Assembly: GCA_949284685.1 (NCBI GenBank)
Contig: CASDWE010000003.1
Span: forward strand, 1-64,000
DNA: 64,000 nt
Source of the DNA: an uncultured bacterium
Lineage (GTDB): Bacteria > Bacillota_I > Bacilli_A > RFN20 > CAG-826
Reading direction: 5' to 3'
Positions 1 through 64,000 of this stretch are shown here, piece by piece; the first letter of the stretch is position 1, and each line of letters starts with the position of its first letter. The notes under the pieces were generated by a model, which worked only from the letters and a program-made list of their open reading frames with translations, was not told the DNA's origin and made no database searches. Both the position numbers and the translations under genes were made by a program.

Positions 1-1
1 A

Positions 2-1447
2 AATATTGCAAAAGATAGATTAGTTATTGTTGTTTCTCATAATGAATTATTAGCAAATAAATATGCTTCTAGAATAATAAAACTAGAACAAGGTAATATT
101 ATCGATGATATAACATTATCTTCTTTTGATGATAATAAAACTATAACTAATATTGATAAAGATGATGATATAGATATCGATCATATAAAAGATACAAGAT
201 TACCTTTATCTATATCTATTAAATTAGGTCTTAATTCATTTAAAAAGAACATAGTTAGATTAATATTTGCAATGTTTACAACATTTTTATCGATAGGGGT
301 GTTCATGTGTGGGATGACATTAATATCTTATAATGAGGAAAATGTATTAATAAATCAGGCAAACAGCGATGGTTTTACTTATTTATTGTTTAATAATAAT
401 TCATCGATTGTAAGATATAAAAAATCAGATGTTAGTAAGGCAAATGAGATATTTGAAAACAAAATAATTATTAGAACCATTTATCTATTTGAAGATGCAT
501 ATTATTGGAATTTAAATGAAATTTATCCACCTGATATTGTATCTTGTAGCAAAAATACATTTGAAGATTTAGGTTTTGATTATATTGGCGATTTTCCTAA
601 AAACGATAATGAAATTGCTATTTCTATTGAAGCACTATACAATTTTTGTCGACTTGGGGACATTCCTTTTAGCCCTGATGATAATATGGAGCAATATTTA
701 ATGCACAATATTACATTTGGGAAAGAAAAATTTGTTATTTCTTCTATTTTTAAATCAAATGAATTTTCTTATAATCATGAAAACGAAAAATATAAGTATG
801 GTCTATCAAATTCTTTAGTTTTAACTAGCAATAAATATGAAGAATTGTTAAAAAAACATTATGAAGATTATTCTATTACTACTGGCATAGCTTATTTAGA
901 TATGTACGCATCTGATATATTTGTTTTGACAAATCAAAATAATTTGTATGCAAAAGCCAATTATTTTTATGATTATTTATTGCCAAATGCTAAACATCCA
1001 TTGTTTGCATTTGATACAATTTATCAACCTTCCTTAATTAGTATAAAAAATTTTATAGATAATTATGGCTTGTATTTTTCTATTTTAGGTTCAATATTCT
1101 TAGTTGCGGCATTGATAAGTTTAACAGCGTTTATTTTTGGAGTTATCAAAAAAGATCAATATACAATTCGAATTTTAAAAAGTTTAGGCATTAATAGTTT
1201 TGACGTTGATTTAATTTATTGTATTTCCACTACACTGGTAGGAATAGTTTCATTTTTAATTGCTACAATTATCAATATAGTTGTTAACAATGCATTTAAT
1301 TATTATTTGGTGTTACAATTTTTGCTTGCTATAAATCCAATTGCTTTTTCCTATTTAATCGCAGGATTAATGTTGATTGGATTATTATTAATTACTATAA
1401 TTACATGCTTAATTTCGATTAAATACTTATCAGTATCAAAAAAATAA
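2..1447 (+). CDS. ABC transporter ATP-binding/permease fusion, 3' part only (5' end outside window)
   Basis: The reading frame is open from base 2, so the gene begins left of the window; the ATG at 272 is internal. The first ~30 visible residues look like the end of an ABC ATPase: a switch-His motif (VVSHNELLANKYASRI) followed by IIKLEQGNI. An acidic linker and an FtsX/MacB-type permease follow, with one membrane segment near visible residues 85-105, a large extracytoplasmic domain, and three hydrophobic segments near the C-terminus (about 360-385, 405-430 and 440-470). In the family, ATPase and permease on one chain pair as a dimer and usually export peptides or lipids, or sense antibiotics. 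The substrate cannot be told from sequence. No terminator is visible between it and pnp. Confidence 0.8.
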   Translation, partial: NIAKDRLVIVVSHNELLANKYASRIIKLEQGNIIDDITLSSFDDNKTITNIDKDDDIDIDHIKDTRLPLSISIKLGLNSFKKNIVRLIFAMFTTFLSIGVFMCGMTLISYNEENVLINQANSDGFTYLLFNNNSSIVRYKKSDVSKANEIFENKIIIRTIYLFEDAYYWNLNEIYPPDIVSCSKNTFEDLGFDYIGDFPKNDNEIAISIEALYNFCRLGDIPFSPDDNMEQYLMHNITFGKEKFVISSIFKSNEFSYNHENEKYKYGLSNSLVLTSNKYEELLKKHYEDYSITTGIAYLDMYASDIFVLTNQNNLYAKANYFYDYLLPNAKHPLFAFDTIYQPSLISIKNFIDNYGLYFSILGSIFLVAALISLTAFIFGVIKKDQYTIRILKSLGINSFDVDLIYCISTTLVGIVSFLIATIINIVVNNAFNYYLVLQFLLAINPIAFSYLIAGLMLIGLLLITIITCLISIKYLSVSKK

Positions 1448-1507
1448 TAAATTTGTAATATTTTAAACTCTTTTTAGCAAAACTTTTTATCTAAAATTGT
1501 TTTTATT

Positions 1508-1534
1508 TTGCTTTTAAAAGGTGCGTGATATAAT
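1508..1534 (+). promoter_or_regulatory. Extended -10 promoter before pnp
   Basis: TATAAT at 1529-1534 is preceded by TG plus one base (TGATATAAT), an extended -10 element. A weak -35 (TTGCTT, 1508-1513) lies 15 bases upstream. The predicted start site is about 30 bases before the pnp ATG. It is inferred from consensus only. Confidence 0.6.
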
Positions 1535-1570
1535 ACATACGTATTATTTAAAGAAAGCGAGAAAAAGTAG

Positions 1571-3751
1571 ATGAAAAGAACATTCGAATTAGAGTTCGAA
1601 GGAAAGAAATTTGTAATTGAAACTGGTGAAATCGCTAAGCAAGCAGATGGGGCTTGTTTGGTCCGCTATAATGATACTGTCGTTCTTTCCACAGTTTGTG
1701 CGAGCGATTTGCCAAAAGAAGGTGACTTCTTCCCATTAACTGTCCAATATGAAGAAAAAATGTATGCTGTTGGTAAAATTCCAGGTTCATTTTTAAGAAG
1801 AGAAGGGCGAGCAGGTGAACACGCCACATTAACAGCAAGATTAATTGATAGACCAATTAGACCAATGTTTGCTGAAGGTTTTAGAAATGAAGTTCAAATT
1901 ATTAATACAGTCATGTCTGTAGATCCTGATGCTTCTAGTGAAATGGCAGCAATGTTAGGTTCTAGTTTAGCATTATGTATCTCCGATATTCCATTTGATG
2001 GTCCTATTGCTGGCGTAAGAGTAGGTCGTATTAATGGAAAATTTGTTATTAATCCTAGTGTTGAAGAAAGCAAGCTAAGTGACATAAATGTTACGGTTGC
2101 TGGTAGTAAAGAGGCTATTAACATGGTTGAAGCAGGAGCGGATCAAGTTAAAGAAGAAGAAATGCTTGATGCGTTGATGTTTGGACATGAGGCAATTAAA
2201 AAATTATGCGATTGGCAAATAGAAATAGCAAAAGAAATCGGCAAACCAAAACGTGAAATTGAATTATACAAAATTGATGAAGAAATAGAAAGTGATGTTA
2301 CTAATCGCAGCAAGGATCGTCTTTGTAAAGCGATATCTATTTTTGACAAATTAGAACGACAAGACGCTATTGATGCTATTAAAAACGAAATTTTAGATGA
2401 CTATGATCAAAGAAAATATGAAGATGAAAAAACTCATCAAAAAACTATATCAATGGTTAATCAAGTTTTAGAAACTCTTGTCGCTAATGAAGTTAGAAGA
2501 CTTATTACCGAAGAAAAGATTCGACCTGATGGCAGAAAAGTTGATGAAATTCGTCCATTAGATGCTCAAGTTGATTTGCTTCCACGCGTTCACGGAAGTG
2601 CTATGTTTACCCGTGGTCAAACTCAAGTCATGGCTATTACAACTTTAGGTTCTAAAATGGATGAACAAATTTTGGATAGTTTAGATGGTGAGGATACAAA
2701 ACGTTGGATGCATCATTATAATTTCCCACCATATAGTGTCGGAGAAGTTGGAAGAATGGGTTCTCCTGGCAGAAGAGAAATCGGACATGGTGCATTAGGA
2801 GAACGTGCACTTTCATATGTATTACCAAGTTTTGAAGAATTTCCATATACTATAAGAACTGTTGCAGAGGTTTTAGAAAGTAATGGTTCTTCTAGTCAAG
2901 CGAGCATTTGTGCTAGCTGTATGTCTTTAATGGCCGCAGGCGTTCCAATTAAAGAAATGGTTTCAGGTATTGCTATGGGACTTATTTCAAGCGGACCATT
3001 AGATGGAAAACATCCATATACTATTTTGACAGATATTCAAGGTTTAGAAGATCATTTTGGTGATATGGATTTTAAAGTTGCTGGAACTAAAAATGGTATT
3101 ACTGCTTTACAAATGGACATTAAAATCAAGGGTGTCACACGCGATGTCTTAAAAGAGGCTTTAGCCCAAGCCCATGATGCACGTGCTAAAATTAGAGAAG
3201 TTATGGCAAAAGCTATCGATAAACCACGTCCAGATGTGTCTAAATATGCACCTAAGATGGAAACATTTATGATTGATTCAAATAAAATCAAAGATGTCAT
3301 CGGAACAGGTGGTAAGGTAATTAATGACATTATTGAAAAATGCGATAATTGTAAAATCGATATCGAAGATAATGGTCAAGTTACAATTTATCATATGGAT
3401 CGCGATACAATTTGCAAAGCTAAACAAATGATTACTGATATAGTCAAAGAAGCTCAAGTCGGAGAAATTTATGACGCCGAAGTCACACGTGTAGAAGACT
3501 ATGGTGCATTTGTCAGATTATTTGGAAATTGTGAAGGCTTATGCCACGTTTCTAGACTTGGTTGGGGATATATAGAAAAGGCTAGCGATGTGTGCAAAGT
3601 TGGAGAAATTTTAAAAGTAAAAGTTATCGAAATTGATGATCATGGAAAAGTTAAAGTTTCTCATAAAGAATTTTGTGAAAAGCCTGAATTAGATAAAGAA
3701 GAATTTAAAGATAAAAAACTAAGAAATTTTTTAAAGAAAGCTAAAAAATAA
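1571..3751 (+). CDS. pnp: Polyribonucleotide nucleotidyltransferase (PNPase)
   Basis: Phosphorolytic 3'-to-5' exoribonuclease of the RNA-decay machinery. At 726 residues it has the full family length and order: first RNase PH domain (about 10-140, with the RNA-contacting SFLRREGR loop), helical domain, second RNase PH domain (about 320-540, with active-site acids in LTDIQGLEDHFGDMDFKVAG), a KH domain with the VIGTGGK loop (about 575-580) and a C-terminal S1 domain starting EIYDAEVTRVEDYGAFV. A lysine-rich tail ends the protein. The start has a purine-rich but weak ribosome site. An extended -10 promoter precedes it and an intrinsic terminator follows, so it is probably a single-gene transcript. 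rpsO, a frequent neighbour, is not next to it here. Confidence 0.97.
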   Translation: MKRTFELEFEGKKFVIETGEIAKQADGACLVRYNDTVVLSTVCASDLPKEGDFFPLTVQYEEKMYAVGKIPGSFLRREGRAGEHATLTARLIDRPIRPMFAEGFRNEVQIINTVMSVDPDASSEMAAMLGSSLALCISDIPFDGPIAGVRVGRINGKFVINPSVEESKLSDINVTVAGSKEAINMVEAGADQVKEEEMLDALMFGHEAIKKLCDWQIEIAKEIGKPKREIELYKIDEEIESDVTNRSKDRLCKAISIFDKLERQDAIDAIKNEILDDYDQRKYEDEKTHQKTISMVNQVLETLVANEVRRLITEEKIRPDGRKVDEIRPLDAQVDLLPRVHGSAMFTRGQTQVMAITTLGSKMDEQILDSLDGEDTKRWMHHYNFPPYSVGEVGRMGSPGRREIGHGALGERALSYVLPSFEEFPYTIRTVAEVLESNGSSSQASICASCMSLMAAGVPIKEMVSGIAMGLISSGPLDGKHPYTILTDIQGLEDHFGDMDFKVAGTKNGITALQMDIKIKGVTRDVLKEALAQAHDARAKIREVMAKAIDKPRPDVSKYAPKMETFMIDSNKIKDVIGTGGKVINDIIEKCDNCKIDIEDNGQVTIYHMDRDTICKAKQMITDIVKEAQVGEIYDAEVTRVEDYGAFVRLFGNCEGLCHVSRLGWGYIEKASDVCKVGEILKVKVIEIDDHGKVKVSHKEFCEKPELDKEEFKDKKLRNFLKKAKK

Positions 3752-3764
3752 ATGATAATGATTA

Positions 3765-3789
3765 AATCCTATATAACATAGGATTTTTT
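3765..3789 (+). terminator. Intrinsic terminator after pnp
   Basis: A perfect 8-bp stem (AATCCTAT / ATAGGATT) with a 5-base loop runs into a stretch of six T. It lies 14 bases after the pnp stop codon and separates pnp from galU. Confidence 0.85.
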
Positions 3790-3863
3790 CATATTATTAG
3801 ATTGTTTTATTTCCTTTGTAATTAATAAATATTTATAATAATAAATAAGGATTGGTAAGTATT

Positions 3864-4754
3864 ATGAATAATAAAGTTAGAAAAGCAGTTATTCCTTGTG
3901 CAGGTTTAGGAACTAGATTTTTGCCTGCTACTAAAGCAATGGCAAAAGAAATGCTTCCGATAGTGGATATTCCCACGCTTCAATATCAAATAAAAGAAGC
4001 TGTTGATGCTGGAATAGAAGAAGTCATTTTGATTATTTCGAATAACAAAGAAGAAATAAAAAAACATTTCCAACGCGATATTAATTATGAATCTTATTTA
4101 AATGAAATAGGCAAATTTCAAGAAGCCAAATTGATTAAAGACATATCGACAATGGCAAAGATCACTTATGTTGTTCAAGAGGAACAAAAAGGATTAGGAC
4201 ACGCGATTTTATGTGCAAAAGAGGCAGTTGGTGACGAGCCATTTGTTGTTATATTAGGAGACGATTTAATAATAAATGAGAATGGTAAAAATGTTTCTAG
4301 TCAAATGATTGATATTTACGATAAATATCATTGCAGCGTTATTGGTTGTCAAAATGTTGAACCATCACAAGTTAATAAATATGGTATTATGGCTTTAAAA
4401 AATAAAATGGAAAATAGAATAGGATATCTTTTAGATATGGTTGAAAAACCAAAATTAGAAGATGCACCTTCCACACTCGCTTGTTTGGGTAGATATCTTT
4501 TAACAAGCGATATATTTTCTATTTTAGAAAATACTAAACCCGGCAAAGGTGGTGAAATTCAATTAACTGATGCGATTAAAATTTTAGCAAAAGATAAAGA
4601 TGTTATTGTTTATGATTTTATTGGTAATAGATATGATATCGGCGATAAATTTGGTTATGTTAAAGCGGTCATAGATTTTTCTTTAAAAAGAGATGATATG
4701 AAAGATAAAGTGCTCAATCATATTAAAAATGTATTAAAAGATAATAGGGATTAA
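3864..4754 (+). CDS. galU: UTP-glucose-1-phosphate uridylyltransferase
   Basis: Makes UDP-glucose from UTP and glucose-1-phosphate for glycolipid, teichoic acid or capsule precursors. The nucleotidyltransferase signature is at the N-terminus (PCAGLGTRFLPATKAMAKEM), followed by VQEEQKGLGHAI, the ILGDDL metal site and the C-terminal YDIGDKFGY motif; the length of 296 residues is normal. I chose ATG 3864 because AAGGA at 3847-3851 fits it. The in-frame TTG at 3852 directly abuts that site and is too close. A TATAAT at 3834-3839 may be its -10 box, without a good -35. The stop is followed one base later by the next start, so it is probably co-transcribed with the flavoprotein genes downstream. 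Confidence 0.95.
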   Translation: MNNKVRKAVIPCAGLGTRFLPATKAMAKEMLPIVDIPTLQYQIKEAVDAGIEEVILIISNNKEEIKKHFQRDINYESYLNEIGKFQEAKLIKDISTMAKITYVVQEEQKGLGHAILCAKEAVGDEPFVVILGDDLIINENGKNVSSQMIDIYDKYHCSVIGCQNVEPSQVNKYGIMALKNKMENRIGYLLDMVEKPKLEDAPSTLACLGRYLLTSDIFSILENTKPGKGGEIQLTDAIKILAKDKDVIVYDFIGNRYDIGDKFGYVKAVIDFSLKRDDMKDKVLNHIKNVLKDNRD

Positions 4755-4755
4755 T

Positions 4756-6201
4756 ATGCAGGACATTATTATAGTCGGAGGCGGTATCATCGGAGTGATG
4801 ATTGCTAGAAAATTATCACAATTTGATTTAAATGTTTTGCTTATTGAAAAAGAAAATGATGTTGGTAATGTTACTAGTATGGCCAATTCGGCAATCATTC
4901 ATTCAGGATATGACCCTATCCCTGGTACTCTTAAGGCAAAACTTAATGTATTAGGAAACAAACAATTCGATTTAATTTGTAAACAACTAGATGTCGATTT
5001 TAAAAGAATCGGTACTATTACTGTTTGTCTAGATGAAGATGATATTCCTAAACTTGAAGAATTAAAAAATAGAGCAAAAGAAAATAATGTTGAAGCTTTT
5101 CTTTTATCTAAAGAAGAGTTATTAAAATTAGAACCAAATTTATCTGATAATGTTGTTAAAGGGTTATTTTGCCCAAGCGGTGGGATTATCGATCCATTTA
5201 ATTTATGTGTCCATTGTATGGAAAACGCCTGTGAAAATGGTGTAAAACTACATTTAAATGAAGAAGTAATTAATATAAGTAAAGATGGTGAATTGTTTTC
5301 TGTAGTAACAAATAAAGATTCATATAAATGCAAAATTGTAATAAACGCTGCTGGTTACAATGCAGATAAAATTGCATCTTTTATTGAAAAAATTGATTTT
5401 GATATAATTCCAAGAAAAGGTGAATATATTGTTTTAGACCATTTCGACAATAATTTTTTAAATCATGTTATTTTTACTTTACCGACAAATAAAGGAAAAG
5501 GTGTCTTAATTAGTAAGACAACATCTAATAATTATATTGTTGGTCCTTCAAGCGAGGTATGTTTAAAGGATGATTATAGTTGCGATAAGTTGACATTGGA
5601 TAGTGTTAAAATATCTGCCTTAAAAATGTTTAAAAACATTCCTTTTAATCAAACTATACGTACATTTGCAGGTATAAGAGCCACGCCATCGACACATGAT
5701 TTTATTATTGAACCCGCTAAAAGAGATAAATATTTTATAAATGTAGCAGGTATTGAGTCTCCTGGCTTAGTCTCATCGCCAGCTATTGCAGATTATGTCA
5801 TCGATAATTTGATTAAACCAATTATCGTTTTAAAAAAGAAAGATAATTATAATCCTAACGTTAGAAAATACGTTCACTTTTTAAAATTAAGTCTTGATGA
5901 ACAAAACGAGTTAATAAAAAAAGACAAAGATTTTTCTAAAATAATTTGTAATTGTGAAAAAGTCACACTAGGTGAAGTTAAGGATGTTTTAAATAGGTAT
6001 GTCAAACCTCAAACAATAAAAGCAATTAAAAAAAGAACCAGGGCAGGATTTGGTAAATGCCAAAGCGGATTTTGCCAATCTAATGTTTTAGATATTTTAG
6101 CTAATTATTATAATGTTTCTCCATTAGAAATTCTTTATGATAAAAACGATTCTAATATTATATATTCGTTAACAAAAATTAATGGTGATAAAAATGATTA
6201 A
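4756..6201 (+). CDS. FAD-dependent oxidoreductase with C-terminal BFD-like [2Fe-2S] domain (GlpA-like)
   Basis: A DAO-fold flavoprotein of 481 residues. A Rossmann FAD motif (GGGIIGVMIARKL) starts near residue 8, a second FAD/substrate region is near IRTFAGIRATPS, and a C-terminal BFD-like domain carries four Cys (CNCEKVT and GKCQSGFC, about 400-450) for a [2Fe-2S] cluster. Such proteins occur with the two genes downstream in anaerobic Bacillota and are generally taken as quinone-independent glycerol-3-phosphate dehydrogenases, or as dehydrogenases for other 2-hydroxyacids. No glpK or glpF is present here, so the substrate is inferred. The start has AGGGA five bases upstream, within the end of galU. 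It overlaps the next gene. Confidence 0.85.
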   Translation: MQDIIIVGGGIIGVMIARKLSQFDLNVLLIEKENDVGNVTSMANSAIIHSGYDPIPGTLKAKLNVLGNKQFDLICKQLDVDFKRIGTITVCLDEDDIPKLEELKNRAKENNVEAFLLSKEELLKLEPNLSDNVVKGLFCPSGGIIDPFNLCVHCMENACENGVKLHLNEEVINISKDGELFSVVTNKDSYKCKIVINAAGYNADKIASFIEKIDFDIIPRKGEYIVLDHFDNNFLNHVIFTLPTNKGKGVLISKTTSNNYIVGPSSEVCLKDDYSCDKLTLDSVKISALKMFKNIPFNQTIRTFAGIRATPSTHDFIIEPAKRDKYFINVAGIESPGLVSSPAIADYVIDNLIKPIIVLKKKDNYNPNVRKYVHFLKLSLDEQNELIKKDKDFSKIICNCEKVTLGEVKDVLNRYVKPQTIKAIKKRTRAGFGKCQSGFCQSNVLDILANYYNVSPLEILYDKNDSNIIYSLTKINGDKND

Positions 6202-7441
6202 TAAAGATTTAGTAATTATTGGTGGTGGAAGTGCTGGATTAGCCGCGGCAATCAAAGCAAGACAAGAAGGAATAAAAGATATTTTAATAATCGAAAAAGA
6301 TGGAAATTTAGGTGGAATATTAAATCAGTGTATTCATAATGGTTTTGGCCTAGAAATTTTTAATGAAGAACTAACTGGACCTGAATATGCATATCGCTTT
6401 AAACAAATTGTAAAAGATAAAAAAATAGAATATTTATTAAATACATCTATTTTGTCATTAGAAAAGGGATTTTTTATCAAATATATTAATGAAAGTGGTG
6501 TAAATATTTGTCACGCTAAATGCATAATATTTGCTGGCGGTTGTTATGAAAGAAATGCTGGTGCAATCAATTTAATGGGAGATCGTCCAAGCGGGATTTT
6601 TACTGCTGGTTGTGCTCAAAAATATATAAATATAAAAGGATATATGCCCGCTAAAAAAGTTGTAATATTAGGTAGTGGAGACATTGGTTTAATTACCGCA
6701 AGAAGAATGACTTTAGAAGGTGCTGACGTATTAGCGGTTTTGGAAATAATGCCATATAGCAATGGCTTAAATCGTAACATTAAGCAATGTCTTGATGATT
6801 TTAATATTCCGCTTTATTTATCTTATACTGTTAAAAAGGTAATTGGAAAATCGCGATTAGAAAAAATAATTGCTGGAAAAGTTGATGAAAATTTGAATTT
6901 TATTGATGGAGAAGAAATAGAATTTGATTGTGATACGCTTTTATTATCTGTCGGTTTAGTTCCAAATATTAGTATATTAAATAATTTAGGGATAGAAATA
7001 TCTACAACCAAAGGTCCAAAAGTTGATGAAATAATGCAAACTAATGTTCCTGGATTATTTGCCGCTGGTAATTGCGTTCATGTTCATGATTTGGTAGATT
7101 TTGTAACAAATGAAGGGTATCTTGCTGGTTTTGGTGCGGCTTTATATTTAAAAAATCAATTAAAAGAAGATTTAAATATAAATGTTGTCGCTAAAAACAA
7201 CGTTTCATATGTTATTCCTAATAAAATTAAATATTCTTCTAATAAAGAAATTGAATTTAAATTTCGAGTCAAAAAACCATGTAAAAATGTTGATATTACA
7301 ATTAAAAACAATGATCAGATTATAAAAAAAGTGTACAAATTGGCTCTTTTACCTTCACAAATGGAAAATATCAAGATTAATACTACTAATTCGCCTTTAA
7401 AAGATGGTATGATAACTATAGATATCGAGACCAGAGCATGA
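6194..7441 (+). CDS. FAD/NAD(P)-binding oxidoreductase, electron-transfer partner of the GlpA-like protein
   Basis: A pyridine nucleotide-disulphide-type flavoprotein of 415 residues. It has an N-terminal FAD motif (IIGGGSAGLAAAIKA), a central NAD(P) motif (VVILGSGDIGLITARRM) and a third FAD motif ending in GLFAAGNCVHVHDLVD. It lacks the redox-active CxxC of disulphide reductases, so it more likely moves electrons between the upstream dehydrogenase and NAD(P). I chose ATG 6194, which has GGTGAT 6 bases upstream, over the ATG at 6182 inside that site. It overlaps the preceding gene by 8 bases and the following one by 4 (ATGA), typical of translational coupling. Confidence 0.85.
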   Translation: MINKDLVIIGGGSAGLAAAIKARQEGIKDILIIEKDGNLGGILNQCIHNGFGLEIFNEELTGPEYAYRFKQIVKDKKIEYLLNTSILSLEKGFFIKYINESGVNICHAKCIIFAGGCYERNAGAINLMGDRPSGIFTAGCAQKYINIKGYMPAKKVVILGSGDIGLITARRMTLEGADVLAVLEIMPYSNGLNRNIKQCLDDFNIPLYLSYTVKKVIGKSRLEKIIAGKVDENLNFIDGEEIEFDCDTLLLSVGLVPNISILNNLGIEISTTKGPKVDEIMQTNVPGLFAAGNCVHVHDLVDFVTNEGYLAGFGAALYLKNQLKEDLNINVVAKNNVSYVIPNKIKYSSNKEIEFKFRVKKPCKNVDITIKNNDQIIKKVYKLALLPSQMENIKINTTNSPLKDGMITIDIETRA

Positions 7442-7779
7442 AAGAATTAACGTGTATTGTTTGCCCACGTGGCTGTCATCTTTATATCGATGATAAATTG
7501 AAAGTTTCAGGCAATTTTTGTAAACGTGGTGAAACGTACGCTATTGAGGAATTAACACATCCATCACGCATTTTAACGACTACAATGCTGGTAGAAAATA
7601 GAAATTCTAAGTTAGTTTGTGTAAAAACTAATAAAAAAATCCCAAAAGAAAAAATGTTTGATGTAATGACAAAGATTAACAATCAAACTGTGAAGGCACC
7701 TTGCAAAATCGGTGATAAAGCAATTGAAAACATTTTAGGTTTAGGTGTCGATATTATTTTTACAAGTGAAGTTGATTAA
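7438..7779 (+). CDS. DUF1667 protein, small cysteine-rich partner of the flavoprotein pair
   Basis: A protein of 113 residues starting MKELTCIVCPRGCHL, with a CxxCxxxC motif and a fourth Cys in GNFCKRGE, which suggests a metal or Fe-S site. This matches DUF1667, a family usually found immediately after the GlpA-like and FAD/NAD-binding genes, as here. Its role is probably electron transfer or assembly within that complex, but it has not been worked out to my knowledge. It starts inside the stop codon of the preceding gene (ATGA) without a good SD, so translation is probably coupled. Confidence 0.85.
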   Translation: MKELTCIVCPRGCHLYIDDKLKVSGNFCKRGETYAIEELTHPSRILTTTMLVENRNSKLVCVKTNKKIPKEKMFDVMTKINNQTVKAPCKIGDKAIENILGLGVDIIFTSEVD

Positions 7780-7811
7780 AATTTACTTTGTTAAGATTTA
7801 AGGAGGAATTT

Positions 7812-9503
7812 ATGGCAGATGCGATTAAAGTTTTTGCTTTAGGTGGTTTAGATGAACTTGGCAAAAATATGCTTGTTGTTGAAATAAATAAAGATATTAT
7901 TATTTTGGATTGTGGATTAAAATTTCCTAACAAGACTACACCTGGGGTAGATTTTGTTATTCCAAATATTGAATACATTAAAGAAAACGCTCATCGTGTT
8001 AAAGCTTATTTTATTACTCATGCTCACGACGAACAATTAGGAGCTTTACCATTTTTTTATGAAAAAGCACCTGCTTCTGTTTATGTAACGGCGTATGGCA
8101 AAACAGTAATAACAAGAAGAATGATATTTGAAAAGAAAAGGATGAATTACGATTTTATTATAGTTAATCCAACTTCTACACATTTAGTTAATGGACGTGA
8201 AGTAAGATTGTTTCAAACTTGTCATAATGCGTTTGATAGTTTTGGAGTGGCAATTTCTACGGATCGTGGTTATATTGTTTATAGTTCTGAATTCATAGTT
8301 GATTATGAAACCCGTTATCCAGCTTTTAAATTCGATTTACAAGCATTAAGTAAAATTGCCGAAAAAGAAACGCTTTTATTAATGTGTGAATCTCTTGGAG
8401 CGACAAAAGATGGTTATTGTTCACCAAATCATCGTTTCACCAACCACATCAAATCATATTTTAATAACGAAGAAGGACGTTTATTTGTCGCCGCCTTTTG
8501 GCAAAATAGTTATGGCTTAAATGAAATTATTCAATTAGCGTTAGATAATAACAAAAAAATTATTTTCTTTGATAAAGAAACCAAATATATTATTGATAGT
8601 TTACAAAACGACGGCATTATTTCTATTAATAAAAATAATTTAATTCCATACGAAGATATTTTAAGATATCGTAGTCAAGATGAAGTATTTTTGATTTTAG
8701 GACATGGCGAAAATCTTTATGAAAAAATTAAAAAACTTGCTCATCAAGAAAACGATGACAAAAGAATATTTTTAACAGAAAAGGATACATTTTTATTTTG
8801 TGCGCCACCTAGTGACAATATCGAAGATTTATTTACTAAAACTGTCGATGAATTATTTAAAACACACGCTAACGTGGTTTATTTAAAAAGACGCGATGTT
8901 GAAAGTATGCACGCCCAAAGTAATGATTTAAAAATGATGCTTTCGCTTTTAAAACCAAAATATTATTTGCCTGTTCGTGGGAGCTATGTTCAATTATTAG
9001 CTAATGCAAAATTAGCTTTAAGCATGGGGATAGGATTAAATCACACTAATGTTTTTGTTTTAGAAAATGGCAGTGTTATTAATTTTAAAGCTGATCAAAA
9101 TAGACCAATAATAGATAACAAAGAAAATGTTGAATCAAAAGAAGTCATAATTGATGGTCTAGGTGTTGGAGATGTAAGTGAAAAAGTTTTGCAAGAAAGA
9201 GGTAAACTGGGATACGGCGGAGTGGTTGTTATTGCCAGTAGTGTCTCACTTTCTAAAAAAAAGATAATCACAAAACCAGATTGTCAAATGCGTGGATTTG
9301 TTTTTGTTAAAGATGCTGAACCAATTTTAAAACAAGTAACTAATATTTATATTGAAGAAGTGACAAATGCTTTAAATAGTGCTGATGAAATATTTGATCG
9401 TAAACAAGTTTATGAGACTATTAAAGAAAAAGTAAGTAAGGCAATTCGTCACCACCTAAAAAGAGATCCAGTTGTTGTTCCAATAATTATTGAGACAGAG
9501 TAA
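7812..9503 (+). CDS. rnj: RNase J-family protein with altered active site (RNase J2-like)
   Basis: 563 residues with the whole RNase J layout: a metallo-beta-lactamase fold (FALGGLDELGKN), the beta-CASP insert and a C-terminal domain with DCQMRGFVFVKDA. RNase J1 binds two metals through HGHEDH, a later His, an Asp and a His in PIHGEYR. Here the first motif reads HAHDEQ (residues 70-75), the Asp position reads SSEF, and the last reads PVRGSY, so about four of the seven metal ligands are changed. The His in TCHNAFDSFG remains. It is therefore probably a weak or non-catalytic partner like RNase J2, with a J1 encoded elsewhere. ATG 7812 is chosen because AGGAGG lies five bases before it; the upstream in-frame TTG has no such site. 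Confidence 0.88.
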   Translation: MADAIKVFALGGLDELGKNMLVVEINKDIIILDCGLKFPNKTTPGVDFVIPNIEYIKENAHRVKAYFITHAHDEQLGALPFFYEKAPASVYVTAYGKTVITRRMIFEKKRMNYDFIIVNPTSTHLVNGREVRLFQTCHNAFDSFGVAISTDRGYIVYSSEFIVDYETRYPAFKFDLQALSKIAEKETLLLMCESLGATKDGYCSPNHRFTNHIKSYFNNEEGRLFVAAFWQNSYGLNEIIQLALDNNKKIIFFDKETKYIIDSLQNDGIISINKNNLIPYEDILRYRSQDEVFLILGHGENLYEKIKKLAHQENDDKRIFLTEKDTFLFCAPPSDNIEDLFTKTVDELFKTHANVVYLKRRDVESMHAQSNDLKMMLSLLKPKYYLPVRGSYVQLLANAKLALSMGIGLNHTNVFVLENGSVINFKADQNRPIIDNKENVESKEVIIDGLGVGDVSEKVLQERGKLGYGGVVVIASSVSLSKKKIITKPDCQMRGFVFVKDAEPILKQVTNIYIEEVTNALNSADEIFDRKQVYETIKEKVSKAIRHHLKRDPVVVPIIIETE

Positions 9504-9546
9504 TAAAAAATATTTAAGCAACGCTTTAAATATTTTAAATTAACGA

Positions 9547-9552
9547 TATAAT
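9547..9552 (+). promoter_or_regulatory. -10 box 7 bases before the ftsK start (probable leaderless mRNA)
   Basis: A perfect TATAAT ends 7 bases before the ATG at 9560, which puts the expected transcription start on or next to the start codon. No SD lies between. The -35 region is not convincing. Confidence 0.5.
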
Positions 9553-9559
9553 TTTAAAT

Positions 9560-12355
9560 ATGAAAGATAAATCCAATATTAAACAAATTAAAGATATACC
9601 AATTAATAAAATCAAATTTTGTCTAGGACTGATGCTTTGTTTGTTATCAATTATTTTGGTTATTGATGCTGGCTATGTCGCAAGAACTTTTAATTTTATT
9701 TTCTATTTTTTATTTGGTTTTGGTTTATATTTTATTTATTTAATTATGTTTTTGTTTGGTATTTATTTAATATTTTTTAAAAACAAAAAAATAATTCGAC
9801 ACAAAATATTTTTATTAAGTGGAACTATTATTGTTTATTTAGCAATTTTAGCATTATTAAGTCTATCTTTGACAAGTGGTGCCGAGATTTTAAAATTTGA
9901 AAATTATGAAAATTTATTTTTAAAAGATTTTCTTGCAAAGTTTTACGCTAATGCACATATCCCTCTTTCTGCACAAATATTAAGTGTTGGAGGAGGAAGT
10001 ATTGGATATCTTTTCGCAGCCATATTTAATTTATCTAACAATGAAGTATTTGGTTATGTTATATCTAGTTTATTAATACTTTTAGGCATTATTATTATTT
10101 TCTTGCCCTATATTGTCAAATTAATTAAAAATCAAATAAAAAAATCAAAACAAAAGCAAGAGCAAATCAAACAAGAATTTGCTAAACATATTGAAGAAAA
10201 CGGAGTTACATTTACTGATATCTCACTATCAAAAGGAAATAAAGTTCGCGATCATTCAAGTGAAACTATTAAAAACGCCGCTTTTTTAACTAGAGATGAA
10301 AAACCTAAAGAAAATTCTAAAATCGAAGAAACACATAATGTTTTAAAAGAAGAACATTTTGATAGAAGTGATTTACTTTTTAATAATCAAAATTATGAAG
10401 AAAGAGGTGGATTGACACCTGCTCGTTACCAACGTGTTGCTTTTTCTAACGCCAAAAACGACACTAATTACGTGGAAAACATGATTAAAAACGAACCTGC
10501 CGAAAATGTTGTTGAACAAAAAATGGAACAAATGACTTTAGATTTAGAAATTAAAGAAGAAGAAATTAATAAACCACAACAAGCAAACTTTAACTCTAAT
10601 TTAAATAATGATCACGAAACTCATATTGATAATTCATTAAATATAAACAAACAATTACAAAATAATAAGGAAAATATTTCCCAAGTTTTATCGCAAAATA
10701 ATTCTAATAATGTTGATACAACTCCTTCTATTTCAAAACAAAGAACAATAATTTATCAAGAAGAAGAAATTAAAAAAGATGAAGATATTCAAATTATTTC
10801 ATTTCAAAGGCAAAAATTCATCCCACCTGCAATCGATTTGTTAAAAGATTATGAAAATAATAAAGCAAGTCAAACAAATAACGAGGCTGCTTTAAGAGAT
10901 TTAGAAAATATTAATAATATTTTCCAAACATTTAATATTGGTGCTCACGCTATCGATTATGTAATAGGTCCTTCTGTTACACAATTTGCTATTGTTTATG
11001 ACCAAGGTGTTTCGTTTAAAAGTGTTAATAGCATCATTAATGATTTATCGATTCGTTTAGGAGGTGTAAATGCTAGATTTGAACCTATTGTTTATGGAAA
11101 GCCATATTCAGGTTTAGAAATTCCAAATCAAGTTATGTCGACGGTTGGATTTAAAGAAGTAATGGAAAAATTACCAAGCAGCGAAGAACATCCTTTGGCG
11201 GTAGCATTCGGAAAAAACATTCAAGGCGAGATTGTCCACGCTGATTTATGCGATTTCCCTCATATGCTTGTTGCAGGTACTACTGGGAGTGGTAAATCAA
11301 TTTTTATTCACTCGGTAATCATGACATTAATTATGAGAAATAATCCAAGCGATTTAAGAATAGTGTTAGTGGATCCAAAACAAGTTGAAATGACTTTATA
11401 TCGCAACATGCCTCATCTTCTTTGTCCGATTATTGTCGAACCAGAACAAGCGGTAGTTTGTTTAAATAAATTAGTGGATGAAATGGAAAATCGTTATCGC
11501 GCTTTTTCACAAAGCCAAGTAACAAACATTAAAGAATATAATAAATTGATGAAAAAAGAAAACAAGGAAACAATGCCTTATATATTAGCAATTCTTGATG
11601 AATATTCTGATTTGGTTGATCGTGCAAAAGATATTGCTCGACCAGTTATTTCTTTGGCGCAAAAATCAAGGGCCTGTGGTATTCATTTAATTATTTCTAC
11701 TCAAAGACCTTCCACGAATGTCATTAATGGCGTTATTAAAGGAAATTTGCCAACACACGTTGCTTTAATGACAGCTTCAAGCGTCGATAGTATTACAATT
11801 ATAGGCGAAGGCGGAGCGGAAAAATTATTAGGTAAAGGCGATATGTTAGTTCAATCACCTTTAGTTAGTCGTACTGGTTGTGTACGCTTACAGTCTTGTT
11901 TTGTGCAAAATGAAGAGATTAATTCAGTTGTTAAATTTTTAAAATCTACATTAAAAACAGAATACGATATGAATTATTTAGATTTAGTTGATCATAGTAA
12001 AGATGTTAGTGCCAATATTCCAAATTTAAACCCATCAGATGATAATAAAAATGTAGATTCAAAATATGAAGATGTTAAAAAAGCCGCGATGGCGGAAGAA
12101 TATTTTTCAATAAGTAAGATACAAAGAATTTTTGGTTTTGGCTTTACACGTGCCGGAAGAATTTTCAATCAACTGCAACAAGATGGTATTATTGCTTCTA
12201 GCAAAGATAGTAAAGGTTCCGCAAAAGGTTGTAAAGTTTTGATTCATGATGATAGTTATGGAATAAATGTTGATAATGATTCTAATGAGGTTTCCAGTGT
12301 CGAAACACTTAATGAATATATTGATAACGCTAATAACAGCGAGGGGAGTTATTGA
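9560..12355 (+). CDS. ftsK: DNA translocase FtsK/SpoIIIE
   Basis: Membrane-anchored DNA pump that clears chromosomes from the division septum. 931 residues. About four membrane segments lie in the first ~190 residues (near 20-40, 45-75, 82-105 and 165-188), followed by a charged Gln/Asn/Glu-rich linker to about 430. The RecA-like motor has Walker A GTTGSGKS (near 575) and Walker B ILDEYSDL (near 680). The C-terminal gamma winged helix (about 845-905, YFSISKIQRIFGFGFTRAGR) reads polar DNA motifs. No SD is present; a TATAAT ends 7 bases before the start codon. The stop overlaps the acpS start by one base. Confidence 0.96.
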   Translation: MKDKSNIKQIKDIPINKIKFCLGLMLCLLSIILVIDAGYVARTFNFIFYFLFGFGLYFIYLIMFLFGIYLIFFKNKKIIRHKIFLLSGTIIVYLAILALLSLSLTSGAEILKFENYENLFLKDFLAKFYANAHIPLSAQILSVGGGSIGYLFAAIFNLSNNEVFGYVISSLLILLGIIIIFLPYIVKLIKNQIKKSKQKQEQIKQEFAKHIEENGVTFTDISLSKGNKVRDHSSETIKNAAFLTRDEKPKENSKIEETHNVLKEEHFDRSDLLFNNQNYEERGGLTPARYQRVAFSNAKNDTNYVENMIKNEPAENVVEQKMEQMTLDLEIKEEEINKPQQANFNSNLNNDHETHIDNSLNINKQLQNNKENISQVLSQNNSNNVDTTPSISKQRTIIYQEEEIKKDEDIQIISFQRQKFIPPAIDLLKDYENNKASQTNNEAALRDLENINNIFQTFNIGAHAIDYVIGPSVTQFAIVYDQGVSFKSVNSIINDLSIRLGGVNARFEPIVYGKPYSGLEIPNQVMSTVGFKEVMEKLPSSEEHPLAVAFGKNIQGEIVHADLCDFPHMLVAGTTGSGKSIFIHSVIMTLIMRNNPSDLRIVLVDPKQVEMTLYRNMPHLLCPIIVEPEQAVVCLNKLVDEMENRYRAFSQSQVTNIKEYNKLMKKENKETMPYILAILDEYSDLVDRAKDIARPVISLAQKSRACGIHLIISTQRPSTNVINGVIKGNLPTHVALMTASSVDSITIIGEGGAEKLLGKGDMLVQSPLVSRTGCVRLQSCFVQNEEINSVVKFLKSTLKTEYDMNYLDLVDHSKDVSANIPNLNPSDDNKNVDSKYEDVKKAAMAEEYFSISKIQRIFGFGFTRAGRIFNQLQQDGIIASSKDSKGSAKGCKVLIHDDSYGINVDNDSNEVSSVETLNEYIDNANNSEGSY

Positions 12356-12675
12356 TGCCTGTAGGTATTGATATTGTAAAAATAGATCGTATTGATGAAA
12401 ATAATCAACGATTTATTGATAAAATCTTATCAGATAAAGAAAAACAATTATTAAAATTAAAAGCGAATAAAAAACAATTTATTGCGGGACGTTTCGCGTG
12501 TAAAGAAGCATTTCTAAAAGCTAATAATTGTGGTATATTTGATTTGGATTTAAATAAAATCGAAGTTCTTTATCAGGAACACGGAAATCCGTTTATTTTA
12601 TATGAAAATAAAGTTTATAATCAAGTTTCAATTTCTCATGAAAAGGAGTATGCGATAGCAATCGTCATCATTTAA
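12355..12675 (+). CDS. acpS: Holo-[acyl-carrier-protein] synthase
   Basis: Transfers phosphopantetheine from CoA to the acyl carrier protein. 106 residues, slightly short for the family (about 120). The N-terminal MPVGIDIVKIDRI holds the metal-binding Asp, and GRFACKEAFLKA holds the second conserved Glu/Lys motif; the end carries VSISHEKEYAIAIV, the usual SISH motif. The ATG at 12355 overlaps the ftsK TGA (ATGA-like TGATG) and has GAGGGGAG just upstream. The TTG one codon earlier is possible but less likely. Confidence 0.95.
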   Translation: MPVGIDIVKIDRIDENNQRFIDKILSDKEKQLLKLKANKKQFIAGRFACKEAFLKANNCGIFDLDLNKIEVLYQEHGNPFILYENKVYNQVSISHEKEYAIAIVII

Positions 12676-12680
12676 CTAAT

Positions 12681-14822
12681 ATGGAACAATCTTATTATTG
12701 TGCAAAACTATCTAAAATTAACACTATCACAGTAATGATTTTTACAAATTTATCTCGTTCTAGTGATGATATTTATTTTTTATTAGTTAAAGATTATAAA
12801 ATTATTGATAAATTAAAGCCAATCAAACAAACAAGTTTTAATAACGTAAACTTTTTTGAACTAAAATTAAAAGAAAATTTTGATTTTGGACATTTTTACG
12901 AATTATTTATACCTAATTTTGGTTCTGTTCCAGTTGATGTTAGCGACGCTATATATTTTGAAAATTTCAACAGCGACTTTTATTATGATGGTGATGATTT
13001 AGGTGCAATATATTCAAAAGAAGAAACTAAATTTGCTATATGGGCTCCATTGGCATGTCATGTTTCTTTGCTTATATATTATAAAAGCGGACTTTTAACT
13101 TACGATATGCAAAGAACTGATAAAGGTGTATATCGCGCAACAGTAAAAGGAAATTTGAATAATGTTCCTTATCAATATGTCGTAACTAATTCTAGTGTTT
13201 CTAGAAGAATTAATGATCCATACGGGAAAGGATTAACATTAAATTCCAAACAATCTGCGGTTGTAGATTTAGAAAAAATCAAACAAGAAATTCCTAACGT
13301 TAATTCAAATTTAAATAAAACAATTACCGAATCTACAATATATGAATTAAATATTAGAGATTTTACAATCGATTCTAACACTAATATTAAAAATAAAGGT
13401 AAATATTTAGGTTTAATAGAAGAAAATAGAAAAACTAAAAATAAAAATCCCGCCGGGTTAGATTATTTAAAATTTTTAAACATTAGTCATGTTCAGTTAC
13501 TTCCTGTTCTTGATTTTGCAAATGTAGATGACAATAATCCAAATAGAAGTTACAACTGGGGATATGATGTTACAAGTTATTTTTCTTTAGAAGGTTCTTA
13601 TTCTTTAAAACCTAATGTTCCAAGCGAGCGAATTAAAGAATTTAAACAATTAGTGGCCACTTTGCATAAAAACAACATAGGAGTAATTTTAGATGTTGTT
13701 TATAATCATATTTTTTCTTATGAATCGAGCGACTTTGAAAAAATCTTACCAGGTTATTATTTTCGAAAAAACAATCAAGGTAGAATTTATAATGGTTCAG
13801 GATGCGGCAATGATATTGCAAGCGAAAAGCCAATGGTTAGAAAATTAATTGTTGATTCATTATGTTATCTTGTAAGCATGTTTGATGTTGATGGTTTTAG
13901 GTTTGATTTGTTAGGTTTGCTTGATATTGATACTGTTAACTTAATAAAAGAAAAGCTAAATAAGATTAAGCCAAATATATTTTTATATGGTGAAGGATGG
14001 TCAATACCAACAGGGATTCCTGCTAATAATCAAGCTAGCATCGCTAATTCTTTTAAAATGCCTGGCATTGGTTTTTTTAATGATTCTTTCCGCGATATTT
14101 TAAAAGGTTCAACTTTTGATGCAGCCGCAAAAGGATATATCAATGGCGATTATTCTTATGTGGATGGAATGTATTTTGCTCTTTTAGGAAGTGTCACGGA
14201 TTATACTTTTCCAAGGCGTTTTTTAAGTGCTGACCAATCCATAAATTACGCTGAATGTCACGATAATGCGACTCTTTATGATAAATTATTGTTATCCAAT
14301 GGTGATGAAGACGAAGAATTAAGATTGGATCGAATAAAGTTCGCAAATTCTCTAATTTTATTTTCATTTGGCGTTCCTTTTATTCATATGGGACAAGAAA
14401 TTGGTCTTTCTAAAAAATTACAAGACAATACATATAATATGGGCGATGAATATAACAAAATGGATTATAAAATGTTAGATAAACGCTTTTCTATGGCAAA
14501 ATATTTGCAAGACTTAATAACATTAAGAAATAAAACATCATTTTTAAAAGAAATTGACCCAAAATTTATCAGCAATATTTATAAATTTAAAAAGGGCGAG
14601 AATGGTTCTTTTGCACTTTATTTAAATGATATTGATAATGAAGGACATCAAGGTGTTATTTTAGTTAATCCAAGCGATAAATTAATTTATTTTGAACTTG
14701 ATGATTATTATAAAATTGTTTTTTCTAAGGGTGGACTATCTCATGGTCGAGATATTTATGTTAAAAATCTGACTCAGTCATCCCTTTCTATTGTATGGTT
14801 AATCAAAAAACAAGAGGATTAA
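12681..14822 (+). CDS. pulA: Type I pullulanase (glycogen/pullulan debranching enzyme)
   Basis: Cleaves alpha-1,6 branches in alpha-glucans. 713 residues. A CBM48-like N-terminal domain (TKFAIWAPLACHVSL, about 112-130) precedes a GH13 barrel with YNWGYDV, region I DVVYNH (about 340), region II FRFDLLGL with the nucleophile Asp (about 405), region III LYGEGW with the acid/base Glu (about 437) and region IV ECHDN (about 525). There is no secretion signal, so it should act in the cytoplasm on stored glycogen or imported oligosaccharides. No SD precedes the ATG, which lies 5 bases after the acpS stop. The same-strand neighbour plsC follows after one base. Confidence 0.93.
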   Translation: MEQSYYCAKLSKINTITVMIFTNLSRSSDDIYFLLVKDYKIIDKLKPIKQTSFNNVNFFELKLKENFDFGHFYELFIPNFGSVPVDVSDAIYFENFNSDFYYDGDDLGAIYSKEETKFAIWAPLACHVSLLIYYKSGLLTYDMQRTDKGVYRATVKGNLNNVPYQYVVTNSSVSRRINDPYGKGLTLNSKQSAVVDLEKIKQEIPNVNSNLNKTITESTIYELNIRDFTIDSNTNIKNKGKYLGLIEENRKTKNKNPAGLDYLKFLNISHVQLLPVLDFANVDDNNPNRSYNWGYDVTSYFSLEGSYSLKPNVPSERIKEFKQLVATLHKNNIGVILDVVYNHIFSYESSDFEKILPGYYFRKNNQGRIYNGSGCGNDIASEKPMVRKLIVDSLCYLVSMFDVDGFRFDLLGLLDIDTVNLIKEKLNKIKPNIFLYGEGWSIPTGIPANNQASIANSFKMPGIGFFNDSFRDILKGSTFDAAAKGYINGDYSYVDGMYFALLGSVTDYTFPRRFLSADQSINYAECHDNATLYDKLLLSNGDEDEELRLDRIKFANSLILFSFGVPFIHMGQEIGLSKKLQDNTYNMGDEYNKMDYKMLDKRFSMAKYLQDLITLRNKTSFLKEIDPKFISNIYKFKKGENGSFALYLNDIDNEGHQGVILVNPSDKLIYFELDDYYKIVFSKGGLSHGRDIYVKNLTQSSLSIVWLIKKQED

Positions 14823-14823
14823 T

Positions 14824-15612
14824 ATGTCGGTTGTTAAAAGATATGCAAAACCACTTTTTACTGCTGCACCATCAATATTATGGGCATATTTTACATGGTT
14901 AAAAAGATATTCTTTGAAACCTGATAAATATCCACTGACAAAACGTTATGCAAAGATCCATAAATTAATTAGTAAGGTAACTAATTATTTAAATGGCCTT
15001 TTGATAGTGGAAGGAAAAGAATATCTGGATGAAATAAAAGGCAATTATTGTTTAATAGGCAATCATATTTCAGATTATGATCCATTGGCAATTATGACAA
15101 TTATTGAAAAACCGATTACCTTTGTTAGTAAGATTGAAGCAGAAAAATATCCTTTTATTGGTACGGCTTTAAAGTCTATATCAGGTGCTTTTATTAAGCG
15201 TGATGATTTAAAAGCAACTTTGAAAGTGATGTTAAAAATTCAAAAAGAAATGGTGGAAGTAGAAAAAAATTGGTGTATTTTTGCTGAAGGAACACGTTTA
15301 AAAGATTCTTCTTTAAAAGTCGCGGATTTTCATTCAGGAACATTTCGTGCACCAATGAAAGCCAAAATACCAATTATTCCATTTGCAATTGTTGGAAGTG
15401 ATAGAATTTTTAAAGGAAAGCCAATATATAAAAAATATCCGATACACGTTAAATTTTTAAAACCGATATATTATGAAGAATATAAAGACATGTCAACTGA
15501 AGAAATTGCTCGTATATGTCATAATATGATTCAAAAAACAATAAGTTTTGATTTAAGAAGAAAAGATTTAAACCAAATGCAATTAATAAATAAAAATTAT
15601 AAGCCTCTTTAA
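14824..15612 (+). CDS. plsC: 1-acyl-sn-glycerol-3-phosphate acyltransferase family protein
   Basis: Acylates lysophosphatidic acid to phosphatidic acid in phospholipid synthesis at the membrane. 262 residues. It shows the acyltransferase block I NHISDYD (HX4D, about 80), block II SGAFIKRDD, block III FAEGTRLKD (about 158) and the block IV proline region PIIPFAIVG. A hydrophobic N-terminal stretch (about 10-25) may hold it at the membrane. It starts one base after the pulA stop, with GAGGATT just upstream. Its 3' end faces the minus-strand lipoprotein across 136 bases. Confidence 0.9.
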   Translation: MSVVKRYAKPLFTAAPSILWAYFTWLKRYSLKPDKYPLTKRYAKIHKLISKVTNYLNGLLIVEGKEYLDEIKGNYCLIGNHISDYDPLAIMTIIEKPITFVSKIEAEKYPFIGTALKSISGAFIKRDDLKATLKVMLKIQKEMVEVEKNWCIFAEGTRLKDSSLKVADFHSGTFRAPMKAKIPIIPFAIVGSDRIFKGKPIYKKYPIHVKFLKPIYYEEYKDMSTEEIARICHNMIQKTISFDLRRKDLNQMQLINKNYKPL

Positions 15613-15693
15613 ATAAAAACATATTAAACACAAATAAATTTTAAATGAATTTGATTGTTTTTTAATTAACCAATATTTTAAAAGGCCCATAAT

Positions 15694-15717
15694 AAAAGAG
15701 CTGTTTTTCAACAGCTC
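15694..15717 (-). terminator. Intrinsic terminator of the minus-strand lipoprotein gene
   Basis: An 8-bp perfect stem (GAGCTGTT / AACAGCTC, 15698-15717) with a 4-base loop is followed, on the minus strand, by TTTTATTAT. It lies about 30 bases after the stop of the lipoprotein gene. On the plus strand no T-run follows, so plsC has no clear terminator of its own. The rest of 15613-15748 shows nothing else. Confidence 0.8.
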
Positions 15718-15748
15718 AATTAGTAGTAATTAAAGTCTTATTATTTAA

Positions 15749-17533
15749 CTATGCAGCAGGGGTAAATACTGTGCTTGATAATGATTCGTCAACAACAAGA
15801 ACTTCTAAGACGATATAGAACCATCCGATGTTGAACATAGCATTTAATGTTCCTAACAACACTAATTCGTTGGTATCAGCATTGAATGCGGCAGAGCCAT
15901 ATTGTCCAGTTGATGTTTGTAGTAATACGGTTGTACCAGCAACAAAGCCTTCTTCATAAAGCATAGCTTCAAGAGCATCAAATGCATCGTAAATGATATC
16001 TCTCATTTCGTTTTCATCTGAACCAGTTGCCATATACCAAATGTTAAATGTTTCACTTAAAAGTGGAATTTCAGCATTCAAATATGTTTGTTCATTTCTA
16101 CGATCTAAATCGGTTTGATTGTAATAACTGACAGTATCTAATGCCATGTTATCAAAAATTGGTAAAGCAGTTGTAAAGGCTTCGCCATCTGCTAAGCCTA
16201 AATCGATTGTACCATCGCTAACATATGAATTGACTGCTTGATCATAGTAAGCATAAACTTCACCAGAGTTTGTTCCAGTAATAAGTGTTGGATTAGAAGT
16301 AGAAACTTGAATTAAAACATCAGCAAGTTCTTCAACAATCAACACTCTAAATGTACTGTCTGCGTTAAAGAAGACATAAGTTGAAGCATCAGCAGCAGAT
16401 CCAGTTAAACCAGGAACAGCAGTGAATAATTCAACATAATAATTAAATACTGTTGGAGTTCCGCTCATTTGAGTAGTTGAATATGTGTAAGCAATAATAT
16501 TGAATGAATAATTGCTTGAAGCATCATATAAAGAATCATCAACATAGAATGAGTAGACATCAGCGTGACCTAAATCACTTGGCATATAAGCTAATTCTTC
16601 TGGTAATAAGAAAGATGGCAAATAATCTACGACATCAGTACCACGATTTTCGCCATCGAAAATTCCAGTAATGCTGCTAGAATCGATTTTGCTCATAAGT
16701 TGAGTTGTCATTGAAGACAATAAGAAACCTACGCCTTCGGTTGCACTATAGTGCAAGCACCAGACAGCATTAATGAAGTCTCCAGCCTTAATTGATGATA
16801 ATGTGATATTCAATAATTGTACTTCACGAGCTGTTAAATTAGCAGGAATATGAACAGGCATCAAGAAATAGTTCATTGGATTTTCAGTATCTGTATCTTC
16901 ACCAGGGAAGACAACATAGAATGTTTGTGATTCGCCACCGACAATTGTTGTAGGAGCAGTAGCAACTTCAAATGTACCTTGAACAGGGACACCACTTGTA
17001 AATCTTGTAGCGTAACTGTCATGCGAAGATCTCGTATAATCTGGGAAATAATAGAACATATATTCTTCGCCGTCAGCAACTTTAGTGACTTCAGCGTCTA
17101 ATAATACAATTCTTCCGTCATCTGTACCAATCGTACCAGTTGCATTAACAATGTTTCCGTTTTTGAAATCATCAGGATTGTCACAGAAGATTTGAATAGA
17201 AGCTAAATCCCCAATAGTTTGACCAAGGACTTGTTGGACATAAATACTACCTTCTAATTTGTCTAACACTGTTACTTCTTCAAAAGTAACTAAATCGCCA
17301 TCATATGTTGGGCAATTATTTTGCAAATCCCAATCCAAAACATCTGCAACACCCATAACTGTAGGTGTAGGCTCTGTTGAGGTTGTTCCTTGCGATGATG
17401 TTTGCGATGATGTTTGTTGGTTACCACCGCTTGTTGTAGTTGTAGAACTGCTAGTCACTGTTGGTTCACAGCCAGTGAGAACTAAACCGAATAACGCAAC
17501 AGCGGATAGGGCTACAAATATACCTTTTTTCAT
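15749..17533 (-). CDS. Lipoprotein with OB-fold-like N-terminal region, function unknown
   Basis: 594 residues. A signal peptide (MKKGIFVALSAVALFGL) ends in the lipobox VLTGC with Cys at 22, followed by a Ser/Thr/Gln-rich surface spacer to about residue 60. A beta-rich region at about 65-150 (VADVLDWDL, GDLVTFEEVTV, NIVNATGTIGTDDGRIVLLDA) resembles the OB-fold repeats found in Bacillota surface lipoproteins, including the one at 55780. The rest (150-594) is Tyr/Asp/Thr-rich and unrecognised. A strong SD (AAAGGAG) lies 8-10 bases before the start. TTGACT at 17595-17600 on the minus strand may be a -35, with several AT-rich -10 candidates. A terminator follows, so it is a single-gene unit. Codons look less AT-biased than those of its neighbours, as in highly expressed genes. 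Confidence 0.8.
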   Translation of the reverse strand: MKKGIFVALSAVALFGLVLTGCEPTVTSSSTTTTSGGNQQTSSQTSSQGTTSTEPTPTVMGVADVLDWDLQNNCPTYDGDLVTFEEVTVLDKLEGSIYVQQVLGQTIGDLASIQIFCDNPDDFKNGNIVNATGTIGTDDGRIVLLDAEVTKVADGEEYMFYYFPDYTRSSHDSYATRFTSGVPVQGTFEVATAPTTIVGGESQTFYVVFPGEDTDTENPMNYFLMPVHIPANLTAREVQLLNITLSSIKAGDFINAVWCLHYSATEGVGFLLSSMTTQLMSKIDSSSITGIFDGENRGTDVVDYLPSFLLPEELAYMPSDLGHADVYSFYVDDSLYDASSNYSFNIIAYTYSTTQMSGTPTVFNYYVELFTAVPGLTGSAADASTYVFFNADSTFRVLIVEELADVLIQVSTSNPTLITGTNSGEVYAYYDQAVNSYVSDGTIDLGLADGEAFTTALPIFDNMALDTVSYYNQTDLDRRNEQTYLNAEIPLLSETFNIWYMATGSDENEMRDIIYDAFDALEAMLYEEGFVAGTTVLLQTSTGQYGSAAFNADTNELVLLGTLNAMFNIGWFYIVLEVLVVDESLSSTVFTPAA

Positions 17534-17610
17534 CTCTTTTCTCCTTTCAAAATAAAGATTGAAGATATTTTATAATTAATTATAAATTATTACAAGTCAA
17601 AATTAAAAAA

Positions 17611-18891
17611 TTAAAATATATATTTTTTATTTTTTAAATATTTTGGAAATATATTTTTTAGTTGATTGTTGACTGATTTTGCAAATGAAAGCGGGATATT
17701 TTGATATGTAAGTAGAATATATTTTGCATTGTTTACATTTGTTAAATGATTGATGTCAATATTTTGTCCTTCTACGTACGTGCGCGCTTGCTTCATACTT
17801 AAATCAATAACCGGAAATAATGAAAAGTCATTATTTATTTGCAAACTATGGCAATAGTGGTATTGATAAATAACTTCTTTTGAATTTTTGATGATTTTTT
17901 TATATTTGACACCATATCTAATAATATTCAAATCATCTATCTTAATTTTATGGTTAATTTTATATATGTAATCTTGATATTTCATTTCATGCGAATTAGT
18001 GTTGTTAAAACATAAATTCCCATCTTTAATTAGTATAGCAACGTATTGTCCTTCTCCATCAAATAAATATGGAAACATATGAAAGCCTAGTTTTGTTTTA
18101 TAGTCTTGATAAAATTTATCTTTTATTTCAATATCAATATTTTTGAAATCAGTATATTTATTCAAAGCATACAAAACAACTTCCTCGTTTTCTTCGAAAG
18201 AAAAAGAGCAAGTTGAATAAATTAATTTACCACCAGGTTTTAACATGTGATGAGAGATGTCAATTAATTGTTTTTGAATGTTAGAATATCTTATAACTTT
18301 ATTAAAATTCCAATCATTTCTAATTTCTTCATTTTTTCTAAACATTCCGCTTCCAGAACAAGGAGCATCTAAAATAATAATATCAAAATATTCGTGATAT
18401 TTCTGATAAATTTTTGAAAAATCATTATTAGATATTACTACATTATCTAAACCAATTCGCTCAACGTTTTCAACAACACTTTGTAAACGAGTAAATGATA
18501 TGTCATTAGAGATTATTGTAGATTGTGGATTATTTAAAGCAAATTGTATTAGTTTTCCACCTGGTGCACTACAAAGATCGAGAACTTTGTACTGGTTTTG
18601 ACTTTTGCCTAGCAAAGATGAAACAATCATCGAAGATGGTTCTTGCAAATAATATACTCCCATTTCGTGAAATATGTGCCGGTTAAAATCATAATCATTA
18701 ATGTTATAAATAAAGCCATTTTCCACAAACGGATGTTGTTTGATTTTAGGGAATAGTTTTATAAATTCTTCCTTACTCATTTTAAAAGTATTTAAAAGCA
18801 ATCCTTTTTTACTTTTTGCATTTAAAGATTTTTTTAATAATTCAATTTGGTCATGATTTAAATATGTTTCTAGGCTAGTGAAAAAATCCAT
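17611..18891 (-). CDS. rsmF: NOL1/NOP2/Sun-family rRNA (cytosine-C5) methyltransferase, RsmF-like
   Basis: SAM-dependent m5C methyltransferase acting on 16S rRNA. 426 residues. Key motifs are the SAM site DLCSAPGGK (about 105-113), motif IV LDAPCSGSGMFRK (about 175) with the release Cys, and motif VI YSTCSFSFEENEEV (about 225) with the catalytic Cys. The C-terminal ~150 residues match the extra RNA-binding domain of RsmF/YebU-type enzymes rather than the shorter RsmB. No SD is visible; a TAAATT lies 6 bases before the ATG, so initiation may be leaderless. It is divergent from pdp, with 71 bases between the start codons. Confidence 0.9.
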   Translation of the reverse strand: MDFFTSLETYLNHDQIELLKKSLNAKSKKGLLLNTFKMSKEEFIKLFPKIKQHPFVENGFIYNINDYDFNRHIFHEMGVYYLQEPSSMIVSSLLGKSQNQYKVLDLCSAPGGKLIQFALNNPQSTIISNDISFTRLQSVVENVERIGLDNVVISNNDFSKIYQKYHEYFDIIILDAPCSGSGMFRKNEEIRNDWNFNKVIRYSNIQKQLIDISHHMLKPGGKLIYSTCSFSFEENEEVVLYALNKYTDFKNIDIEIKDKFYQDYKTKLGFHMFPYLFDGEGQYVAILIKDGNLCFNNTNSHEMKYQDYIYKINHKIKIDDLNIIRYGVKYKKIIKNSKEVIYQYHYCHSLQINNDFSLFPVIDLSMKQARTYVEGQNIDINHLTNVNNAKYILLTYQNIPLSFAKSVNNQLKNIFPKYLKNKKYIF

Positions 18892-18934
18892 AAGAATAAT
18901 TTACTACTTTTTCTAATTAAAAGCATCCAGTATG

Positions 18935-18943
18935 TGATAAAAT
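18935..18943 (+). promoter_or_regulatory. Extended -10 element before pdp
   Basis: TGATAAAAT matches the TGnTATAAT form of an extended -10. It is 8 bases before the SD GAGGTG (18951-18956), which sits 6 bases from the chosen ATG. No -35 is evident. Confidence 0.45.
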
Positions 18944-18962
18944 ATATATCGAGGTGTTTTTT

Positions 18963-20264
18963 ATGAGAATGGTTGATATTATAGTTAAAAAAAGAGATGG
19001 TTTATCATTAACAAAAGAAGAAATTAATTTTGCTATTAATGGCTATGTTAATGGTGAAGTTCCTGATTATCAAATGTCGGCATTAGCAATGGCTATTGTT
19101 TTTAAAGGAATGAGTAACGAAGGAATAGTAAATTTAACTAGCACAATGCTTCATAGTGGAGACATAATCGATTTATCTTTAATCAAAGGAGTCAAAGTAG
19201 ACAAACATTCAACAGGTGGTGTCGGAGATAAGACTTCACTAGTTTTAGGACCATTAGTGGCTTCATGTGGAGCAAAATTAGCCAAAATGTCAGGTCGCGG
19301 ACTTGGTCATACAGGCGGAACATTAGATAAACTTGAATCTATACCAGGTTTCAAAGTTAATTTAGATAGTAATCAATTTGTTAAACAAGTTAATGATATT
19401 GGTATTGCGATAGTAGGACAAACCGCTAATTTAGTGCCAGCTGATAAAAAAATGTATGCTTTAAGAGATGTTACAGGAACAGTTGAATCAATACCTTTAA
19501 TTGCATCATCGATTATGTCTAAAAAATTAGCATCTGGAAGCGACACTATTCTTTTAGATGTTAAATTTGGTTCAGGTGCATTTATGAAAAATGTTGACGA
19601 TGCTAAAAAATTAGCTAAAACAATGGTGGATATTGGTAAAAGTTTAAATAAGGACACTCGTGCAATAATTACTGATATGACTCAACCATTAGGATTGGCA
19701 ATTGGCAATGCTTTAGAAGTTAAGGAAGCAATCAACACCCTTCATGGAAATGGTCCAAAAGATTTTGTCGAATTGTGTTTAAGTGCTGGTTCAATTATGC
19801 TTCAACAAGCTAAAATTTGTAATAATTTAGATGATGGAAGAAAATTGCTTGAAGAAAAATTAAAAAATGGTGAAGCATTCAATAAATTTGTTGAATTTGT
19901 TAAGGCACAAAATGGCGATATTGACTATGTTTTAGATGCAAATAAATTGCCAATAGCAAAACATATTATTGAAGTAAGAAGCGAAAACGATGGTTATGTT
20001 GATGAAATCAATTGCTTAGAAATTGGTGAAAGTGCAATGAGATTAGGTGCAGGTAGAAAAACAATCAATGACACAATCGATATGGCTGCGGGAATCATCT
20101 TAAATAAAAAAGTTGGCAATCACGTAAAAAAAGGCGAAATTTTGTGTTATGCACATACAAATATAGATGATGTCAAAGATATAATTGTTGATATTCACGA
20201 TTCATTTAAAGTCTTACCTGAAAAAATCGAATCCAAACCTATTGTTCATGATTATATCAAATGA
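18963..20264 (+). CDS. pdp: Pyrimidine-nucleoside phosphorylase
   Basis: Phosphorolysis of thymidine, uridine and deoxyuridine in nucleoside salvage. 433 residues. The family signature starts at about residue 77 (KHSTGGVGDKTSLVLGPLVA) and continues KMSGRGLGHTGGTLDKLESI; the substrate-binding LRDVTGTVESI and KKLASG are present, and the C-terminal alpha/beta domain has AMRLGAGRKT. The nearest good start is ATG 18963, six bases after GAGGTG; a GTG at 18954 overlaps that ribosome site and is rejected. It fits with cdd at 58413 as a salvage enzyme, though the two are not linked. Confidence 0.95.
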   Translation: MRMVDIIVKKRDGLSLTKEEINFAINGYVNGEVPDYQMSALAMAIVFKGMSNEGIVNLTSTMLHSGDIIDLSLIKGVKVDKHSTGGVGDKTSLVLGPLVASCGAKLAKMSGRGLGHTGGTLDKLESIPGFKVNLDSNQFVKQVNDIGIAIVGQTANLVPADKKMYALRDVTGTVESIPLIASSIMSKKLASGSDTILLDVKFGSGAFMKNVDDAKKLAKTMVDIGKSLNKDTRAIITDMTQPLGLAIGNALEVKEAINTLHGNGPKDFVELCLSAGSIMLQQAKICNNLDDGRKLLEEKLKNGEAFNKFVEFVKAQNGDIDYVLDANKLPIAKHIIEVRSENDGYVDEINCLEIGESAMRLGAGRKTINDTIDMAAGIILNKKVGNHVKKGEILCYAHTNIDDVKDIIVDIHDSFKVLPEKIESKPIVHDYIK

Positions 20265-20303
20265 TAGTCATAAATTAGTAATTAAATAGTATTTAATTAG
20301 TAT

Positions 20304-20762
20304 ATGAGAGCGATATTAACTACTGTAAAAAACGCGAAAGTAAATATAAAAAATACTTGCGTAGCTAACATCAATAAAGGATATCTTTTGTTGGTTGGTT
20401 TTTGCGATGGAGATAATGAATATATTGCCGATTTGATGGCTCAAAAAATTATAAATCTTCGAGTTTTCGCTGATGAAAATGACCAAATTAATTTAAATAT
20501 TTTTGATGTAAATGGTGAAATTTTATCTGTCAGCCAGTTTACTTTATACGCTGATGTTAGAAAGGGGCGACGTCCTTCGTTTACAAATGCTCTTAATCCG
20601 CTTCAAGCTCAAGATTTGTATGATTATTTTAATAAACGTCTTACCAATTACTTAAAAAAAGAAGTGCAAACTGGCATTTTTGGTGCAAAAATGGAGGTAA
20701 TATCTAATAATGATGGTCCGTTTACTTTATTATTAGATTCGGAAAAATTATGGCCAAATTAA
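20304..20762 (+). CDS. dtd: D-aminoacyl-tRNA deacylase
   Basis: Removes D-amino acids (and glycine from tRNA-Ala) mischarged on tRNA. 152 residues. Motifs are the SVSQFTLYA block with catalytic Thr (about 80) and a C-terminal DGPFTLLLDS, where the family's Gly-cisPro motif (usually GPVT) is conserved as GPFT. No SD precedes the start; a TTTAAT-like -10 lies about 6-8 bases upstream, so it may be leaderless. Its 3' end overlaps mnmA by 13 bases in another frame. Confidence 0.94.
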   Translation: MRAILTTVKNAKVNIKNTCVANINKGYLLLVGFCDGDNEYIADLMAQKIINLRVFADENDQINLNIFDVNGEILSVSQFTLYADVRKGRRPSFTNALNPLQAQDLYDYFNKRLTNYLKKEVQTGIFGAKMEVISNNDGPFTLLLDSEKLWPN

Positions 20763-21892
20763 AAGTTTTAGTTGGATTGTCTGGTGGTGTTGATAGTGCT
20801 GTTGGTGCATATTTATTAATGCAACAAGGTTATGATGTAACTGGGTGTTTCATGCGCAACTGGGATGCTTTAGCTAATAATGATTATCTTGGAAATCCGA
20901 CAATTAACGACGATCAATGCCCACAAGAAAAAGATTATGAAGATGCAAAAAAAGTAGCTGAAATTTTAGGAATAAAATTATTAAGAATAGATTTTATAAA
21001 GGAATATTGGGACTATGTATTTTCTTACTTTTTAGATGAATACAAGTTAGGTAGAACTCCAAATCCTGATATTTTTTGCAATAAGTATATTAAATTTGAT
21101 GCTTTCTTAAAATTTGCTAAAGAAAATGGTTTTGATTATATTGCTATGGGACATTATGCAAAAAAAGAAGAAATTAATGGCGTTTCTTATTTGCTAAAGC
21201 CATATGATAAAAACAAGGACCAAACTTATTTTTTGAGTCAAATAAATCAAGAACAATTAAAATCTTGCCTTTTCCCATTAGCGGACGTAGATAAAAACGA
21301 AGTACGCCGTCTTGCTCATAAATTAAACTTATCAAGCGTGATGGATAAAAAAGATTCAACCGGTATATGTTTTATTGGTGAACGAAATTTTAAAAAATTT
21401 CTTAATAATTATTTGCCAGCCAAAAAAGGAAAAGTAGTTGATATTGAAACGGATGAAGTAATCGGTGAGCATGACGGAGTGTTGTATTATACAATTGGTC
21501 AACATAAAGGCATTGGAATTGGTGGTATTAAAAATCATGACAATAGTGGGTGGTTTGTAGTAAAAAAAGATGTAAAAAATAATGTGTTATATGTTGCTAG
21601 TGGATCAGAAAATCCATATTTATATAGCGATTATTGTTATGTGAGAAAAATAAATTTAATATCGCGAAAATTAAAAGAAAAAGAAGAATTAAACGCTAAA
21701 TTTCGTTATAGACAAAAAGATATGCCAGTAACTGTATCATATGTTGATGAGAATACTTTGCTTGTCGTTTTTAAAAAGCCATATAAGGCCATCACTCCTG
21801 GACAAGCTTGTGTTTTATACGATGGCGATATTTGCCTTGGCGGCGGCATTATTGATGAAGTTTATAAAAAGCAAAGAAGAGTTGACCAATAA
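20750..21892 (+). CDS. mnmA: tRNA-specific 2-thiouridylase MnmA
   Basis: Thiolates U34 in tRNA-Lys, -Glu and -Gln. 380 residues. The PP-loop ATP site SGGVDS is at 11-16, the first catalytic Cys is in NPDIFCNKYIKF (about 109) and the second in STGICFIGERNF (about 206). The middle and C-terminal beta-barrel domains are present. The start overlaps the end of dtd. It lies directly upstream of alaS, a position also used in other Bacillota. Confidence 0.96.
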   Translation: MAKLKVLVGLSGGVDSAVGAYLLMQQGYDVTGCFMRNWDALANNDYLGNPTINDDQCPQEKDYEDAKKVAEILGIKLLRIDFIKEYWDYVFSYFLDEYKLGRTPNPDIFCNKYIKFDAFLKFAKENGFDYIAMGHYAKKEEINGVSYLLKPYDKNKDQTYFLSQINQEQLKSCLFPLADVDKNEVRRLAHKLNLSSVMDKKDSTGICFIGERNFKKFLNNYLPAKKGKVVDIETDEVIGEHDGVLYYTIGQHKGIGIGGIKNHDNSGWFVVKKDVKNNVLYVASGSENPYLYSDYCYVRKINLISRKLKEKEELNAKFRYRQKDMPVTVSYVDENTLLVVFKKPYKAITPGQACVLYDGDICLGGGIIDEVYKKQRRVDQ

Positions 21893-21949
21893 TTATTTTT
21901 TAAAAAAGTATTTATAAAATAAATATTTTTTGTTAACATATAAGCGTCG

Positions 21950-22145
21950 ATAAGGAAACTAAGAGAAATATATCTAAATAAAGAGACCGTTAGCGGGTGA
22001 AAATACGGATTAGATAATTGCTCGCGCCACTTCCTTGATGCTATTAATACTAGCCGTTAGCAGCGTTAATGCCTAATTAAGTGCATCGCATGATGAAAAA
22101 GGATGGTACCGCGAATATTTCGTTCCTTTGTTGGGACGTTTTTTT
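21950..22145 (+). promoter_or_regulatory. T-box leader (alanine) controlling alaS
   Basis: A T-box riboswitch that reads the charging of tRNA-Ala. The conserved T-box is at 22101-22114 (GGATGGTACCGCGA), and its TGGT would pair with the ACCA end of uncharged tRNA. Stem I closes with AAGGAA (21952-21957) against TTCCTT (22031-22036). The GCC at 22026-22028, followed by A and then the closing stem, is the best candidate for the specifier codon and encodes alanine. The antiterminator can form from AAGGA ... TCCTT with the T-box in the bulge, competing with the terminator at 22121-22145. It fills most of the 273-base gap between mnmA and alaS. Confidence 0.93.
22121..22145 (+). terminator. T-box terminator before alaS
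   Basis: CGTTCC / GGGACG (6 bp with one G-U pair, loop of six bases) followed by seven T. The 5' arm is shared with the antiterminator. Downstream, GGAGG at 22154-22158 is the free SD of alaS. Confidence 0.9.
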
Positions 22146-22165
22146 ATGTTTATGGAGGATGATTT

Positions 22166-24784
22166 ATGAAAAAAATGACTTCAAATCAAATTAGAAATAT
22201 GTGGTTAGAATTTTTTAAAGAAAAAGGTCATAAAGTAGAAAAAGGCGCTTCGCTTATTCCTCACAATGACCCAACTTTATTATGGATTAATTCTGGTGTT
22301 GCAGCCTTAAAAAAATATTTTGATGGCAGTGAAATACCTCCTTCTAGACGTATTGTAAATGTTCAAAAATCTATTCGAACAAATGATATAGAAAATGTTG
22401 GACATACCGCTAGACATCATACTTTTTTTGAAATGTTAGGTAATTTTTCTATAGGTGATTATTTTAGAAAAGAAGTTATTGCTTGGGCATATGAAATCTT
22501 AACTAGTCCGAAATGGTTTGGTTTTGATAAAAATAACCTTTACGTTACTTACTATAGTAACGATTTAGAAACTAAAAATTATTGGATTGCACAAGGTTTA
22601 GACGAAGACCACTTGATTCCATTAGATAGTAATTTTTGGCAAATAGGCGAGGGACCATGTGGACCTAATACAGAAGTGTTTTATGATCGTGGCGAAAAAT
22701 ATGATCCAGATCATTTAGGAATAAAATTGTTAAAAGATGAAATGGAAAATGATCGATATATCGAAATTTGGGGTATTGTTTTTAGTCAATATAACGCTGT
22801 TAATGGTGTAAAAAAGGAAGATTATAAAGAATTACCATCTAAAAATATCGATACAGGTGCCGGATTAGAAAGAATTTGCTGTATCATGCAAGAAGTTGAA
22901 ACTAATTTTGATACTGATTTATTTATGCCAATTATCAAAGAATGTGAAAAAACTGCAAAATATCCATATGAAGGGCAATATAAAACCTCTTATCGTGTCA
23001 TTTCTGATCACATTCGTGCATGTACTTTTGCATTAAGCGATGGAGAAATGTTTTCAAATGAAGGACGCGGCTATGTTTTAAGAAGATTGATTAGACGGGC
23101 AATGTTATATGGACAAAAAATTGGCATAGATGAACCATTTTTATACAAACTTGTTAATGTTGTAGTGGAAAATATGAAAAGTTTTTATCCAGAACTAGTT
23201 AATAACCAATCAAAAATAGAAAAAATGGTAAAATCTGAAGAAGAAAAATTCTTATTAACTCTTAAAAACGGAGAAGCTATTTTAAATAAATTTTTGAATA
23301 ATTCTGATTTAAAAACTTTGCCTGGCGAAGAAGCTTTCAAATTATATGATACATACGGTTTTCCTTTTGATTTAACTAAAGAAATTTGTGAAGAAAAAGG
23401 CGTCAGCGTTGATAAAAATAAATTTGATGAATTAATGAAAAAGCAAAGAGAACTTGCTCGAAATGCAAGAAATAACCTAGAAAGTATGCATCGTCAATCA
23501 AAAGATTTACTCCAATTCGTCAAAAAAAGCGAATTTGTATATGATGATAATGATTTAACTGCTCATGTCATTGGAATATTTAAAGACGGAGTTAAAGTAG
23601 ATAGTTTATCCGATGAAGGCGATGTTATTTTTGATATAACTAATTTTTATGCAGAAAGCGGTGGACAAATTGCCGACAAAGGTCATATCGAAAATAAAGA
23701 TTGTTATTGTGCGGTTAATGATGTTAAAAAATGTCCTAATGGACAACATTTGCATCATATAGTGGTAAATTATGGAAATATTAAAAATGGTGATGAATTT
23801 AAATTAGTTATAGATAAAAATCGTCGTTTCCAAATTGCAAAAAATCATAGTGCGACTCACTTATTACAAGCAGCTTTAGATAACATTTTATCTAGCGACA
23901 TCCATCAAGCTGGAAGTTTTGTAAGTGATGATTACGTTCATTTTGATTTTAATTATGATAAAAAAATCACTAACGAAGAATTAAATGCAATCGAGACAAA
24001 AGTTAATCAATGGATTGCCAAAGGTATCAAATGCGAAACTAAAATATTGCCAATCGAACAAGCAAAAAAAGAAAACGCAAAAGCACTTTTTGATGAAAAA
24101 TATGGTGATATTGTCCGCGTTGTTTGTTTTGATGATGTATCAAAAGAATTTTGTGGTGGAACGCATGTTAAAAATACTTCTGATATTGGACTATTTTATA
24201 TTTGTTTTGAACAAAGCATAGCTTCTGGTATTCGTAGAATTCAATTTGTTACTTCTTATAAAGCATATGAAGAAATAAAAAATAAAGAAAATATTTTAAA
24301 TGCATTATCTAACAAATTGAACTGTAAATCGTTTAAAGAAAGCACCGATCGCTTGCAATCTTTACTAAACGAAAAAGATTTGTTAAAGTTGCAATGTCTA
24401 TCATTAAATCAAAAAATCGCTAATTTGCTAAGCGAGCAATTAAAAGATGAATTTTCATTAATAAATGGACATTATGTGCTATTAAAAGATATTGATAATT
24501 TATCTCGCGATGTTTTAGCAATGGTTGTTGATAATTTAAAAAATCTTTACAAAAATTCTATTATTTTATTAATTAGTAAAGATAAAAATATATCAATGGT
24601 TTGTTACTGTAGCGATTTGGCTATCAAAGATAATATTAAAGCTGGTCAATTTTTAAATGGCATTTGCAAGTCGTTAAATGGTTCTGGCGGTGGTAGAAAT
24701 GATTTTGCCCAAGGAAGTTTAAAAGATGCATGCAATATTAAAAAGGCCTTAGATTTAGCAAAGGATTTAATTATTAATGAATAA
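22166..24784 (+). CDS. alaS: Alanyl-tRNA synthetase
   Basis: Charges tRNA-Ala. 872 residues, the full family length. The N-terminal class II catalytic core has motif 2 around FFEMLGNFSIGDYF and motif 3 with GRGYVLRRLIRRA. The editing domain has HSATH (about 562-566) and FCGGTH (about 662-667), whose His and Cys bind zinc. A coiled-coil region and the C-terminal DHHA1 domain (GSGGGRNDFAQG, about 840) follow. The T-box upstream ties expression to alanine supply. The stop overlaps the ruvX start by 8 bases. Confidence 0.98.
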   Translation: MKKMTSNQIRNMWLEFFKEKGHKVEKGASLIPHNDPTLLWINSGVAALKKYFDGSEIPPSRRIVNVQKSIRTNDIENVGHTARHHTFFEMLGNFSIGDYFRKEVIAWAYEILTSPKWFGFDKNNLYVTYYSNDLETKNYWIAQGLDEDHLIPLDSNFWQIGEGPCGPNTEVFYDRGEKYDPDHLGIKLLKDEMENDRYIEIWGIVFSQYNAVNGVKKEDYKELPSKNIDTGAGLERICCIMQEVETNFDTDLFMPIIKECEKTAKYPYEGQYKTSYRVISDHIRACTFALSDGEMFSNEGRGYVLRRLIRRAMLYGQKIGIDEPFLYKLVNVVVENMKSFYPELVNNQSKIEKMVKSEEEKFLLTLKNGEAILNKFLNNSDLKTLPGEEAFKLYDTYGFPFDLTKEICEEKGVSVDKNKFDELMKKQRELARNARNNLESMHRQSKDLLQFVKKSEFVYDDNDLTAHVIGIFKDGVKVDSLSDEGDVIFDITNFYAESGGQIADKGHIENKDCYCAVNDVKKCPNGQHLHHIVVNYGNIKNGDEFKLVIDKNRRFQIAKNHSATHLLQAALDNILSSDIHQAGSFVSDDYVHFDFNYDKKITNEELNAIETKVNQWIAKGIKCETKILPIEQAKKENAKALFDEKYGDIVRVVCFDDVSKEFCGGTHVKNTSDIGLFYICFEQSIASGIRRIQFVTSYKAYEEIKNKENILNALSNKLNCKSFKESTDRLQSLLNEKDLLKLQCLSLNQKIANLLSEQLKDEFSLINGHYVLLKDIDNLSRDVLAMVVDNLKNLYKNSIILLISKDKNISMVCYCSDLAIKDNIKAGQFLNGICKSLNGSGGGRNDFAQGSLKDACNIKKALDLAKDLIINE

Positions 24785-25208
24785 AGTATTAGGTTTAGAT
24801 TTAGGAAGAAAAACGCTTGGAATAGCTCTTAGCGATGTTTTAGGTATTGCTCATCCATATAAATTAATTCGATTTAAAAAGGATGATTATCAAAGTTTAA
24901 TCGAACCGATAAGAGAAATCATAAAAGAAAACAACATCAAAGAAATTGTTATTGGTTTGCCTTTGCATTTAAATGGCCAACAAAGCGAAATGTCTAGAAC
25001 TTGTTTAGAATTTAAACAACTTTTATTAAATCAAATTGCTAACATATCTGTAGAAATGGTCGATGAAAGATTAACTTCTGTCAGTGCTCATAAAATTCTT
25101 ACAAATTTAAATATGGATAGTAAAAAACAAAAAGATTATGTTGATATGGTAGCCGCTAGCAATATTTTAGAAACTTATTTAAGAAAGAAGGAAAATAACC
25201 ATGCTTGA
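24777..25208 (+). CDS. ruvX: Holliday junction resolvase-like protein RuvX/YqgF
   Basis: RNase H-fold nuclease proposed to act in 16S rRNA maturation and/or Holliday junction resolution. 143 residues. The first active-site Asp is in LGLDLGRKTLGIALSD (about 6), then VIGLPLHLNG, the Glu region VDERLTSVSA (about 97) and the last Asp in DYVDMVAASNIL. It overlaps alaS and the DUF1292 gene at its two ends, giving the conserved alaS-ruvX-DUF1292 order known from Bacillus, but without ireB between alaS and ruvX. Confidence 0.94.
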   Translation: MNKVLGLDLGRKTLGIALSDVLGIAHPYKLIRFKKDDYQSLIEPIREIIKENNIKEIVIGLPLHLNGQQSEMSRTCLEFKQLLLNQIANISVEMVDERLTSVSAHKILTNLNMDSKKQKDYVDMVAASNILETYLRKKENNHA

Positions 25209-25446
25209 TGATGATATTATCGAAGTAATTGACGACAACAATAATCGTGTAAGACTTCACATACTATTTACTTTTAATGATGATAATACAAATACTGATT
25301 ATTTATTTTTATATGAAGAAGGCAAAGAAGATGATGTATTTGTTAAAAAATTAAGTAAGGATGATGTTTTATTAGATCTTAGCGATGAAGAATTTGAAAT
25401 GGCAAGTGAAGTTTTTAATGCTTTTAATAATGAAGAGGATAACTAA
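25201..25446 (+). CDS. DUF1292 protein (YrzB family)
   Basis: A small acidic protein of 81 residues (EEGKEDDVFVKKLSKDD, LSDEEFEMASEVFNAF). It fits DUF1292, a family of unknown function that follows ruvX in many Bacillota. Its start overlaps the ruvX stop by 8 bases. An AGAGGAT near its own 3' end serves as ribosome site for glmS, which starts 3 bases after its stop. Confidence 0.85.
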   Translation: MLDDDIIEVIDDNNNRVRLHILFTFNDDNTNTDYLFLYEEGKEDDVFVKKLSKDDVLLDLSDEEFEMASEVFNAFNNEEDN

Positions 25447-25449
25447 ATT

Positions 25450-27225
25450 ATGTGCGGCATAATTGGTGGTATAGGAAACAATATTTTTGATGATATAAAG
25501 CAAGGATTATATAGACTAGAATATCGAGGATATGATTCTGTAGGCATCTCTTATATTTTTGATAACAAAATTGTTGTAAAAAAACGCAGTGGCAATGTCA
25601 ATGATTTTTTTAATCATTATTCGCAAAGCGTTAATTGCAATTTGATTATTGGACATACGCGTTGGGCAACAACAGGTATTGTAAATGATGCAAATGCTCA
25701 TCCACATTTAAGTTTTAACAGCATTTTTTCAATTGTGCACAATGGAATAATCGAAAATTATGAAGAAATAAAAAACGAATTAATCAGCGAAGGTTATCAT
25801 TTTAAAAGCGATACAGACAGCGAAGTTATTGTAAATTTGATTGAAAAATTTTATTTAGATGGTGATAAAAACGTGTTAGATTGTTTAAAAAAAGTTTCAT
25901 CACGTTTAATTGGGAATTTTTCAATTGCTTTAATTGATGTAAACGAACCGGATTATTTATATTTTTATAAAAGAAAATCGCCACTTTTGGTGGGCATTGG
26001 CAAAAATAAACATTATATTGCCAGCGATATTTATGCAATTTCAACTTTTTGTGAAAAATTTATAGATATTGGTGATGATAATTATGGTTTTATTACATCA
26101 AATAAAACATTTATATTTGACAAAAGCGGATTGAAAAAAATAAATTATTACAAACAAAATTTTGAAAATATAAATAATGATTTGTGTGGTTATGAGCATT
26201 TCATGCTTAAGGAAATTGAAGAAATACCAAATGTTATTCAAACAATTATTGATGAATATACAAAAGAAAACTATCGTTTTAATACAAATGATTTATTAAA
26301 TAAAATCAGTGAGTTTGATTGTATTATTTTTATTGGATGTGGTTCTTCTTATAATGCTGGGAAAATATTATCTCGTCTAACAGATTGTTTAGATAAACCA
26401 TCATTTGTATTCATCGCTAGTGAATGGTCCAATTATCCTAAAAGTTATGGTAAAAATCCTATATTTGTTATTCTTTCACAATCTGGTGAAACTATGGATG
26501 ATATAAAATGTATTGATATTATCAATAAAAAAGGATATTCAACAATTTTATTGACTAATAATGAATATTCGACGTTAGCAAAAAAATCAACATATGTTTT
26601 GCCTATTTATTCAAAAAATGAAGTTGCAGTCGCGTCCACTAAAACATATGTTGCAATGATTGCAGTTTATTTGTTGTTTATTTTTGCAATAACAAAAGAT
26701 AAAACCATTTTGTCAAATTTAAGAAGTGCTATTGAAGCGATAAATGATATTATCTTAAGAAAAAACGAAATTAAAAATATTGCTCATAAAATTAAAAATC
26801 TACAATCTGTTGTCTTTTTGGGCCGTGGTTATGATTACGATATTTGTTTAGAAGCATCTTTAAAATTAAAAGAAACAGCCTATATCAATTCTCAAGCTAT
26901 TCCAAGTGGAGAATTAAAACATGGTCCGATTGCATTTGTCGATAATAATGTCGCTATTTTTACATTTTTCAGTGATGTAAATACATTTTCAGCTACTTTA
27001 AATAATGTTGAAGAAGTAAAAATTCGTGGGGGAAATATTTATAATATTACTAATAAATCATTAAAAACACCTAATGATTCTTTCGTATGCATGGATACCG
27101 ATTTAAGAGTTTGTGCACTTGTAAAATCTGTTTTTGCTTTTTATTTAGCATATTATACTGCTGAATATAAAAAATTACCGATTGATAAACCAAGAAATCT
27201 TGCCAAATCAGTCACTGTTGATTAA
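25450..27225 (+). CDS. glmS: Glutamine-fructose-6-phosphate aminotransferase (isomerizing)
   Basis: Makes glucosamine-6-phosphate, the first step to UDP-GlcNAc for peptidoglycan. 591 residues. The glutaminase domain begins MCGIIGGIG with the nucleophile Cys2, followed by GHTRWATTG. Two SIS domains show FIGCGSSYNAG, SQSGETMDD and ASTKTYVA, and the C-terminus ends DKPRNLAKSVTVD as in the family. No glmS ribozyme is possible in the 3-base gap upstream. The stop codon directly abuts the stop of the minus-strand chromate transporter gene, so neither has its own terminator there. Confidence 0.97.
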   Translation: MCGIIGGIGNNIFDDIKQGLYRLEYRGYDSVGISYIFDNKIVVKKRSGNVNDFFNHYSQSVNCNLIIGHTRWATTGIVNDANAHPHLSFNSIFSIVHNGIIENYEEIKNELISEGYHFKSDTDSEVIVNLIEKFYLDGDKNVLDCLKKVSSRLIGNFSIALIDVNEPDYLYFYKRKSPLLVGIGKNKHYIASDIYAISTFCEKFIDIGDDNYGFITSNKTFIFDKSGLKKINYYKQNFENINNDLCGYEHFMLKEIEEIPNVIQTIIDEYTKENYRFNTNDLLNKISEFDCIIFIGCGSSYNAGKILSRLTDCLDKPSFVFIASEWSNYPKSYGKNPIFVILSQSGETMDDIKCIDIINKKGYSTILLTNNEYSTLAKKSTYVLPIYSKNEVAVASTKTYVAMIAVYLLFIFAITKDKTILSNLRSAIEAINDIILRKNEIKNIAHKIKNLQSVVFLGRGYDYDICLEASLKLKETAYINSQAIPSGELKHGPIAFVDNNVAIFTFFSDVNTFSATLNNVEEVKIRGGNIYNITNKSLKTPNDSFVCMDTDLRVCALVKSVFAFYLAYYTAEYKKLPIDKPRNLAKSVTVD

Positions 27226-27795
27226 TTAAAATACAATTAATCCAAATATGGCTGAAATTATTAACATACCAATAGTATTAAAATCTTTTTTAAATACCTT
27301 TTTATAAATCAAAACAAAACCAAAAATTATTAAAAATAGAGCAATGGTGGTGCGATTTATCACGAATGGTGATTGAAGTGATGATCCACCAAAAAAGAAA
27401 GTTTTAACCATTAACATTATAACAGTTGAACTTATTAGTGAAATAATGATTGGTTTAACACCGTCAATAGCTCCACTTAAATATTTACTTTTAGAAAATT
27501 TTCTTAGAATAGTGGCTAATAATAATATAACAATAAACGATGGTAGCACAACACCTAACGTGGCACATAATGCCCCCAAAAATCCTTGTTGACTAGATCC
27601 AATAAATGTCGCGATATTTATCGCAAAAGGACCAGGTGTAACTTCGCTGACAGCAATAAAATCATATAAAGCATCAGCGCTAATCCATCCACGAGAAACT
27701 ACTTGTGATTCTATTAATGGAATCATCGCGTATCCACCGCCAAAAGTAAAAAGACCAATTAAAAAAAAGACACCAAATAGTTCTAAAAAAATCAT
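27226..27795 (-). CDS. Chromate transporter-family protein, half-size (second of pair)
   Basis: 189 residues, five to six membrane segments. It has the CHR signature FTFGGGYAMIPLIE near residue 18 and VTPGPFAINIATFIG near 50. Half-size CHR proteins work as pairs of opposite membrane orientation. In an anaerobe with no chromate genes nearby, the physiological substrate may be another oxyanion or an unrelated acid. It overlaps its partner by 4 bases, so the two form an operon. Its stop codon abuts the glmS stop with no intervening base. Confidence 0.85.
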   Translation of the reverse strand: MIFLELFGVFFLIGLFTFGGGYAMIPLIESQVVSRGWISADALYDFIAVSEVTPGPFAINIATFIGSSQQGFLGALCATLGVVLPSFIVILLLATILRKFSKSKYLSGAIDGVKPIIISLISSTVIMLMVKTFFFGGSSLQSPFVINRTTIALFLIIFGFVLIYKKVFKKDFNTIGMLIISAIFGLIVF

Positions 27796-28376
27796 ACTTT
27801 TTTCACCTTTTTATTACTTAAAGCAGTATTTATTATTCCAAATATTAAGCCAACGACGATTAAAATCAAAGATATCCAAGAAAAATCGCTTAAAAATACA
27901 CTAAATAAAATCATTATTATTAGAGCAATAGGGAACACTAAATAAAAATACAACCCTCTTTCCATTTTTTTTGCTAATTTTATGACTGTTGTTAATAATA
28001 AAACCATAATTCCACATTTAATGCCTGAAAAAGCTTTCATCACATATTCATTTTTAATAAAATCCTCATAAAATAAAGAAATAACGAAAATCACAACAAA
28101 ACTAGGCAATACCAATCCAAGAGTAGCAAGAGTTGAACCTAATATTCCCACGACTTTATATCCAACATAAGTAGCTACATTAACAGATATAGGGCCAGGT
28201 GTAGATTCAGCTATAACAACAACTTCGAAAAACTCGCTTTGTCTAATCCATTTTCTTTTTTCAACTATTTCATTTTGAATTATTCCAATCATCGCGTATC
28301 CGCCGCCAAAAGAAAAGGCACCTATTTTTAGGAAAACGATGAATAACTTTAAACAATTTAGTATTTTTTCCTTCAT
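27792..28376 (-). CDS. Chromate transporter-family protein, half-size (first of pair)
   Basis: 194 residues with several membrane segments and the CHR signature FSFGGGYAMIGIIQ near 22 and STPGPISVNVATYVGY near 55. It pairs with the next gene to make the equivalent of a full two-domain CHR protein. No SD is visible. On the minus strand TATAAT ends about 10 bases before the ATG, which suggests a very short leader. It is divergent from greA with 96 bases between the starts. Confidence 0.85.
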   Translation of the reverse strand: MKEKILNCLKLFIVFLKIGAFSFGGGYAMIGIIQNEIVEKRKWIRQSEFFEVVVIAESTPGPISVNVATYVGYKVVGILGSTLATLGLVLPSFVVIFVISLFYEDFIKNEYVMKAFSGIKCGIMVLLLTTVIKLAKKMERGLYFYLVFPIALIIMILFSVFLSDFSWISLILIVVGLIFGIINTALSNKKVKKV

Positions 28377-28434
28377 ATCGGTATATATTATATATTTGTT
28401 TTTTAAAAAAATATATAGAATTTATTTTGACTAC

Positions 28435-28449
28435 TTGATATAATATCAA
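28435..28449 (+). promoter_or_regulatory. Extended -10 of greA inside a 15-bp palindrome
   Basis: TTGATATAATATCAA is a palindrome around one central base and contains TGATATAAT, an extended -10. The SD AGAGGA (28459-28464) follows, 8 bases before the greA ATG. TTGACT at 28427-28432 is too close to serve as -35 for this box. Confidence 0.5.
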
Positions 28450-28472
28450 ATCGATAAAAGAGGATATGTGAA

Positions 28473-28931
28473 ATGCAAGAAAAAATTCAATTGACAAAAG
28501 AAGGATATGATAAATTAGAAGCCGAATTACGTGATTTAATTGAAAACCAACGCGAAGAATATAAACGTCAATTAGTGGAAGCACGTGCTCAAGGTGACTT
28601 GAGTGAAAATGCTGACTATGACGCTGCTAGAGCTAGACAAGCAGAAGTCGAAGGTCGTATTAACGAAATTGAACATATATTAAATAATTGTGTAATTATT
28701 AACGAGAGCAAAAAACGTGGTAAAAAAATTGGACTTGGTTCAACAGTAACATTCAAAAGATTAGACACTAATGAAAAATTTACCTATACAATTACAGGTA
28801 CAACTGAAGCCAATCCATTTGAAAATAAAATATCAAATATTTGTCCTTTAGGTGAAGCATTAATGGGTCAAGAAAAAGGCAACATAGTGACCGTTAAAGG
28901 CAAGCACGAATATCAGATTGAGATTTTATAA
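28473..28931 (+). CDS. greA: Transcription elongation factor GreA
   Basis: Rescues backtracked RNA polymerase by stimulating transcript cleavage. 152 residues. The N-terminal coiled coil carries the acidic tip in ARAQGDLSENADYDAAR (catalytic Asp and Glu, about 38-48). The C-terminal FKBP-like domain has TYTITGTTEANPFENKIS and PLGEALMGQEKGNIV. A strong hairpin with a T-run follows the stop and ends in the start region of comEA. Confidence 0.97.
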   Translation: MQEKIQLTKEGYDKLEAELRDLIENQREEYKRQLVEARAQGDLSENADYDAARARQAEVEGRINEIEHILNNCVIINESKKRGKKIGLGSTVTFKRLDTNEKFTYTITGTTEANPFENKISNICPLGEALMGQEKGNIVTVKGKHEYQIEIL

Positions 28932-28956
28932 ATTTTATTAGAAATTTAACAAATTG

Positions 28957-28987
28957 CCTCCTATTAGTAAGTGATAGGAGGTTTTTT
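28957..28987 (+). terminator. Intrinsic terminator after greA whose 3' arm is the comEA SD
   Basis: An 8-bp perfect stem (CCTCCTAT 28957-28964 / ATAGGAGG 28974-28981), a 9-base loop and six T (28982-28987). The AGGAGG at 28976-28981 is at the same time the only SD for comEA, whose ATG begins at 28989. Folding the terminator hides that site. Confidence 0.85.
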
Positions 28988-28988
28988 A

Positions 28989-29528
28989 ATGGTAAAACTA
29001 TTGATTGGAGTCGTTATAGCGGCTTTTGTCGTCATTGTTGGATTTTTAGTTATCGACCCGAATATTCAAAGCGCTACTAATCCAAATGTTGTACTCACCA
29101 CTGATTCGAATTCAAAATATTCAATCACTATCGAAGGCGAAGTTGAAAAACCTGGCACATATGTTTTGCAAGATGGCACGACTATGGATCAATTAATATC
29201 CGCAGCGGGCGGCCTAACAAGCAACGCAGATCAAAGATGCTTTTTTTCAACAACAATTTTAGAACAAGGAAATACTTATTATGTCGCACCATTATATGAT
29301 GAAAGTGATATTTGCAACACATTAGAGATATCTAAAGTTAATATCAATACTGATAATGCTGACACATTAATGACAATTAATGGATTTACTTCATCTATTT
29401 CCAACGCAATCGTTTCATATAGGAGTGAAAATGGTCAATTTGAAACTATTGAAGAATTGGAAGAAGTTTATGGTATAGGGCCTGCAACTTACCAAAAAGT
29501 TAGAAATTATGTCATATTGCATGAATGA
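28989..29528 (+). CDS. comEA: Competence protein ComEA, DNA-binding
   Basis: Membrane-anchored DNA receptor of natural transformation. 179 residues. One N-terminal membrane segment (LLIGVVIAAFVVIVGFLVI, about 4-22), an SLBB domain (TIEGEVEKPGTYVLQDGTT, about 45-95) and a C-terminal pair of helix-hairpin-helix motifs (VNINTDNADTLMTINGF ... EEVYGIGPATYQKVRNYV). ATG 28989 is chosen because AGGAGG lies 7 bases before it; an in-frame GTG at 28971 lies inside the terminator loop. Its stop overlaps the comEC start (ATGA). comEB, which lies between the two in Bacillus, is absent. Confidence 0.93.
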   Translation: MVKLLIGVVIAAFVVIVGFLVIDPNIQSATNPNVVLTTDSNSKYSITIEGEVEKPGTYVLQDGTTMDQLISAAGGLTSNADQRCFFSTTILEQGNTYYVAPLYDESDICNTLEISKVNINTDNADTLMTINGFTSSISNAIVSYRSENGQFETIEELEEVYGIGPATYQKVRNYVILHE

Positions 29529-31537
29529 TTATATTTATAATTTTTATAGCAGTATGGCTCGCTTTAAATTTTGTTAAATTCCCAATTTTGATATCATTAC
29601 TTGGAGTGGCTTTATTTATATATTTTTTAAAGAAAATAAAATTGAAAAAATCTTTAATTTTCTTTGCCTCATTTATTATTATTTCAACATTATCTTTCTA
29701 TATTAATAAGCCACTTCCAAGTATTGATGAAAACTTTGGAATCGTTATATTAAGTAAAGAAAATTATTTTATATATTGGAGCAAATTTACAAAATATTAT
29801 GTTTACAATGAAAATAATCAATTGCAAATAGGGGATATTTTATCGTTAAATGGGGATATTCAAAATAACAATTTTGCATTTTTGGAAAGCTCTTTAAATT
29901 TTAATGAATATCTTAAAAACAAAGGTGTTTTTTATCAAATCAATAATCCAAAATTTGAGATAATATTTTCTAATCCTATAAAATTAAATGAAATTAAAAA
30001 TGATTTTTTAAATGGATTTTCTCCAGAAAATCGTAACTTTATCGATTCGTTATTTTTTGCAAATAGCCATTATGACGATCAATTTATATCGCTACTTTCA
30101 AGTATGCATTTATATCGATTGATGTCGGCATCTGGCTTAATAATATATTCATTATTAAACGGAATAATTTATTTTTTAAAACTTAAAATAAATGAAAAAT
30201 ACGCAAAAATAGTTGCACTAATAATATTATCTTTTTATTTAATTTTCACCTTATTTAAATTTTCTATTTTGCGTCTTACGATATTATTTGTTCTACGCTG
30301 GATAAACCAATATATTTTAAAAAATAAATTTTCTTACATTACAATATTATCATTTTCTGGATTGCTGTTTTTAGTGTTTGACCCATTTTTAGCTTATCAA
30401 GATGGCTTCACGCTAGGTTATTTAATGTCGTTATTAATTTATTTCACTAGAAATTCTTTTTCATTTTTAAAATCTTTTAAGAAAAAAATGTTATTAACTG
30501 TTGTTATATTCTTATTTTTTATTCCTTTTGAAAGCCAATACTATCATGAAATATCTTTGTTTTCTTTTATCATAACCCCGTTATTAACGCCGCTAATTAT
30601 ATTGATAAGTTCGTTTTGCTTGATATCTTTTTATGGAATTAGATTAACAAATATAATTGAAAATCTTACTAATTTTTTAAAAACAATTGTTAATTTTATA
30701 AACCCATTAATGATAAACATCTATTGTCCTGAAATGAACATATATTTATCGATAATTTTCGAAGGCATTTTAATATTATTACTTTATATTTTTTCAATAC
30801 GTTTTAAACCGTTTTATAAATTGTCTTTTATTTATTTAACTTTATTAGTGCTTTATTTCATTCCATTAAACAATTTTATTTATGATGAAATTAGTTTTAT
30901 AAATGTTGGACAAGGCGATTCCACATATATTAGATACAACAATCAACATATTTTAATCGATACTGGTGGTAGTTTATATAACGATATTGCCAAAGAATGT
31001 TTAATACCATTTTTTAAAAAAAGAAGAGTGTATCATCTTGATTATGTAATAACCACTCATAATGATTTTGATCATGTAGGAGCACTAGATTCTTTAATTA
31101 ATAATTTTAATGTGGAAAATTATATAAATTCTGATGAAAATTTTCCTTTGCAGATTGACGATTTAACCATATACAATCTAAACAATACGATTTCCTTGCA
31201 AGATGATGAAAATGATCGCTCGCTTGTCTTATATTTTTCATTAAACGAAACAAAAATTATGTTAATGGGGGATGCATCAACAAAAATAGAAAATAACATC
31301 ATGAACGAATATTCAAATTTGTCATGTGACATTTTAAAAATAGGACATCATGGTTCTAAAACATCTACTTCCGAAGACTTTATTTCTTTTCTAAATCCAA
31401 AAAAAGCAATAATTTCATGCGGGCTAAACAATTATTATGGTCATCCAGATCCATACGTTATTAGTGTTTTAAAACGATATAATGTTGATATATTAAGAAC
31501 AGATTTGATGAACACGATTTCTTTTTATTTTCATTAA
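29525..31537 (+). CDS. comEC: Competence protein ComEC, DNA uptake channel
   Basis: Inner-membrane channel for single-stranded DNA. 670 residues with many membrane segments. The ComEC_N competence core (about 165-400) includes MHLYRLMSASGLIIYSLL. The C-terminal metallo-beta-lactamase domain (about 455-670) has INVGQGDSTYI, the metal motif THNDFDHVGA and LKIGHHGSKTS, with TDLMNTISFYF at the end. This nuclease-like domain is thought to degrade the non-transforming strand. It is translationally coupled to comEA. Pilus, comFA and dprA genes are not in the window. Confidence 0.93.
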   Translation: MIIFIIFIAVWLALNFVKFPILISLLGVALFIYFLKKIKLKKSLIFFASFIIISTLSFYINKPLPSIDENFGIVILSKENYFIYWSKFTKYYVYNENNQLQIGDILSLNGDIQNNNFAFLESSLNFNEYLKNKGVFYQINNPKFEIIFSNPIKLNEIKNDFLNGFSPENRNFIDSLFFANSHYDDQFISLLSSMHLYRLMSASGLIIYSLLNGIIYFLKLKINEKYAKIVALIILSFYLIFTLFKFSILRLTILFVLRWINQYILKNKFSYITILSFSGLLFLVFDPFLAYQDGFTLGYLMSLLIYFTRNSFSFLKSFKKKMLLTVVIFLFFIPFESQYYHEISLFSFIITPLLTPLIILISSFCLISFYGIRLTNIIENLTNFLKTIVNFINPLMINIYCPEMNIYLSIIFEGILILLLYIFSIRFKPFYKLSFIYLTLLVLYFIPLNNFIYDEISFINVGQGDSTYIRYNNQHILIDTGGSLYNDIAKECLIPFFKKRRVYHLDYVITTHNDFDHVGALDSLINNFNVENYINSDENFPLQIDDLTIYNLNNTISLQDDENDRSLVLYFSLNETKIMLMGDASTKIENNIMNEYSNLSCDILKIGHHGSKTSTSEDFISFLNPKKAIISCGLNNYYGHPDPYVISVLKRYNVDILRTDLMNTISFYFH

Positions 31538-31545
31538 AATATATA

Positions 31546-31574
31546 TTTACATATATATCTATAATAGATATAAT
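31546..31574 (+). promoter_or_regulatory. Promoter of the rex-adhE-hydrogenase module
   Basis: TTTACA (31546-31551), a 17-base spacer and TATAAT (31569-31574). The expected start is near 31581, inside the first of two ATCGAT copies (31578-31583 and 31592-31597). AAAGGAAGG is the SD for rex. This is the only clear promoter I see before 40257. Confidence 0.7.
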
Positions 31575-31577
31575 AAT

Positions 31578-31597
31578 ATCGATAAAAAAACATCGAT
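31578..31597 (+). repeat. ATCGAT inverted repeat at the transcription start of rex
   Basis: Two copies of the self-complementary ATCGAT separated by 8 bases (aaaaaaac). It could be an operator or a small 5' hairpin. It does not match the known Rex operator (TTGTGAA-N4-TTCACAA or TTGTTAA-N4-TTAACAA). Confidence 0.5.
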
Positions 31598-31613
31598 TTG
31601 GAAAGGAAGGTAA

Positions 31614-32264
31614 ATGGAGTCAAAAAAAATCATATCATATTCGCTTAATACCATACAGAGAATGCCTGCATATTTAAGAGTTTTAAATCAATTAAAAGAT
31701 GAAAACATTGAATATGTTTCTTCCAATAAAATTGGCGAATTGTTAAATTTAAAACCAATTTTGGTAAAAAAAGATTTGGCTTTGGTGACATCGCAGCAAG
31801 GTAAGCCACGTTTAGGTTTTAAAATTTCAATTTTAATTAGCGACATCGAGACATTTTTAGGTTATGATAATAGTAAAGATGCTCTTATTATTGGTGTCGG
31901 TCATTTAGGAAGAGCGTTATTAAGTTATCCAGGATTTAAAAATTATGGTGTTAATATTTGTCTTGGATTTGATATTGATAATCAAATAATAGGTAAAACA
32001 ATTGATGGTGTAACAATTATGCCAATGTCTAAATTAGAAGACTTGACTAATCGCTTACATATTCATATTGCTATTATTTGTGTGCCAAAGGAATTTGCTC
32101 AAGAAATAGTTGATCGTTTAGCGACGACATGTATCCGTGCAATTTGGAATTGGGCACCGATTGACTTAAATGTTCCCAGTTATATTGCTGTGAAAAACGA
32201 AGACATTGCGACTTCATTAGCCGTTTTGACCAATAAGATGAAAGAAATCATGAAAAGGAAATGA
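31614..32264 (+). CDS. rex: Redox-sensing transcriptional repressor Rex
   Basis: Senses the NADH/NAD+ ratio and represses fermentation genes when NADH is low. 216 residues. The N-terminal winged helix (about 1-80) contains ISYSLNTIQRMPAYLRVL and the recognition stretch GELLNLKPILVKKDLAL. The Rossmann domain has the NAD motif IIGVGHLGRAL (about 92-102) and a domain-swapped C-terminal helix (DIATSLAVLTNKM). A clear SD and promoter precede it. adhE, a classical Rex target, starts 4 bases after its stop, so Rex probably controls its own operon. Confidence 0.95.
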   Translation: MESKKIISYSLNTIQRMPAYLRVLNQLKDENIEYVSSNKIGELLNLKPILVKKDLALVTSQQGKPRLGFKISILISDIETFLGYDNSKDALIIGVGHLGRALLSYPGFKNYGVNICLGFDIDNQIIGKTIDGVTIMPMSKLEDLTNRLHIHIAIICVPKEFAQEIVDRLATTCIRAIWNWAPIDLNVPSYIAVKNEDIATSLAVLTNKMKEIMKRK

Positions 32265-32268
32265 GAAG

Positions 32269-34881
32269 ATGGAAGAAAGAAAATTAATCGACAGTGTTGA
32301 AGCATTAGAAGAAGAAATTAAAAATGTAAGAGCTGCACAGGCAAAATTTTCAACCTATACGCAAGAGCAAGTTGATGCTATATTTTTTGCCGCTGCAAAA
32401 GCCGCTAATCAAGCTAGAATTCCATTAGCAAAATTAGCTGTTGAAGAAACTGGCATGGGTGTTGTGGAAGATAAAGTTATTAAAAACCATTTTGCCAGCG
32501 AATATATCTATAATGCTTATCGTCATAGCCAAACAGTTGGCGTTTTTGAAGAAGATAAAGAATATGGTATTAAAAAACTTTATGAACCAATTGGTGTTGT
32601 AGCAGCTGTTATTCCAACAACCAATCCAACATCAACCGCAATTTTTAAGACACTTATTTCTTTAAAAACGAGAAATGGTATTATTATATCTCCGCACCCA
32701 AGAGCTAAAAAATCTACTATAGCTGCAGCTAAAATAGTTTTAGATGCTGCTGTTAAAGCTGGTGCACCTGAAAATATTATTTCTTGGATTGACGTTCCAA
32801 GTCTTGATATGACCACTCTTTTAATGAAAGAAGCTGATATAATTTTAGCAACTGGTGGTCCTGGTATGGTCCATGCCGCTTATAGTAGCGGAAAACCTGC
32901 TTTAGGTGTTGGTGCCGGTAATACACCTGCTATTATCGATAGCAGTGCTGATATAATTTTAGCGGTCAACTCGATTATTCATTCAAAAACATTTGATAAT
33001 GGTATGATTTGTGCAAGTGAACAATCTTGCATTGTCTTAGATGATGTCTATGACAAAGTTAAAAATGAATTTATCAAACGTGGATGTTATTTCTTGAATC
33101 CTGAAGAAACCGAAAAAGTTAGAAAAACTATTATAATAAATGGTGCTTTAAATGCAAAAATTGTTGGACAAAAAACCCACACAATAGCAAAACTTGCAAA
33201 TGTTGATGTTCCTGAATCAACAAAAATTTTAATAGGTGAAGTAAGTTCAGTTGACATTAGTGAAGAATTTGCTCATGAAAAATTATCACCAGTTTTAGCG
33301 ATGTATCACGCAAAAGATTTTAATGAAGCTATTGATAAAGCAAGTCATTTAGTTGCTGATGGCGGCTATGGTCATACATCTTCCTTATATATTGATGTAG
33401 TTACAGGTCAAGATAAAATTGCTATTTTCCAAGAAGCAATGAAAACTTGTCGTATTTTAATTAATACTCCATCTAGCCAAGGTGGTATCGGTGATTTATA
33501 TAACTTTAAATTAGCACCATCACTAACATTAGGATGTGGTTCTTGGGGTGGAAACTCAGTAAGTGAAAATGTTGGAATAAAACATTTATTGAATATTAAA
33601 ACTGTTGCTGAAAGGAGAAATAACATGTTGTGGTTTAGAACACCAAGCAAAGTTTACATTAAAAAAGGATGTTTGCCAGTTGCTTTAAAAGAATTAAAAG
33701 ATGTTTACAACAAGAAAAAAGCTTTTATTGTAACTGATACATTCTTATATAAAAACGGATATACAAAAACAATTGAAAATAGTTTAAATGAAATGGGAAT
33801 TGAGCATCAAACATTTTTTGATGTTGCACCAGATCCAACTTTAAAATGTGCGAAAGAAGGAGCAAAACTAATTGATGCTTTTGAACCAGATGTCATTATT
33901 GCCGTTGGTGGTGGTAGTGCAATGGATGCTGGTAAAATCATGTGGGTATTATATGAACATCCAGAAGTAGATTTCCAAGATATGGCTATGCGTTTTAGTG
34001 ATATTCGTAAAAGAGTTTATCAATTCCCAAAAATGGGCGAGAAAGCTTTATTTATTGCCGTTCCAACTAGTGCAGGTACTGGTAGTGAAGTTACACCATT
34101 TGCCGTTATCACTGACGAAACAACCGGAACAAAATATCCATTAGCGGATTATGAATTATTGCCAAATATGGCGATTGTTGACGCTGATTTGATGATGAAT
34201 GCTCCAAAAGGCTTAACTAGTGCAAGCGGAATTGATGCTGTCAGCCACAACTTAGAAGCCTTAGTTTCAACTATGGCAACTGATTATACCGATAGCATTG
34301 CTCTTCAATCATTAAAAATGATTTTTGAATATTTGCCTCGTGCATACAATGATGGTCCACATGACATTGAAGCTCGTGAAAAAATGGCTAATGCTGCTAC
34401 TATGGCAGGTATGGCGTTCGCAAATGCTTTCTTAGGTGTTTGTCACTCAATGGCTCATAAATTAGGTGCTTTCCATCATATTGCTCATGGTGTTGCAAAT
34501 GCATTAATGTTAGAAGAAGTTATTCGTTTCAATAGTGCGGATGTTCCAACTAAAATGGGCACTTTCCCACAATATGATCATCCTTTTGCTAAACATAAAT
34601 ACGCTATGGCAGCGGATGCTTTAGGACTAAAAGGCAAAAATGATGATGAAAAGGTTGAATCATTAATTAAAGCTGTACACGAATTAAAAGAAAAAATTGG
34701 CATTAAACCAACGATTAAAGATTATGGCATTGATGAGAAAAATTTCCTTGATCGACTCGATGATATGGTTGAACAAGCTTTCGATGATCAATGTACAGGT
34801 GCTAATCCTCGTTATCCATTGATGAGCGAAATTAAAGAAATGTATTTAAATGCCTATTATGGAAAGAAAGCAGGTAAGTAA
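32269..34881 (+). CDS. adhE: Bifunctional acetaldehyde-CoA/alcohol dehydrogenase AdhE
   Basis: Reduces acetyl-CoA to ethanol with two NADH. 870 residues. The N-terminal aldehyde dehydrogenase half (about 1-440) has the catalytic Cys in FDNGMICASEQS (about 248). The C-terminal iron-dependent alcohol dehydrogenase half (about 450-870) has the NAD site VGGGSAMDAGK and the Fe ligands around DAVSHNLEA and CHSMAHKLGAFHHIAHG. A linker joins the halves as in other AdhE spirosome-forming enzymes. With Rex upstream and hydrogenases downstream, it represents the organism's NADH disposal route. Confidence 0.97.
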   Translation: MEERKLIDSVEALEEEIKNVRAAQAKFSTYTQEQVDAIFFAAAKAANQARIPLAKLAVEETGMGVVEDKVIKNHFASEYIYNAYRHSQTVGVFEEDKEYGIKKLYEPIGVVAAVIPTTNPTSTAIFKTLISLKTRNGIIISPHPRAKKSTIAAAKIVLDAAVKAGAPENIISWIDVPSLDMTTLLMKEADIILATGGPGMVHAAYSSGKPALGVGAGNTPAIIDSSADIILAVNSIIHSKTFDNGMICASEQSCIVLDDVYDKVKNEFIKRGCYFLNPEETEKVRKTIIINGALNAKIVGQKTHTIAKLANVDVPESTKILIGEVSSVDISEEFAHEKLSPVLAMYHAKDFNEAIDKASHLVADGGYGHTSSLYIDVVTGQDKIAIFQEAMKTCRILINTPSSQGGIGDLYNFKLAPSLTLGCGSWGGNSVSENVGIKHLLNIKTVAERRNNMLWFRTPSKVYIKKGCLPVALKELKDVYNKKKAFIVTDTFLYKNGYTKTIENSLNEMGIEHQTFFDVAPDPTLKCAKEGAKLIDAFEPDVIIAVGGGSAMDAGKIMWVLYEHPEVDFQDMAMRFSDIRKRVYQFPKMGEKALFIAVPTSAGTGSEVTPFAVITDETTGTKYPLADYELLPNMAIVDADLMMNAPKGLTSASGIDAVSHNLEALVSTMATDYTDSIALQSLKMIFEYLPRAYNDGPHDIEAREKMANAATMAGMAFANAFLGVCHSMAHKLGAFHHIAHGVANALMLEEVIRFNSADVPTKMGTFPQYDHPFAKHKYAMAADALGLKGKNDDEKVESLIKAVHELKEKIGIKPTIKDYGIDEKNFLDRLDDMVEQAFDDQCTGANPRYPLMSEIKEMYLNAYYGKKAGK

Positions 34882-34883
34882 AG

Positions 34884-35639
34884 ATGGAACAAAAAAGAAT
34901 TGTTGCAGTTCGTACTGGAAAAACAATTTATCGTGATGGTGATAAATTGTACAAAGTTTTTGAAGAAAAGTATAAGAAAAGCGATATTTTAAATGAAGCT
35001 TTAAATCATGCTCGCATTGAAGAAAGCGGTTTAACTGTTCCTGTTTTATATGAAGTAGGAACAACCGATGGAAAATGGTCTTTAATCTATCAATACGTTA
35101 AGGGAAAGACATTGGAGCAGTTGATGGATAAAAATCCTGAAAAGATGGATGAATATTTAGATTTATTTGTTAATATTCAAATGGAAATTCATTCAAAATC
35201 CATTCCACATCTAAATAAAATTAAAGATAAAGTCAAAGATCGTATTAGCATGTGTTCTGATTTAGATGCTACAACAAGATATGAACTTCACACACGTTTA
35301 GCTTCTATGCCCACACATGATCATGTCATACATGGCGACTTTAACCCTTCTAATATAATTATTGGTGATGAGGATAAAAAGATTTATGTTATTGACTGGG
35401 CACACGCTAGCCAAGGAAATTCTTCTTATGACGCTGCTATGACTTATCTTTTATTCCAATTAAGCGGTAATTTATCTTTAGCAGATAAATATCTTGAATT
35501 ATATTGTAAAAAAACAAATACGCCATTAAATTATGTTCAAACTTGGATACCATTAGTGGCTGCAGCACGTTTAGCGACTTGCAAAAAAGAAGAAGTTGAA
35601 TTTTTAAAACATGCATTAAATATTTACGATCATGAATAA
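34884..35639 (+). CDS. APH/choline kinase-fold phosphotransferase, substrate unknown
   Basis: 251 residues with the aminoglycoside phosphotransferase/protein kinase-like fold: an ATP-contacting Lys in KLYKVF (about 24), the catalytic HGDFNPSN loop (His150, Asp152, Asn157) and the metal-binding IDW (Asp171) in place of DFG. All key residues are kept, so it is probably active. It starts 2 bases after adhE and precedes the hydrogenase genes. Because a SpoIIE-type phosphatase is in the same set, a kinase/phosphatase pair is an attractive but unproven idea. Small-molecule kinases (thiamine, sugar, choline) share the fold, so a metabolic substrate is equally possible. Confidence 0.8.
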   Translation: MEQKRIVAVRTGKTIYRDGDKLYKVFEEKYKKSDILNEALNHARIEESGLTVPVLYEVGTTDGKWSLIYQYVKGKTLEQLMDKNPEKMDEYLDLFVNIQMEIHSKSIPHLNKIKDKVKDRISMCSDLDATTRYELHTRLASMPTHDHVIHGDFNPSNIIIGDEDKKIYVIDWAHASQGNSSYDAAMTYLLFQLSGNLSLADKYLELYCKKTNTPLNYVQTWIPLVAAARLATCKKEEVEFLKHALNIYDHE

Positions 35640-35651
35640 GGGAGAAAAATT

Positions 35652-35900
35652 ATGGTAAAAGTAACAGTTTGTATTGGCAGTTCTTGCCATTTAAAAGGTT
35701 CAAGACAAGTAGTCGAAGAATTGCAATATTTAATAAAAGAAAATAATGTCGGTGATGATGTCAATTTAAGTGGTGCATTTTGTATGGGCCGATGCCAAGA
35801 AAATGGCGTTAATGTCACAGTTGATGGTCAACATTTTTCTATAACCCCTGATGAAGTTAAAGACTTCTTTAAAAAGGAAGTTTTGTCAAAGATTAAATAA
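35652..35900 (+). CDS. Thioredoxin-like [2Fe-2S] ferredoxin (NuoE C-terminal type)
   Basis: 82 residues with VCIGSSCHLKGS (CxxxxC) and a second pair in GAFCMGRC, the four-Cys arrangement of the thioredoxin-like [2Fe-2S] domain found in NuoE/HndA subunits. It probably carries electrons to or from the hydrogenase partners downstream. No NuoF-type NADH-binding subunit is in the window. It has a good SD (AAGGGAG), and 27 bases separate it from the next gene. Confidence 0.88.
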   Translation: MVKVTVCIGSSCHLKGSRQVVEELQYLIKENNVGDDVNLSGAFCMGRCQENGVNVTVDGQHFSITPDEVKDFFKKEVLSKIK

Positions 35901-35927
35901 TTAAAAATTATTGAAACGGATAAGCAT

Positions 35928-37637
35928 ATGATTAATTTTCTTGAATTTAAACCCGCTAAGTGCAAAGATTGCTATAAATGTTTAAAACATTGTCCTGTTG
36001 GTGCTATTGAAGTTATTAACCATCAAGCTCAAATTATTTCTCAGCGTTGCATTTTGTGTGGGACATGTACATTAGTTTGTCCACAAAACGCTAAAAAAGT
36101 TCATAATTCAATTGATGAAGTATTGGAATTACTTAATGGTCAAGAAGTCATAGCTAGTGTCGCACCAAGTTTTGCTTCTAGTTTTAATATTGAAGATTTT
36201 TCGATAATGAATAAAGCTTTAAAAGAAATTGGATTTACTAGCAGTGAAGAAACTGCAATTGGTGCATACGCTATTAGCCGAGAATATGAAAAAATGCTTG
36301 AAAGTGGTAAATTCAAAAATTTAATTTCATCTGCTTGTCCTGCTGTCAATAAAATGATACAGCTTTATTATCACGACGCCTTAAAATATCTTGCTCCTTG
36401 CGATTCCCCGATGGTAGCACACTATAAAATCATTAAAGCCAAACACCCAAACGCTAAAGTTGTTTTTATAGGACCGTGCATTGCTAAGAAAAAAGAAGCC
36501 TATGAAAATGGTTTAGATGGATCTTTGACTTTTGAAGAATTAGACCAAATATTTAAGTCAAAAAACATTGCGTTAAAGGATGAAAAAAGCAGGACTAATT
36601 CTACAGGATTTGTTAATAAAGCAAAATTTTATCCAATTTCTCGTGGCATAATCAAATCTTTTGATTATTTTGTGAAAGGTTATGAATATATTGCTAGTGA
36701 TGGCAATGAAAATTGTCGAGAAGTTTTAGAAAACATTAAAGATGTTGAAGATGTTTTTATTGAATTAAATTCTTGCGAACATGCATGTATCAATGGACCT
36801 TGCTCATTAATAAAAAAAGGTAGTGCAGTAAAAGCTAATTGTTCTATACGTCGTTATGTTAATAAAGATTTAAAAAACGGAGGTTCAGATAAACTCGATA
36901 TTCCAGAAAACATTGATTTTTCACACGTGTATAATCCAATTGATCCGATGGATAGAACACCAAGCGAAGAGGAAATTCGTCAAATATTAGCGCGTACTGG
37001 TAAGTTTAGCAAAGATGATGAGCTCAATTGTGGTGCTTGTGGTTATGATACTTGTCGAAAAAAAGCTTGGGCAGTAGCAAATGGCTATGCCGATATTGAA
37101 ATGTGCGTGCCATATATGAGAAAAAAAGCTGAATCAATGTCATATGAAATTATTCAAAATATGCCAAATGGTATTATTGTTATTGATAGTAATTATAAAA
37201 TTAAAGAAATTAATTCTAATGCTTCAAGTTTATTTTTGGTTTCACCAAATGAAGCAAAAAATATGTATGTTTATGAATTAATGGATTCAAGTGCATTTAT
37301 AGACGCTTTAGAAAAAAAGAAAAATACTTATCATAAAAAAGTTAATTTACTTAAAACTCATTCTGTAGTAGAAATGACAGTAGTAGCATTAAAAGAAGAA
37401 AATTCGGCTTTTGCGGTTTTAAAAGATATTACTGAAAAAGAAAAATCAAAGGAAGAATTTAATAAATTAAGATTAAATACAATAAATACAACAGATGAAG
37501 TAATAAAAAAACAAATGCGTGTCGCCCAAGAAATAGCCTCAGTGTTAGGCGAAACAGTTGCTGAAACTAAAGTTGCTATTTTAAATTTGAAAAAAAGTTT
37601 AGAAAATGAAGACAAAAAAGAGGAAGGAAACGACTGA
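35928..37637 (+). CDS. PAS-containing [FeFe]-hydrogenase-like sensor (HydS type)
   Basis: 569 residues. Two N-terminal [4Fe-4S] motifs (C12, C15, C18, C22 and C41, C44, C47, C51), then a hydrogenase H-cluster domain (about 75-310), a further four-Cys site (C368, C371, C376, C393), a PAS domain (about 405-510) and a helical tail. H-cluster motifs are present but altered: SSACP (A136, C137) where catalytic enzymes have TSCCP, GPCIAKKKE (C184) and NSCEHACING (C283, C287). Loss of the first Cys removes the usual proton-transfer residue, as in known sensory HydS proteins. A hydrogen- or redox-sensing role is inferred. The stop overlaps the phosphatase start by one base. Confidence 0.85.
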   Translation: MINFLEFKPAKCKDCYKCLKHCPVGAIEVINHQAQIISQRCILCGTCTLVCPQNAKKVHNSIDEVLELLNGQEVIASVAPSFASSFNIEDFSIMNKALKEIGFTSSEETAIGAYAISREYEKMLESGKFKNLISSACPAVNKMIQLYYHDALKYLAPCDSPMVAHYKIIKAKHPNAKVVFIGPCIAKKKEAYENGLDGSLTFEELDQIFKSKNIALKDEKSRTNSTGFVNKAKFYPISRGIIKSFDYFVKGYEYIASDGNENCREVLENIKDVEDVFIELNSCEHACINGPCSLIKKGSAVKANCSIRRYVNKDLKNGGSDKLDIPENIDFSHVYNPIDPMDRTPSEEEIRQILARTGKFSKDDELNCGACGYDTCRKKAWAVANGYADIEMCVPYMRKKAESMSYEIIQNMPNGIIVIDSNYKIKEINSNASSLFLVSPNEAKNMYVYELMDSSAFIDALEKKKNTYHKKVNLLKTHSVVEMTVVALKEENSAFAVLKDITEKEKSKEEFNKLRLNTINTTDEVIKKQMRVAQEIASVLGETVAETKVAILNLKKSLENEDKKEEGND

Positions 37638-38797
37638 TGTCTTTATTTATTGACTTTGGATATACTTCTTTAAATCATTTCGGCGAAGAACTTTGCGGTG
37701 ATAAAGTTGAATATGCTAAAAACGGGGATTATGTTACCCTTGTTTTAGCTGACGGATTAGGAAGTGGCGTTAAAGCTAATATTTTATCAACTTTGACATC
37801 AAAAATATTATGCACTATGGTTTCAAACAATGTTTCAATCACTGAATGTTTAGAAACAATGGTGGCTTCATTGCCAGTATGTAAAGAAAGAGGATTAGCT
37901 TATTCAACGTTTACTGTTGTTCATTTAAATCATAGCGGCGATGGCTTTCTTTTTGAATTTGATAACCCACAGGCAATTTATATTCATGATGGAAAATGTC
38001 TTGATTTAAATAGAAAAAAACTTTTAATTTCCGGAAAAGAAGTTTATCAAAGCGAACTTAAATTAAAAGATAATGATTATATTGTTACAATGTCAGATGG
38101 GGCAATACATGCTGGAATAGGTGCGACATTAAATTTTGGTTGGGAAAGAGAAGATATTAAAAAATATTTAGAATCTATTTACGATAGTAAGTTAAGTGCA
38201 AAAGCAATGGCAACTCAACTTGCTAAATCATGCAATGATTTATATTTAGATAAACCTGGTGATGATACAACAATCGCCGCGATTAAAATTAGAAAATCTT
38301 TAAATGTTCATATTATGGTTGGACCACCTGTTGAAAAAGAAAAAGATGATTATTATGTCGCTAGATTTTTAGATGGTGCTGATAAAACAATTGTATGCGG
38401 AGGAACTTCCTCAACGATTGTCGCTAGATATTTAAAAAAACCAATTGAAGTTGATTTAAATTATTTAGAGGCTGATGTTCCACCTACAGGAAAAATTGAA
38501 GGTATAGATTTAGTAACTGAAGGAGTTTTAACTTTAAGAAGGTTATTAGAATTAAGTGAGCAATATTTATCTATTGTTGATTTGTCACCAAAAATATTCA
38601 TAAGACAAGATGGTGCGACACGTTTAGCGGATTTGTTGTTTGTTCAAGCTAGCGATGTAGTATTTTTTGTCGGTCAATCTATCAATGCCGCTCATCAAGG
38701 CCTTCCTATTGACATTACTATGAAACTAAAATTGGTGGAATCTTTGGCAAATAACTTAAAAAAGATGGGAAAAAATGTTATTGTTAATTATGATTAA
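37637..38797 (+). CDS. SpoIIE/PP2C-family serine phosphatase
   Basis: 386 residues. PP2C-type metal sites are VLADGLGSG (D39), VTMSDGAIHAG (about 151) and PGDDTTIAAIKI (about 207). A C-terminal domain of ~170 residues (from IMVGPPVEKEKDDYY) is shared with phosphatases in clostridial hydrogenase operons and may bind a partner or ligand. It is coupled to the HydS-type sensor by a TGATG overlap, which fits the pattern of phosphatase-linked group C [FeFe] hydrogenases. Its target phosphoprotein is unknown. This is not evidence of sporulation, as no other sporulation gene is seen. Confidence 0.87.
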   Translation: MSLFIDFGYTSLNHFGEELCGDKVEYAKNGDYVTLVLADGLGSGVKANILSTLTSKILCTMVSNNVSITECLETMVASLPVCKERGLAYSTFTVVHLNHSGDGFLFEFDNPQAIYIHDGKCLDLNRKKLLISGKEVYQSELKLKDNDYIVTMSDGAIHAGIGATLNFGWEREDIKKYLESIYDSKLSAKAMATQLAKSCNDLYLDKPGDDTTIAAIKIRKSLNVHIMVGPPVEKEKDDYYVARFLDGADKTIVCGGTSSTIVARYLKKPIEVDLNYLEADVPPTGKIEGIDLVTEGVLTLRRLLELSEQYLSIVDLSPKIFIRQDGATRLADLLFVQASDVVFFVGQSINAAHQGLPIDITMKLKLVESLANNLKKMGKNVIVNYD

Positions 38798-38811
38798 TTA
38801 AGGAGTAATCT

Positions 38812-40257
38812 ATGAAAACTAAAAATTTCGATACCAAAGTACAAGATTTAAAATATCGTGTTTTAAAAGAAGTAGCACGTTTTGCATGGCAAGGAACTCT
38901 TTTAGATCACGTGATGGATATACCAAATATTATTGTCCCAGGCAAGAAACCAACAATGCGCTGCTGCATATATAAAGAAAAAGCCATTGCAGCAGAAAGA
39001 GTTAAACTAGCAATGGGAGGAAATCCAAATAATCCAAACGTTATAGAAGTAATTGATATCGCTTGTGATGATTGCCCAACTGGTGGTTTTCATGTTACCG
39101 ATGCTTGTCGTGGTTGTTTAGCGCATCGTTGTGAAGAAGCGTGTCGATTAAATGCAATTTATTTTGATGAAAATCGTCGTGCACATATTGATAAAAGCAA
39201 ATGTGTCGAATGTGGAATGTGTGCTAAATCTTGTTTTTATAACGCTATTATTTCTTATAAAAGACCATGTGAAGCATCTTGTAAGATTAAAGCTATTACA
39301 ATGAGCGAAGATAAGACAGCAAAAATCAACAATGAAGATTGTATTGCTTGTGGTGCTTGTTCCTATCAATGCCCATTTGGTGCAATCATGGATAAATCAT
39401 ATATTATTAATGTTATTGATTTTATTAAAAACAGCCAAAACAATACAAAATATAAAGTTTATGCAATTGTTGCTCCTTCTATATCCAGTCAATTCCGCTA
39501 TGCTAAACTTGGACAAGTAATTGCAGGTTTAAAACAATTAGGATTTTATAGTGTTGTAGAAGTAGCACTAGGTGCTGATATGGTTTCATATTTAGAAGGA
39601 CAAGAACTAGCACAAAAAGGATTTTTAACAAGTTCATGTTGTCCAGCTTTTGTTAGTTATATTGAAAAGAAATTTCCTAATTTAAAAGAACACATTTCTC
39701 ATAACTTGTCTCCAATGGGAACTATTGCTAAATATATTAAAGAAACTGATCCAACTTGTAAAATTGTTTTTATTGGACCTTGCACTGCTAAAAAAATGGA
39801 AATAAAGCGCGATGAGGTTAAAGGATTAGTAGATGTGGCAATGACTTTTGAAGAATTACAAGCACTTATTGATTCTAAAGATATTGATTTGACAAAATTA
39901 GAAGAAGATGTTTTAGATAACGCTTCATATTATGGAAGAATATTTGCTCGCAGTGGTGGGTTATCAGATGCAGTTAAACAAGCAATAAAAGAACAAAATA
40001 TTGATTTTGAAGTCAAACCAGAAATATGTAATGGAATTGAAGCGTGTCGTCTTGCTCTTCTTAAAAAGACAAAAAATGCTTTGGACGCTAATTTCATTGA
40101 AGGTATGGCATGCGTTGGTGGATGCATTGGTGGTGCTGGCAATATCACTCATGGAATTACAAATGCCGCGGAAGTTGACAAATATGGTCGTCTTGCTTTA
40201 GAAAAAACCATTACTAATGCTGTAAGCGTGTACAATTTAAACAAAAAAGACGAATAA
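38812..40257 (+). CDS. hydA: Monomeric [FeFe] hydrogenase, catalytic type (group B-like)
   Basis: Makes H2 from reduced ferredoxin in the cytoplasm. 481 residues. An N-terminal Cys-rich region (IACDDCPTGG, DACRGCLAHRCEEAC, CVECGMCAKSC, CIACGACSYQCPFG) can hold several [4Fe-4S] clusters. The H-cluster domain has TSSCCPAF (C276, C277), GPCTAKKME (C324) and EGMACVGGCIGG (M432, C434, C438), with both motif-1 cysteines intact. The maturases HydE, HydF and HydG must be elsewhere. AAGGAG lies before the start. holA begins 2 bases after the stop. Confidence 0.93.
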   Translation: MKTKNFDTKVQDLKYRVLKEVARFAWQGTLLDHVMDIPNIIVPGKKPTMRCCIYKEKAIAAERVKLAMGGNPNNPNVIEVIDIACDDCPTGGFHVTDACRGCLAHRCEEACRLNAIYFDENRRAHIDKSKCVECGMCAKSCFYNAIISYKRPCEASCKIKAITMSEDKTAKINNEDCIACGACSYQCPFGAIMDKSYIINVIDFIKNSQNNTKYKVYAIVAPSISSQFRYAKLGQVIAGLKQLGFYSVVEVALGADMVSYLEGQELAQKGFLTSSCCPAFVSYIEKKFPNLKEHISHNLSPMGTIAKYIKETDPTCKIVFIGPCTAKKMEIKRDEVKGLVDVAMTFEELQALIDSKDIDLTKLEEDVLDNASYYGRIFARSGGLSDAVKQAIKEQNIDFEVKPEICNGIEACRLALLKKTKNALDANFIEGMACVGGCIGGAGNITHGITNAAEVDKYGRLALEKTITNAVSVYNLNKKDE

Positions 40258-40259
40258 TT

Positions 40260-41231
40260 ATGATTTATTTAATTTATGGTGTGCAAAACGTGATGATTAA
40301 CAATCGCATCAAAAAGATTGTTAAAGAAAGATTGCCTTTTACTGACGCCTTAAATTATGTTAATTTCGATTTAGATAATTCAACATTAGAAGATGCTTTA
40401 AATGAAGCTAGTTATTTACCTCTTGGCTATGACAATAAATTGGTGGTTATTAAAAATTGCTATTTTTTAAAATCACAGACTAGAGGTAAAAATAAAAACG
40501 ATTCAACAAAAGATTCGGCTTTGCTATACCGCTATTTAAAAAAAGATCATAGAGAATGCGATTTAATATTAGTTTATCCAGATGTTGATTTAAATCTTAA
40601 TAGCGATTTATTTAAATTAATTCAAGAAAAAGGAAAAATATTTAAATTAACAGTGGAGAAAAATGATTGGTATCCATATGTTTATCGTTATTTTACTGAA
40701 AGTTTGAAAATTAAAATTGATCGTGATGCTATTGAAGAATTAATAGTGCGTGTTAAAGGTGATTTAAATATTTTTGTTAATGAAGCTCAAAAACTTGCAT
40801 TATTGACAGATCATGTTCGTTATGAAGATGTTGTTAACATAGTTAGCCGTCCATTAGAAGATAATTTATTTAATTTATTTAATCATCTAATGAACAATGA
40901 TTGCACAAGTGCCGTAAAATTGCTTGATGATTTATATTTTGATGGTGTCGAACCAGTTAATTTAATTTCGATGCTTGCAAATCAATTCCGCGTGTTGTTA
41001 GAAATAATTTATTTATGTATGAAAAAAAAGAACAACACTGAAATTGCAACGGAATTAAAAATTAATGAAGTTCGTGTAAAAATTTTAAAAAGATATTTAT
41101 ATACGATGTCACTTTCATCATTGATGAACACCCTAGATGAATTATATTTGATTGATTATAAAATAAAAAGCGGACAAGTTGACCGCTTTATCGCCTTTAA
41201 AATGTTTGTAATAAATTTTAAAACAAAATAA
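40260..41231 (+). CDS. holA: DNA polymerase III, delta subunit
   Basis: Clamp-loader wrench subunit. 323 residues, AAA+-like fold: MIYLIYGVQNVMINNRIKKI, the YLPLGYDNKLVVIKNCYF stretch, domain II around GDLNIFVNEAQKLAL, and the C-terminal collar domain with LDEIYLIDYKIKSGQ-like LDELYLIDYKIKSG. It has no SD and sits 2 bases after hydA, so translation is probably coupled. In Bacillus it follows comEC directly. It converges on rpsT, 8 bases apart, with no visible terminator. Confidence 0.92.
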   Translation: MIYLIYGVQNVMINNRIKKIVKERLPFTDALNYVNFDLDNSTLEDALNEASYLPLGYDNKLVVIKNCYFLKSQTRGKNKNDSTKDSALLYRYLKKDHRECDLILVYPDVDLNLNSDLFKLIQEKGKIFKLTVEKNDWYPYVYRYFTESLKIKIDRDAIEELIVRVKGDLNIFVNEAQKLALLTDHVRYEDVVNIVSRPLEDNLFNLFNHLMNNDCTSAVKLLDDLYFDGVEPVNLISMLANQFRVLLEIIYLCMKKKNNTEIATELKINEVRVKILKRYLYTMSLSSLMNTLDELYLIDYKIKSGQVDRFIAFKMFVINFKTK

Positions 41232-41239
41232 ATAAAGAA

Positions 41240-41503
41240 TTAACGAATGCTATTAACTAAGTTTGCAATTTCAGCTTTTTGTCTTGCAGCAGTGTTTTCG
41301 TGTTGAATTCCTTTAGAAACAGATTTGTCAATTAAGGAATATGCTTCCTTTGTTAAAGTTTCGGCAAGAGCAAGGTCTTTTGCTTCAACTGCTTTTTTGA
41401 CTTTTTTAATTGCTGTTCTTAATGCACTTTTTGCACTTGCATTGCGTTGACGAGCTTTTTCATTTGTTTTATTGCGTTTTTCTTGTGATTTAATATTTGC
41501 CAT
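41240..41503 (-). CDS. rpsT: Small ribosomal subunit protein bS20
   Basis: 87 residues, basic and helical: MANIKSQEKRNKTNEKARQR, ALRTAIKKVKKAVEA, and the C-terminal GIQHENTAARQKAEIANLVN, all typical of bS20. An AGAGG lies about 8 bases before the ATG, and a consensus promoter lies upstream on the minus strand. The holA-rpsT convergent pair is also found in Bacillus. Confidence 0.97.
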   Translation of the reverse strand: MANIKSQEKRNKTNEKARQRNASAKSALRTAIKKVKKAVEAKDLALAETLTKEAYSLIDKSVSKGIQHENTAARQKAEIANLVNSIR

Positions 41504-41530
41504 AGTAAAACCTCTTTTATAACGATGTAT

Positions 41531-41559
41531 ATAATATCAAAAAAAGATTGTGCGTTCAA
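41531..41559 (-). promoter_or_regulatory. rpsT promoter
   Basis: On the minus strand: TTGAAC (41554-41559), a 17-base spacer and TATTAT (41531-41536), about 27 bases before the ATG. Spacing is ideal. Confidence 0.75.
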
Positions 41560-41609
41560 CATAAAATGTTGATATTTTAATATTTTCTACTAATTTTATT
41601 AATTTCAAT

Positions 41610-41615
41610 TATAAT
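41610..41615 (+). promoter_or_regulatory. -10 box 7 bases before the fmt start (probable leaderless mRNA)
   Basis: TATAAT ends 7 bases before the ATG at 41623, the same spacing as at ftsK. The nearest upstream ATG (41617) would lie ahead of the expected transcription start, which supports 41623. There is no SD. Confidence 0.5.
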
Positions 41616-41622
41616 AATGAAT

Positions 41623-42561
41623 ATGGACAAAGAAAATATTCGAATTGTATTTATGGGAACTAGTGAAATTTCTAGTTACGTCTTAGAAAATTTAATTAAT
41701 AATAAATTTAATGTTGTCGGCGTTGTTTCTCAGCCAGATAAAGAAGTTGGAAGAAAAAAAATCATTACACCGACACCATGTAAACTCATTGCTAATAAAT
41801 ATGGCATACCATGTTTTCAACCAATTAGAATCAAAAAAGAATTTGAATTTATTAAAGATTTAAATTGTGACATTATTGTTACTTTTGCTTATGGTCAAAT
41901 TATTCCACAAGAATTGTTAGATATGCCAACCATTGGCTCAATTAATCTACATGGATCTATTTTGCCAAAATATCGTGGAGCAGCCCCTGTCCAATGGGCT
42001 TTAATAAATGGTGAAACAAAAACAGGTGTCACACTGATGGAAATGACCTATAAAATGGATGCAGGTCGTATGTATGCTAAAAAATATGTCGATATTAGTG
42101 TTGAAGATAATGCTACGACTCTTTTTGAAAAAATCAAAAAATGTGCGAGTGATCTTATATTAGAATATTTGCCATTGTACGCTGAGGGCAAATTAAAAGG
42201 AGAAGAACAAAACGAAGCTGAAGTCAGTTTTGCTAGGATGATTAAAAGCGAAGATGAAAAGCTTTTATTAAATTATGATTCTTCTACATTTGTTAATTGG
42301 GTCAGAGGATTAAGTGATGTTCCTGGCGGATATTTACTTTTAGATAATCAAAAATTAATTATTTATAAAGCTAAAATTTCTAATCAAAATTTTTCTGGAA
42401 AAATAGGTGAAATTGTAAACGCAGATAAAAATAGTTTAACAATCGCCTTAAAAGATGGATGTGTTGATATTTTAGAGTTGAAATTGCAGGGCAAAAATCG
42501 ATGCGATTATAAATCTTTTGTCAACGGCCATAAAAATTTAAAAGGTAAGATCTTATCATAA
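41623..42561 (+). CDS. fmt: Methionyl-tRNA formyltransferase
   Basis: Formylates initiator Met-tRNA. 312 residues. The formyltransferase core has IRIVFMGTSEISSYVLENL at the start, then INLHGSILPKYRGAAPVQWAL with the catalytic Asn, His and the SLLP-like loop, and Asp in TYKMDAG. The C-terminal OB-like domain is present (KIGEIVNADKNSLTIALKDG). I chose ATG 41623 because TATAAT ends only 7 bases upstream; 41617 is an alternative. No def gene is next to it. Confidence 0.94.
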   Translation: MDKENIRIVFMGTSEISSYVLENLINNKFNVVGVVSQPDKEVGRKKIITPTPCKLIANKYGIPCFQPIRIKKEFEFIKDLNCDIIVTFAYGQIIPQELLDMPTIGSINLHGSILPKYRGAAPVQWALINGETKTGVTLMEMTYKMDAGRMYAKKYVDISVEDNATTLFEKIKKCASDLILEYLPLYAEGKLKGEEQNEAEVSFARMIKSEDEKLLLNYDSSTFVNWVRGLSDVPGGYLLLDNQKLIIYKAKISNQNFSGKIGEIVNADKNSLTIALKDGCVDILELKLQGKNRCDYKSFVNGHKNLKGKILS

Positions 42562-42565
42562 TATT

Positions 42566-44914
42566 ATGTCGATTTATGAATTAACATTATCTGTTCATCA
42601 ATTAGTGGATTTTTTATTAAGAAGTGGAGATATTGATAATCGAATTTTTAATCGCGAAGCTATGAATGAAGGTTCGAGATTTCATAGTTATTATCAAAAC
42701 CAACAAAACGAAAATTATATTAGTGAATATCCTTTAAAACACACTTTTAATTATGAAAATTATAAAATAACTCTCCAAGGAAGAGCGGATGGAATAATTT
42801 TAGATAAAAACAATTACATTATTGATGAAATCAAAACGACAGTTGATGATTTAAATGATTTCAAAAACAAAAACTATATTTGGCATTCAGGTCAAGCGAA
42901 ATGTTATGGCTTGCTTTTTATGATAGAAAGAGAAATTGATTTTGTTCAAATTCGTTTATCATATTTTAAACAACAAAGCAAAGAAAAAATGTTCATTGTA
43001 GAAGATTTACATTTCAAAGACGCTGAAAAGTTTGTTTTTGATTTATTTAGGCAATATCTTGATTTTTATAACATAATAATAAGAAATCGTAATTTATTAA
43101 ATGAAACATCTAAAAAATTACAATTTCCTTTTAAAAATTATCGAAAAGGTCAAAAAAAATTAGCGAAATTTGTTTATTTTTCAGGAAAAAACAACAAAAA
43201 ATTATTTGTTGAAGCTCCAACAGGCATTGGTAAAACTATGTCATGTTTATTTCCTTTTGTTAAACTTTTAAACGAAGACGAAAAAAGTAAGATTTTCTAT
43301 CTTACTGCAAAAAATTCTGGCAAAGTTGCCGCTAAAAACGCACTAGATATTTTACTAAATAGTGGATTGTCGTGTCATAGCATTATCGTGAATGCAAAAG
43401 AAAAAATGTGTCCATTTAAAAATGCAAATTGCAATCCTGATGAATGTGAACTTACAGTCGGTTATTACAACAAATTAGCAAAGGTTTTATCATATTATTT
43501 ACAAAAAGAACAAACGTTTGATAAAGAAACAATTTTAGATATCGCCGCAAAAGAAAAAATGTGTCCATTTGAATTAAGTTTAGATTTATCGTTGTATTGT
43601 GATTTAATCATTTGCGACTACAACTATTTTTTTGATCCATTAGTTTATATGAAACGATATTTTGATGAAGATGCATCATCTTTTTTAATATTAATTGATG
43701 AAGCTCATAATTTGGTTGAAAGAAGTAAAGAAATGTATAGTGCTAAAATAGATTTAAGTGCTATTAAAAAATATAAAAAAGAAAATAAAAATATTGAGAA
43801 TGCTAAATTAAAAAGATCAATTAATAAATTAATTAAATTAATTAAAAATTATGATGAAAACTGTCCAAATGAAAACAATATTTTATCTGATTTATTAGAA
43901 AAAACTTATACTTCATTAAAAAATTTTTATAACACATATCTAGATATTTCAAAAAATGATAATAAAGTTATAAACAACGAATTAAATGAAATATTCTTGC
44001 AAGTTAATAAATTTTTAAAAATCTATGATTTTTATTCGGATTGTTACTTATTATATTTTCACAAAAAAATTAATAAGAAATATAATTCTAATTTTTCTTT
44101 GAATTTAAAATGTCTTGATGCATCTAAATTTTTAAAAAGTTTAGAAAATATTGTTAAATCATGTGTATTTTTTAGTGCAACACTGACACCATTTGATTAT
44201 TACGCTGATTTATTGGGTGGTGATAAAGATCTTGATCCATATTTATCTTTACCATCTCCTTTTCCTATAGATAATTTGTTGTTGATGATTGCTCCTAATA
44301 TATCCATTAAATATTCCAATCGTTCGCTTACATATGAAATTGTTGTTGATTATATTAAAGAATTTATATCGCATAAAATTGGAAATTATTTTATTTACGT
44401 ACCAAGTTATGAATATTTAAATAATCTTTCGCCTTATTTATCTATGCTAGATGCTGACATTTATATTCAAAAACAAGATATGAATGATGATGAAAAAATA
44501 GATTTTTTGGATAAATTTAGTATAAATCCAGTAAAAACCACTATCGGAATAGTTGTTTTAGGAGGGACATTTTCTGAAGGTATAGATCTTGTAAGTGATA
44601 GATTAATTGGGGCAGTTATTATTGGGGTTGGTTTACCAAAAATAAGTTTTGAATTAGATGAAACAGTAAAATATTATGATAAAAAAAATATGCACGGTAA
44701 CGATTATGTTTATGTTAATCCGGGGATGAACAAAGTTATGCAAGCTGTAGGACGGGTTATACGAAGCGAAAAAGATCGTGGTGCAGTTTTATTAATAGAT
44801 GAAAGATACATGCTAAACAAATATCAGGACTTATTCAAGAAAGAATGGGCACATTATAAAGTTGTCTTTAAGAAAGAAGACATAAAGAAATTAATGAATA
44901 ACTTTTATAAATAG
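42566..44914 (+). CDS. DinG/XPD-type ATP-dependent DNA helicase with N-terminal PD-(D/E)xK nuclease-like domain
   Basis: 782 residues. The N-terminal ~180 residues have a PD-(D/E)xK-like core (GRADGIILDKNNYIIDEIKT). The superfamily 2 helicase follows, with Walker A EAPTGIGKT (about 218), a four-Cys Fe-S insert (MCPFKNANCNPDEC and a later MCPFEL, about 282-335), the DEAH box LIDEAHN (about 378) and motif VI QAVGRVIRSEKDRG (about 725). This domain set is typical of repair helicases in Bacillota related to DinG. Function is probably DNA repair. No SD is present; the ATG lies 4 bases after the fmt stop. Confidence 0.88.
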   Translation: MSIYELTLSVHQLVDFLLRSGDIDNRIFNREAMNEGSRFHSYYQNQQNENYISEYPLKHTFNYENYKITLQGRADGIILDKNNYIIDEIKTTVDDLNDFKNKNYIWHSGQAKCYGLLFMIEREIDFVQIRLSYFKQQSKEKMFIVEDLHFKDAEKFVFDLFRQYLDFYNIIIRNRNLLNETSKKLQFPFKNYRKGQKKLAKFVYFSGKNNKKLFVEAPTGIGKTMSCLFPFVKLLNEDEKSKIFYLTAKNSGKVAAKNALDILLNSGLSCHSIIVNAKEKMCPFKNANCNPDECELTVGYYNKLAKVLSYYLQKEQTFDKETILDIAAKEKMCPFELSLDLSLYCDLIICDYNYFFDPLVYMKRYFDEDASSFLILIDEAHNLVERSKEMYSAKIDLSAIKKYKKENKNIENAKLKRSINKLIKLIKNYDENCPNENNILSDLLEKTYTSLKNFYNTYLDISKNDNKVINNELNEIFLQVNKFLKIYDFYSDCYLLYFHKKINKKYNSNFSLNLKCLDASKFLKSLENIVKSCVFFSATLTPFDYYADLLGGDKDLDPYLSLPSPFPIDNLLLMIAPNISIKYSNRSLTYEIVVDYIKEFISHKIGNYFIYVPSYEYLNNLSPYLSMLDADIYIQKQDMNDDEKIDFLDKFSINPVKTTIGIVVLGGTFSEGIDLVSDRLIGAVIIGVGLPKISFELDETVKYYDKKNMHGNDYVYVNPGMNKVMQAVGRVIRSEKDRGAVLLIDERYMLNKYQDLFKKEWAHYKVVFKKEDIKKLMNNFYK

Positions 44915-44931
44915 TATAAAATACTAAAAGT

Positions 44932-46746
44932 ATGGAATTTGATCAAAGTAAAATTAGAAATTTTTCAATAATTGCTCATATAGATCACGGCAAATCTACA
45001 TTAGCGGATCGTATTTTAGAAATGACTGGTGCGGTAGAAGAAAGAGAGATGAAAGATCAACTTCTAGATTCGATGGATTTAGAACGCGAAAGAGGAATAA
45101 CGATTAAATTAAATGCCGTGACATTAAAATATCTTGCTAATGATGGAGTTGAATATGTGTTTAATTTAATTGATACACCTGGACATGTTGATTTTTCATA
45201 TGAAGTATCGCGTTCTCTTGCTGCTTGTGAAGGAGCACTTTTAGTCGTTGATGCATCTCAAGGTGTAGAAGCTCAAACTTTAGCCAATGTCTATCTAGCT
45301 ATTGATAACGATTTAACAATAATTCCTATTATCAATAAGATAGATTTACCAAGTGCTCAAATTGAGCTAGTAAAAGAAGAAATCGAAAAACGAATCGGAA
45401 TAGATTGCACTAATGCATGTCTTGTCAGTGCAAAAAAAGGCACTAACATAAAAGATGTTTTAGAAAGTGTTGTTAAATATATTCCAGCCCCAAAAGGAAG
45501 TATAAACGAGCCTTTAAAAGCATTAATATTCGATAGTTTTTATGATTCATATCGTGGTGTGGTAGTTTTAGTCAGAATATTTGATGGAGAAGTTAATGTT
45601 GGTGATAAAATTTATTTATTTAATGCAAAAAAAGAATATCAAGTAACTGAAGTTGGTATAAGAACGCCAAAAGAAATTAAATTAAAAAAATTATATGCTG
45701 GCCAAGTAGGATTTATTTGTGCACAAATAAAAGATATTAAAGATGTTCATCCTGGCGATACAATAACTTTAAAAGATAACATGGCAAACGCTCCATTAAG
45801 TGGGTATCGAAAGATTAATCCGATGGTTTATTGCGGCTTGTATCCAGTTGATAGCGATGATTATCAAGCATTAAAAGAGGCTTTAGAAAAGTTATCTTTA
45901 AATGATGCTTCTTTATATTATGAAGCTGAATCATCTCAAGCTCTTGGATTTGGATTTAGATTAGGATTTCTAGGCCTCTTACATATGGATGTTGTTCAAG
46001 AACGTTTAGAAAGAGAATATAATTTAAACTTAGTATTAACCGCTCCTAGCGTAATTTATAAAATAAATTTAACTAACAAAGAAGTTTTGTATTTAGATAA
46101 TCCAAGCAAATTACCTGATATGAGCAAAGTCGATAGTATAGAAGAGCCATATGTTCTAGCAAAAATTATGTCGCCACAAGAATACATCGGACCAATCATG
46201 GAATTGTGCCAAGATAAAAGAGGGATATATAAAGATCTTAGCTATTTTGACGATACAAGGACGATTCTTACTTATGAAATACCTTTATCAGAAATTATCT
46301 ATAATTTTTTTGATAAATTAAAGTCTGTTACAAAAGGATACGCATCATTAGATTATGAAATTAGTGAATATAAAAAATCAAATTTAGTGAAACTAGACAT
46401 TTTATTAAACGGACAAGTTGTTGATGCTTTATCTAGTATAGTTTATAAGCCTAGTGCATATAATCGTGGATTAAATATAATTCGTAATTTAAAAAATATA
46501 ATACCTAGACAACAATTTGAAGTTCCAGTTCAGGCTTCCATTGGTGGAAAAGTTATAGCACGTGTTGATATTAAAGCGGTCCGAAAAGATGTTTTAGCTA
46601 AGTGTTATGGTGGGGATATCACTCGTAAAAAGAAATTACTTGAAAAACAAAAAGAAGGCAAAAAAAGACTTAAAAAAGTTGGTTCAATTGAAATTCCTCA
46701 AGAAGCATTTATGTCAATACTTGCTATTGATGATGAGAATAATTAG
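44932..46746 (+). CDS. lepA: Elongation factor 4 (LepA)
   Basis: Ribosome-associated GTPase that back-translocates or aids ribosome assembly. 604 residues. GTPase motifs are AHIDHGKST (about 14-22), [18 protein letters not shown] and [11 protein letters not shown]-like domains follow, and the LepA-specific C-terminal domain has [42 protein letters not shown]-type sequence ending in [16 protein letters not shown]. No SD is seen; a TATAAA/TAAAAT box ends 9-11 bases before the ATG, compatible with a very short leader. Confidence 0.97.
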
Positions 46747-46765
46747 TAGATTTTTAGTATTCATA

Positions 46766-46793
46766 TTGAATAGTCGATATTTTTTTATATAAT
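46766..46793 (+). promoter_or_regulatory. Promoter of the Fic-like gene
   Basis: TTGAAT (46766-46771), a 16-base spacer and TATAAT (46788-46793). GAGGG at about 46803 provides the SD for the ATG at 46816. Confidence 0.75.
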
Positions 46794-46815
46794 AATATAA
46801 AAGAGGGAAATATAT

Positions 46816-48258
46816 ATGGCATATGATGGAATACCAATTCGGTTTACCGAAAATAAATACGCGACCAAACTAGAAGTCTCTAACGAATTAAAGACTCCAA
46901 TGATTGATGTTTTTTGGGCTAAAATTTTAGAATATAGGAAGCAATATTCGCGTGCTTTGCCACTTTTTTCTATTGATAAAAAAATATATTTTTATTGTTT
47001 GGCTCCAGCGGTTGCAAACAAAATTAATGACTGTGAAATGCGTGTTATTAATTTTTTAAGTAAATACAGCGGAATCAAAACCAATTATACGAATGATACA
47101 TCATTATTTACAAATAACTGTTATGTTAATATTTGCGAAAATATTTGTAAAAAATATAATTTTGATGTCGATGAAAATTATTTATCTATGCTCGTAAATC
47201 ATAAAATTCACGATAATAGTAAAGCATATTTTGTTTTAAATAATTATTTATCAGGTTTACAAACCGCAAGTGGTTTAATAGATAAAACTATTAATGAAGA
47301 CACAATCGCGGAAATATATTCTACAATTACTAATAATTTTGAATTAACTAATTTATATCGCGAAAAAGATAATTATCTTTCCCACGCTGTAATAAATCCA
47401 ATTTTTAATGAAGCACCATGTGGAATGATTGAAAAATTAATGGATGATTTTTTTAAATTTATCGATGGGTTTGAATGTAGTTATTTAGTCAAAGCCGCAG
47501 CAACTTATTATTATTTAAATCTCATAAAACCATTTGATGAATATAATCAAGAAATGGCAATTATAATAACTAAATTAGTTTTAGCAAAAAATAATCTAAA
47601 CGATTTAGCTTTCTTATTACCTCTTGAAGAAATGTTAACAAACGATAATCAAAATCTTGAAAAAGTATTATTAGAAGTTCAAAAAAGTGAAGATCTAACA
47701 TATTTCTTGTTGCATTTTATTGAAATTATTAATGAAGAAATAATGTCCTTGTTAAATAAAATGAATAATTTACAAGCATTAGAATTAAAAAACGATTATT
47801 ATGCTGAATCTTATAAAGAAGCCAATCTTAAAATCGAAGACGTTAAAGAAAATAACGTAGAACAAAAACAATTAAAAAATGAAATTATTAATCAAAAAGA
47901 TGATTCACAAGATGTAGAGAAAGAAATTTTTCAAAAAAGCCATAATGTTGAAACAAATAATGAATTATATCAAGGATTAGCAATATCTGTTTTGCCGCCT
48001 ACATTAAGTGAAAAGGATTTGCAAAGATTAGAAGAAAATCTTTTAGAAAGCGATCCGCAGTTAAAACATGGCCAAGCATATTTTTATGTTCGTCATTGTA
48101 CAATAGGAAAAAGATACACTATTGGACAATATAAAAAAGAATTAGGATGTGCATATGAAACAGCACGTACTTCAATGGATTTATTAGCAAAACTTGGCTA
48201 TTATCGTCAAGAAATGGTAAAAAATAAAAAAGTATATACACCAATTAAAAGAAAGTAG
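46816..48258 (+). CDS. Degenerate Fic-domain protein with C-terminal winged-helix-like region
   Basis: 480 residues. The middle (about 140-300) follows the Fic fold: NLYREKDNYLSH, PIFNEAPCGMIEKLMDDFFKFI and KAAATYYYLNLIKPF. The catalytic HPFx(D/E)GNGR motif is replaced by KPFDEYNQE (238-246): His, both Gly and Arg are lost, so AMP transfer is unlikely. A charged, probably coiled-coil stretch (about 310-375) leads to a C-terminal ~80-residue region (HCTIGKRYTIGQYKKELGCAYETARTSMDLL) that looks like a winged helix. It may be a DNA-binding regulator or scaffold. It has its own promoter and lies between lepA and hemW, where Bacillus has no such gene. Confidence 0.7.
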   Translation: MAYDGIPIRFTENKYATKLEVSNELKTPMIDVFWAKILEYRKQYSRALPLFSIDKKIYFYCLAPAVANKINDCEMRVINFLSKYSGIKTNYTNDTSLFTNNCYVNICENICKKYNFDVDENYLSMLVNHKIHDNSKAYFVLNNYLSGLQTASGLIDKTINEDTIAEIYSTITNNFELTNLYREKDNYLSHAVINPIFNEAPCGMIEKLMDDFFKFIDGFECSYLVKAAATYYYLNLIKPFDEYNQEMAIIITKLVLAKNNLNDLAFLLPLEEMLTNDNQNLEKVLLEVQKSEDLTYFLLHFIEIINEEIMSLLNKMNNLQALELKNDYYAESYKEANLKIEDVKENNVEQKQLKNEIINQKDDSQDVEKEIFQKSHNVETNNELYQGLAISVLPPTLSEKDLQRLEENLLESDPQLKHGQAYFYVRHCTIGKRYTIGQYKKELGCAYETARTSMDLLAKLGYYRQEMVKNKKVYTPIKRK

Positions 48259-48269
48259 GAATAAATATT

Positions 48270-48530
48270 ATGATGATTAATATGTTAATGTCTATAAACG
48301 ATCCAATTGCGATATTTTTGATAATTCTTGGCTGTGCTATTGTTATCGCAGCGGTGGCCTTAATTATTTATAAAGTTCTTCATCTAAAACTAAAACAAGA
48401 AGAAAAGAAAATTGATGAAGAAAAAGCGGTGCAAGAAGAATTAAATCGTGTTTTAGAACCAATTGACGACGAAAAATTAAGTCAAGATATTCAAAATTAT
48501 AAATCTGATGAAGATAAACCAAAGAAATAA
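48270..48530 (+). CDS. Small single-pass membrane protein, function unknown
   Basis: 86 residues. One strong membrane segment (IAIFLIILGCAIVIAAVALIIY, about 13-34) is followed by a highly charged cytoplasmic tail with a probable coiled coil (KQEEKKIDEEKAVQEELN). An AGGA about 11 bases upstream is a weak SD. hemW overlaps its 3' end by 23 bases in another frame, which supports its being translated. I do not recognise a family. Confidence 0.65.
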   Translation: MMINMLMSINDPIAIFLIILGCAIVIAAVALIIYKVLHLKLKQEEKKIDEEKAVQEELNRVLEPIDDEKLSQDIQNYKSDEDKPKK

Positions 48531-49647
48531 TAAGATTGAAAGTTTATATATTCACATACCTTTTTGCAGCAATATATGCACATATTGTGATTTTAGCAAA
48601 TTTATTTATCGCAAAGATTGGGTAGATAAATATTTAAAAAGTTTAAAGCAAGAATTTTTATCATACAATATTAATAAAAACGAGATAAAAACAATTTATT
48701 TTGGAGGTGGAACGCCTTCTTCTTTAACATATTCTCAAATAAAAAAACTTTTATTAATATTTAAAGATTACCTAAAAATTGCAAAAGAAATAACTTTTGA
48801 GGCAAATCCAGAATCATTAAATGTTAAAAAACTAAAATTATTATATTCATTTGGAGTAAATCGATTATCGTTAGGTGTTGAAACATTTAATCCAGACATT
48901 TTGTGCGAATTAAATCGAAAGCACACAAACGCGCAATTAAAAAGTATCATATCCAAAGCACGTGATATTGGATTTAAAAATATTAATATAGATTTAATTT
49001 ATGGTTATAAAAATCAAACACTAGATGATATAAAAAAAGATCTTAATGAAGCAATAAAGCTAGATGTAGAACATATTTCTTATTATAGTCTTTTAGTTGA
49101 AGAACACACCAAATTGTATAATCAAGGTTATAAACCGCTTGATGATGACACATTGCGTAATTATTTTGATTATATTCATAAAACCTTAAAAAATAATAAA
49201 TATATTCATTATGAAGTTTCAAACTTTGCAAAAAAAGGTTACAAAAGCAAACATAATTTAACTTATTGGAACGATCAACAATATTATGGAATCGGATTAT
49301 CGGCGTCTGGATATATAGGGAATATAAGATATAAAAATACAAACAATATTGTGAAATATTTTTTAAATCAGTATAAATATAGTGAAGAATTAGTAGATAT
49401 TAGAGATGATTTAACTTATTATTTAATGCTAAAACTACGTCTAAAAGAAGGTTTTAATAAAAACGAATTCAAAAATAAATTTCATTTTGATATTAATATA
49501 ATTGAACATTTTTTAAATGAATTGAAAAATCGTAAGTACTTACACAATACAAATAAACGCATATCGCTTACTTATAGTGGCATGATGATTTTAGACGATA
49601 TTGTTAGCGAATTGTTATTAAAAATAGAAAAATTATTTTATAAATAA
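48508..49647 (+). CDS. hemW: Radical SAM heme chaperone HemW / coproporphyrinogen III oxidase-like
   Basis: 379 residues. The radical SAM cluster motif is IPFCSNICTYCDF, with the extra Cys-rich pattern typical of HemW rather than the CSKC-type of HemN. The SAM site is YFGGGTPSSL, and the HNxxYW motif (HNLTYWNDQQYYGIG, about 250) is that of HemW, which binds and inserts heme. No other heme genes are in the window. It precedes hrcA as in Bacillus. The start overlaps the preceding small ORF; no better in-frame start is seen. Confidence 0.93.
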   Translation: MKINQRNNKIESLYIHIPFCSNICTYCDFSKFIYRKDWVDKYLKSLKQEFLSYNINKNEIKTIYFGGGTPSSLTYSQIKKLLLIFKDYLKIAKEITFEANPESLNVKKLKLLYSFGVNRLSLGVETFNPDILCELNRKHTNAQLKSIISKARDIGFKNINIDLIYGYKNQTLDDIKKDLNEAIKLDVEHISYYSLLVEEHTKLYNQGYKPLDDDTLRNYFDYIHKTLKNNKYIHYEVSNFAKKGYKSKHNLTYWNDQQYYGIGLSASGYIGNIRYKNTNNIVKYFLNQYKYSEELVDIRDDLTYYLMLKLRLKEGFNKNEFKNKFHFDINIIEHFLNELKNRKYLHNTNKRISLTYSGMMILDDIVSELLLKIEKLFYK

Positions 49648-49669
49648 AATAAAGAAATTTTTTTAAAAA

Positions 49670-49696
49670 TTAGCACTTTTTTATTGACAGTGCTAT
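49670..49696 (+). promoter_or_regulatory. CIRCE operator 1 (HrcA binding site), overlapping the -35
   Basis: TTAGCACTT - 9 bases - CAGTGCTAT, close to the CIRCE consensus TTAGCACTC-N9-GAGTGCTAA. Its right arm overlaps the TTGACA -35 box of the hrcA promoter. Confidence 0.85.
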
Positions 49697-49711
49697 TTTA
49701 TCGTATATAAT
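49684..49711 (+). promoter_or_regulatory. hrcA-grpE-dnaK-dnaJ operon promoter
   Basis: TTGACA (49684-49689), a 16-base spacer and TATAAT (49706-49711), a full-consensus sigma-A promoter. It lies between and over the two CIRCE elements. Confidence 0.88.
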
Positions 49712-49716
49712 AATTT

Positions 49717-49743
49717 TTAGCACTTAGAAAAAGCAAGTGCCAA
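49717..49743 (+). promoter_or_regulatory. CIRCE operator 2, overlapping the hrcA SD
   Basis: TTAGCACTT - 9 bases - AAGTGCCAA. It lies at the transcription start, and its last bases merge with the SD AAAGGAGGG (49742-49750). The RNA form could also fold and mask that SD. Confidence 0.9.
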
Positions 49744-49754
49744 AGGAGGGAAAC

Positions 49755-50783
49755 ATGACACTTAATAGGCGCGATCAAATTCTCAAATATATTGTTGAGC
49801 ATTTTGTAAAGACCGCTCAGCCTGTTGGTAGCAAAACCTTAATTGAAGAATATCATTTGAAATATTCTAGTGCAACGATTAGGAATGAAATGTATGCTCT
49901 TGAACAATTGGGTTTTTTAGAAAAAACGCATTCTTCCAGCGGACGCATTCCAAGTGCTGAAGGATATCGCTTTTATTGTGAATATCTAAGAGATAGAAAT
50001 GTTGATGATGATTTTAAAATTATGGTGGAGGATATTTTCAAGGAAAAAAGCAAATCCATCGATGAAATTATTCGCTCATCTTGTCAAATTCTCTCTCACA
50101 TGACTAATTTAGCTAGTGTGGTATTAGGACCAGATGTTAATCAAGAAAAATTAGCGTCAATTCAATTAATACCGCTTTCTGAGACAAGTGCCAGTGCAGT
50201 GTTTGTGACAAATCAAGGATTTGTTCAAAATCGTACTTTTGTGATAGATAGCAACATTAGTATGGATGATTTGAAGTCTTGTTTGAATTTGTTAAATGAG
50301 CGTTTAAAAGGAACACCAATATGTAATCTTTTAGACAAGATGGAAGCATTAAAACCCATTTTGAGTGATTATATTGTCAATCATGATGTTTTATATAAAG
50401 CTCTTATGGAAGCGTTTATAAGATTTGCAAATGATCGATTAACACTTTATGGTCAAAATGAATTATTCAATCAGCCAGAATTTGCAAGTAATGCAGATTC
50501 TATGAAAAAATTAATTCGTCTTTTAGACTCTCCAAAAGACTTAAAAAATAGAGCGGATAATTCGCAAAGCGATTATAAAGAAGGCAATATCGTAATTCAT
50601 ATTGGCACAAATGTTGAGGATAGCCCTGATGTTTCTATAATATCTACTAAATTTAAGATATCTGATATTCCAGAAGGAACTATCGCACTAGTGGGTCCAA
50701 AAAGAATGGATTATGATAAAGCATTGTCCGCACTCGAATTTCTAGTCAAGCAATTGCAAGAACGCTACAAAAAGGAGGAATAG
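49755..50783 (+). CDS. hrcA: Heat-inducible transcription repressor HrcA
   Basis: Represses class I heat-shock genes by binding CIRCE, with GroEL as cofactor. 342 residues. An N-terminal winged helix (RRDQILKYIVEHFVKTAQPVG, SSATIRNEMYALEQLGFLEK, SSGRIPSAEGYRFY) precedes the GAF-like HrcA domain with NERLKGTPICNLL and the C-terminal IALVGPKRMDYDKALSAL. ATG 49755 is chosen because AGGAGG lies 5 bases before it; an in-frame GTG at 49737 falls within CIRCE 2. Confidence 0.96.
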   Translation: MTLNRRDQILKYIVEHFVKTAQPVGSKTLIEEYHLKYSSATIRNEMYALEQLGFLEKTHSSSGRIPSAEGYRFYCEYLRDRNVDDDFKIMVEDIFKEKSKSIDEIIRSSCQILSHMTNLASVVLGPDVNQEKLASIQLIPLSETSASAVFVTNQGFVQNRTFVIDSNISMDDLKSCLNLLNERLKGTPICNLLDKMEALKPILSDYIVNHDVLYKALMEAFIRFANDRLTLYGQNELFNQPEFASNADSMKKLIRLLDSPKDLKNRADNSQSDYKEGNIVIHIGTNVEDSPDVSIISTKFKISDIPEGTIALVGPKRMDYDKALSALEFLVKQLQERYKKEE

Positions 50784-50788
50784 TTGAT

Positions 50789-51409
50789 ATGGAAAAAGAA
50801 AATAAAACAAATGTTAACGAAAACACTGTTAAATCTGATGAAACTGTTTCTAATACAAACGAAATTATTGGAAAAAAAGCCTTTAAAGAAAAATTAGCGA
50901 AAAAAAACGAAGAAATCGAACAATTAAAACAAGAAGTAGAAAAATGGAAAAACGATTATTATCGTGCATACGCTGATACGCAAAATTTACGCAATAGTCT
51001 TCAAAAAGATTATTCAAACGCCTTGCGATATCGAAGTGAAGGTTTTTTGGAAAAATTGTTACCAGTTATTGATAGTTTCAATCTAGCTTTGCAAACAAAG
51101 CCAAAAGATCAAGCGATGTTAAATTATTTGACTGGATTTGAATATATATATAAAAACATGATGCAAGCTTTAGAAAGCGAAGGAGTCAATGAAATAAAGC
51201 CCAATATTGGTGATAAGTTTGATTCTAACATTATGAATGCAATTGATACTGTTGAATCCGATGGTGAAGAAAATCGAGTAATGCAAGTCTATTGTGTTGC
51301 TGTTAAACTTCATGATCGTATTATAAGACACGCCAATGTAGTGGTAAGTAAAAAACCGCTACCAAAAGAAAACAAAGAAAATATAAGCGAAGAAAAACCA
51401 CAAGCTTAA
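50789..51409 (+). CDS. grpE: Nucleotide exchange factor GrpE
   Basis: Releases ADP from DnaK. 206 residues. A Lys/Glu-rich N-terminus and long coiled coil (NEEIEQLKQEVEKWKNDYYRA) are followed by DTQNLRNSLQKD and the beta domain with GVNEIKPNIGDKFDSNIMNA and VYCVAVKLHDRIIRHANVVVS. AAAGGAGGA precedes the start; the gap from hrcA is 5 bases. Confidence 0.96.
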   Translation: MEKENKTNVNENTVKSDETVSNTNEIIGKKAFKEKLAKKNEEIEQLKQEVEKWKNDYYRAYADTQNLRNSLQKDYSNALRYRSEGFLEKLLPVIDSFNLALQTKPKDQAMLNYLTGFEYIYKNMMQALESEGVNEIKPNIGDKFDSNIMNAIDTVESDGEENRVMQVYCVAVKLHDRIIRHANVVVSKKPLPKENKENISEEKPQA

Positions 51410-51414
51410 TATAG

Positions 51415-53250
<1,836 letters not shown>

Positions 53251-53263
53251 AAATTATAAATAT

Positions 53264-53285
53264 GAAAGGGGCATTCGCCCCTTTC
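53264..53285 (+). other. GC-rich hairpin between dnaK and dnaJ
   Basis: A 9-bp perfect stem GAAAGGGGC / GCCCCTTTC with a 4-base loop (ATTC), 14 bases after the dnaK stop. No T-run follows, so it is more likely an mRNA-stabilising or processing hairpin, or a partial attenuator that lowers dnaJ relative to dnaK. Confidence 0.7.
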
Positions 53286-53314
53286 TAAATGTATTTTAAA
53301 GAAAGGAGAACGTT

Positions 53315-54433
53315 ATGGCACAAAAAAAAGATTTGTATGAATGTCTTGGGGTTAAAAAAAGTGCTAGTAAAGATGAAATTAAAAGTTCATATCGTAAATT
53401 AGCAAAAAAATATCATCCAGACAACAAAGAAACTGGCGATGAAGCAAAATTTAAAGAAGTCCAAGAAGCCTATGACATTTTATATGATGATAAAAAACGT
53501 GCTGCCTATGATCAATTTGGCTTTGCCGCATTTGATCAAGCAGGAACAAATCCCGGACAAGGTAATCCTTTCAGTGGTTTTAGCCAGGGTTTTGCCTCAG
53601 GAAATCCATTTGGTGATGAAGGGATTGATATAGGGGATATTTTTTCTAGTTTTTTTGGCGGCGGAAGAAGTTCTAGACGTTCTTCTAGCGGTCCGACAAG
53701 AGGAAGCGATGTTGTCATGCGCTTAACTATTGATTTTATGGACACAATAAACGGAAAAGATGTATCGATTCCTTATACATATGATATGCCATGTCCAGAT
53801 TGTAATGGTACAGGTGCTAAAACGCCAAACGATGTTAAAACTTGTCCTCAATGTAATGGTAGAGGATATATTAGAACACAAAAAAGATCATTATTTGGTG
53901 TTGTTGAGACGCAAGATGTTTGTCCAACATGTGGTGGAAGTGGAAAAATAATTTCTAACCCATGTTCTAAATGTAATGGTAAAGGATATGTTAGAAGTAA
54001 GATTGATTTAAAAATACACATTCCTGCTGGTATTAATAATGGTCAACAAATTCGTGTCAATGGAAAAGGAGAACGTGGCAGAAATGGTGGACCAAATGGG
54101 GATTTATACGTTCAAATGGATGTAAAAAAACATCCAATATTTACAAGGAATGGAAATGACATTTATATTGATTTACCAATTTCAATGGTTGATGCTGCTC
54201 TTGGAGAAGACATCGAAGTTGATACAGTTTATGGTAAAAAGATTTTGACTATCCCATCTGGAACCCAACCAAACACAACATTAAGAATGCGAGGCTATGG
54301 TGTTAAAGATTTAAAAACACAAAAACCTGGTGATCAATATGTTAATGTTAAGATTATTATACCAACTTCGCTTAAAAGAAATGAAAAAGACTTGTTAATG
54401 CAATTTAAATCTATGCGACAAGGAAAAAAATAA
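53315..54433 (+). CDS. dnaJ: Chaperone DnaJ (Hsp40)
   Basis: Stimulates DnaK ATPase and delivers clients. 372 residues. The J domain has the HPD motif (KKYHPDNKE, about 33-35), a Gly/Phe-rich region follows (about 75-110), then four zinc-binding repeats (CPDCNGTGA, CPQCNGRGY, CPTCGGSGK, CSKCNGKGY, about 160-225) and the two C-terminal beta domains. The SD GAAAGGAG lies upstream. The operon is closed by the hairpin at 54458-54505. Confidence 0.97.
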   Translation: MAQKKDLYECLGVKKSASKDEIKSSYRKLAKKYHPDNKETGDEAKFKEVQEAYDILYDDKKRAAYDQFGFAAFDQAGTNPGQGNPFSGFSQGFASGNPFGDEGIDIGDIFSSFFGGGRSSRRSSSGPTRGSDVVMRLTIDFMDTINGKDVSIPYTYDMPCPDCNGTGAKTPNDVKTCPQCNGRGYIRTQKRSLFGVVETQDVCPTCGGSGKIISNPCSKCNGKGYVRSKIDLKIHIPAGINNGQQIRVNGKGERGRNGGPNGDLYVQMDVKKHPIFTRNGNDIYIDLPISMVDAALGEDIEVDTVYGKKILTIPSGTQPNTTLRMRGYGVKDLKTQKPGDQYVNVKIIIPTSLKRNEKDLLMQFKSMRQGKK

Positions 54434-54457
54434 TTTAAATATTGTATAAAAAAAATT

Positions 54458-54505
54458 AGCACTTCTTAAAAAGATTACCTATAGGTAATTAAGGAGTGCT
54501 TTTTT
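54458..54505 (+). terminator. Long hairpin and T-run after dnaJ; its 3' arm holds the SD of the C39 gene
   Basis: An outer 10-bp stem (AGCACTTCTT 54458-54467 / AAGGAGTGCT 54491-54500, one G-U) and an inner 6-bp stem (ATTACC / GGTAAT, loop TATA) end in six T (54500-54505). It acts as terminator for the heat-shock operon. AAGGAG at 54491-54496 is the only SD for the ATG at 54506. The outer arms also match CIRCE half-sites (TTAGCACTT and GAGTGCTTT) but with 29 bases between them. Confidence 0.75.
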
Positions 54506-55696
54506 ATGTATTTTATAAAACAATTAAATGAATCAGATTGCGGATTTGCCACTTTAAAAAATTTATTAGCAAATATTTATAAAGATAAAAAATATTTATA
54601 TTTAAAACAAGATTTGAATAAAGAAAAATATTCTTATTATGAATTAATTACAAAAGCCAAAGACTTTGGATTATTTTTAAACGGAATTGCATTTAATGAA
54701 GCAAAAGATTTAAAACAATTTAAAGATAAAATGTTTTTAGCATGTTTATCATTAAATAATCAAAAGCATTTAGTATTAGTAAAAAAACATAAATTATTTT
54801 TAACGATATTAGATCCAAACTATGGTAAATATAAAATGAGTTATAAAAAGTTTTATTCAATTTGGGATAAAACGATTTTATGTATTTTAAATTATAGTGA
54901 AAAGATAGTCAAAAAAGATTATTTTTTGGTCAGAAAAAATAATGTGAAATTTAGGACAGTATTTGCAGTTTTATCGCGTATATTATCTATTATTAGTAGT
55001 TTTTTAGCACTTTATTTTATAGATAATTATAATTTTATATATGTTTCGATTATACTTTTTATTTCAGCTTTTATATTTGAGGCAATATATCGTATTATGA
55101 TGATATTTTTATTAAAAAAAGTTGATGAAAATTTTAAAAATTTTTATCGAATTAAAAGCGAATATAAAAAAGATTTTTTTAGCAAATTTCAAAAATATAA
55201 AAAAGATAGTGTTTCTATTTGGCCTAATTTTTTCTCTAGCTTTTTATTGTCAAGTTTTATAGTTTTATTATTACTTTTAAATAATGTCTTCAGCATATAT
55301 TTTATATTTTTTACAATGCTAGTTAGTTTTATAAACGTTGCATTTATAAAAAATATTTTTTTAAAGGAAGCAAAACACATTGCTTTAAAAGAAAAAAATA
55401 TGTTAGACGTAGATTATTCTTTTTTAGATCTTAAAAGATTATCTAATCTCTCTTATAAAATTGCCGCAAAATATTTGTTTATACAATCTATTATCACCGG
55501 ATTAATTGTATTGTTAGTGACAATTAGTCTTTTAATAAATAATGCATTTAGTATTCCGTTTATAGTATTTTACAGTGTTTTATTAATATTTTTCAAAAAG
55601 CAATTTGAAGTTATAATTCAAATAAAAAGCGAACAAATTAAATCAAACACCAATTACTGTTTGATTTTAAATATGCTTAATTATATTGATGAATAA
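54506..55696 (+). CDS. C39 peptidase-domain membrane protein lacking an ABC ATPase domain
   Basis: 396 residues. The N-terminal ~130 residues form a C39 (bacteriocin-leader-cleaving) peptidase with a complete active site: Gln6, Cys12 in NESDCGFATLKNLL, His88 in NNQKHLVLV and Asp103 in ILDPNYGKY. Four to six membrane segments follow (about 155-390), resembling a worn ABC transporter membrane domain, but the protein ends before any nucleotide-binding domain. No ATPase or peptide precursor gene is adjacent. It could cleave a peptide at the membrane without exporting it, or work with an ATPase from elsewhere. It sits directly behind dnaJ; its SD lies in the terminator hairpin. Confidence 0.75.
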   Translation: MYFIKQLNESDCGFATLKNLLANIYKDKKYLYLKQDLNKEKYSYYELITKAKDFGLFLNGIAFNEAKDLKQFKDKMFLACLSLNNQKHLVLVKKHKLFLTILDPNYGKYKMSYKKFYSIWDKTILCILNYSEKIVKKDYFLVRKNNVKFRTVFAVLSRILSIISSFLALYFIDNYNFIYVSIILFISAFIFEAIYRIMMIFLLKKVDENFKNFYRIKSEYKKDFFSKFQKYKKDSVSIWPNFFSSFLLSSFIVLLLLLNNVFSIYFIFFTMLVSFINVAFIKNIFLKEAKHIALKEKNMLDVDYSFLDLKRLSNLSYKIAAKYLFIQSIITGLIVLLVTISLLINNAFSIPFIVFYSVLLIFFKKQFEVIIQIKSEQIKSNTNYCLILNMLNYIDE

Positions 55697-55710
55697 ATTT
55701 TATACAACGT

Positions 55711-55743
55711 AAGAAAAAAATTCCGTTAACATCTTTTTTTCTT
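55711..55743 (+). other. AT-only inverted repeat between the C39 gene and the lipoprotein gene
   Basis: AAGAAAAAAA (55711-55720) and TTTTTTTCTT (55734-55743) form a 10-bp stem with a 13-base loop. It could be a weak terminator because the 3' arm is T-rich. Nothing else is evident in the 83-base gap apart from the SD GCGGAGG. Confidence 0.4.
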
Positions 55744-55779
55744 AGCAATGAAAAGTTAAGATAAAGCGGAGGTTAAATT

Positions 55780-57867
55780 ATGAAGAATATAAAACATTTC
55801 AAATTTGCTTTTTTTATTCTTTCTTTATTTGGACTTATCATGTCTTCATGTGGTCCTACATCTTCTTCATCTAGTAGTTTGATTAATCAAGGTGATTCAT
55901 CTACACTTAATTCTTCTATAACTACCACATCTTCTCAAAAATACGACATTATTTCTATTAGCGAAGCTTTAGAAATTGGTCAAAACGCTCCAAGTGATGG
56001 AACAAGTGAAAAATATTATGTTTCTGGGACAATTCAAAATATTGACAATACCACTTATGGAAATATGACAATCGCCGATGATACTGGCGAACTTTATATT
56101 TATGGTTTGTATAATTTTGATGGTTCAATTCGATATGACAGTTTCATCGACAAACCCGTCGAAGGCGATGAAGTAATTCTTTATGGTGTAATCGCTAATT
56201 ATAAAGGCACTATCGAGATGAAAAATGCTTGGTTAATCGAACATAAAGTTCAACAGCATCCTCCTGTTACATATGAAAATTATACAATCGAAGAAGCTCG
56301 AAAACTCGACAATGGAATTGGTGTCATTTTAAAAGGATATGTCGCATCTATTCGTTTAGGGGGAGGATATTCTCCTGCTGGATTTATATTAGTAGATGAA
56401 AAGTCGTCGATATATATTTTTACTAGTGATGCTAGTAAAGTAAGTGTTGGAAATAAAGTTACTATCCAAGGTATCAAGGATTATTGGATTTTGGAAGATG
56501 AAGTTTCTTCTGCACAAAAATTTGGCTATAAAGGAGCAAATCAAATCGGCAATGCTTCCGTTATTGAAAACGATAATCAAGTCCATAGTTTACCAATGTC
56601 TTGGGTTGAAGAAACAACTGTTAAAAATCTACTTAATATTCCAGTAGAAAATGATATAACTAGTTTGGTTTACAAAGTAAATGCACAAATTATTCGTCAA
56701 CAGGGGACTGGATTTATTAATTATTATATAAATGATTTTGATGGAACTGGTTCGTATATTTACACTAATAATAATGGAAATGAACTTGATGATGAATTGT
56801 TAGAATATGATGGGAAACTATGTACACTATATATTACGGCATTGAATGCAAAATGTGATACTAGTGGAACGCTTTATCGTTTCATGCTTGTCGACATAAT
56901 AAGTGATTCCTATACGATGCCTGAAGAACAATTTCCTGAATTTGCCTTAGATTATTATGTGATTAATCAATTTAACGAAAAATATCAAAGCGATCCTGCA
57001 ATTAGTCTGATACAAACTGTTAATAATGACATTTTAAACTTTTCAGGAGTAAACATTTCTTATTCTTCATCTAATAATAATATTTTTACGATAACAGAAG
57101 AAAATAACGAATTGAAATTCCACTGGACTGGAATTGAAGGTGAGTCAGTTATTACTATGAACGCTACTTACAATAACTATCAAGCAACACGCACTTTAAC
57201 TATCAAAGGTGAAGATATCGGTGATATAGAAACATCGACCATTGAAGAAGTTATTGAAGGTAATTATGGTGAAACATATACTGTTCGTGGTATAGCAGCA
57301 GGGAGTTATCCTCACGCCTTAAATAAAGGTTTTATGCTTGTTGATGAGACAGGTGTTTTAGCTATTATTACAACAGATGAAATCATGAAAGATATCGCAC
57401 AAGGTAATGAAGTTATTTTTAAAGGAGAAAAATATAATTATGGCGAAGCAGGAAATACAAAAGGAACAATTTGTTTAAGAAATGCTGTACTAATCCAAAA
57501 TTTATATGGAGAACATGAATATAGTAAAAACGCTATTAAAAAGGCTAGTGTGAGCGAACTATATAATTTAGATGTCACAATTGATCATTCATTTGAATTA
57601 TATGAAGTTAATGCTATTGTCGAATTTGAACGTGCACAGCACTATACAAATGTAAAAATCAAAAGTGAAGATGGTTCTTCATCTGTTCGTTTATACACAA
57701 ATAATGGCGATTCAAATTATGGTTGGGTTGAAAAGTTAGCTAACAAAGTAATCAAACTTCATTTAATTCCAATCAATTGGAATAGCAAAAATTATTATAC
57801 TTACGTTCTTATTATGGCAAGTGATGGTGTAACAACTCTTTATAATGAAACTACCTTTGGTCGTTAA
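55780..57867 (+). CDS. Large lipoprotein with repeated OB-fold-like domains, function unknown
   Basis: 695 residues. A signal peptide with lipobox IMSSC (Cys near 24) and a Ser/Thr-rich spacer to about 50. At least three similar beta-rich units are visible: about 52-155 (ISISEALEIG ... YYVSGTIQNI ... GDEVILYGVI), about 165-240 (YTIEEARKLD ... VILKGYVASI ... GNKVTIQGI) and about 485-575 (STIEEVIEGN ... YTVRGIAAGS ... GNEVIFKGEKY). Each starts with a short helix, then a GxI strand and a V-x-x-G-x-x-V strand, the pattern of OB-fold repeats in bacterial surface proteins. A ligand such as nucleic acid or sugar is possible but not shown. It shares the layout of the lipoprotein at 15749-17533. Confidence 0.78.
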   Translation: MKNIKHFKFAFFILSLFGLIMSSCGPTSSSSSSLINQGDSSTLNSSITTTSSQKYDIISISEALEIGQNAPSDGTSEKYYVSGTIQNIDNTTYGNMTIADDTGELYIYGLYNFDGSIRYDSFIDKPVEGDEVILYGVIANYKGTIEMKNAWLIEHKVQQHPPVTYENYTIEEARKLDNGIGVILKGYVASIRLGGGYSPAGFILVDEKSSIYIFTSDASKVSVGNKVTIQGIKDYWILEDEVSSAQKFGYKGANQIGNASVIENDNQVHSLPMSWVEETTVKNLLNIPVENDITSLVYKVNAQIIRQQGTGFINYYINDFDGTGSYIYTNNNGNELDDELLEYDGKLCTLYITALNAKCDTSGTLYRFMLVDIISDSYTMPEEQFPEFALDYYVINQFNEKYQSDPAISLIQTVNNDILNFSGVNISYSSSNNNIFTITEENNELKFHWTGIEGESVITMNATYNNYQATRTLTIKGEDIGDIETSTIEEVIEGNYGETYTVRGIAAGSYPHALNKGFMLVDETGVLAIITTDEIMKDIAQGNEVIFKGEKYNYGEAGNTKGTICLRNAVLIQNLYGEHEYSKNAIKKASVSELYNLDVTIDHSFELYEVNAIVEFERAQHYTNVKIKSEDGSSSVRLYTNNGDSNYGWVEKLANKVIKLHLIPINWNSKNYYTYVLIMASDGVTTLYNETTFGR

Positions 57868-57912
57868 TATTTAAAAATATTATAAAGTTGTTTTGATTAT
57901 TTGGTCTAGACT

Positions 57913-57940
57913 TTGAAATTAATATTTTGTGTGTTAAAAT
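57913..57940 (+). promoter_or_regulatory. Promoter of the ybeY-cdd-era-recO block
   Basis: TTGAAA (57913-57918), a 16-base spacer and TAAAAT (57935-57940) preceded by TGT, an extended -10. The expected start is about 5 bases before the ATG at 57953, so the leader is very short. Confidence 0.65.
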
Positions 57941-57952
57941 AAATTTCCAAGG

Positions 57953-58444
57953 ATGGAATTAGATTTTAGTTCATTTAAAAAGCAGTACAATCGGTTCAAA
58001 AGAAAATATCTTGAAATAATGGATATTACTTTTAAAAAATTAAAGATTAAAGCCGATATATATCTTAGTGTCGCTATTGTTGATAATGACTATATTCATG
58101 CGATTAATCGTGAATATCGAAAAATCGACAAAGAGACCGATGTAATTTCGTTTGCCTTTTTAGATGATAAACATGATTTTTCTACACTTTATAAAAGAAA
58201 AGAAAAAATCATTCTTGGTGAAATTTACATATCATATGATAAAGCCAAACAACAAGCTATTGAATATGGTCATTGTTTTACTGACGAAATGATATTTTTA
58301 TTTATTCATGGCTTGTTACATCTTTTAGGATTTGATCATATGACAAAAAAAGAAGAAGAAATTATGTTTCCTCTTCAAAAAGAAATCTTAAATTTTTATA
58401 AGGAGAAAAACAATGGACAACAAAGAACTAGTCGAAAGAGCTAA
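57953..58444 (+). CDS. ybeY: Endoribonuclease YbeY (rRNA maturation)
   Basis: Processes 16S rRNA 3' ends and aids ribosome quality control. 163 residues. The zinc motif is HGLLHLLGFDH (about 117-127, three His). The region NREYRKIDKETDVISFAF is also family-typical. It overlaps cdd by 32 bases. The short leader has AAGG immediately before the ATG. In Bacillus dgkA lies between ybeY and cdd; it is absent here. Confidence 0.95.
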   Translation: MELDFSSFKKQYNRFKRKYLEIMDITFKKLKIKADIYLSVAIVDNDYIHAINREYRKIDKETDVISFAFLDDKHDFSTLYKRKEKIILGEIYISYDKAKQQAIEYGHCFTDEMIFLFIHGLLHLLGFDHMTKKEEEIMFPLQKEILNFYKEKNNGQQRTSRKS

Positions 58445-58814
58445 ATTAGCCCGCAAGTTATCTTACTCACCATATTCGAAATTTGCAGTAGGTGCAGCAT
58501 TATTGTGTAATGATGGCAGCGTTTATTTAGGAGCAAATATTGAAAATTCGTCTTACCCACTTTCAATGTGTGCTGAAAGAAATGCTATTTACAACGCTAT
58601 GTTAAATGGAAAAGGGAAAAATGATTTTGTGGCTTTAGCAATTGTTGCGAATACTCCTGATATTTGTGCACCATGCGGTGCTTGTCGCCAAGTAATTAGT
58701 GAATTAATGCCAAAAGATGCAAAAGTTATTATGGCAAATTTAAATGATGCTATAAAAGCAGTAACAGTGGATGAATTATTACCTTTTGCCTTTTCTAGTG
58801 AGGATTTAAATTAA
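58413..58814 (+). CDS. cdd: Cytidine deaminase
   Basis: Deaminates cytidine and deoxycytidine in salvage. 133 residues. The zinc site and catalytic Glu lie in CAERNAI (about 54-60) and PCGACRQVISE (about 87-97). AAGGAG lies 7 bases before the ATG, inside ybeY. era begins 2 bases after its stop. Confidence 0.96.
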   Translation: MDNKELVERAKLARKLSYSPYSKFAVGAALLCNDGSVYLGANIENSSYPLSMCAERNAIYNAMLNGKGKNDFVALAIVANTPDICAPCGACRQVISELMPKDAKVIMANLNDAIKAVTVDELLPFAFSSEDLN

Positions 58815-58816
58815 TA

Positions 58817-59710
58817 ATGAAATCGGGTTTTGTAGCAATCATAGGAAGACCAAATGTAGGCAAGTCTACTTTGTTAAATGCAATTTTGCAAACAAAAATT
58901 TCTATTGTAACAAATAAAAGTCAAACAACTAGAAACAATATCAAAGGAATTTATACTGAAAAAGATAGCCAAATTGTTTTTGTCGATACACCAGGCATAC
59001 ATAAATCACATTTTAAACTAGGTGATGAAATGAACAATATGGCACTAAATAGTTTTAAAGATGTTGATGCTATTTTATATATTGTAGATTCTAGCAAAGA
59101 TTTTGATGAATTAGATGAACAGTTATTAACATCAAATAAAATAAATAGTCAAATTCCACTTTTTTTAATATTTAATAAAATTGATTTAACTAACATAATT
59201 AAAATTAATAACTTAAAAAAGAAGTATTTGTCTTATTTCCCTAACGCAAAAGTAATTGAAACTGTTGCTATTAAAAATTTTAATGTTGATGATTTGATTA
59301 AAAACATAATAGAAATATTGCCAGAAGGTCCTTTTTATTATCCTGAAGATCAATTATCTGATCGCGATCTTCGTTTTCAAGCCAAAGAAATTATAAGAGA
59401 ACAAGCCTTGATTTTATTAGATAAAGAAGTTCCGCATTCTCTAGCAGTCGAAATAGAAAATTTTAAAGAATTAGAAACCAAAATCGATATTGATGCATTA
59501 ATCATTGTTGAAAAAGATAGCCAAAAAGGAATTGTAATTGGAAAAAATGGAACAATGATTAAAAATATAGGAATGCGCTCTAGAAAAGAACTAGAAAAAA
59601 TATTACAAACACATGTAATTTTAAATTTATATGTAAAAGTAATTAGGGATTGGCGGAATAAAAACACTATCTTAAAGCAATTTGGATACACCAAAAATTC
59701 AAATTATTAA
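58817..59710 (+). CDS. era: GTPase Era
   Basis: Ribosome assembly GTPase binding 16S rRNA. 297 residues. G1 GRPNVGKST (about 9-17), G2 TTRNNIKGI, G3 DTPGIH, G4 NKID, then the C-terminal KH domain with GIVIGKNGTMIKNIGMRSRKE-type sequence (about 235-260). No SD is present; it is coupled to cdd. Confidence 0.96.
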   Translation: MKSGFVAIIGRPNVGKSTLLNAILQTKISIVTNKSQTTRNNIKGIYTEKDSQIVFVDTPGIHKSHFKLGDEMNNMALNSFKDVDAILYIVDSSKDFDELDEQLLTSNKINSQIPLFLIFNKIDLTNIIKINNLKKKYLSYFPNAKVIETVAIKNFNVDDLIKNIIEILPEGPFYYPEDQLSDRDLRFQAKEIIREQALILLDKEVPHSLAVEIENFKELETKIDIDALIIVEKDSQKGIVIGKNGTMIKNIGMRSRKELEKILQTHVILNLYVKVIRDWRNKNTILKQFGYTKNSNY

Positions 59711-59713
59711 AAT

Positions 59714-60427
59714 ATGAAATTAGTAATTATTAATATTTCTCAATATAAAGATAATGACGCTATTTTGACTTGTTTTAATGCGGAAAATAGTTACACACTT
59801 ATTGCACGAGGATTATTTTCAAATAAAAGCAAAATCTCTTTTTTAAATAACCCTTTAACTTACGCTGATATTGATATTTCAGTGTCAAAAAGAAATAACT
59901 ATCAATCGGTAAAAAGTGCAAATTTGATTTTTTCTCCAATGCAAATAATGAACGATTTTAATGACATTATTTATGTAATGATTCTGGCTGATGTTATAAA
60001 AAGATGTTTATCAGATGAAGAAAGATGTCAAATTTTTAGTGAGTTGTTATATACACTCAGCGCTATAAAAAATAATTCGAATAAAGAAACATATATATTA
60101 TCTCTTTTAGCTAAAATATTAAAAATTGCTGGATTTGCGATTTCTATTGACGAATGTTGTATATGCCATAATAAACAAAACATAGTCTCTTTTTCGTTAT
60201 CTGATGGTGGTTTTATATGCAAAAACTGTTTTGACAAAGGCATATATACAAAATATAGCAAAGAACAACTTATAATTTTTTATAATGTTTTTAAAAACTT
60301 TTTATCAGCTAAAAATAATTTTACAATCGGTGATAAAGATTTTTTTATGATTTTAGATGTTATGATTAAATTTATCGAGGAATCATTTTCAATTAAAATT
60401 AAAAATTATCAACTTCTATTCAAGTAA
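59714..60427 (+). CDS. recO: DNA repair protein RecO
   Basis: Loads RecA with RecR/RecF and anneals DNA. 237 residues. The N-terminal OB fold (about 1-80) has YTLIARGLFSNKSKISFL. A helical domain follows, with a zinc site of four Cys (DECCICH ... GGFICKNC, about 145-170). It starts 3 bases after era without an SD. Confidence 0.92.
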   Translation: MKLVIINISQYKDNDAILTCFNAENSYTLIARGLFSNKSKISFLNNPLTYADIDISVSKRNNYQSVKSANLIFSPMQIMNDFNDIIYVMILADVIKRCLSDEERCQIFSELLYTLSAIKNNSNKETYILSLLAKILKIAGFAISIDECCICHNKQNIVSFSLSDGGFICKNCFDKGIYTKYSKEQLIIFYNVFKNFLSAKNNFTIGDKDFFMILDVMIKFIEESFSIKIKNYQLLFK

Positions 60428-60456
60428 AACATAAAAATAATAACACTTATAATGGG

Positions 60457-60485
60457 TTGACAAAATGTATATAATTAAATATAAT
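60457..60485 (+). promoter_or_regulatory. glyS promoter, full consensus
   Basis: TTGACA (60457-60462), a 17-base spacer and TATAAT (60480-60485). This is the best sigma-A promoter in the window. The expected start is at about 60492. Confidence 0.9.
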
Positions 60486-60493
60486 GTTTGCTT

Positions 60494-60514
60494 GTCGCGC
60501 GCCTAGGCGTGTCG
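60494..60514 (+). promoter_or_regulatory. GC-rich inverted repeat in the glyS leader
   Basis: The core is GCGCCTAGGCGT, flanked by further CG/GT pairs, giving a stem of up to about 6-8 pairs (some G-U) at the 5' end of the ~33-base leader. It is by far the most GC-rich intergenic segment. GGAGG (60513-60517) follows immediately. It may stabilise the mRNA or be bound by a regulator; it is too short for a T-box. Confidence 0.55.
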
Positions 60515-60524
60515 GAGGTAGATT

Positions 60525-61901
60525 ATGGCTAACAAATTTAGTTTTGATAAAATTACGACCCACCTTATCACAAGTGGGTTTTTCTTTCCTGGTTCAGAAA
60601 TTTATGGTGGACTTTCAAATACTTGGGATTATGGTCCACTTGGTGTAGAAATTAAAAATAATATTTCTAAAATGTGGTGGAAAAAATTTGTCCAAGAATC
60701 TTCTACGAATGTTGGAATCGATGCGGCAATATTAATGAATCCACGCGTTTGGGAAGCTACAGGACACGTCAATAGATTTAACGATCCTTTAATTGATTGT
60801 AAAAATTGTAAATCTAGACATCGTGCTGATGAATTAATCGCAAATCAATTTAAAGATGTCGATGTAAATAAAATGAGCAATGAAGAAATGGATGATTTTA
60901 TTTCTTCTCATGATGTCAAGTGTCCTATTTGCGGGAAACACGATTTTACAAAGATACGCCAATTCAATATGATGTTTAAAACTCATATCGGAGTAACGCA
61001 AGATTCTTCCAGTGTGGTTTATTTAAGACCAGAAACCGCACAAGGAATGTTTGTTGATTTTAAAAGCGTTTTACGTTCTGCTAGAAGAAAGTTGCCAATA
61101 GGCATATGTAATATTGGTAAGTCGTTTAGAAATGAAATTACTCCAGGACAATTCACTTTTAGAACAAGAGAATTTTCTCAAATGGAAATGGAATTTTTCT
61201 GCGAACCAGGAACAGATTTAAAATGGTTTGATTATTGGAAAAAATATTGCTTTAATTTTGTTTTATCCTTGGGAATAAACGCTGATAATCTTCGTTTCCG
61301 CGATCACGAACAAGACGAACTAGCTTTTTATAGCAAGGCTACTTCTGATATAGAATACGAATTTCCTTTCGGATGGGGTGAAATTTGGGGCATTGCTGAT
61401 CGAACTGACTATGATTTGAAAAGGCACATGGAATATTCAAAACAATCATTAGAATACTTAGATCCATTGACAAACGAAAAATATATTCCATATTGTATTG
61501 AACCTAGTGTTGGTTTAGATCGTTTGATTTTAATGACACTTTGTGATGCTTACGATGAAGAAGTTTTAGAAAATGGTGAAACACGTGTTGTCATGCACTT
61601 ACATCCAAGTATTGCAACTTATAAGATTGCTGTTTTGCCTTTGGTAAAAAAACTAGAAGAAAAAGCTCATGAAATTGAAGCGATCTTAAGAACATATTTT
61701 TCTATAGTTTATGATGAAACTGGAAGTATTGGAAAAAGATATCGCCGTCAAGACGCTATTGGAACGCCATTTTGCTTAACTGTTGATTTTGATACATTAG
61801 AGGACAATTGTGTTACTATACGTGACAGAGATACCATGCAACAAATTCGTTTGCCAATTAAAGATTTAGTTAATTATTTTTCAGTTAAAGTGTTTTTTTA
61901 G
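60525..61901 (+). CDS. glyS: Glycyl-tRNA synthetase, single-chain type
   Basis: Class II enzyme of the dimeric (eukaryote/Mollicutes-like) type, not the alpha2beta2 GlyQS. 458 residues. The N-terminus has [20 protein letters not shown] and [16 protein letters not shown], a zinc site C-x2-C (CKNCKSRH) with a second pair (CPICGKHDF), then motif 2 around [20 protein letters not shown] and motif 3 EPSVGLDRL. The anticodon domain is at the C-terminus ([12 protein letters not shown]). A consensus promoter and a GC-rich leader precede it. Confidence 0.97.
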
Positions 61902-61910
61902 GAGTAAATA

Positions 61911-63692
61911 ATGCCTTTTGATCAAAGCCTTATTAATGATGTTTTAAAACATTGTGATATTGTTGATATTATCTCGCGATACATTGATGTAATACAAAAA
62001 GGAAGAGAATATGTTGCTCTTTGTCCGTTTCATGATGACAACAATCCATCAATGCAAATTTCTAAATCCAAACAGATTTTTAAGTGTTTTGTATGTGGAA
62101 CAGGTGGTAATGCAATTAAATTTGTAGAACTTTATGAACACATCTCGTTTTTTCAAGCTATGCAAAAAGTTGCATATTTGTCTGGATATGATGATCCAAG
62201 ATTAAAAGAAAAAGTAGTTGCAAAAGCTAAAAATCCACAAATTGAAAGTCTAGAAAATTGCATTAATGATTTAACAACATATTATCAGTATGGTTTAAAC
62301 ACAAATGAAGGGCAAGACGCTTTAAATTATTTGAATAACAGGGGAATTGATGAGAAATTCCGAAAGAAATTTTTAATCGGTTATTCTTTTAAAGATGGTG
62401 TTAACACTTGCAAATATTTACTTAGCAAAGGACATTCATATCGTTCTATGGAGTTAATTGGCATAGCAAGTGGGAATAACAACATATATTCCGATTTAAA
62501 TCAAGGTAGAATAATTTTTCCAATTTGTGACGAAAATGGGCAAGTTATTGGTTTTTCGTCTCGTCGATATTTACAAGATGATGCTTCTCCAAAATATATT
62601 AATTCGCCAGAAACAATGCTATTTCATAAAAGCAACGTATTATATAACTTTAATAACGCTAAAAATGATGCTAAAAAATATGGCTATGTTTACGTGGTTG
62701 AAGGTTTTATGGATGTTTTTGCTTTAGAAAAAATAAACATTACAAGTGTTGTTGCATTAATGGGGACAGCGTTTACTTCTCAACATTTGAATATGTTAAG
62801 ATCATTAGGGGTCGAGATTAGATTTTGTCTAGATGGAGATGAAGCTGGACAAATGGGCCAAATGCGTATCATTAATCTTTTGAAAAACAATGATGTCAAT
62901 TGCCGTTTTGTCAAAAAGAAAAATTTTGGTAAAGATTGTGATGAAATATTATCCAATCACGGGGAGGAAACATTAAGATTATATTTAAAAGATCTTCTCA
63001 CCAGGAGTGATTTTATAATCGATTATTACGAAAATACATCACAATTATCAACAATAAAAGATCGCGAAAATCTAATTAAGCATTTTCTTCCAATTTTATT
63101 AAATTGTAAATCTAGTCTACAATTTGATGACTATATTTTAAAACTTGCAAAAGTTAGCAGATTTAACGCTGATTCAATTCGAAAGATGGTTAATCAAGCA
63201 CGCCTAGAAAAAGAATACGATCCTGATAAAATTGTGTCTAATTTTCATCCCGAAAAACGTTTGTTACGCAAATTCAATCTAGCAGAAAAAGAAATACTTT
63301 TTTACATGTTAAAAGATGTTAACGCTATTGAATTTTATGAAACGAGGATCGAATCATTTTATAACGATATGTATCGTCGTATCGCGGATTATATTCTTGA
63401 TTATTATCACCAAAATAATTCGATTAGTGTGAGCAATCTTCTCAGCAGTATCGAAATAAAGCAAGACAAAAACAATGAAGAATTAATAAAAACAATAACT
63501 AATATTTCTTTTGAACCAAATCATCAAGAAACGGTTGATAATGATTATTTAGAAACGATTCTTAATACAATTAATGAAGAAAAAAACAAATTATATAGAA
63601 AAAAGACATTAGAGAAAATGTTAAAAGATAAATCTCCAGAAGATAAAGCAAGAATTCTTACCGACTGGAATAAAAAAATACAAAAAGATTAA
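61911..63692 (+). CDS. dnaG: DNA primase
   Basis: Makes RNA primers for replication. 593 residues. The CHC2 zinc finger is C38, H41, C59, C62; the core has NNRGIDEKFRKKFLIGYS and the Toprim Glu in VVEGFMDVFAL (about 265) and Asp-x-Asp in CLDGDEAGQ (about 306-308). The C-terminal helicase-binding region is less conserved. It starts 9 bases after glyS with an AGGAG ribosome site. rpoD follows, the classic macromolecular synthesis pairing. Confidence 0.96.
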   Translation: MPFDQSLINDVLKHCDIVDIISRYIDVIQKGREYVALCPFHDDNNPSMQISKSKQIFKCFVCGTGGNAIKFVELYEHISFFQAMQKVAYLSGYDDPRLKEKVVAKAKNPQIESLENCINDLTTYYQYGLNTNEGQDALNYLNNRGIDEKFRKKFLIGYSFKDGVNTCKYLLSKGHSYRSMELIGIASGNNNIYSDLNQGRIIFPICDENGQVIGFSSRRYLQDDASPKYINSPETMLFHKSNVLYNFNNAKNDAKKYGYVYVVEGFMDVFALEKINITSVVALMGTAFTSQHLNMLRSLGVEIRFCLDGDEAGQMGQMRIINLLKNNDVNCRFVKKKNFGKDCDEILSNHGEETLRLYLKDLLTRSDFIIDYYENTSQLSTIKDRENLIKHFLPILLNCKSSLQFDDYILKLAKVSRFNADSIRKMVNQARLEKEYDPDKIVSNFHPEKRLLRKFNLAEKEILFYMLKDVNAIEFYETRIESFYNDMYRRIADYILDYYHQNNSISVSNLLSSIEIKQDKNNEELIKTITNISFEPNHQETVDNDYLETILNTINEEKNKLYRKKTLEKMLKDKSPEDKARILTDWNKKIQKD

Positions 63693-63708
63693 AATAGGAG
63701 GAAATAAA

Positions 63709-64000
63709 ATGGCTAGAACAAAAGAAAAAACTGTAGAAAAAACTTCTACAAAATCACCAAAAAAAGAAAAAAAGTCGCCAGTATTGCTTAAAGAAATATC
63801 AAGCGTGGATGAAATTAAGCAAGAATTATTAAAAAAAGCAAAAGAAAACGACAATTATTTAGACCAAAGTGAAATATATGATGCATTAAGTAAATACGAC
63901 ATGGATGATTCTCTTATTGATGATTTAATCAATTTTTTTAGAGAGAATAATGTTGAAGTTTCCACTGACGAAGAAGAAGTCGAAGAAGAAATCGACGATA
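63709..64000 (+). CDS. rpoD: RNA polymerase primary sigma factor RpoD/SigA, N-terminal part (runs off window)
   Basis: The frame starts at ATG 63709, 7 bases after AGGAGG (63696-63701), and is open to the window end (97 codons). A Lys/Ser/Thr-rich head (MARTKEKTVEKTSTK) is followed by a region 1.1-like stretch (LDQSEIYDALSKYDMDDSL, IDDLINFFRENNVEV) and an acidic run. Together with its position after dnaG this identifies the housekeeping sigma factor, whose core regions 2-4 lie outside. It would be the factor reading the TTGACA/TATAAT promoters noted here. Confidence 0.88.
   Translation, partial: MARTKEKTVEKTSTKSPKKEKKSPVLLKEISSVDEIKQELLKKAKENDNYLDQSEIYDALSKYDMDDSLIDDLINFFRENNVEVSTDEEEVEEEIDD

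Follow-up and report, generated by a model that had tools for sequence, protein, structure and literature searches.

FicL, a Fic-fold pseudoenzyme of Bacilli, and its possible association with TTAGTA repeat arrays at the replication terminus

Introduction

Plasmid Xer sites such as cer and psi carry about 100-200 bp of protein-binding accessory DNA beside the Xer core. TubR, of type III plasmid partition, acts on tandem repeats, and the sites of OmpR-type response regulators are 11-bp direct repeats of the form hexamer-N5-hexamer. The Ter macrodomain of enterobacteria and Vibrio involves MatP, which is reported from Dam+ bacteria only, and matS, a 13-bp site present in 23 copies over 800 kb (PMC3330122). 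Among Fic proteins, the related CbFic2, which carries a winged helix-turn-helix (wHTH), uses its HTH to bind DNA; the binding sites of CccR are palindromes, and this protein is a repressor of its own promoter (PMC10628234). AvrB has the Fic fold and lacks the canonical motif (PMC4454073). Here, a Fic-like protein (FicL) encoded in a 64,000-nucleotide stretch of DNA from an uncultured bacterium of the Bacilli (the window) was analysed along with its relatives and the repeat arrays found near its gene.

The ficL gene, its locus and its relatives

46816..48258, + strand: ficL, pseudo-Fic protein of 480 aa (ORF list, profile, alignment, AlphaFold/Foldseek)
48270..48530, + strand: small membrane protein of 86 aa, the usual gene 3' of ficL (in this place before hemW in 69 of 80 named loci)

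The open reading frame of ficL is real, and its product has one full-length match in the genome of the window. The order lepA - ficL - hemW is kept in nearly every relative read, which bears out the conserved housekeeping neighbourhood claimed in the original prediction. Those relatives that have names are MAGs of uncultured rumen and gut Bacilli, among them Candidatus Onthovivens merdipullorum. For ficL as a whole dN/dS was 0.046, with 0.038 for the Fic core and 0.015 for the winged helix, indicating strong purifying selection. In the other Bacilli families sampled, lepA mostly lies directly before hemW, or hemW is absent nearby. Part of family f25 possesses a short FicL relative of ~300 aa between lepA and hemW. 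It has in common with FicL the ~80 N-terminal residues, the D-x-T-Y segment and the winged helix (hhalign probability 99.9) and is without most of the Fic body. The gene between this short relative and hemW (L188:6473-7201, L190:6376-7089 and equivalents) encodes a divergent protein of the Spo0A type (Spo0A_C, E 4e-18). In the f25 operon promoter, TTTGTCGAA resembles a Spo0A box.

The genome of the window has seven further Fic-domain matches, and an intact HPFxDGNGR was present in 4 of the 6 fetched. With at least 4 intact-motif Fic proteins besides FicL (contig C2), this 1.1-Mb genome holds many for its small size. An intact Fic gene at lepA-hemW as ancestor of FicL was found in none of ~40 Bacilli loci read. 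A viral origin was likewise rejected, since viral contigs contained no relatives and nothing in BFVD matched below E 0.001. Further along the window, a CIRCE-like inverted repeat (TTTAGCACTT-N9-AAGTGCCAAA, 49716-49744) lies before hrcA, immediately 3' of a perfect TTGACA-N16-TATAAT promoter, representing ordinary HrcA autoregulation.

Fic fold and loss of the catalytic motif

47002..47760, + strand: degenerate Fic body, residues 63-315 (4rgl profile match over residues 65-314, Foldseek match to SoFic, alignment with intact Fic paralogues)
47527..47553, + strand: KPFDEYNQE, residues 238-246, remnant of HPFxxGNGR (His and Arg missing in 81 of 81 orthologues)

The Pfam Fic model scored 21.6 bits on this single protein, just under the 24-bit cut-off. 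A profile of 34 orthologues matched the Fic crystal structure 4rgl with an E value of 2.6e-12. The AlphaFold model of FicL has a pLDDT of 85, with most of the Fic core above 90, and its first Foldseek match, covering the full length, was SoFic (3zcn/3eqx; 415 columns, E 1.5e-8, prob 1.0). FicL thus possesses the helical core of the Fic/Fido superfamily, and the Fic-fold pseudoenzyme which had been proposed from the sequence withstood this check of its fold.

The HPFx(D/E)GNGR motif of active Fic AMP transferases is absent from FicL. Aligned with it is KPFDEYNQE, as originally proposed, and the loss of His, Arg and both glycines extends across the family. Among 81 aligned orthologues, the position of the catalytic His (238) is occupied by K in 64, R in 13, Q in 3 and V in 1, and that of the motif Arg (246) by E in 70, D in 7, L in 2, Y in 1 and Q in 1. 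The listed counts allow glycine in at most one sequence at position 243 and at most two at position 245. The motif is replaced by a conserved loop, [KR]PFxx[YF][NS][ED]E. No intact Fic motif was found elsewhere in FicL or in another frame; the orthologue counts show that the loss is no artefact of frame or position. The inhibitory helix (S/T)xxxE(G/N) of class II Fic proteins is also missing, as FicL has ICENICKKYNF where the intact paralogues have SSxAIExN in the alignment. Residues R182, D293, T295 and Y296 are invariant.

The conserved replacement loop, the lost catalytic residues and the low dN/dS together argue for maintenance, not decay. By its sequence, FicL is a maintained Fic-fold pseudoenzyme, and the loss of the motif indicates that it is catalytically inactive. 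The conserved loop and the four invariant residues would also suit a Fic core which keeps some other chemistry or senses nucleotides through the rewired loop, like AvrB. However, the catalytic His, the phosphate-holding glycines, the motif Arg and the (S/T)xxxE inhibitory helix are all gone, making this reading very improbable.

N-terminal domain, long helix and winged helix

46816..47001, + strand: N-terminal domain, residues 1-62, basic, made of three helices plus a beta hairpin (resembling an HTH in topology only)
47698..47886, + strand: long helix, residues 295-357, starting at the invariant D-x-T-Y (293-296) (model)
48001..48255, + strand: winged helix-turn-helix at the C terminus, residues 396-480, basic with a pI of 9.5 (models, Pfam, Foldseek, conservation)
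48154..48192, + strand: YETARTSMD, putative recognition helix (residues 447-459), almost invariant within the order (lost in genome G041)

The N-terminal domain found no match in Pfam and PDB sequence searches. About 80 N-terminal residues of FicL recur in the short f25 relatives encoded between lepA and hemW. What had been described as an acidic coiled coil is resolved into two parts, a predicted helix of 63 residues followed by a disordered acidic linker (pI 4.6). A Kinesin match in Pfam (15.8 bits against a cut-off of 29.3, in 1 of 34 orthologues) was rejected as coiled-coil noise.

The winged helix is the most conserved part of FicL, holding 17 of the 24 invariant alignment columns, and it gave Pfam matches of weak likeness to Penicillinase_R/BlaI in 15 of 16 members. 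Foldseek matched it with prob 1.0 but weak E values (0.006-0.06) to DNA-binding wHTH proteins, including TubR and the wHTH of SoFic itself; a PDB sequence search with the wHTH alone returned spurious matches only. The YETAR helix is retained in the short f25 orthologue. The winged-helix-like tail of the original prediction is therefore present and of a DNA-binding type, but it is not an addition, as SoFic and CbFic2 share the same architecture with a C-terminal winged helix.

TTAGTA arrays and the ficL promoter

46743..46759, + strand: direct-repeat array TTAGTA-N5-TTAGTA in the lepA-ficL gap, overlapping the lepA stop codon (in essentially all of 76 loci)
46766..46793, + strand: sigma-70-like ficL promoter TTGAAT-N16-TATAAT, just 3' of the array (consensus match only, 10/12)
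20275..20302, + strand: second array, intergenic, three imperfect TTAGTA boxes at 11-bp pitch (read in the window)

Motif EM was run on the noncoding sequence of 76 lepA-ficL loci, where the gap has a median length of 90 bp. TTAGTA boxes with an 11-bp pitch were found in essentially all of them, with a log-likelihood of 712 against 64-72 for shuffles. The array at the ficL promoter is also present in families f2, f3 and f5. When the distances between TTAGTA pairs were pooled over 957 kb, 11 bp occurred 50 times, 22 bp 18 times and 33 bp 10 times, and any other distance at most twice; a control word over the same 957 kb gave a flat distribution. The arrays are mostly intergenic (33 of 37), several of them in conserved gaps such as that between the convergent genes plsY and efp in several genomes. 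The promoter credited to ficL in the original prediction is plausible in its match to consensus, but such matches are no commoner than in shuffled sequence (35 against 34.5). The position of the array at the ficL promoter suggests autoregulation.

Arrays at the replication terminus and dif

In the genome of the window, the exact TTAGTA-N5-TTAGTA occurs seven times in five arrays, all of them on contig C3, which makes up 156.6 of 1112 kb. This contig holds the replication terminus, as seen from the flip of GC skew and coding strand at ~83 kb, and dnaA is far off on contig C2. The dif site was located at C3:83274 and an array at C3:83395-83422, about 100 bp away. A PemK/MazF-like gene (C3:83423-83965, outside the window) lies beside this array. 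In all eight genomes read for these features, dif is at or near the skew flip, with the array on its XerD side and on the opposite strand. In 19 of 19 genomes read, the dif-adjacent array sits at a fixed distance from dif (~95-145 bp), always on its XerD side and in the same orientation. Most FicL+ genomes (e.g. L375, L376, L377) have a DnaA-box-like TT[AT]TCCACA in the stretch from dif to the array.

Most genomes have several further arrays, spread over ~100 kb around dif. Of 51 arrays altogether, 36 are no more than 60 kb away from dif, where 10% were expected (p~2e-24, to be read with the relatedness of the genomes in mind), a concentration in the terminus region of the kind that marks MatP-like sites. 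A polar orientation around dif, KOPS- or Tus-like, was not seen, the strands being mixed. The arrays at dif and across the terminus suggest a role in terminus organisation or in dif recombination.

The location of the arrays bears on two other readings of FicL. It might simply be a transcription factor that controls itself and housekeeping genes in its vicinity, the clustering reflecting merely where its targets lie, and some arrays are indeed upstream of genes (tkt, dxs, ftsA-like). The arrays at dif and between plsY and efp, however, sit between convergent genes, and the distance from dif is strongly non-random, which leaves this reading quite improbable. FicL might instead serve mainly as an accessory factor of dif/XerCD in chromosome dimer resolution, comparable to plasmid cer/psi, with the other arrays secondary. 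The constancy of the dif array in distance, orientation and side speaks for this, along with the DnaA-box-like sequence next to it and a genome (G281) in which the dif array is the sole exact site. Against it, several extra arrays over ~100 kb around dif would be superfluous for dimer resolution alone, and the accessory role is considered improbable as the main function.

Co-occurrence of the arrays with FicL

The dif-adjacent array was present in all 19 genomes read from the FicL+ families f1, f3 and f5 and in none of 8 from the FicL- families f4, f6 and f8. As these FicL- families fall inside the same order, the pattern is more than a single clade split. In f2, where FicL is diverged, neither of two genomes has the array at dif, and the promoter array is present there (G034). 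In f25, where the promoter of the ficL relative carries a Spo0A-type 0A box, it was found in 0 of 6. Both families, f25 with its retained YETAR helix in particular, tell against FicL as the binder of the arrays. An exact dif-array pattern was matched in 37 of 395 Bacilli genomes, all from the FicL+ families f1 and f3, and in 0 of 342 others; the reversed control pattern gave zero matches at dif in the same 395. Within this class sample, 16 of 53 ficL+ genomes were without the strict pattern, which also counts against the link, though four of the 16 (G015, G316, G042 and G052) do have the array on reading. Counted against the reversed-pattern control, arrays were in excess in ficL+ genomes only (128 against 44, compared with 6 against 18 in ficL- genomes). 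In G041, where the recognition helix of FicL is degenerate, arrays are missing at the promoter, at dif and genome-wide. As the genomes are related, all these co-occurrence counts are not independent, and p-values overstate the case. The link between FicL and the arrays consists of this co-occurrence, mostly at clade level, and of the autoregulatory position of the array.

The arrays might alternatively be bound by another protein, e.g. a response regulator of the OmpR type or some unnamed nucleoid protein, with ficL merely one of its targets. TTAGTA-N5-TTAGTA has the form of the hexamer-N5-hexamer sites of OmpR-type regulators, the arrays could be occupied by a different DNA-binding protein from this clade, and the Spo0A-type box at the f25 promoter with the Spo0A_C gene next to it hints that the operon may answer to another protein. 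Arrays in convergent, non-promoter gaps (dif, plsY/efp) and their clustering at the terminus are nevertheless unlike a regulon. Moreover, recognition helix and arrays are lost together in G041, and the presence of FicL and of arrays agrees family by family. Another binder is accordingly judged rather unlikely, though it deserves more weight than the other alternatives.

Proposed role of FicL

The DNA side of the system, with its fixed array at dif, further ones across the terminus and one at the ficL promoter, is statistically strong and directly testable. On the protein side, the best explanation, somewhat more probable than not, is that FicL is a pseudo-Fic protein which binds the TTAGTA arrays, organises the terminus/dif region and regulates its own gene; binding by FicL itself and the effect of that binding are the inferred steps. 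The original prediction saw a Fic domain reused in a regulator of transcription or replication. Its DNA-linked role agrees with these results, but it was generic, and the evidence points specifically to the terminus and dif.

In the proposed mechanism, the C-terminal winged helix would contact DNA at the TTAGTA arrays, with one monomeric winged helix per 6-bp box, repeated at each helical turn. Since the 11-bp pitch corresponds to one helical turn, several copies of FicL may assemble in a row along the same side of the helix. Bound FicL might serve the terminus/dif region as a marker, bridge or anchor, in the manner of MatP at the matS sites of enterobacteria, and the dead Fic body with the long helix and acidic linker might form a platform for oligomerisation or partner binding.

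At the level of the whole order, it is a real possibility, held tentatively, that these Bacilli have a terminus-organising system of their own, unrelated to MatP/matS, in which a dead Fic protein acts together with TTAGTA arrays of 11-bp pitch anchored by dif. The open-access literature searched yielded neither a terminus organiser of this type from Bacillota nor a chromosomal role for any Fic pseudoenzyme; if true, the system would by that literature be the first of either kind. It would bear on how bacteria beyond the MatP/Dam lineage organise the terminus and couple it to division. It would also provide a clear case of an AMP-transferase fold which lost its chemistry and was retained as a DNA-bound structural protein.

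Comparison with known systems

In fold and domain order, FicL follows SoFic and the class II Fic proteins with a wHTH (3eqx, 3zcn; CbFic2, 8cil; CccR). It differs from them in being without the catalytic motif and the inhibitory helix, in its own N-terminal domain, long helix and linker, and in its fixed housekeeping locus tied to terminus arrays. The absence of the canonical motif is shared with AvrB, which is a plant-targeting effector without a winged helix or such a chromosomal locus. TubR (3m8e) is a winged-helix protein of tandem repeats and a Foldseek neighbour of the FicL wHTH; the fold similarity is weak only (E 0.011), and TubR is without a Fic body. The arrays resemble cer/psi in placing ~100-200 bp of DNA of a protein-binding type by an Xer core site, but here the site is chromosomal dif, the boxes are tandem TTAGTA on the XerD side, and extra copies occur across the terminus. 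The likeness to MatP/matS lies in short repeated sites, here intergenic, which are limited to the terminus around dif, and in a single proposed DNA-binding protein. MatP itself is unrelated, with no MatP entry among the Foldseek matches listed for the FicL model, and the sites here are hexamer arrays of 11-bp pitch which extend over ~100-200 kb, one of them fixed beside dif.
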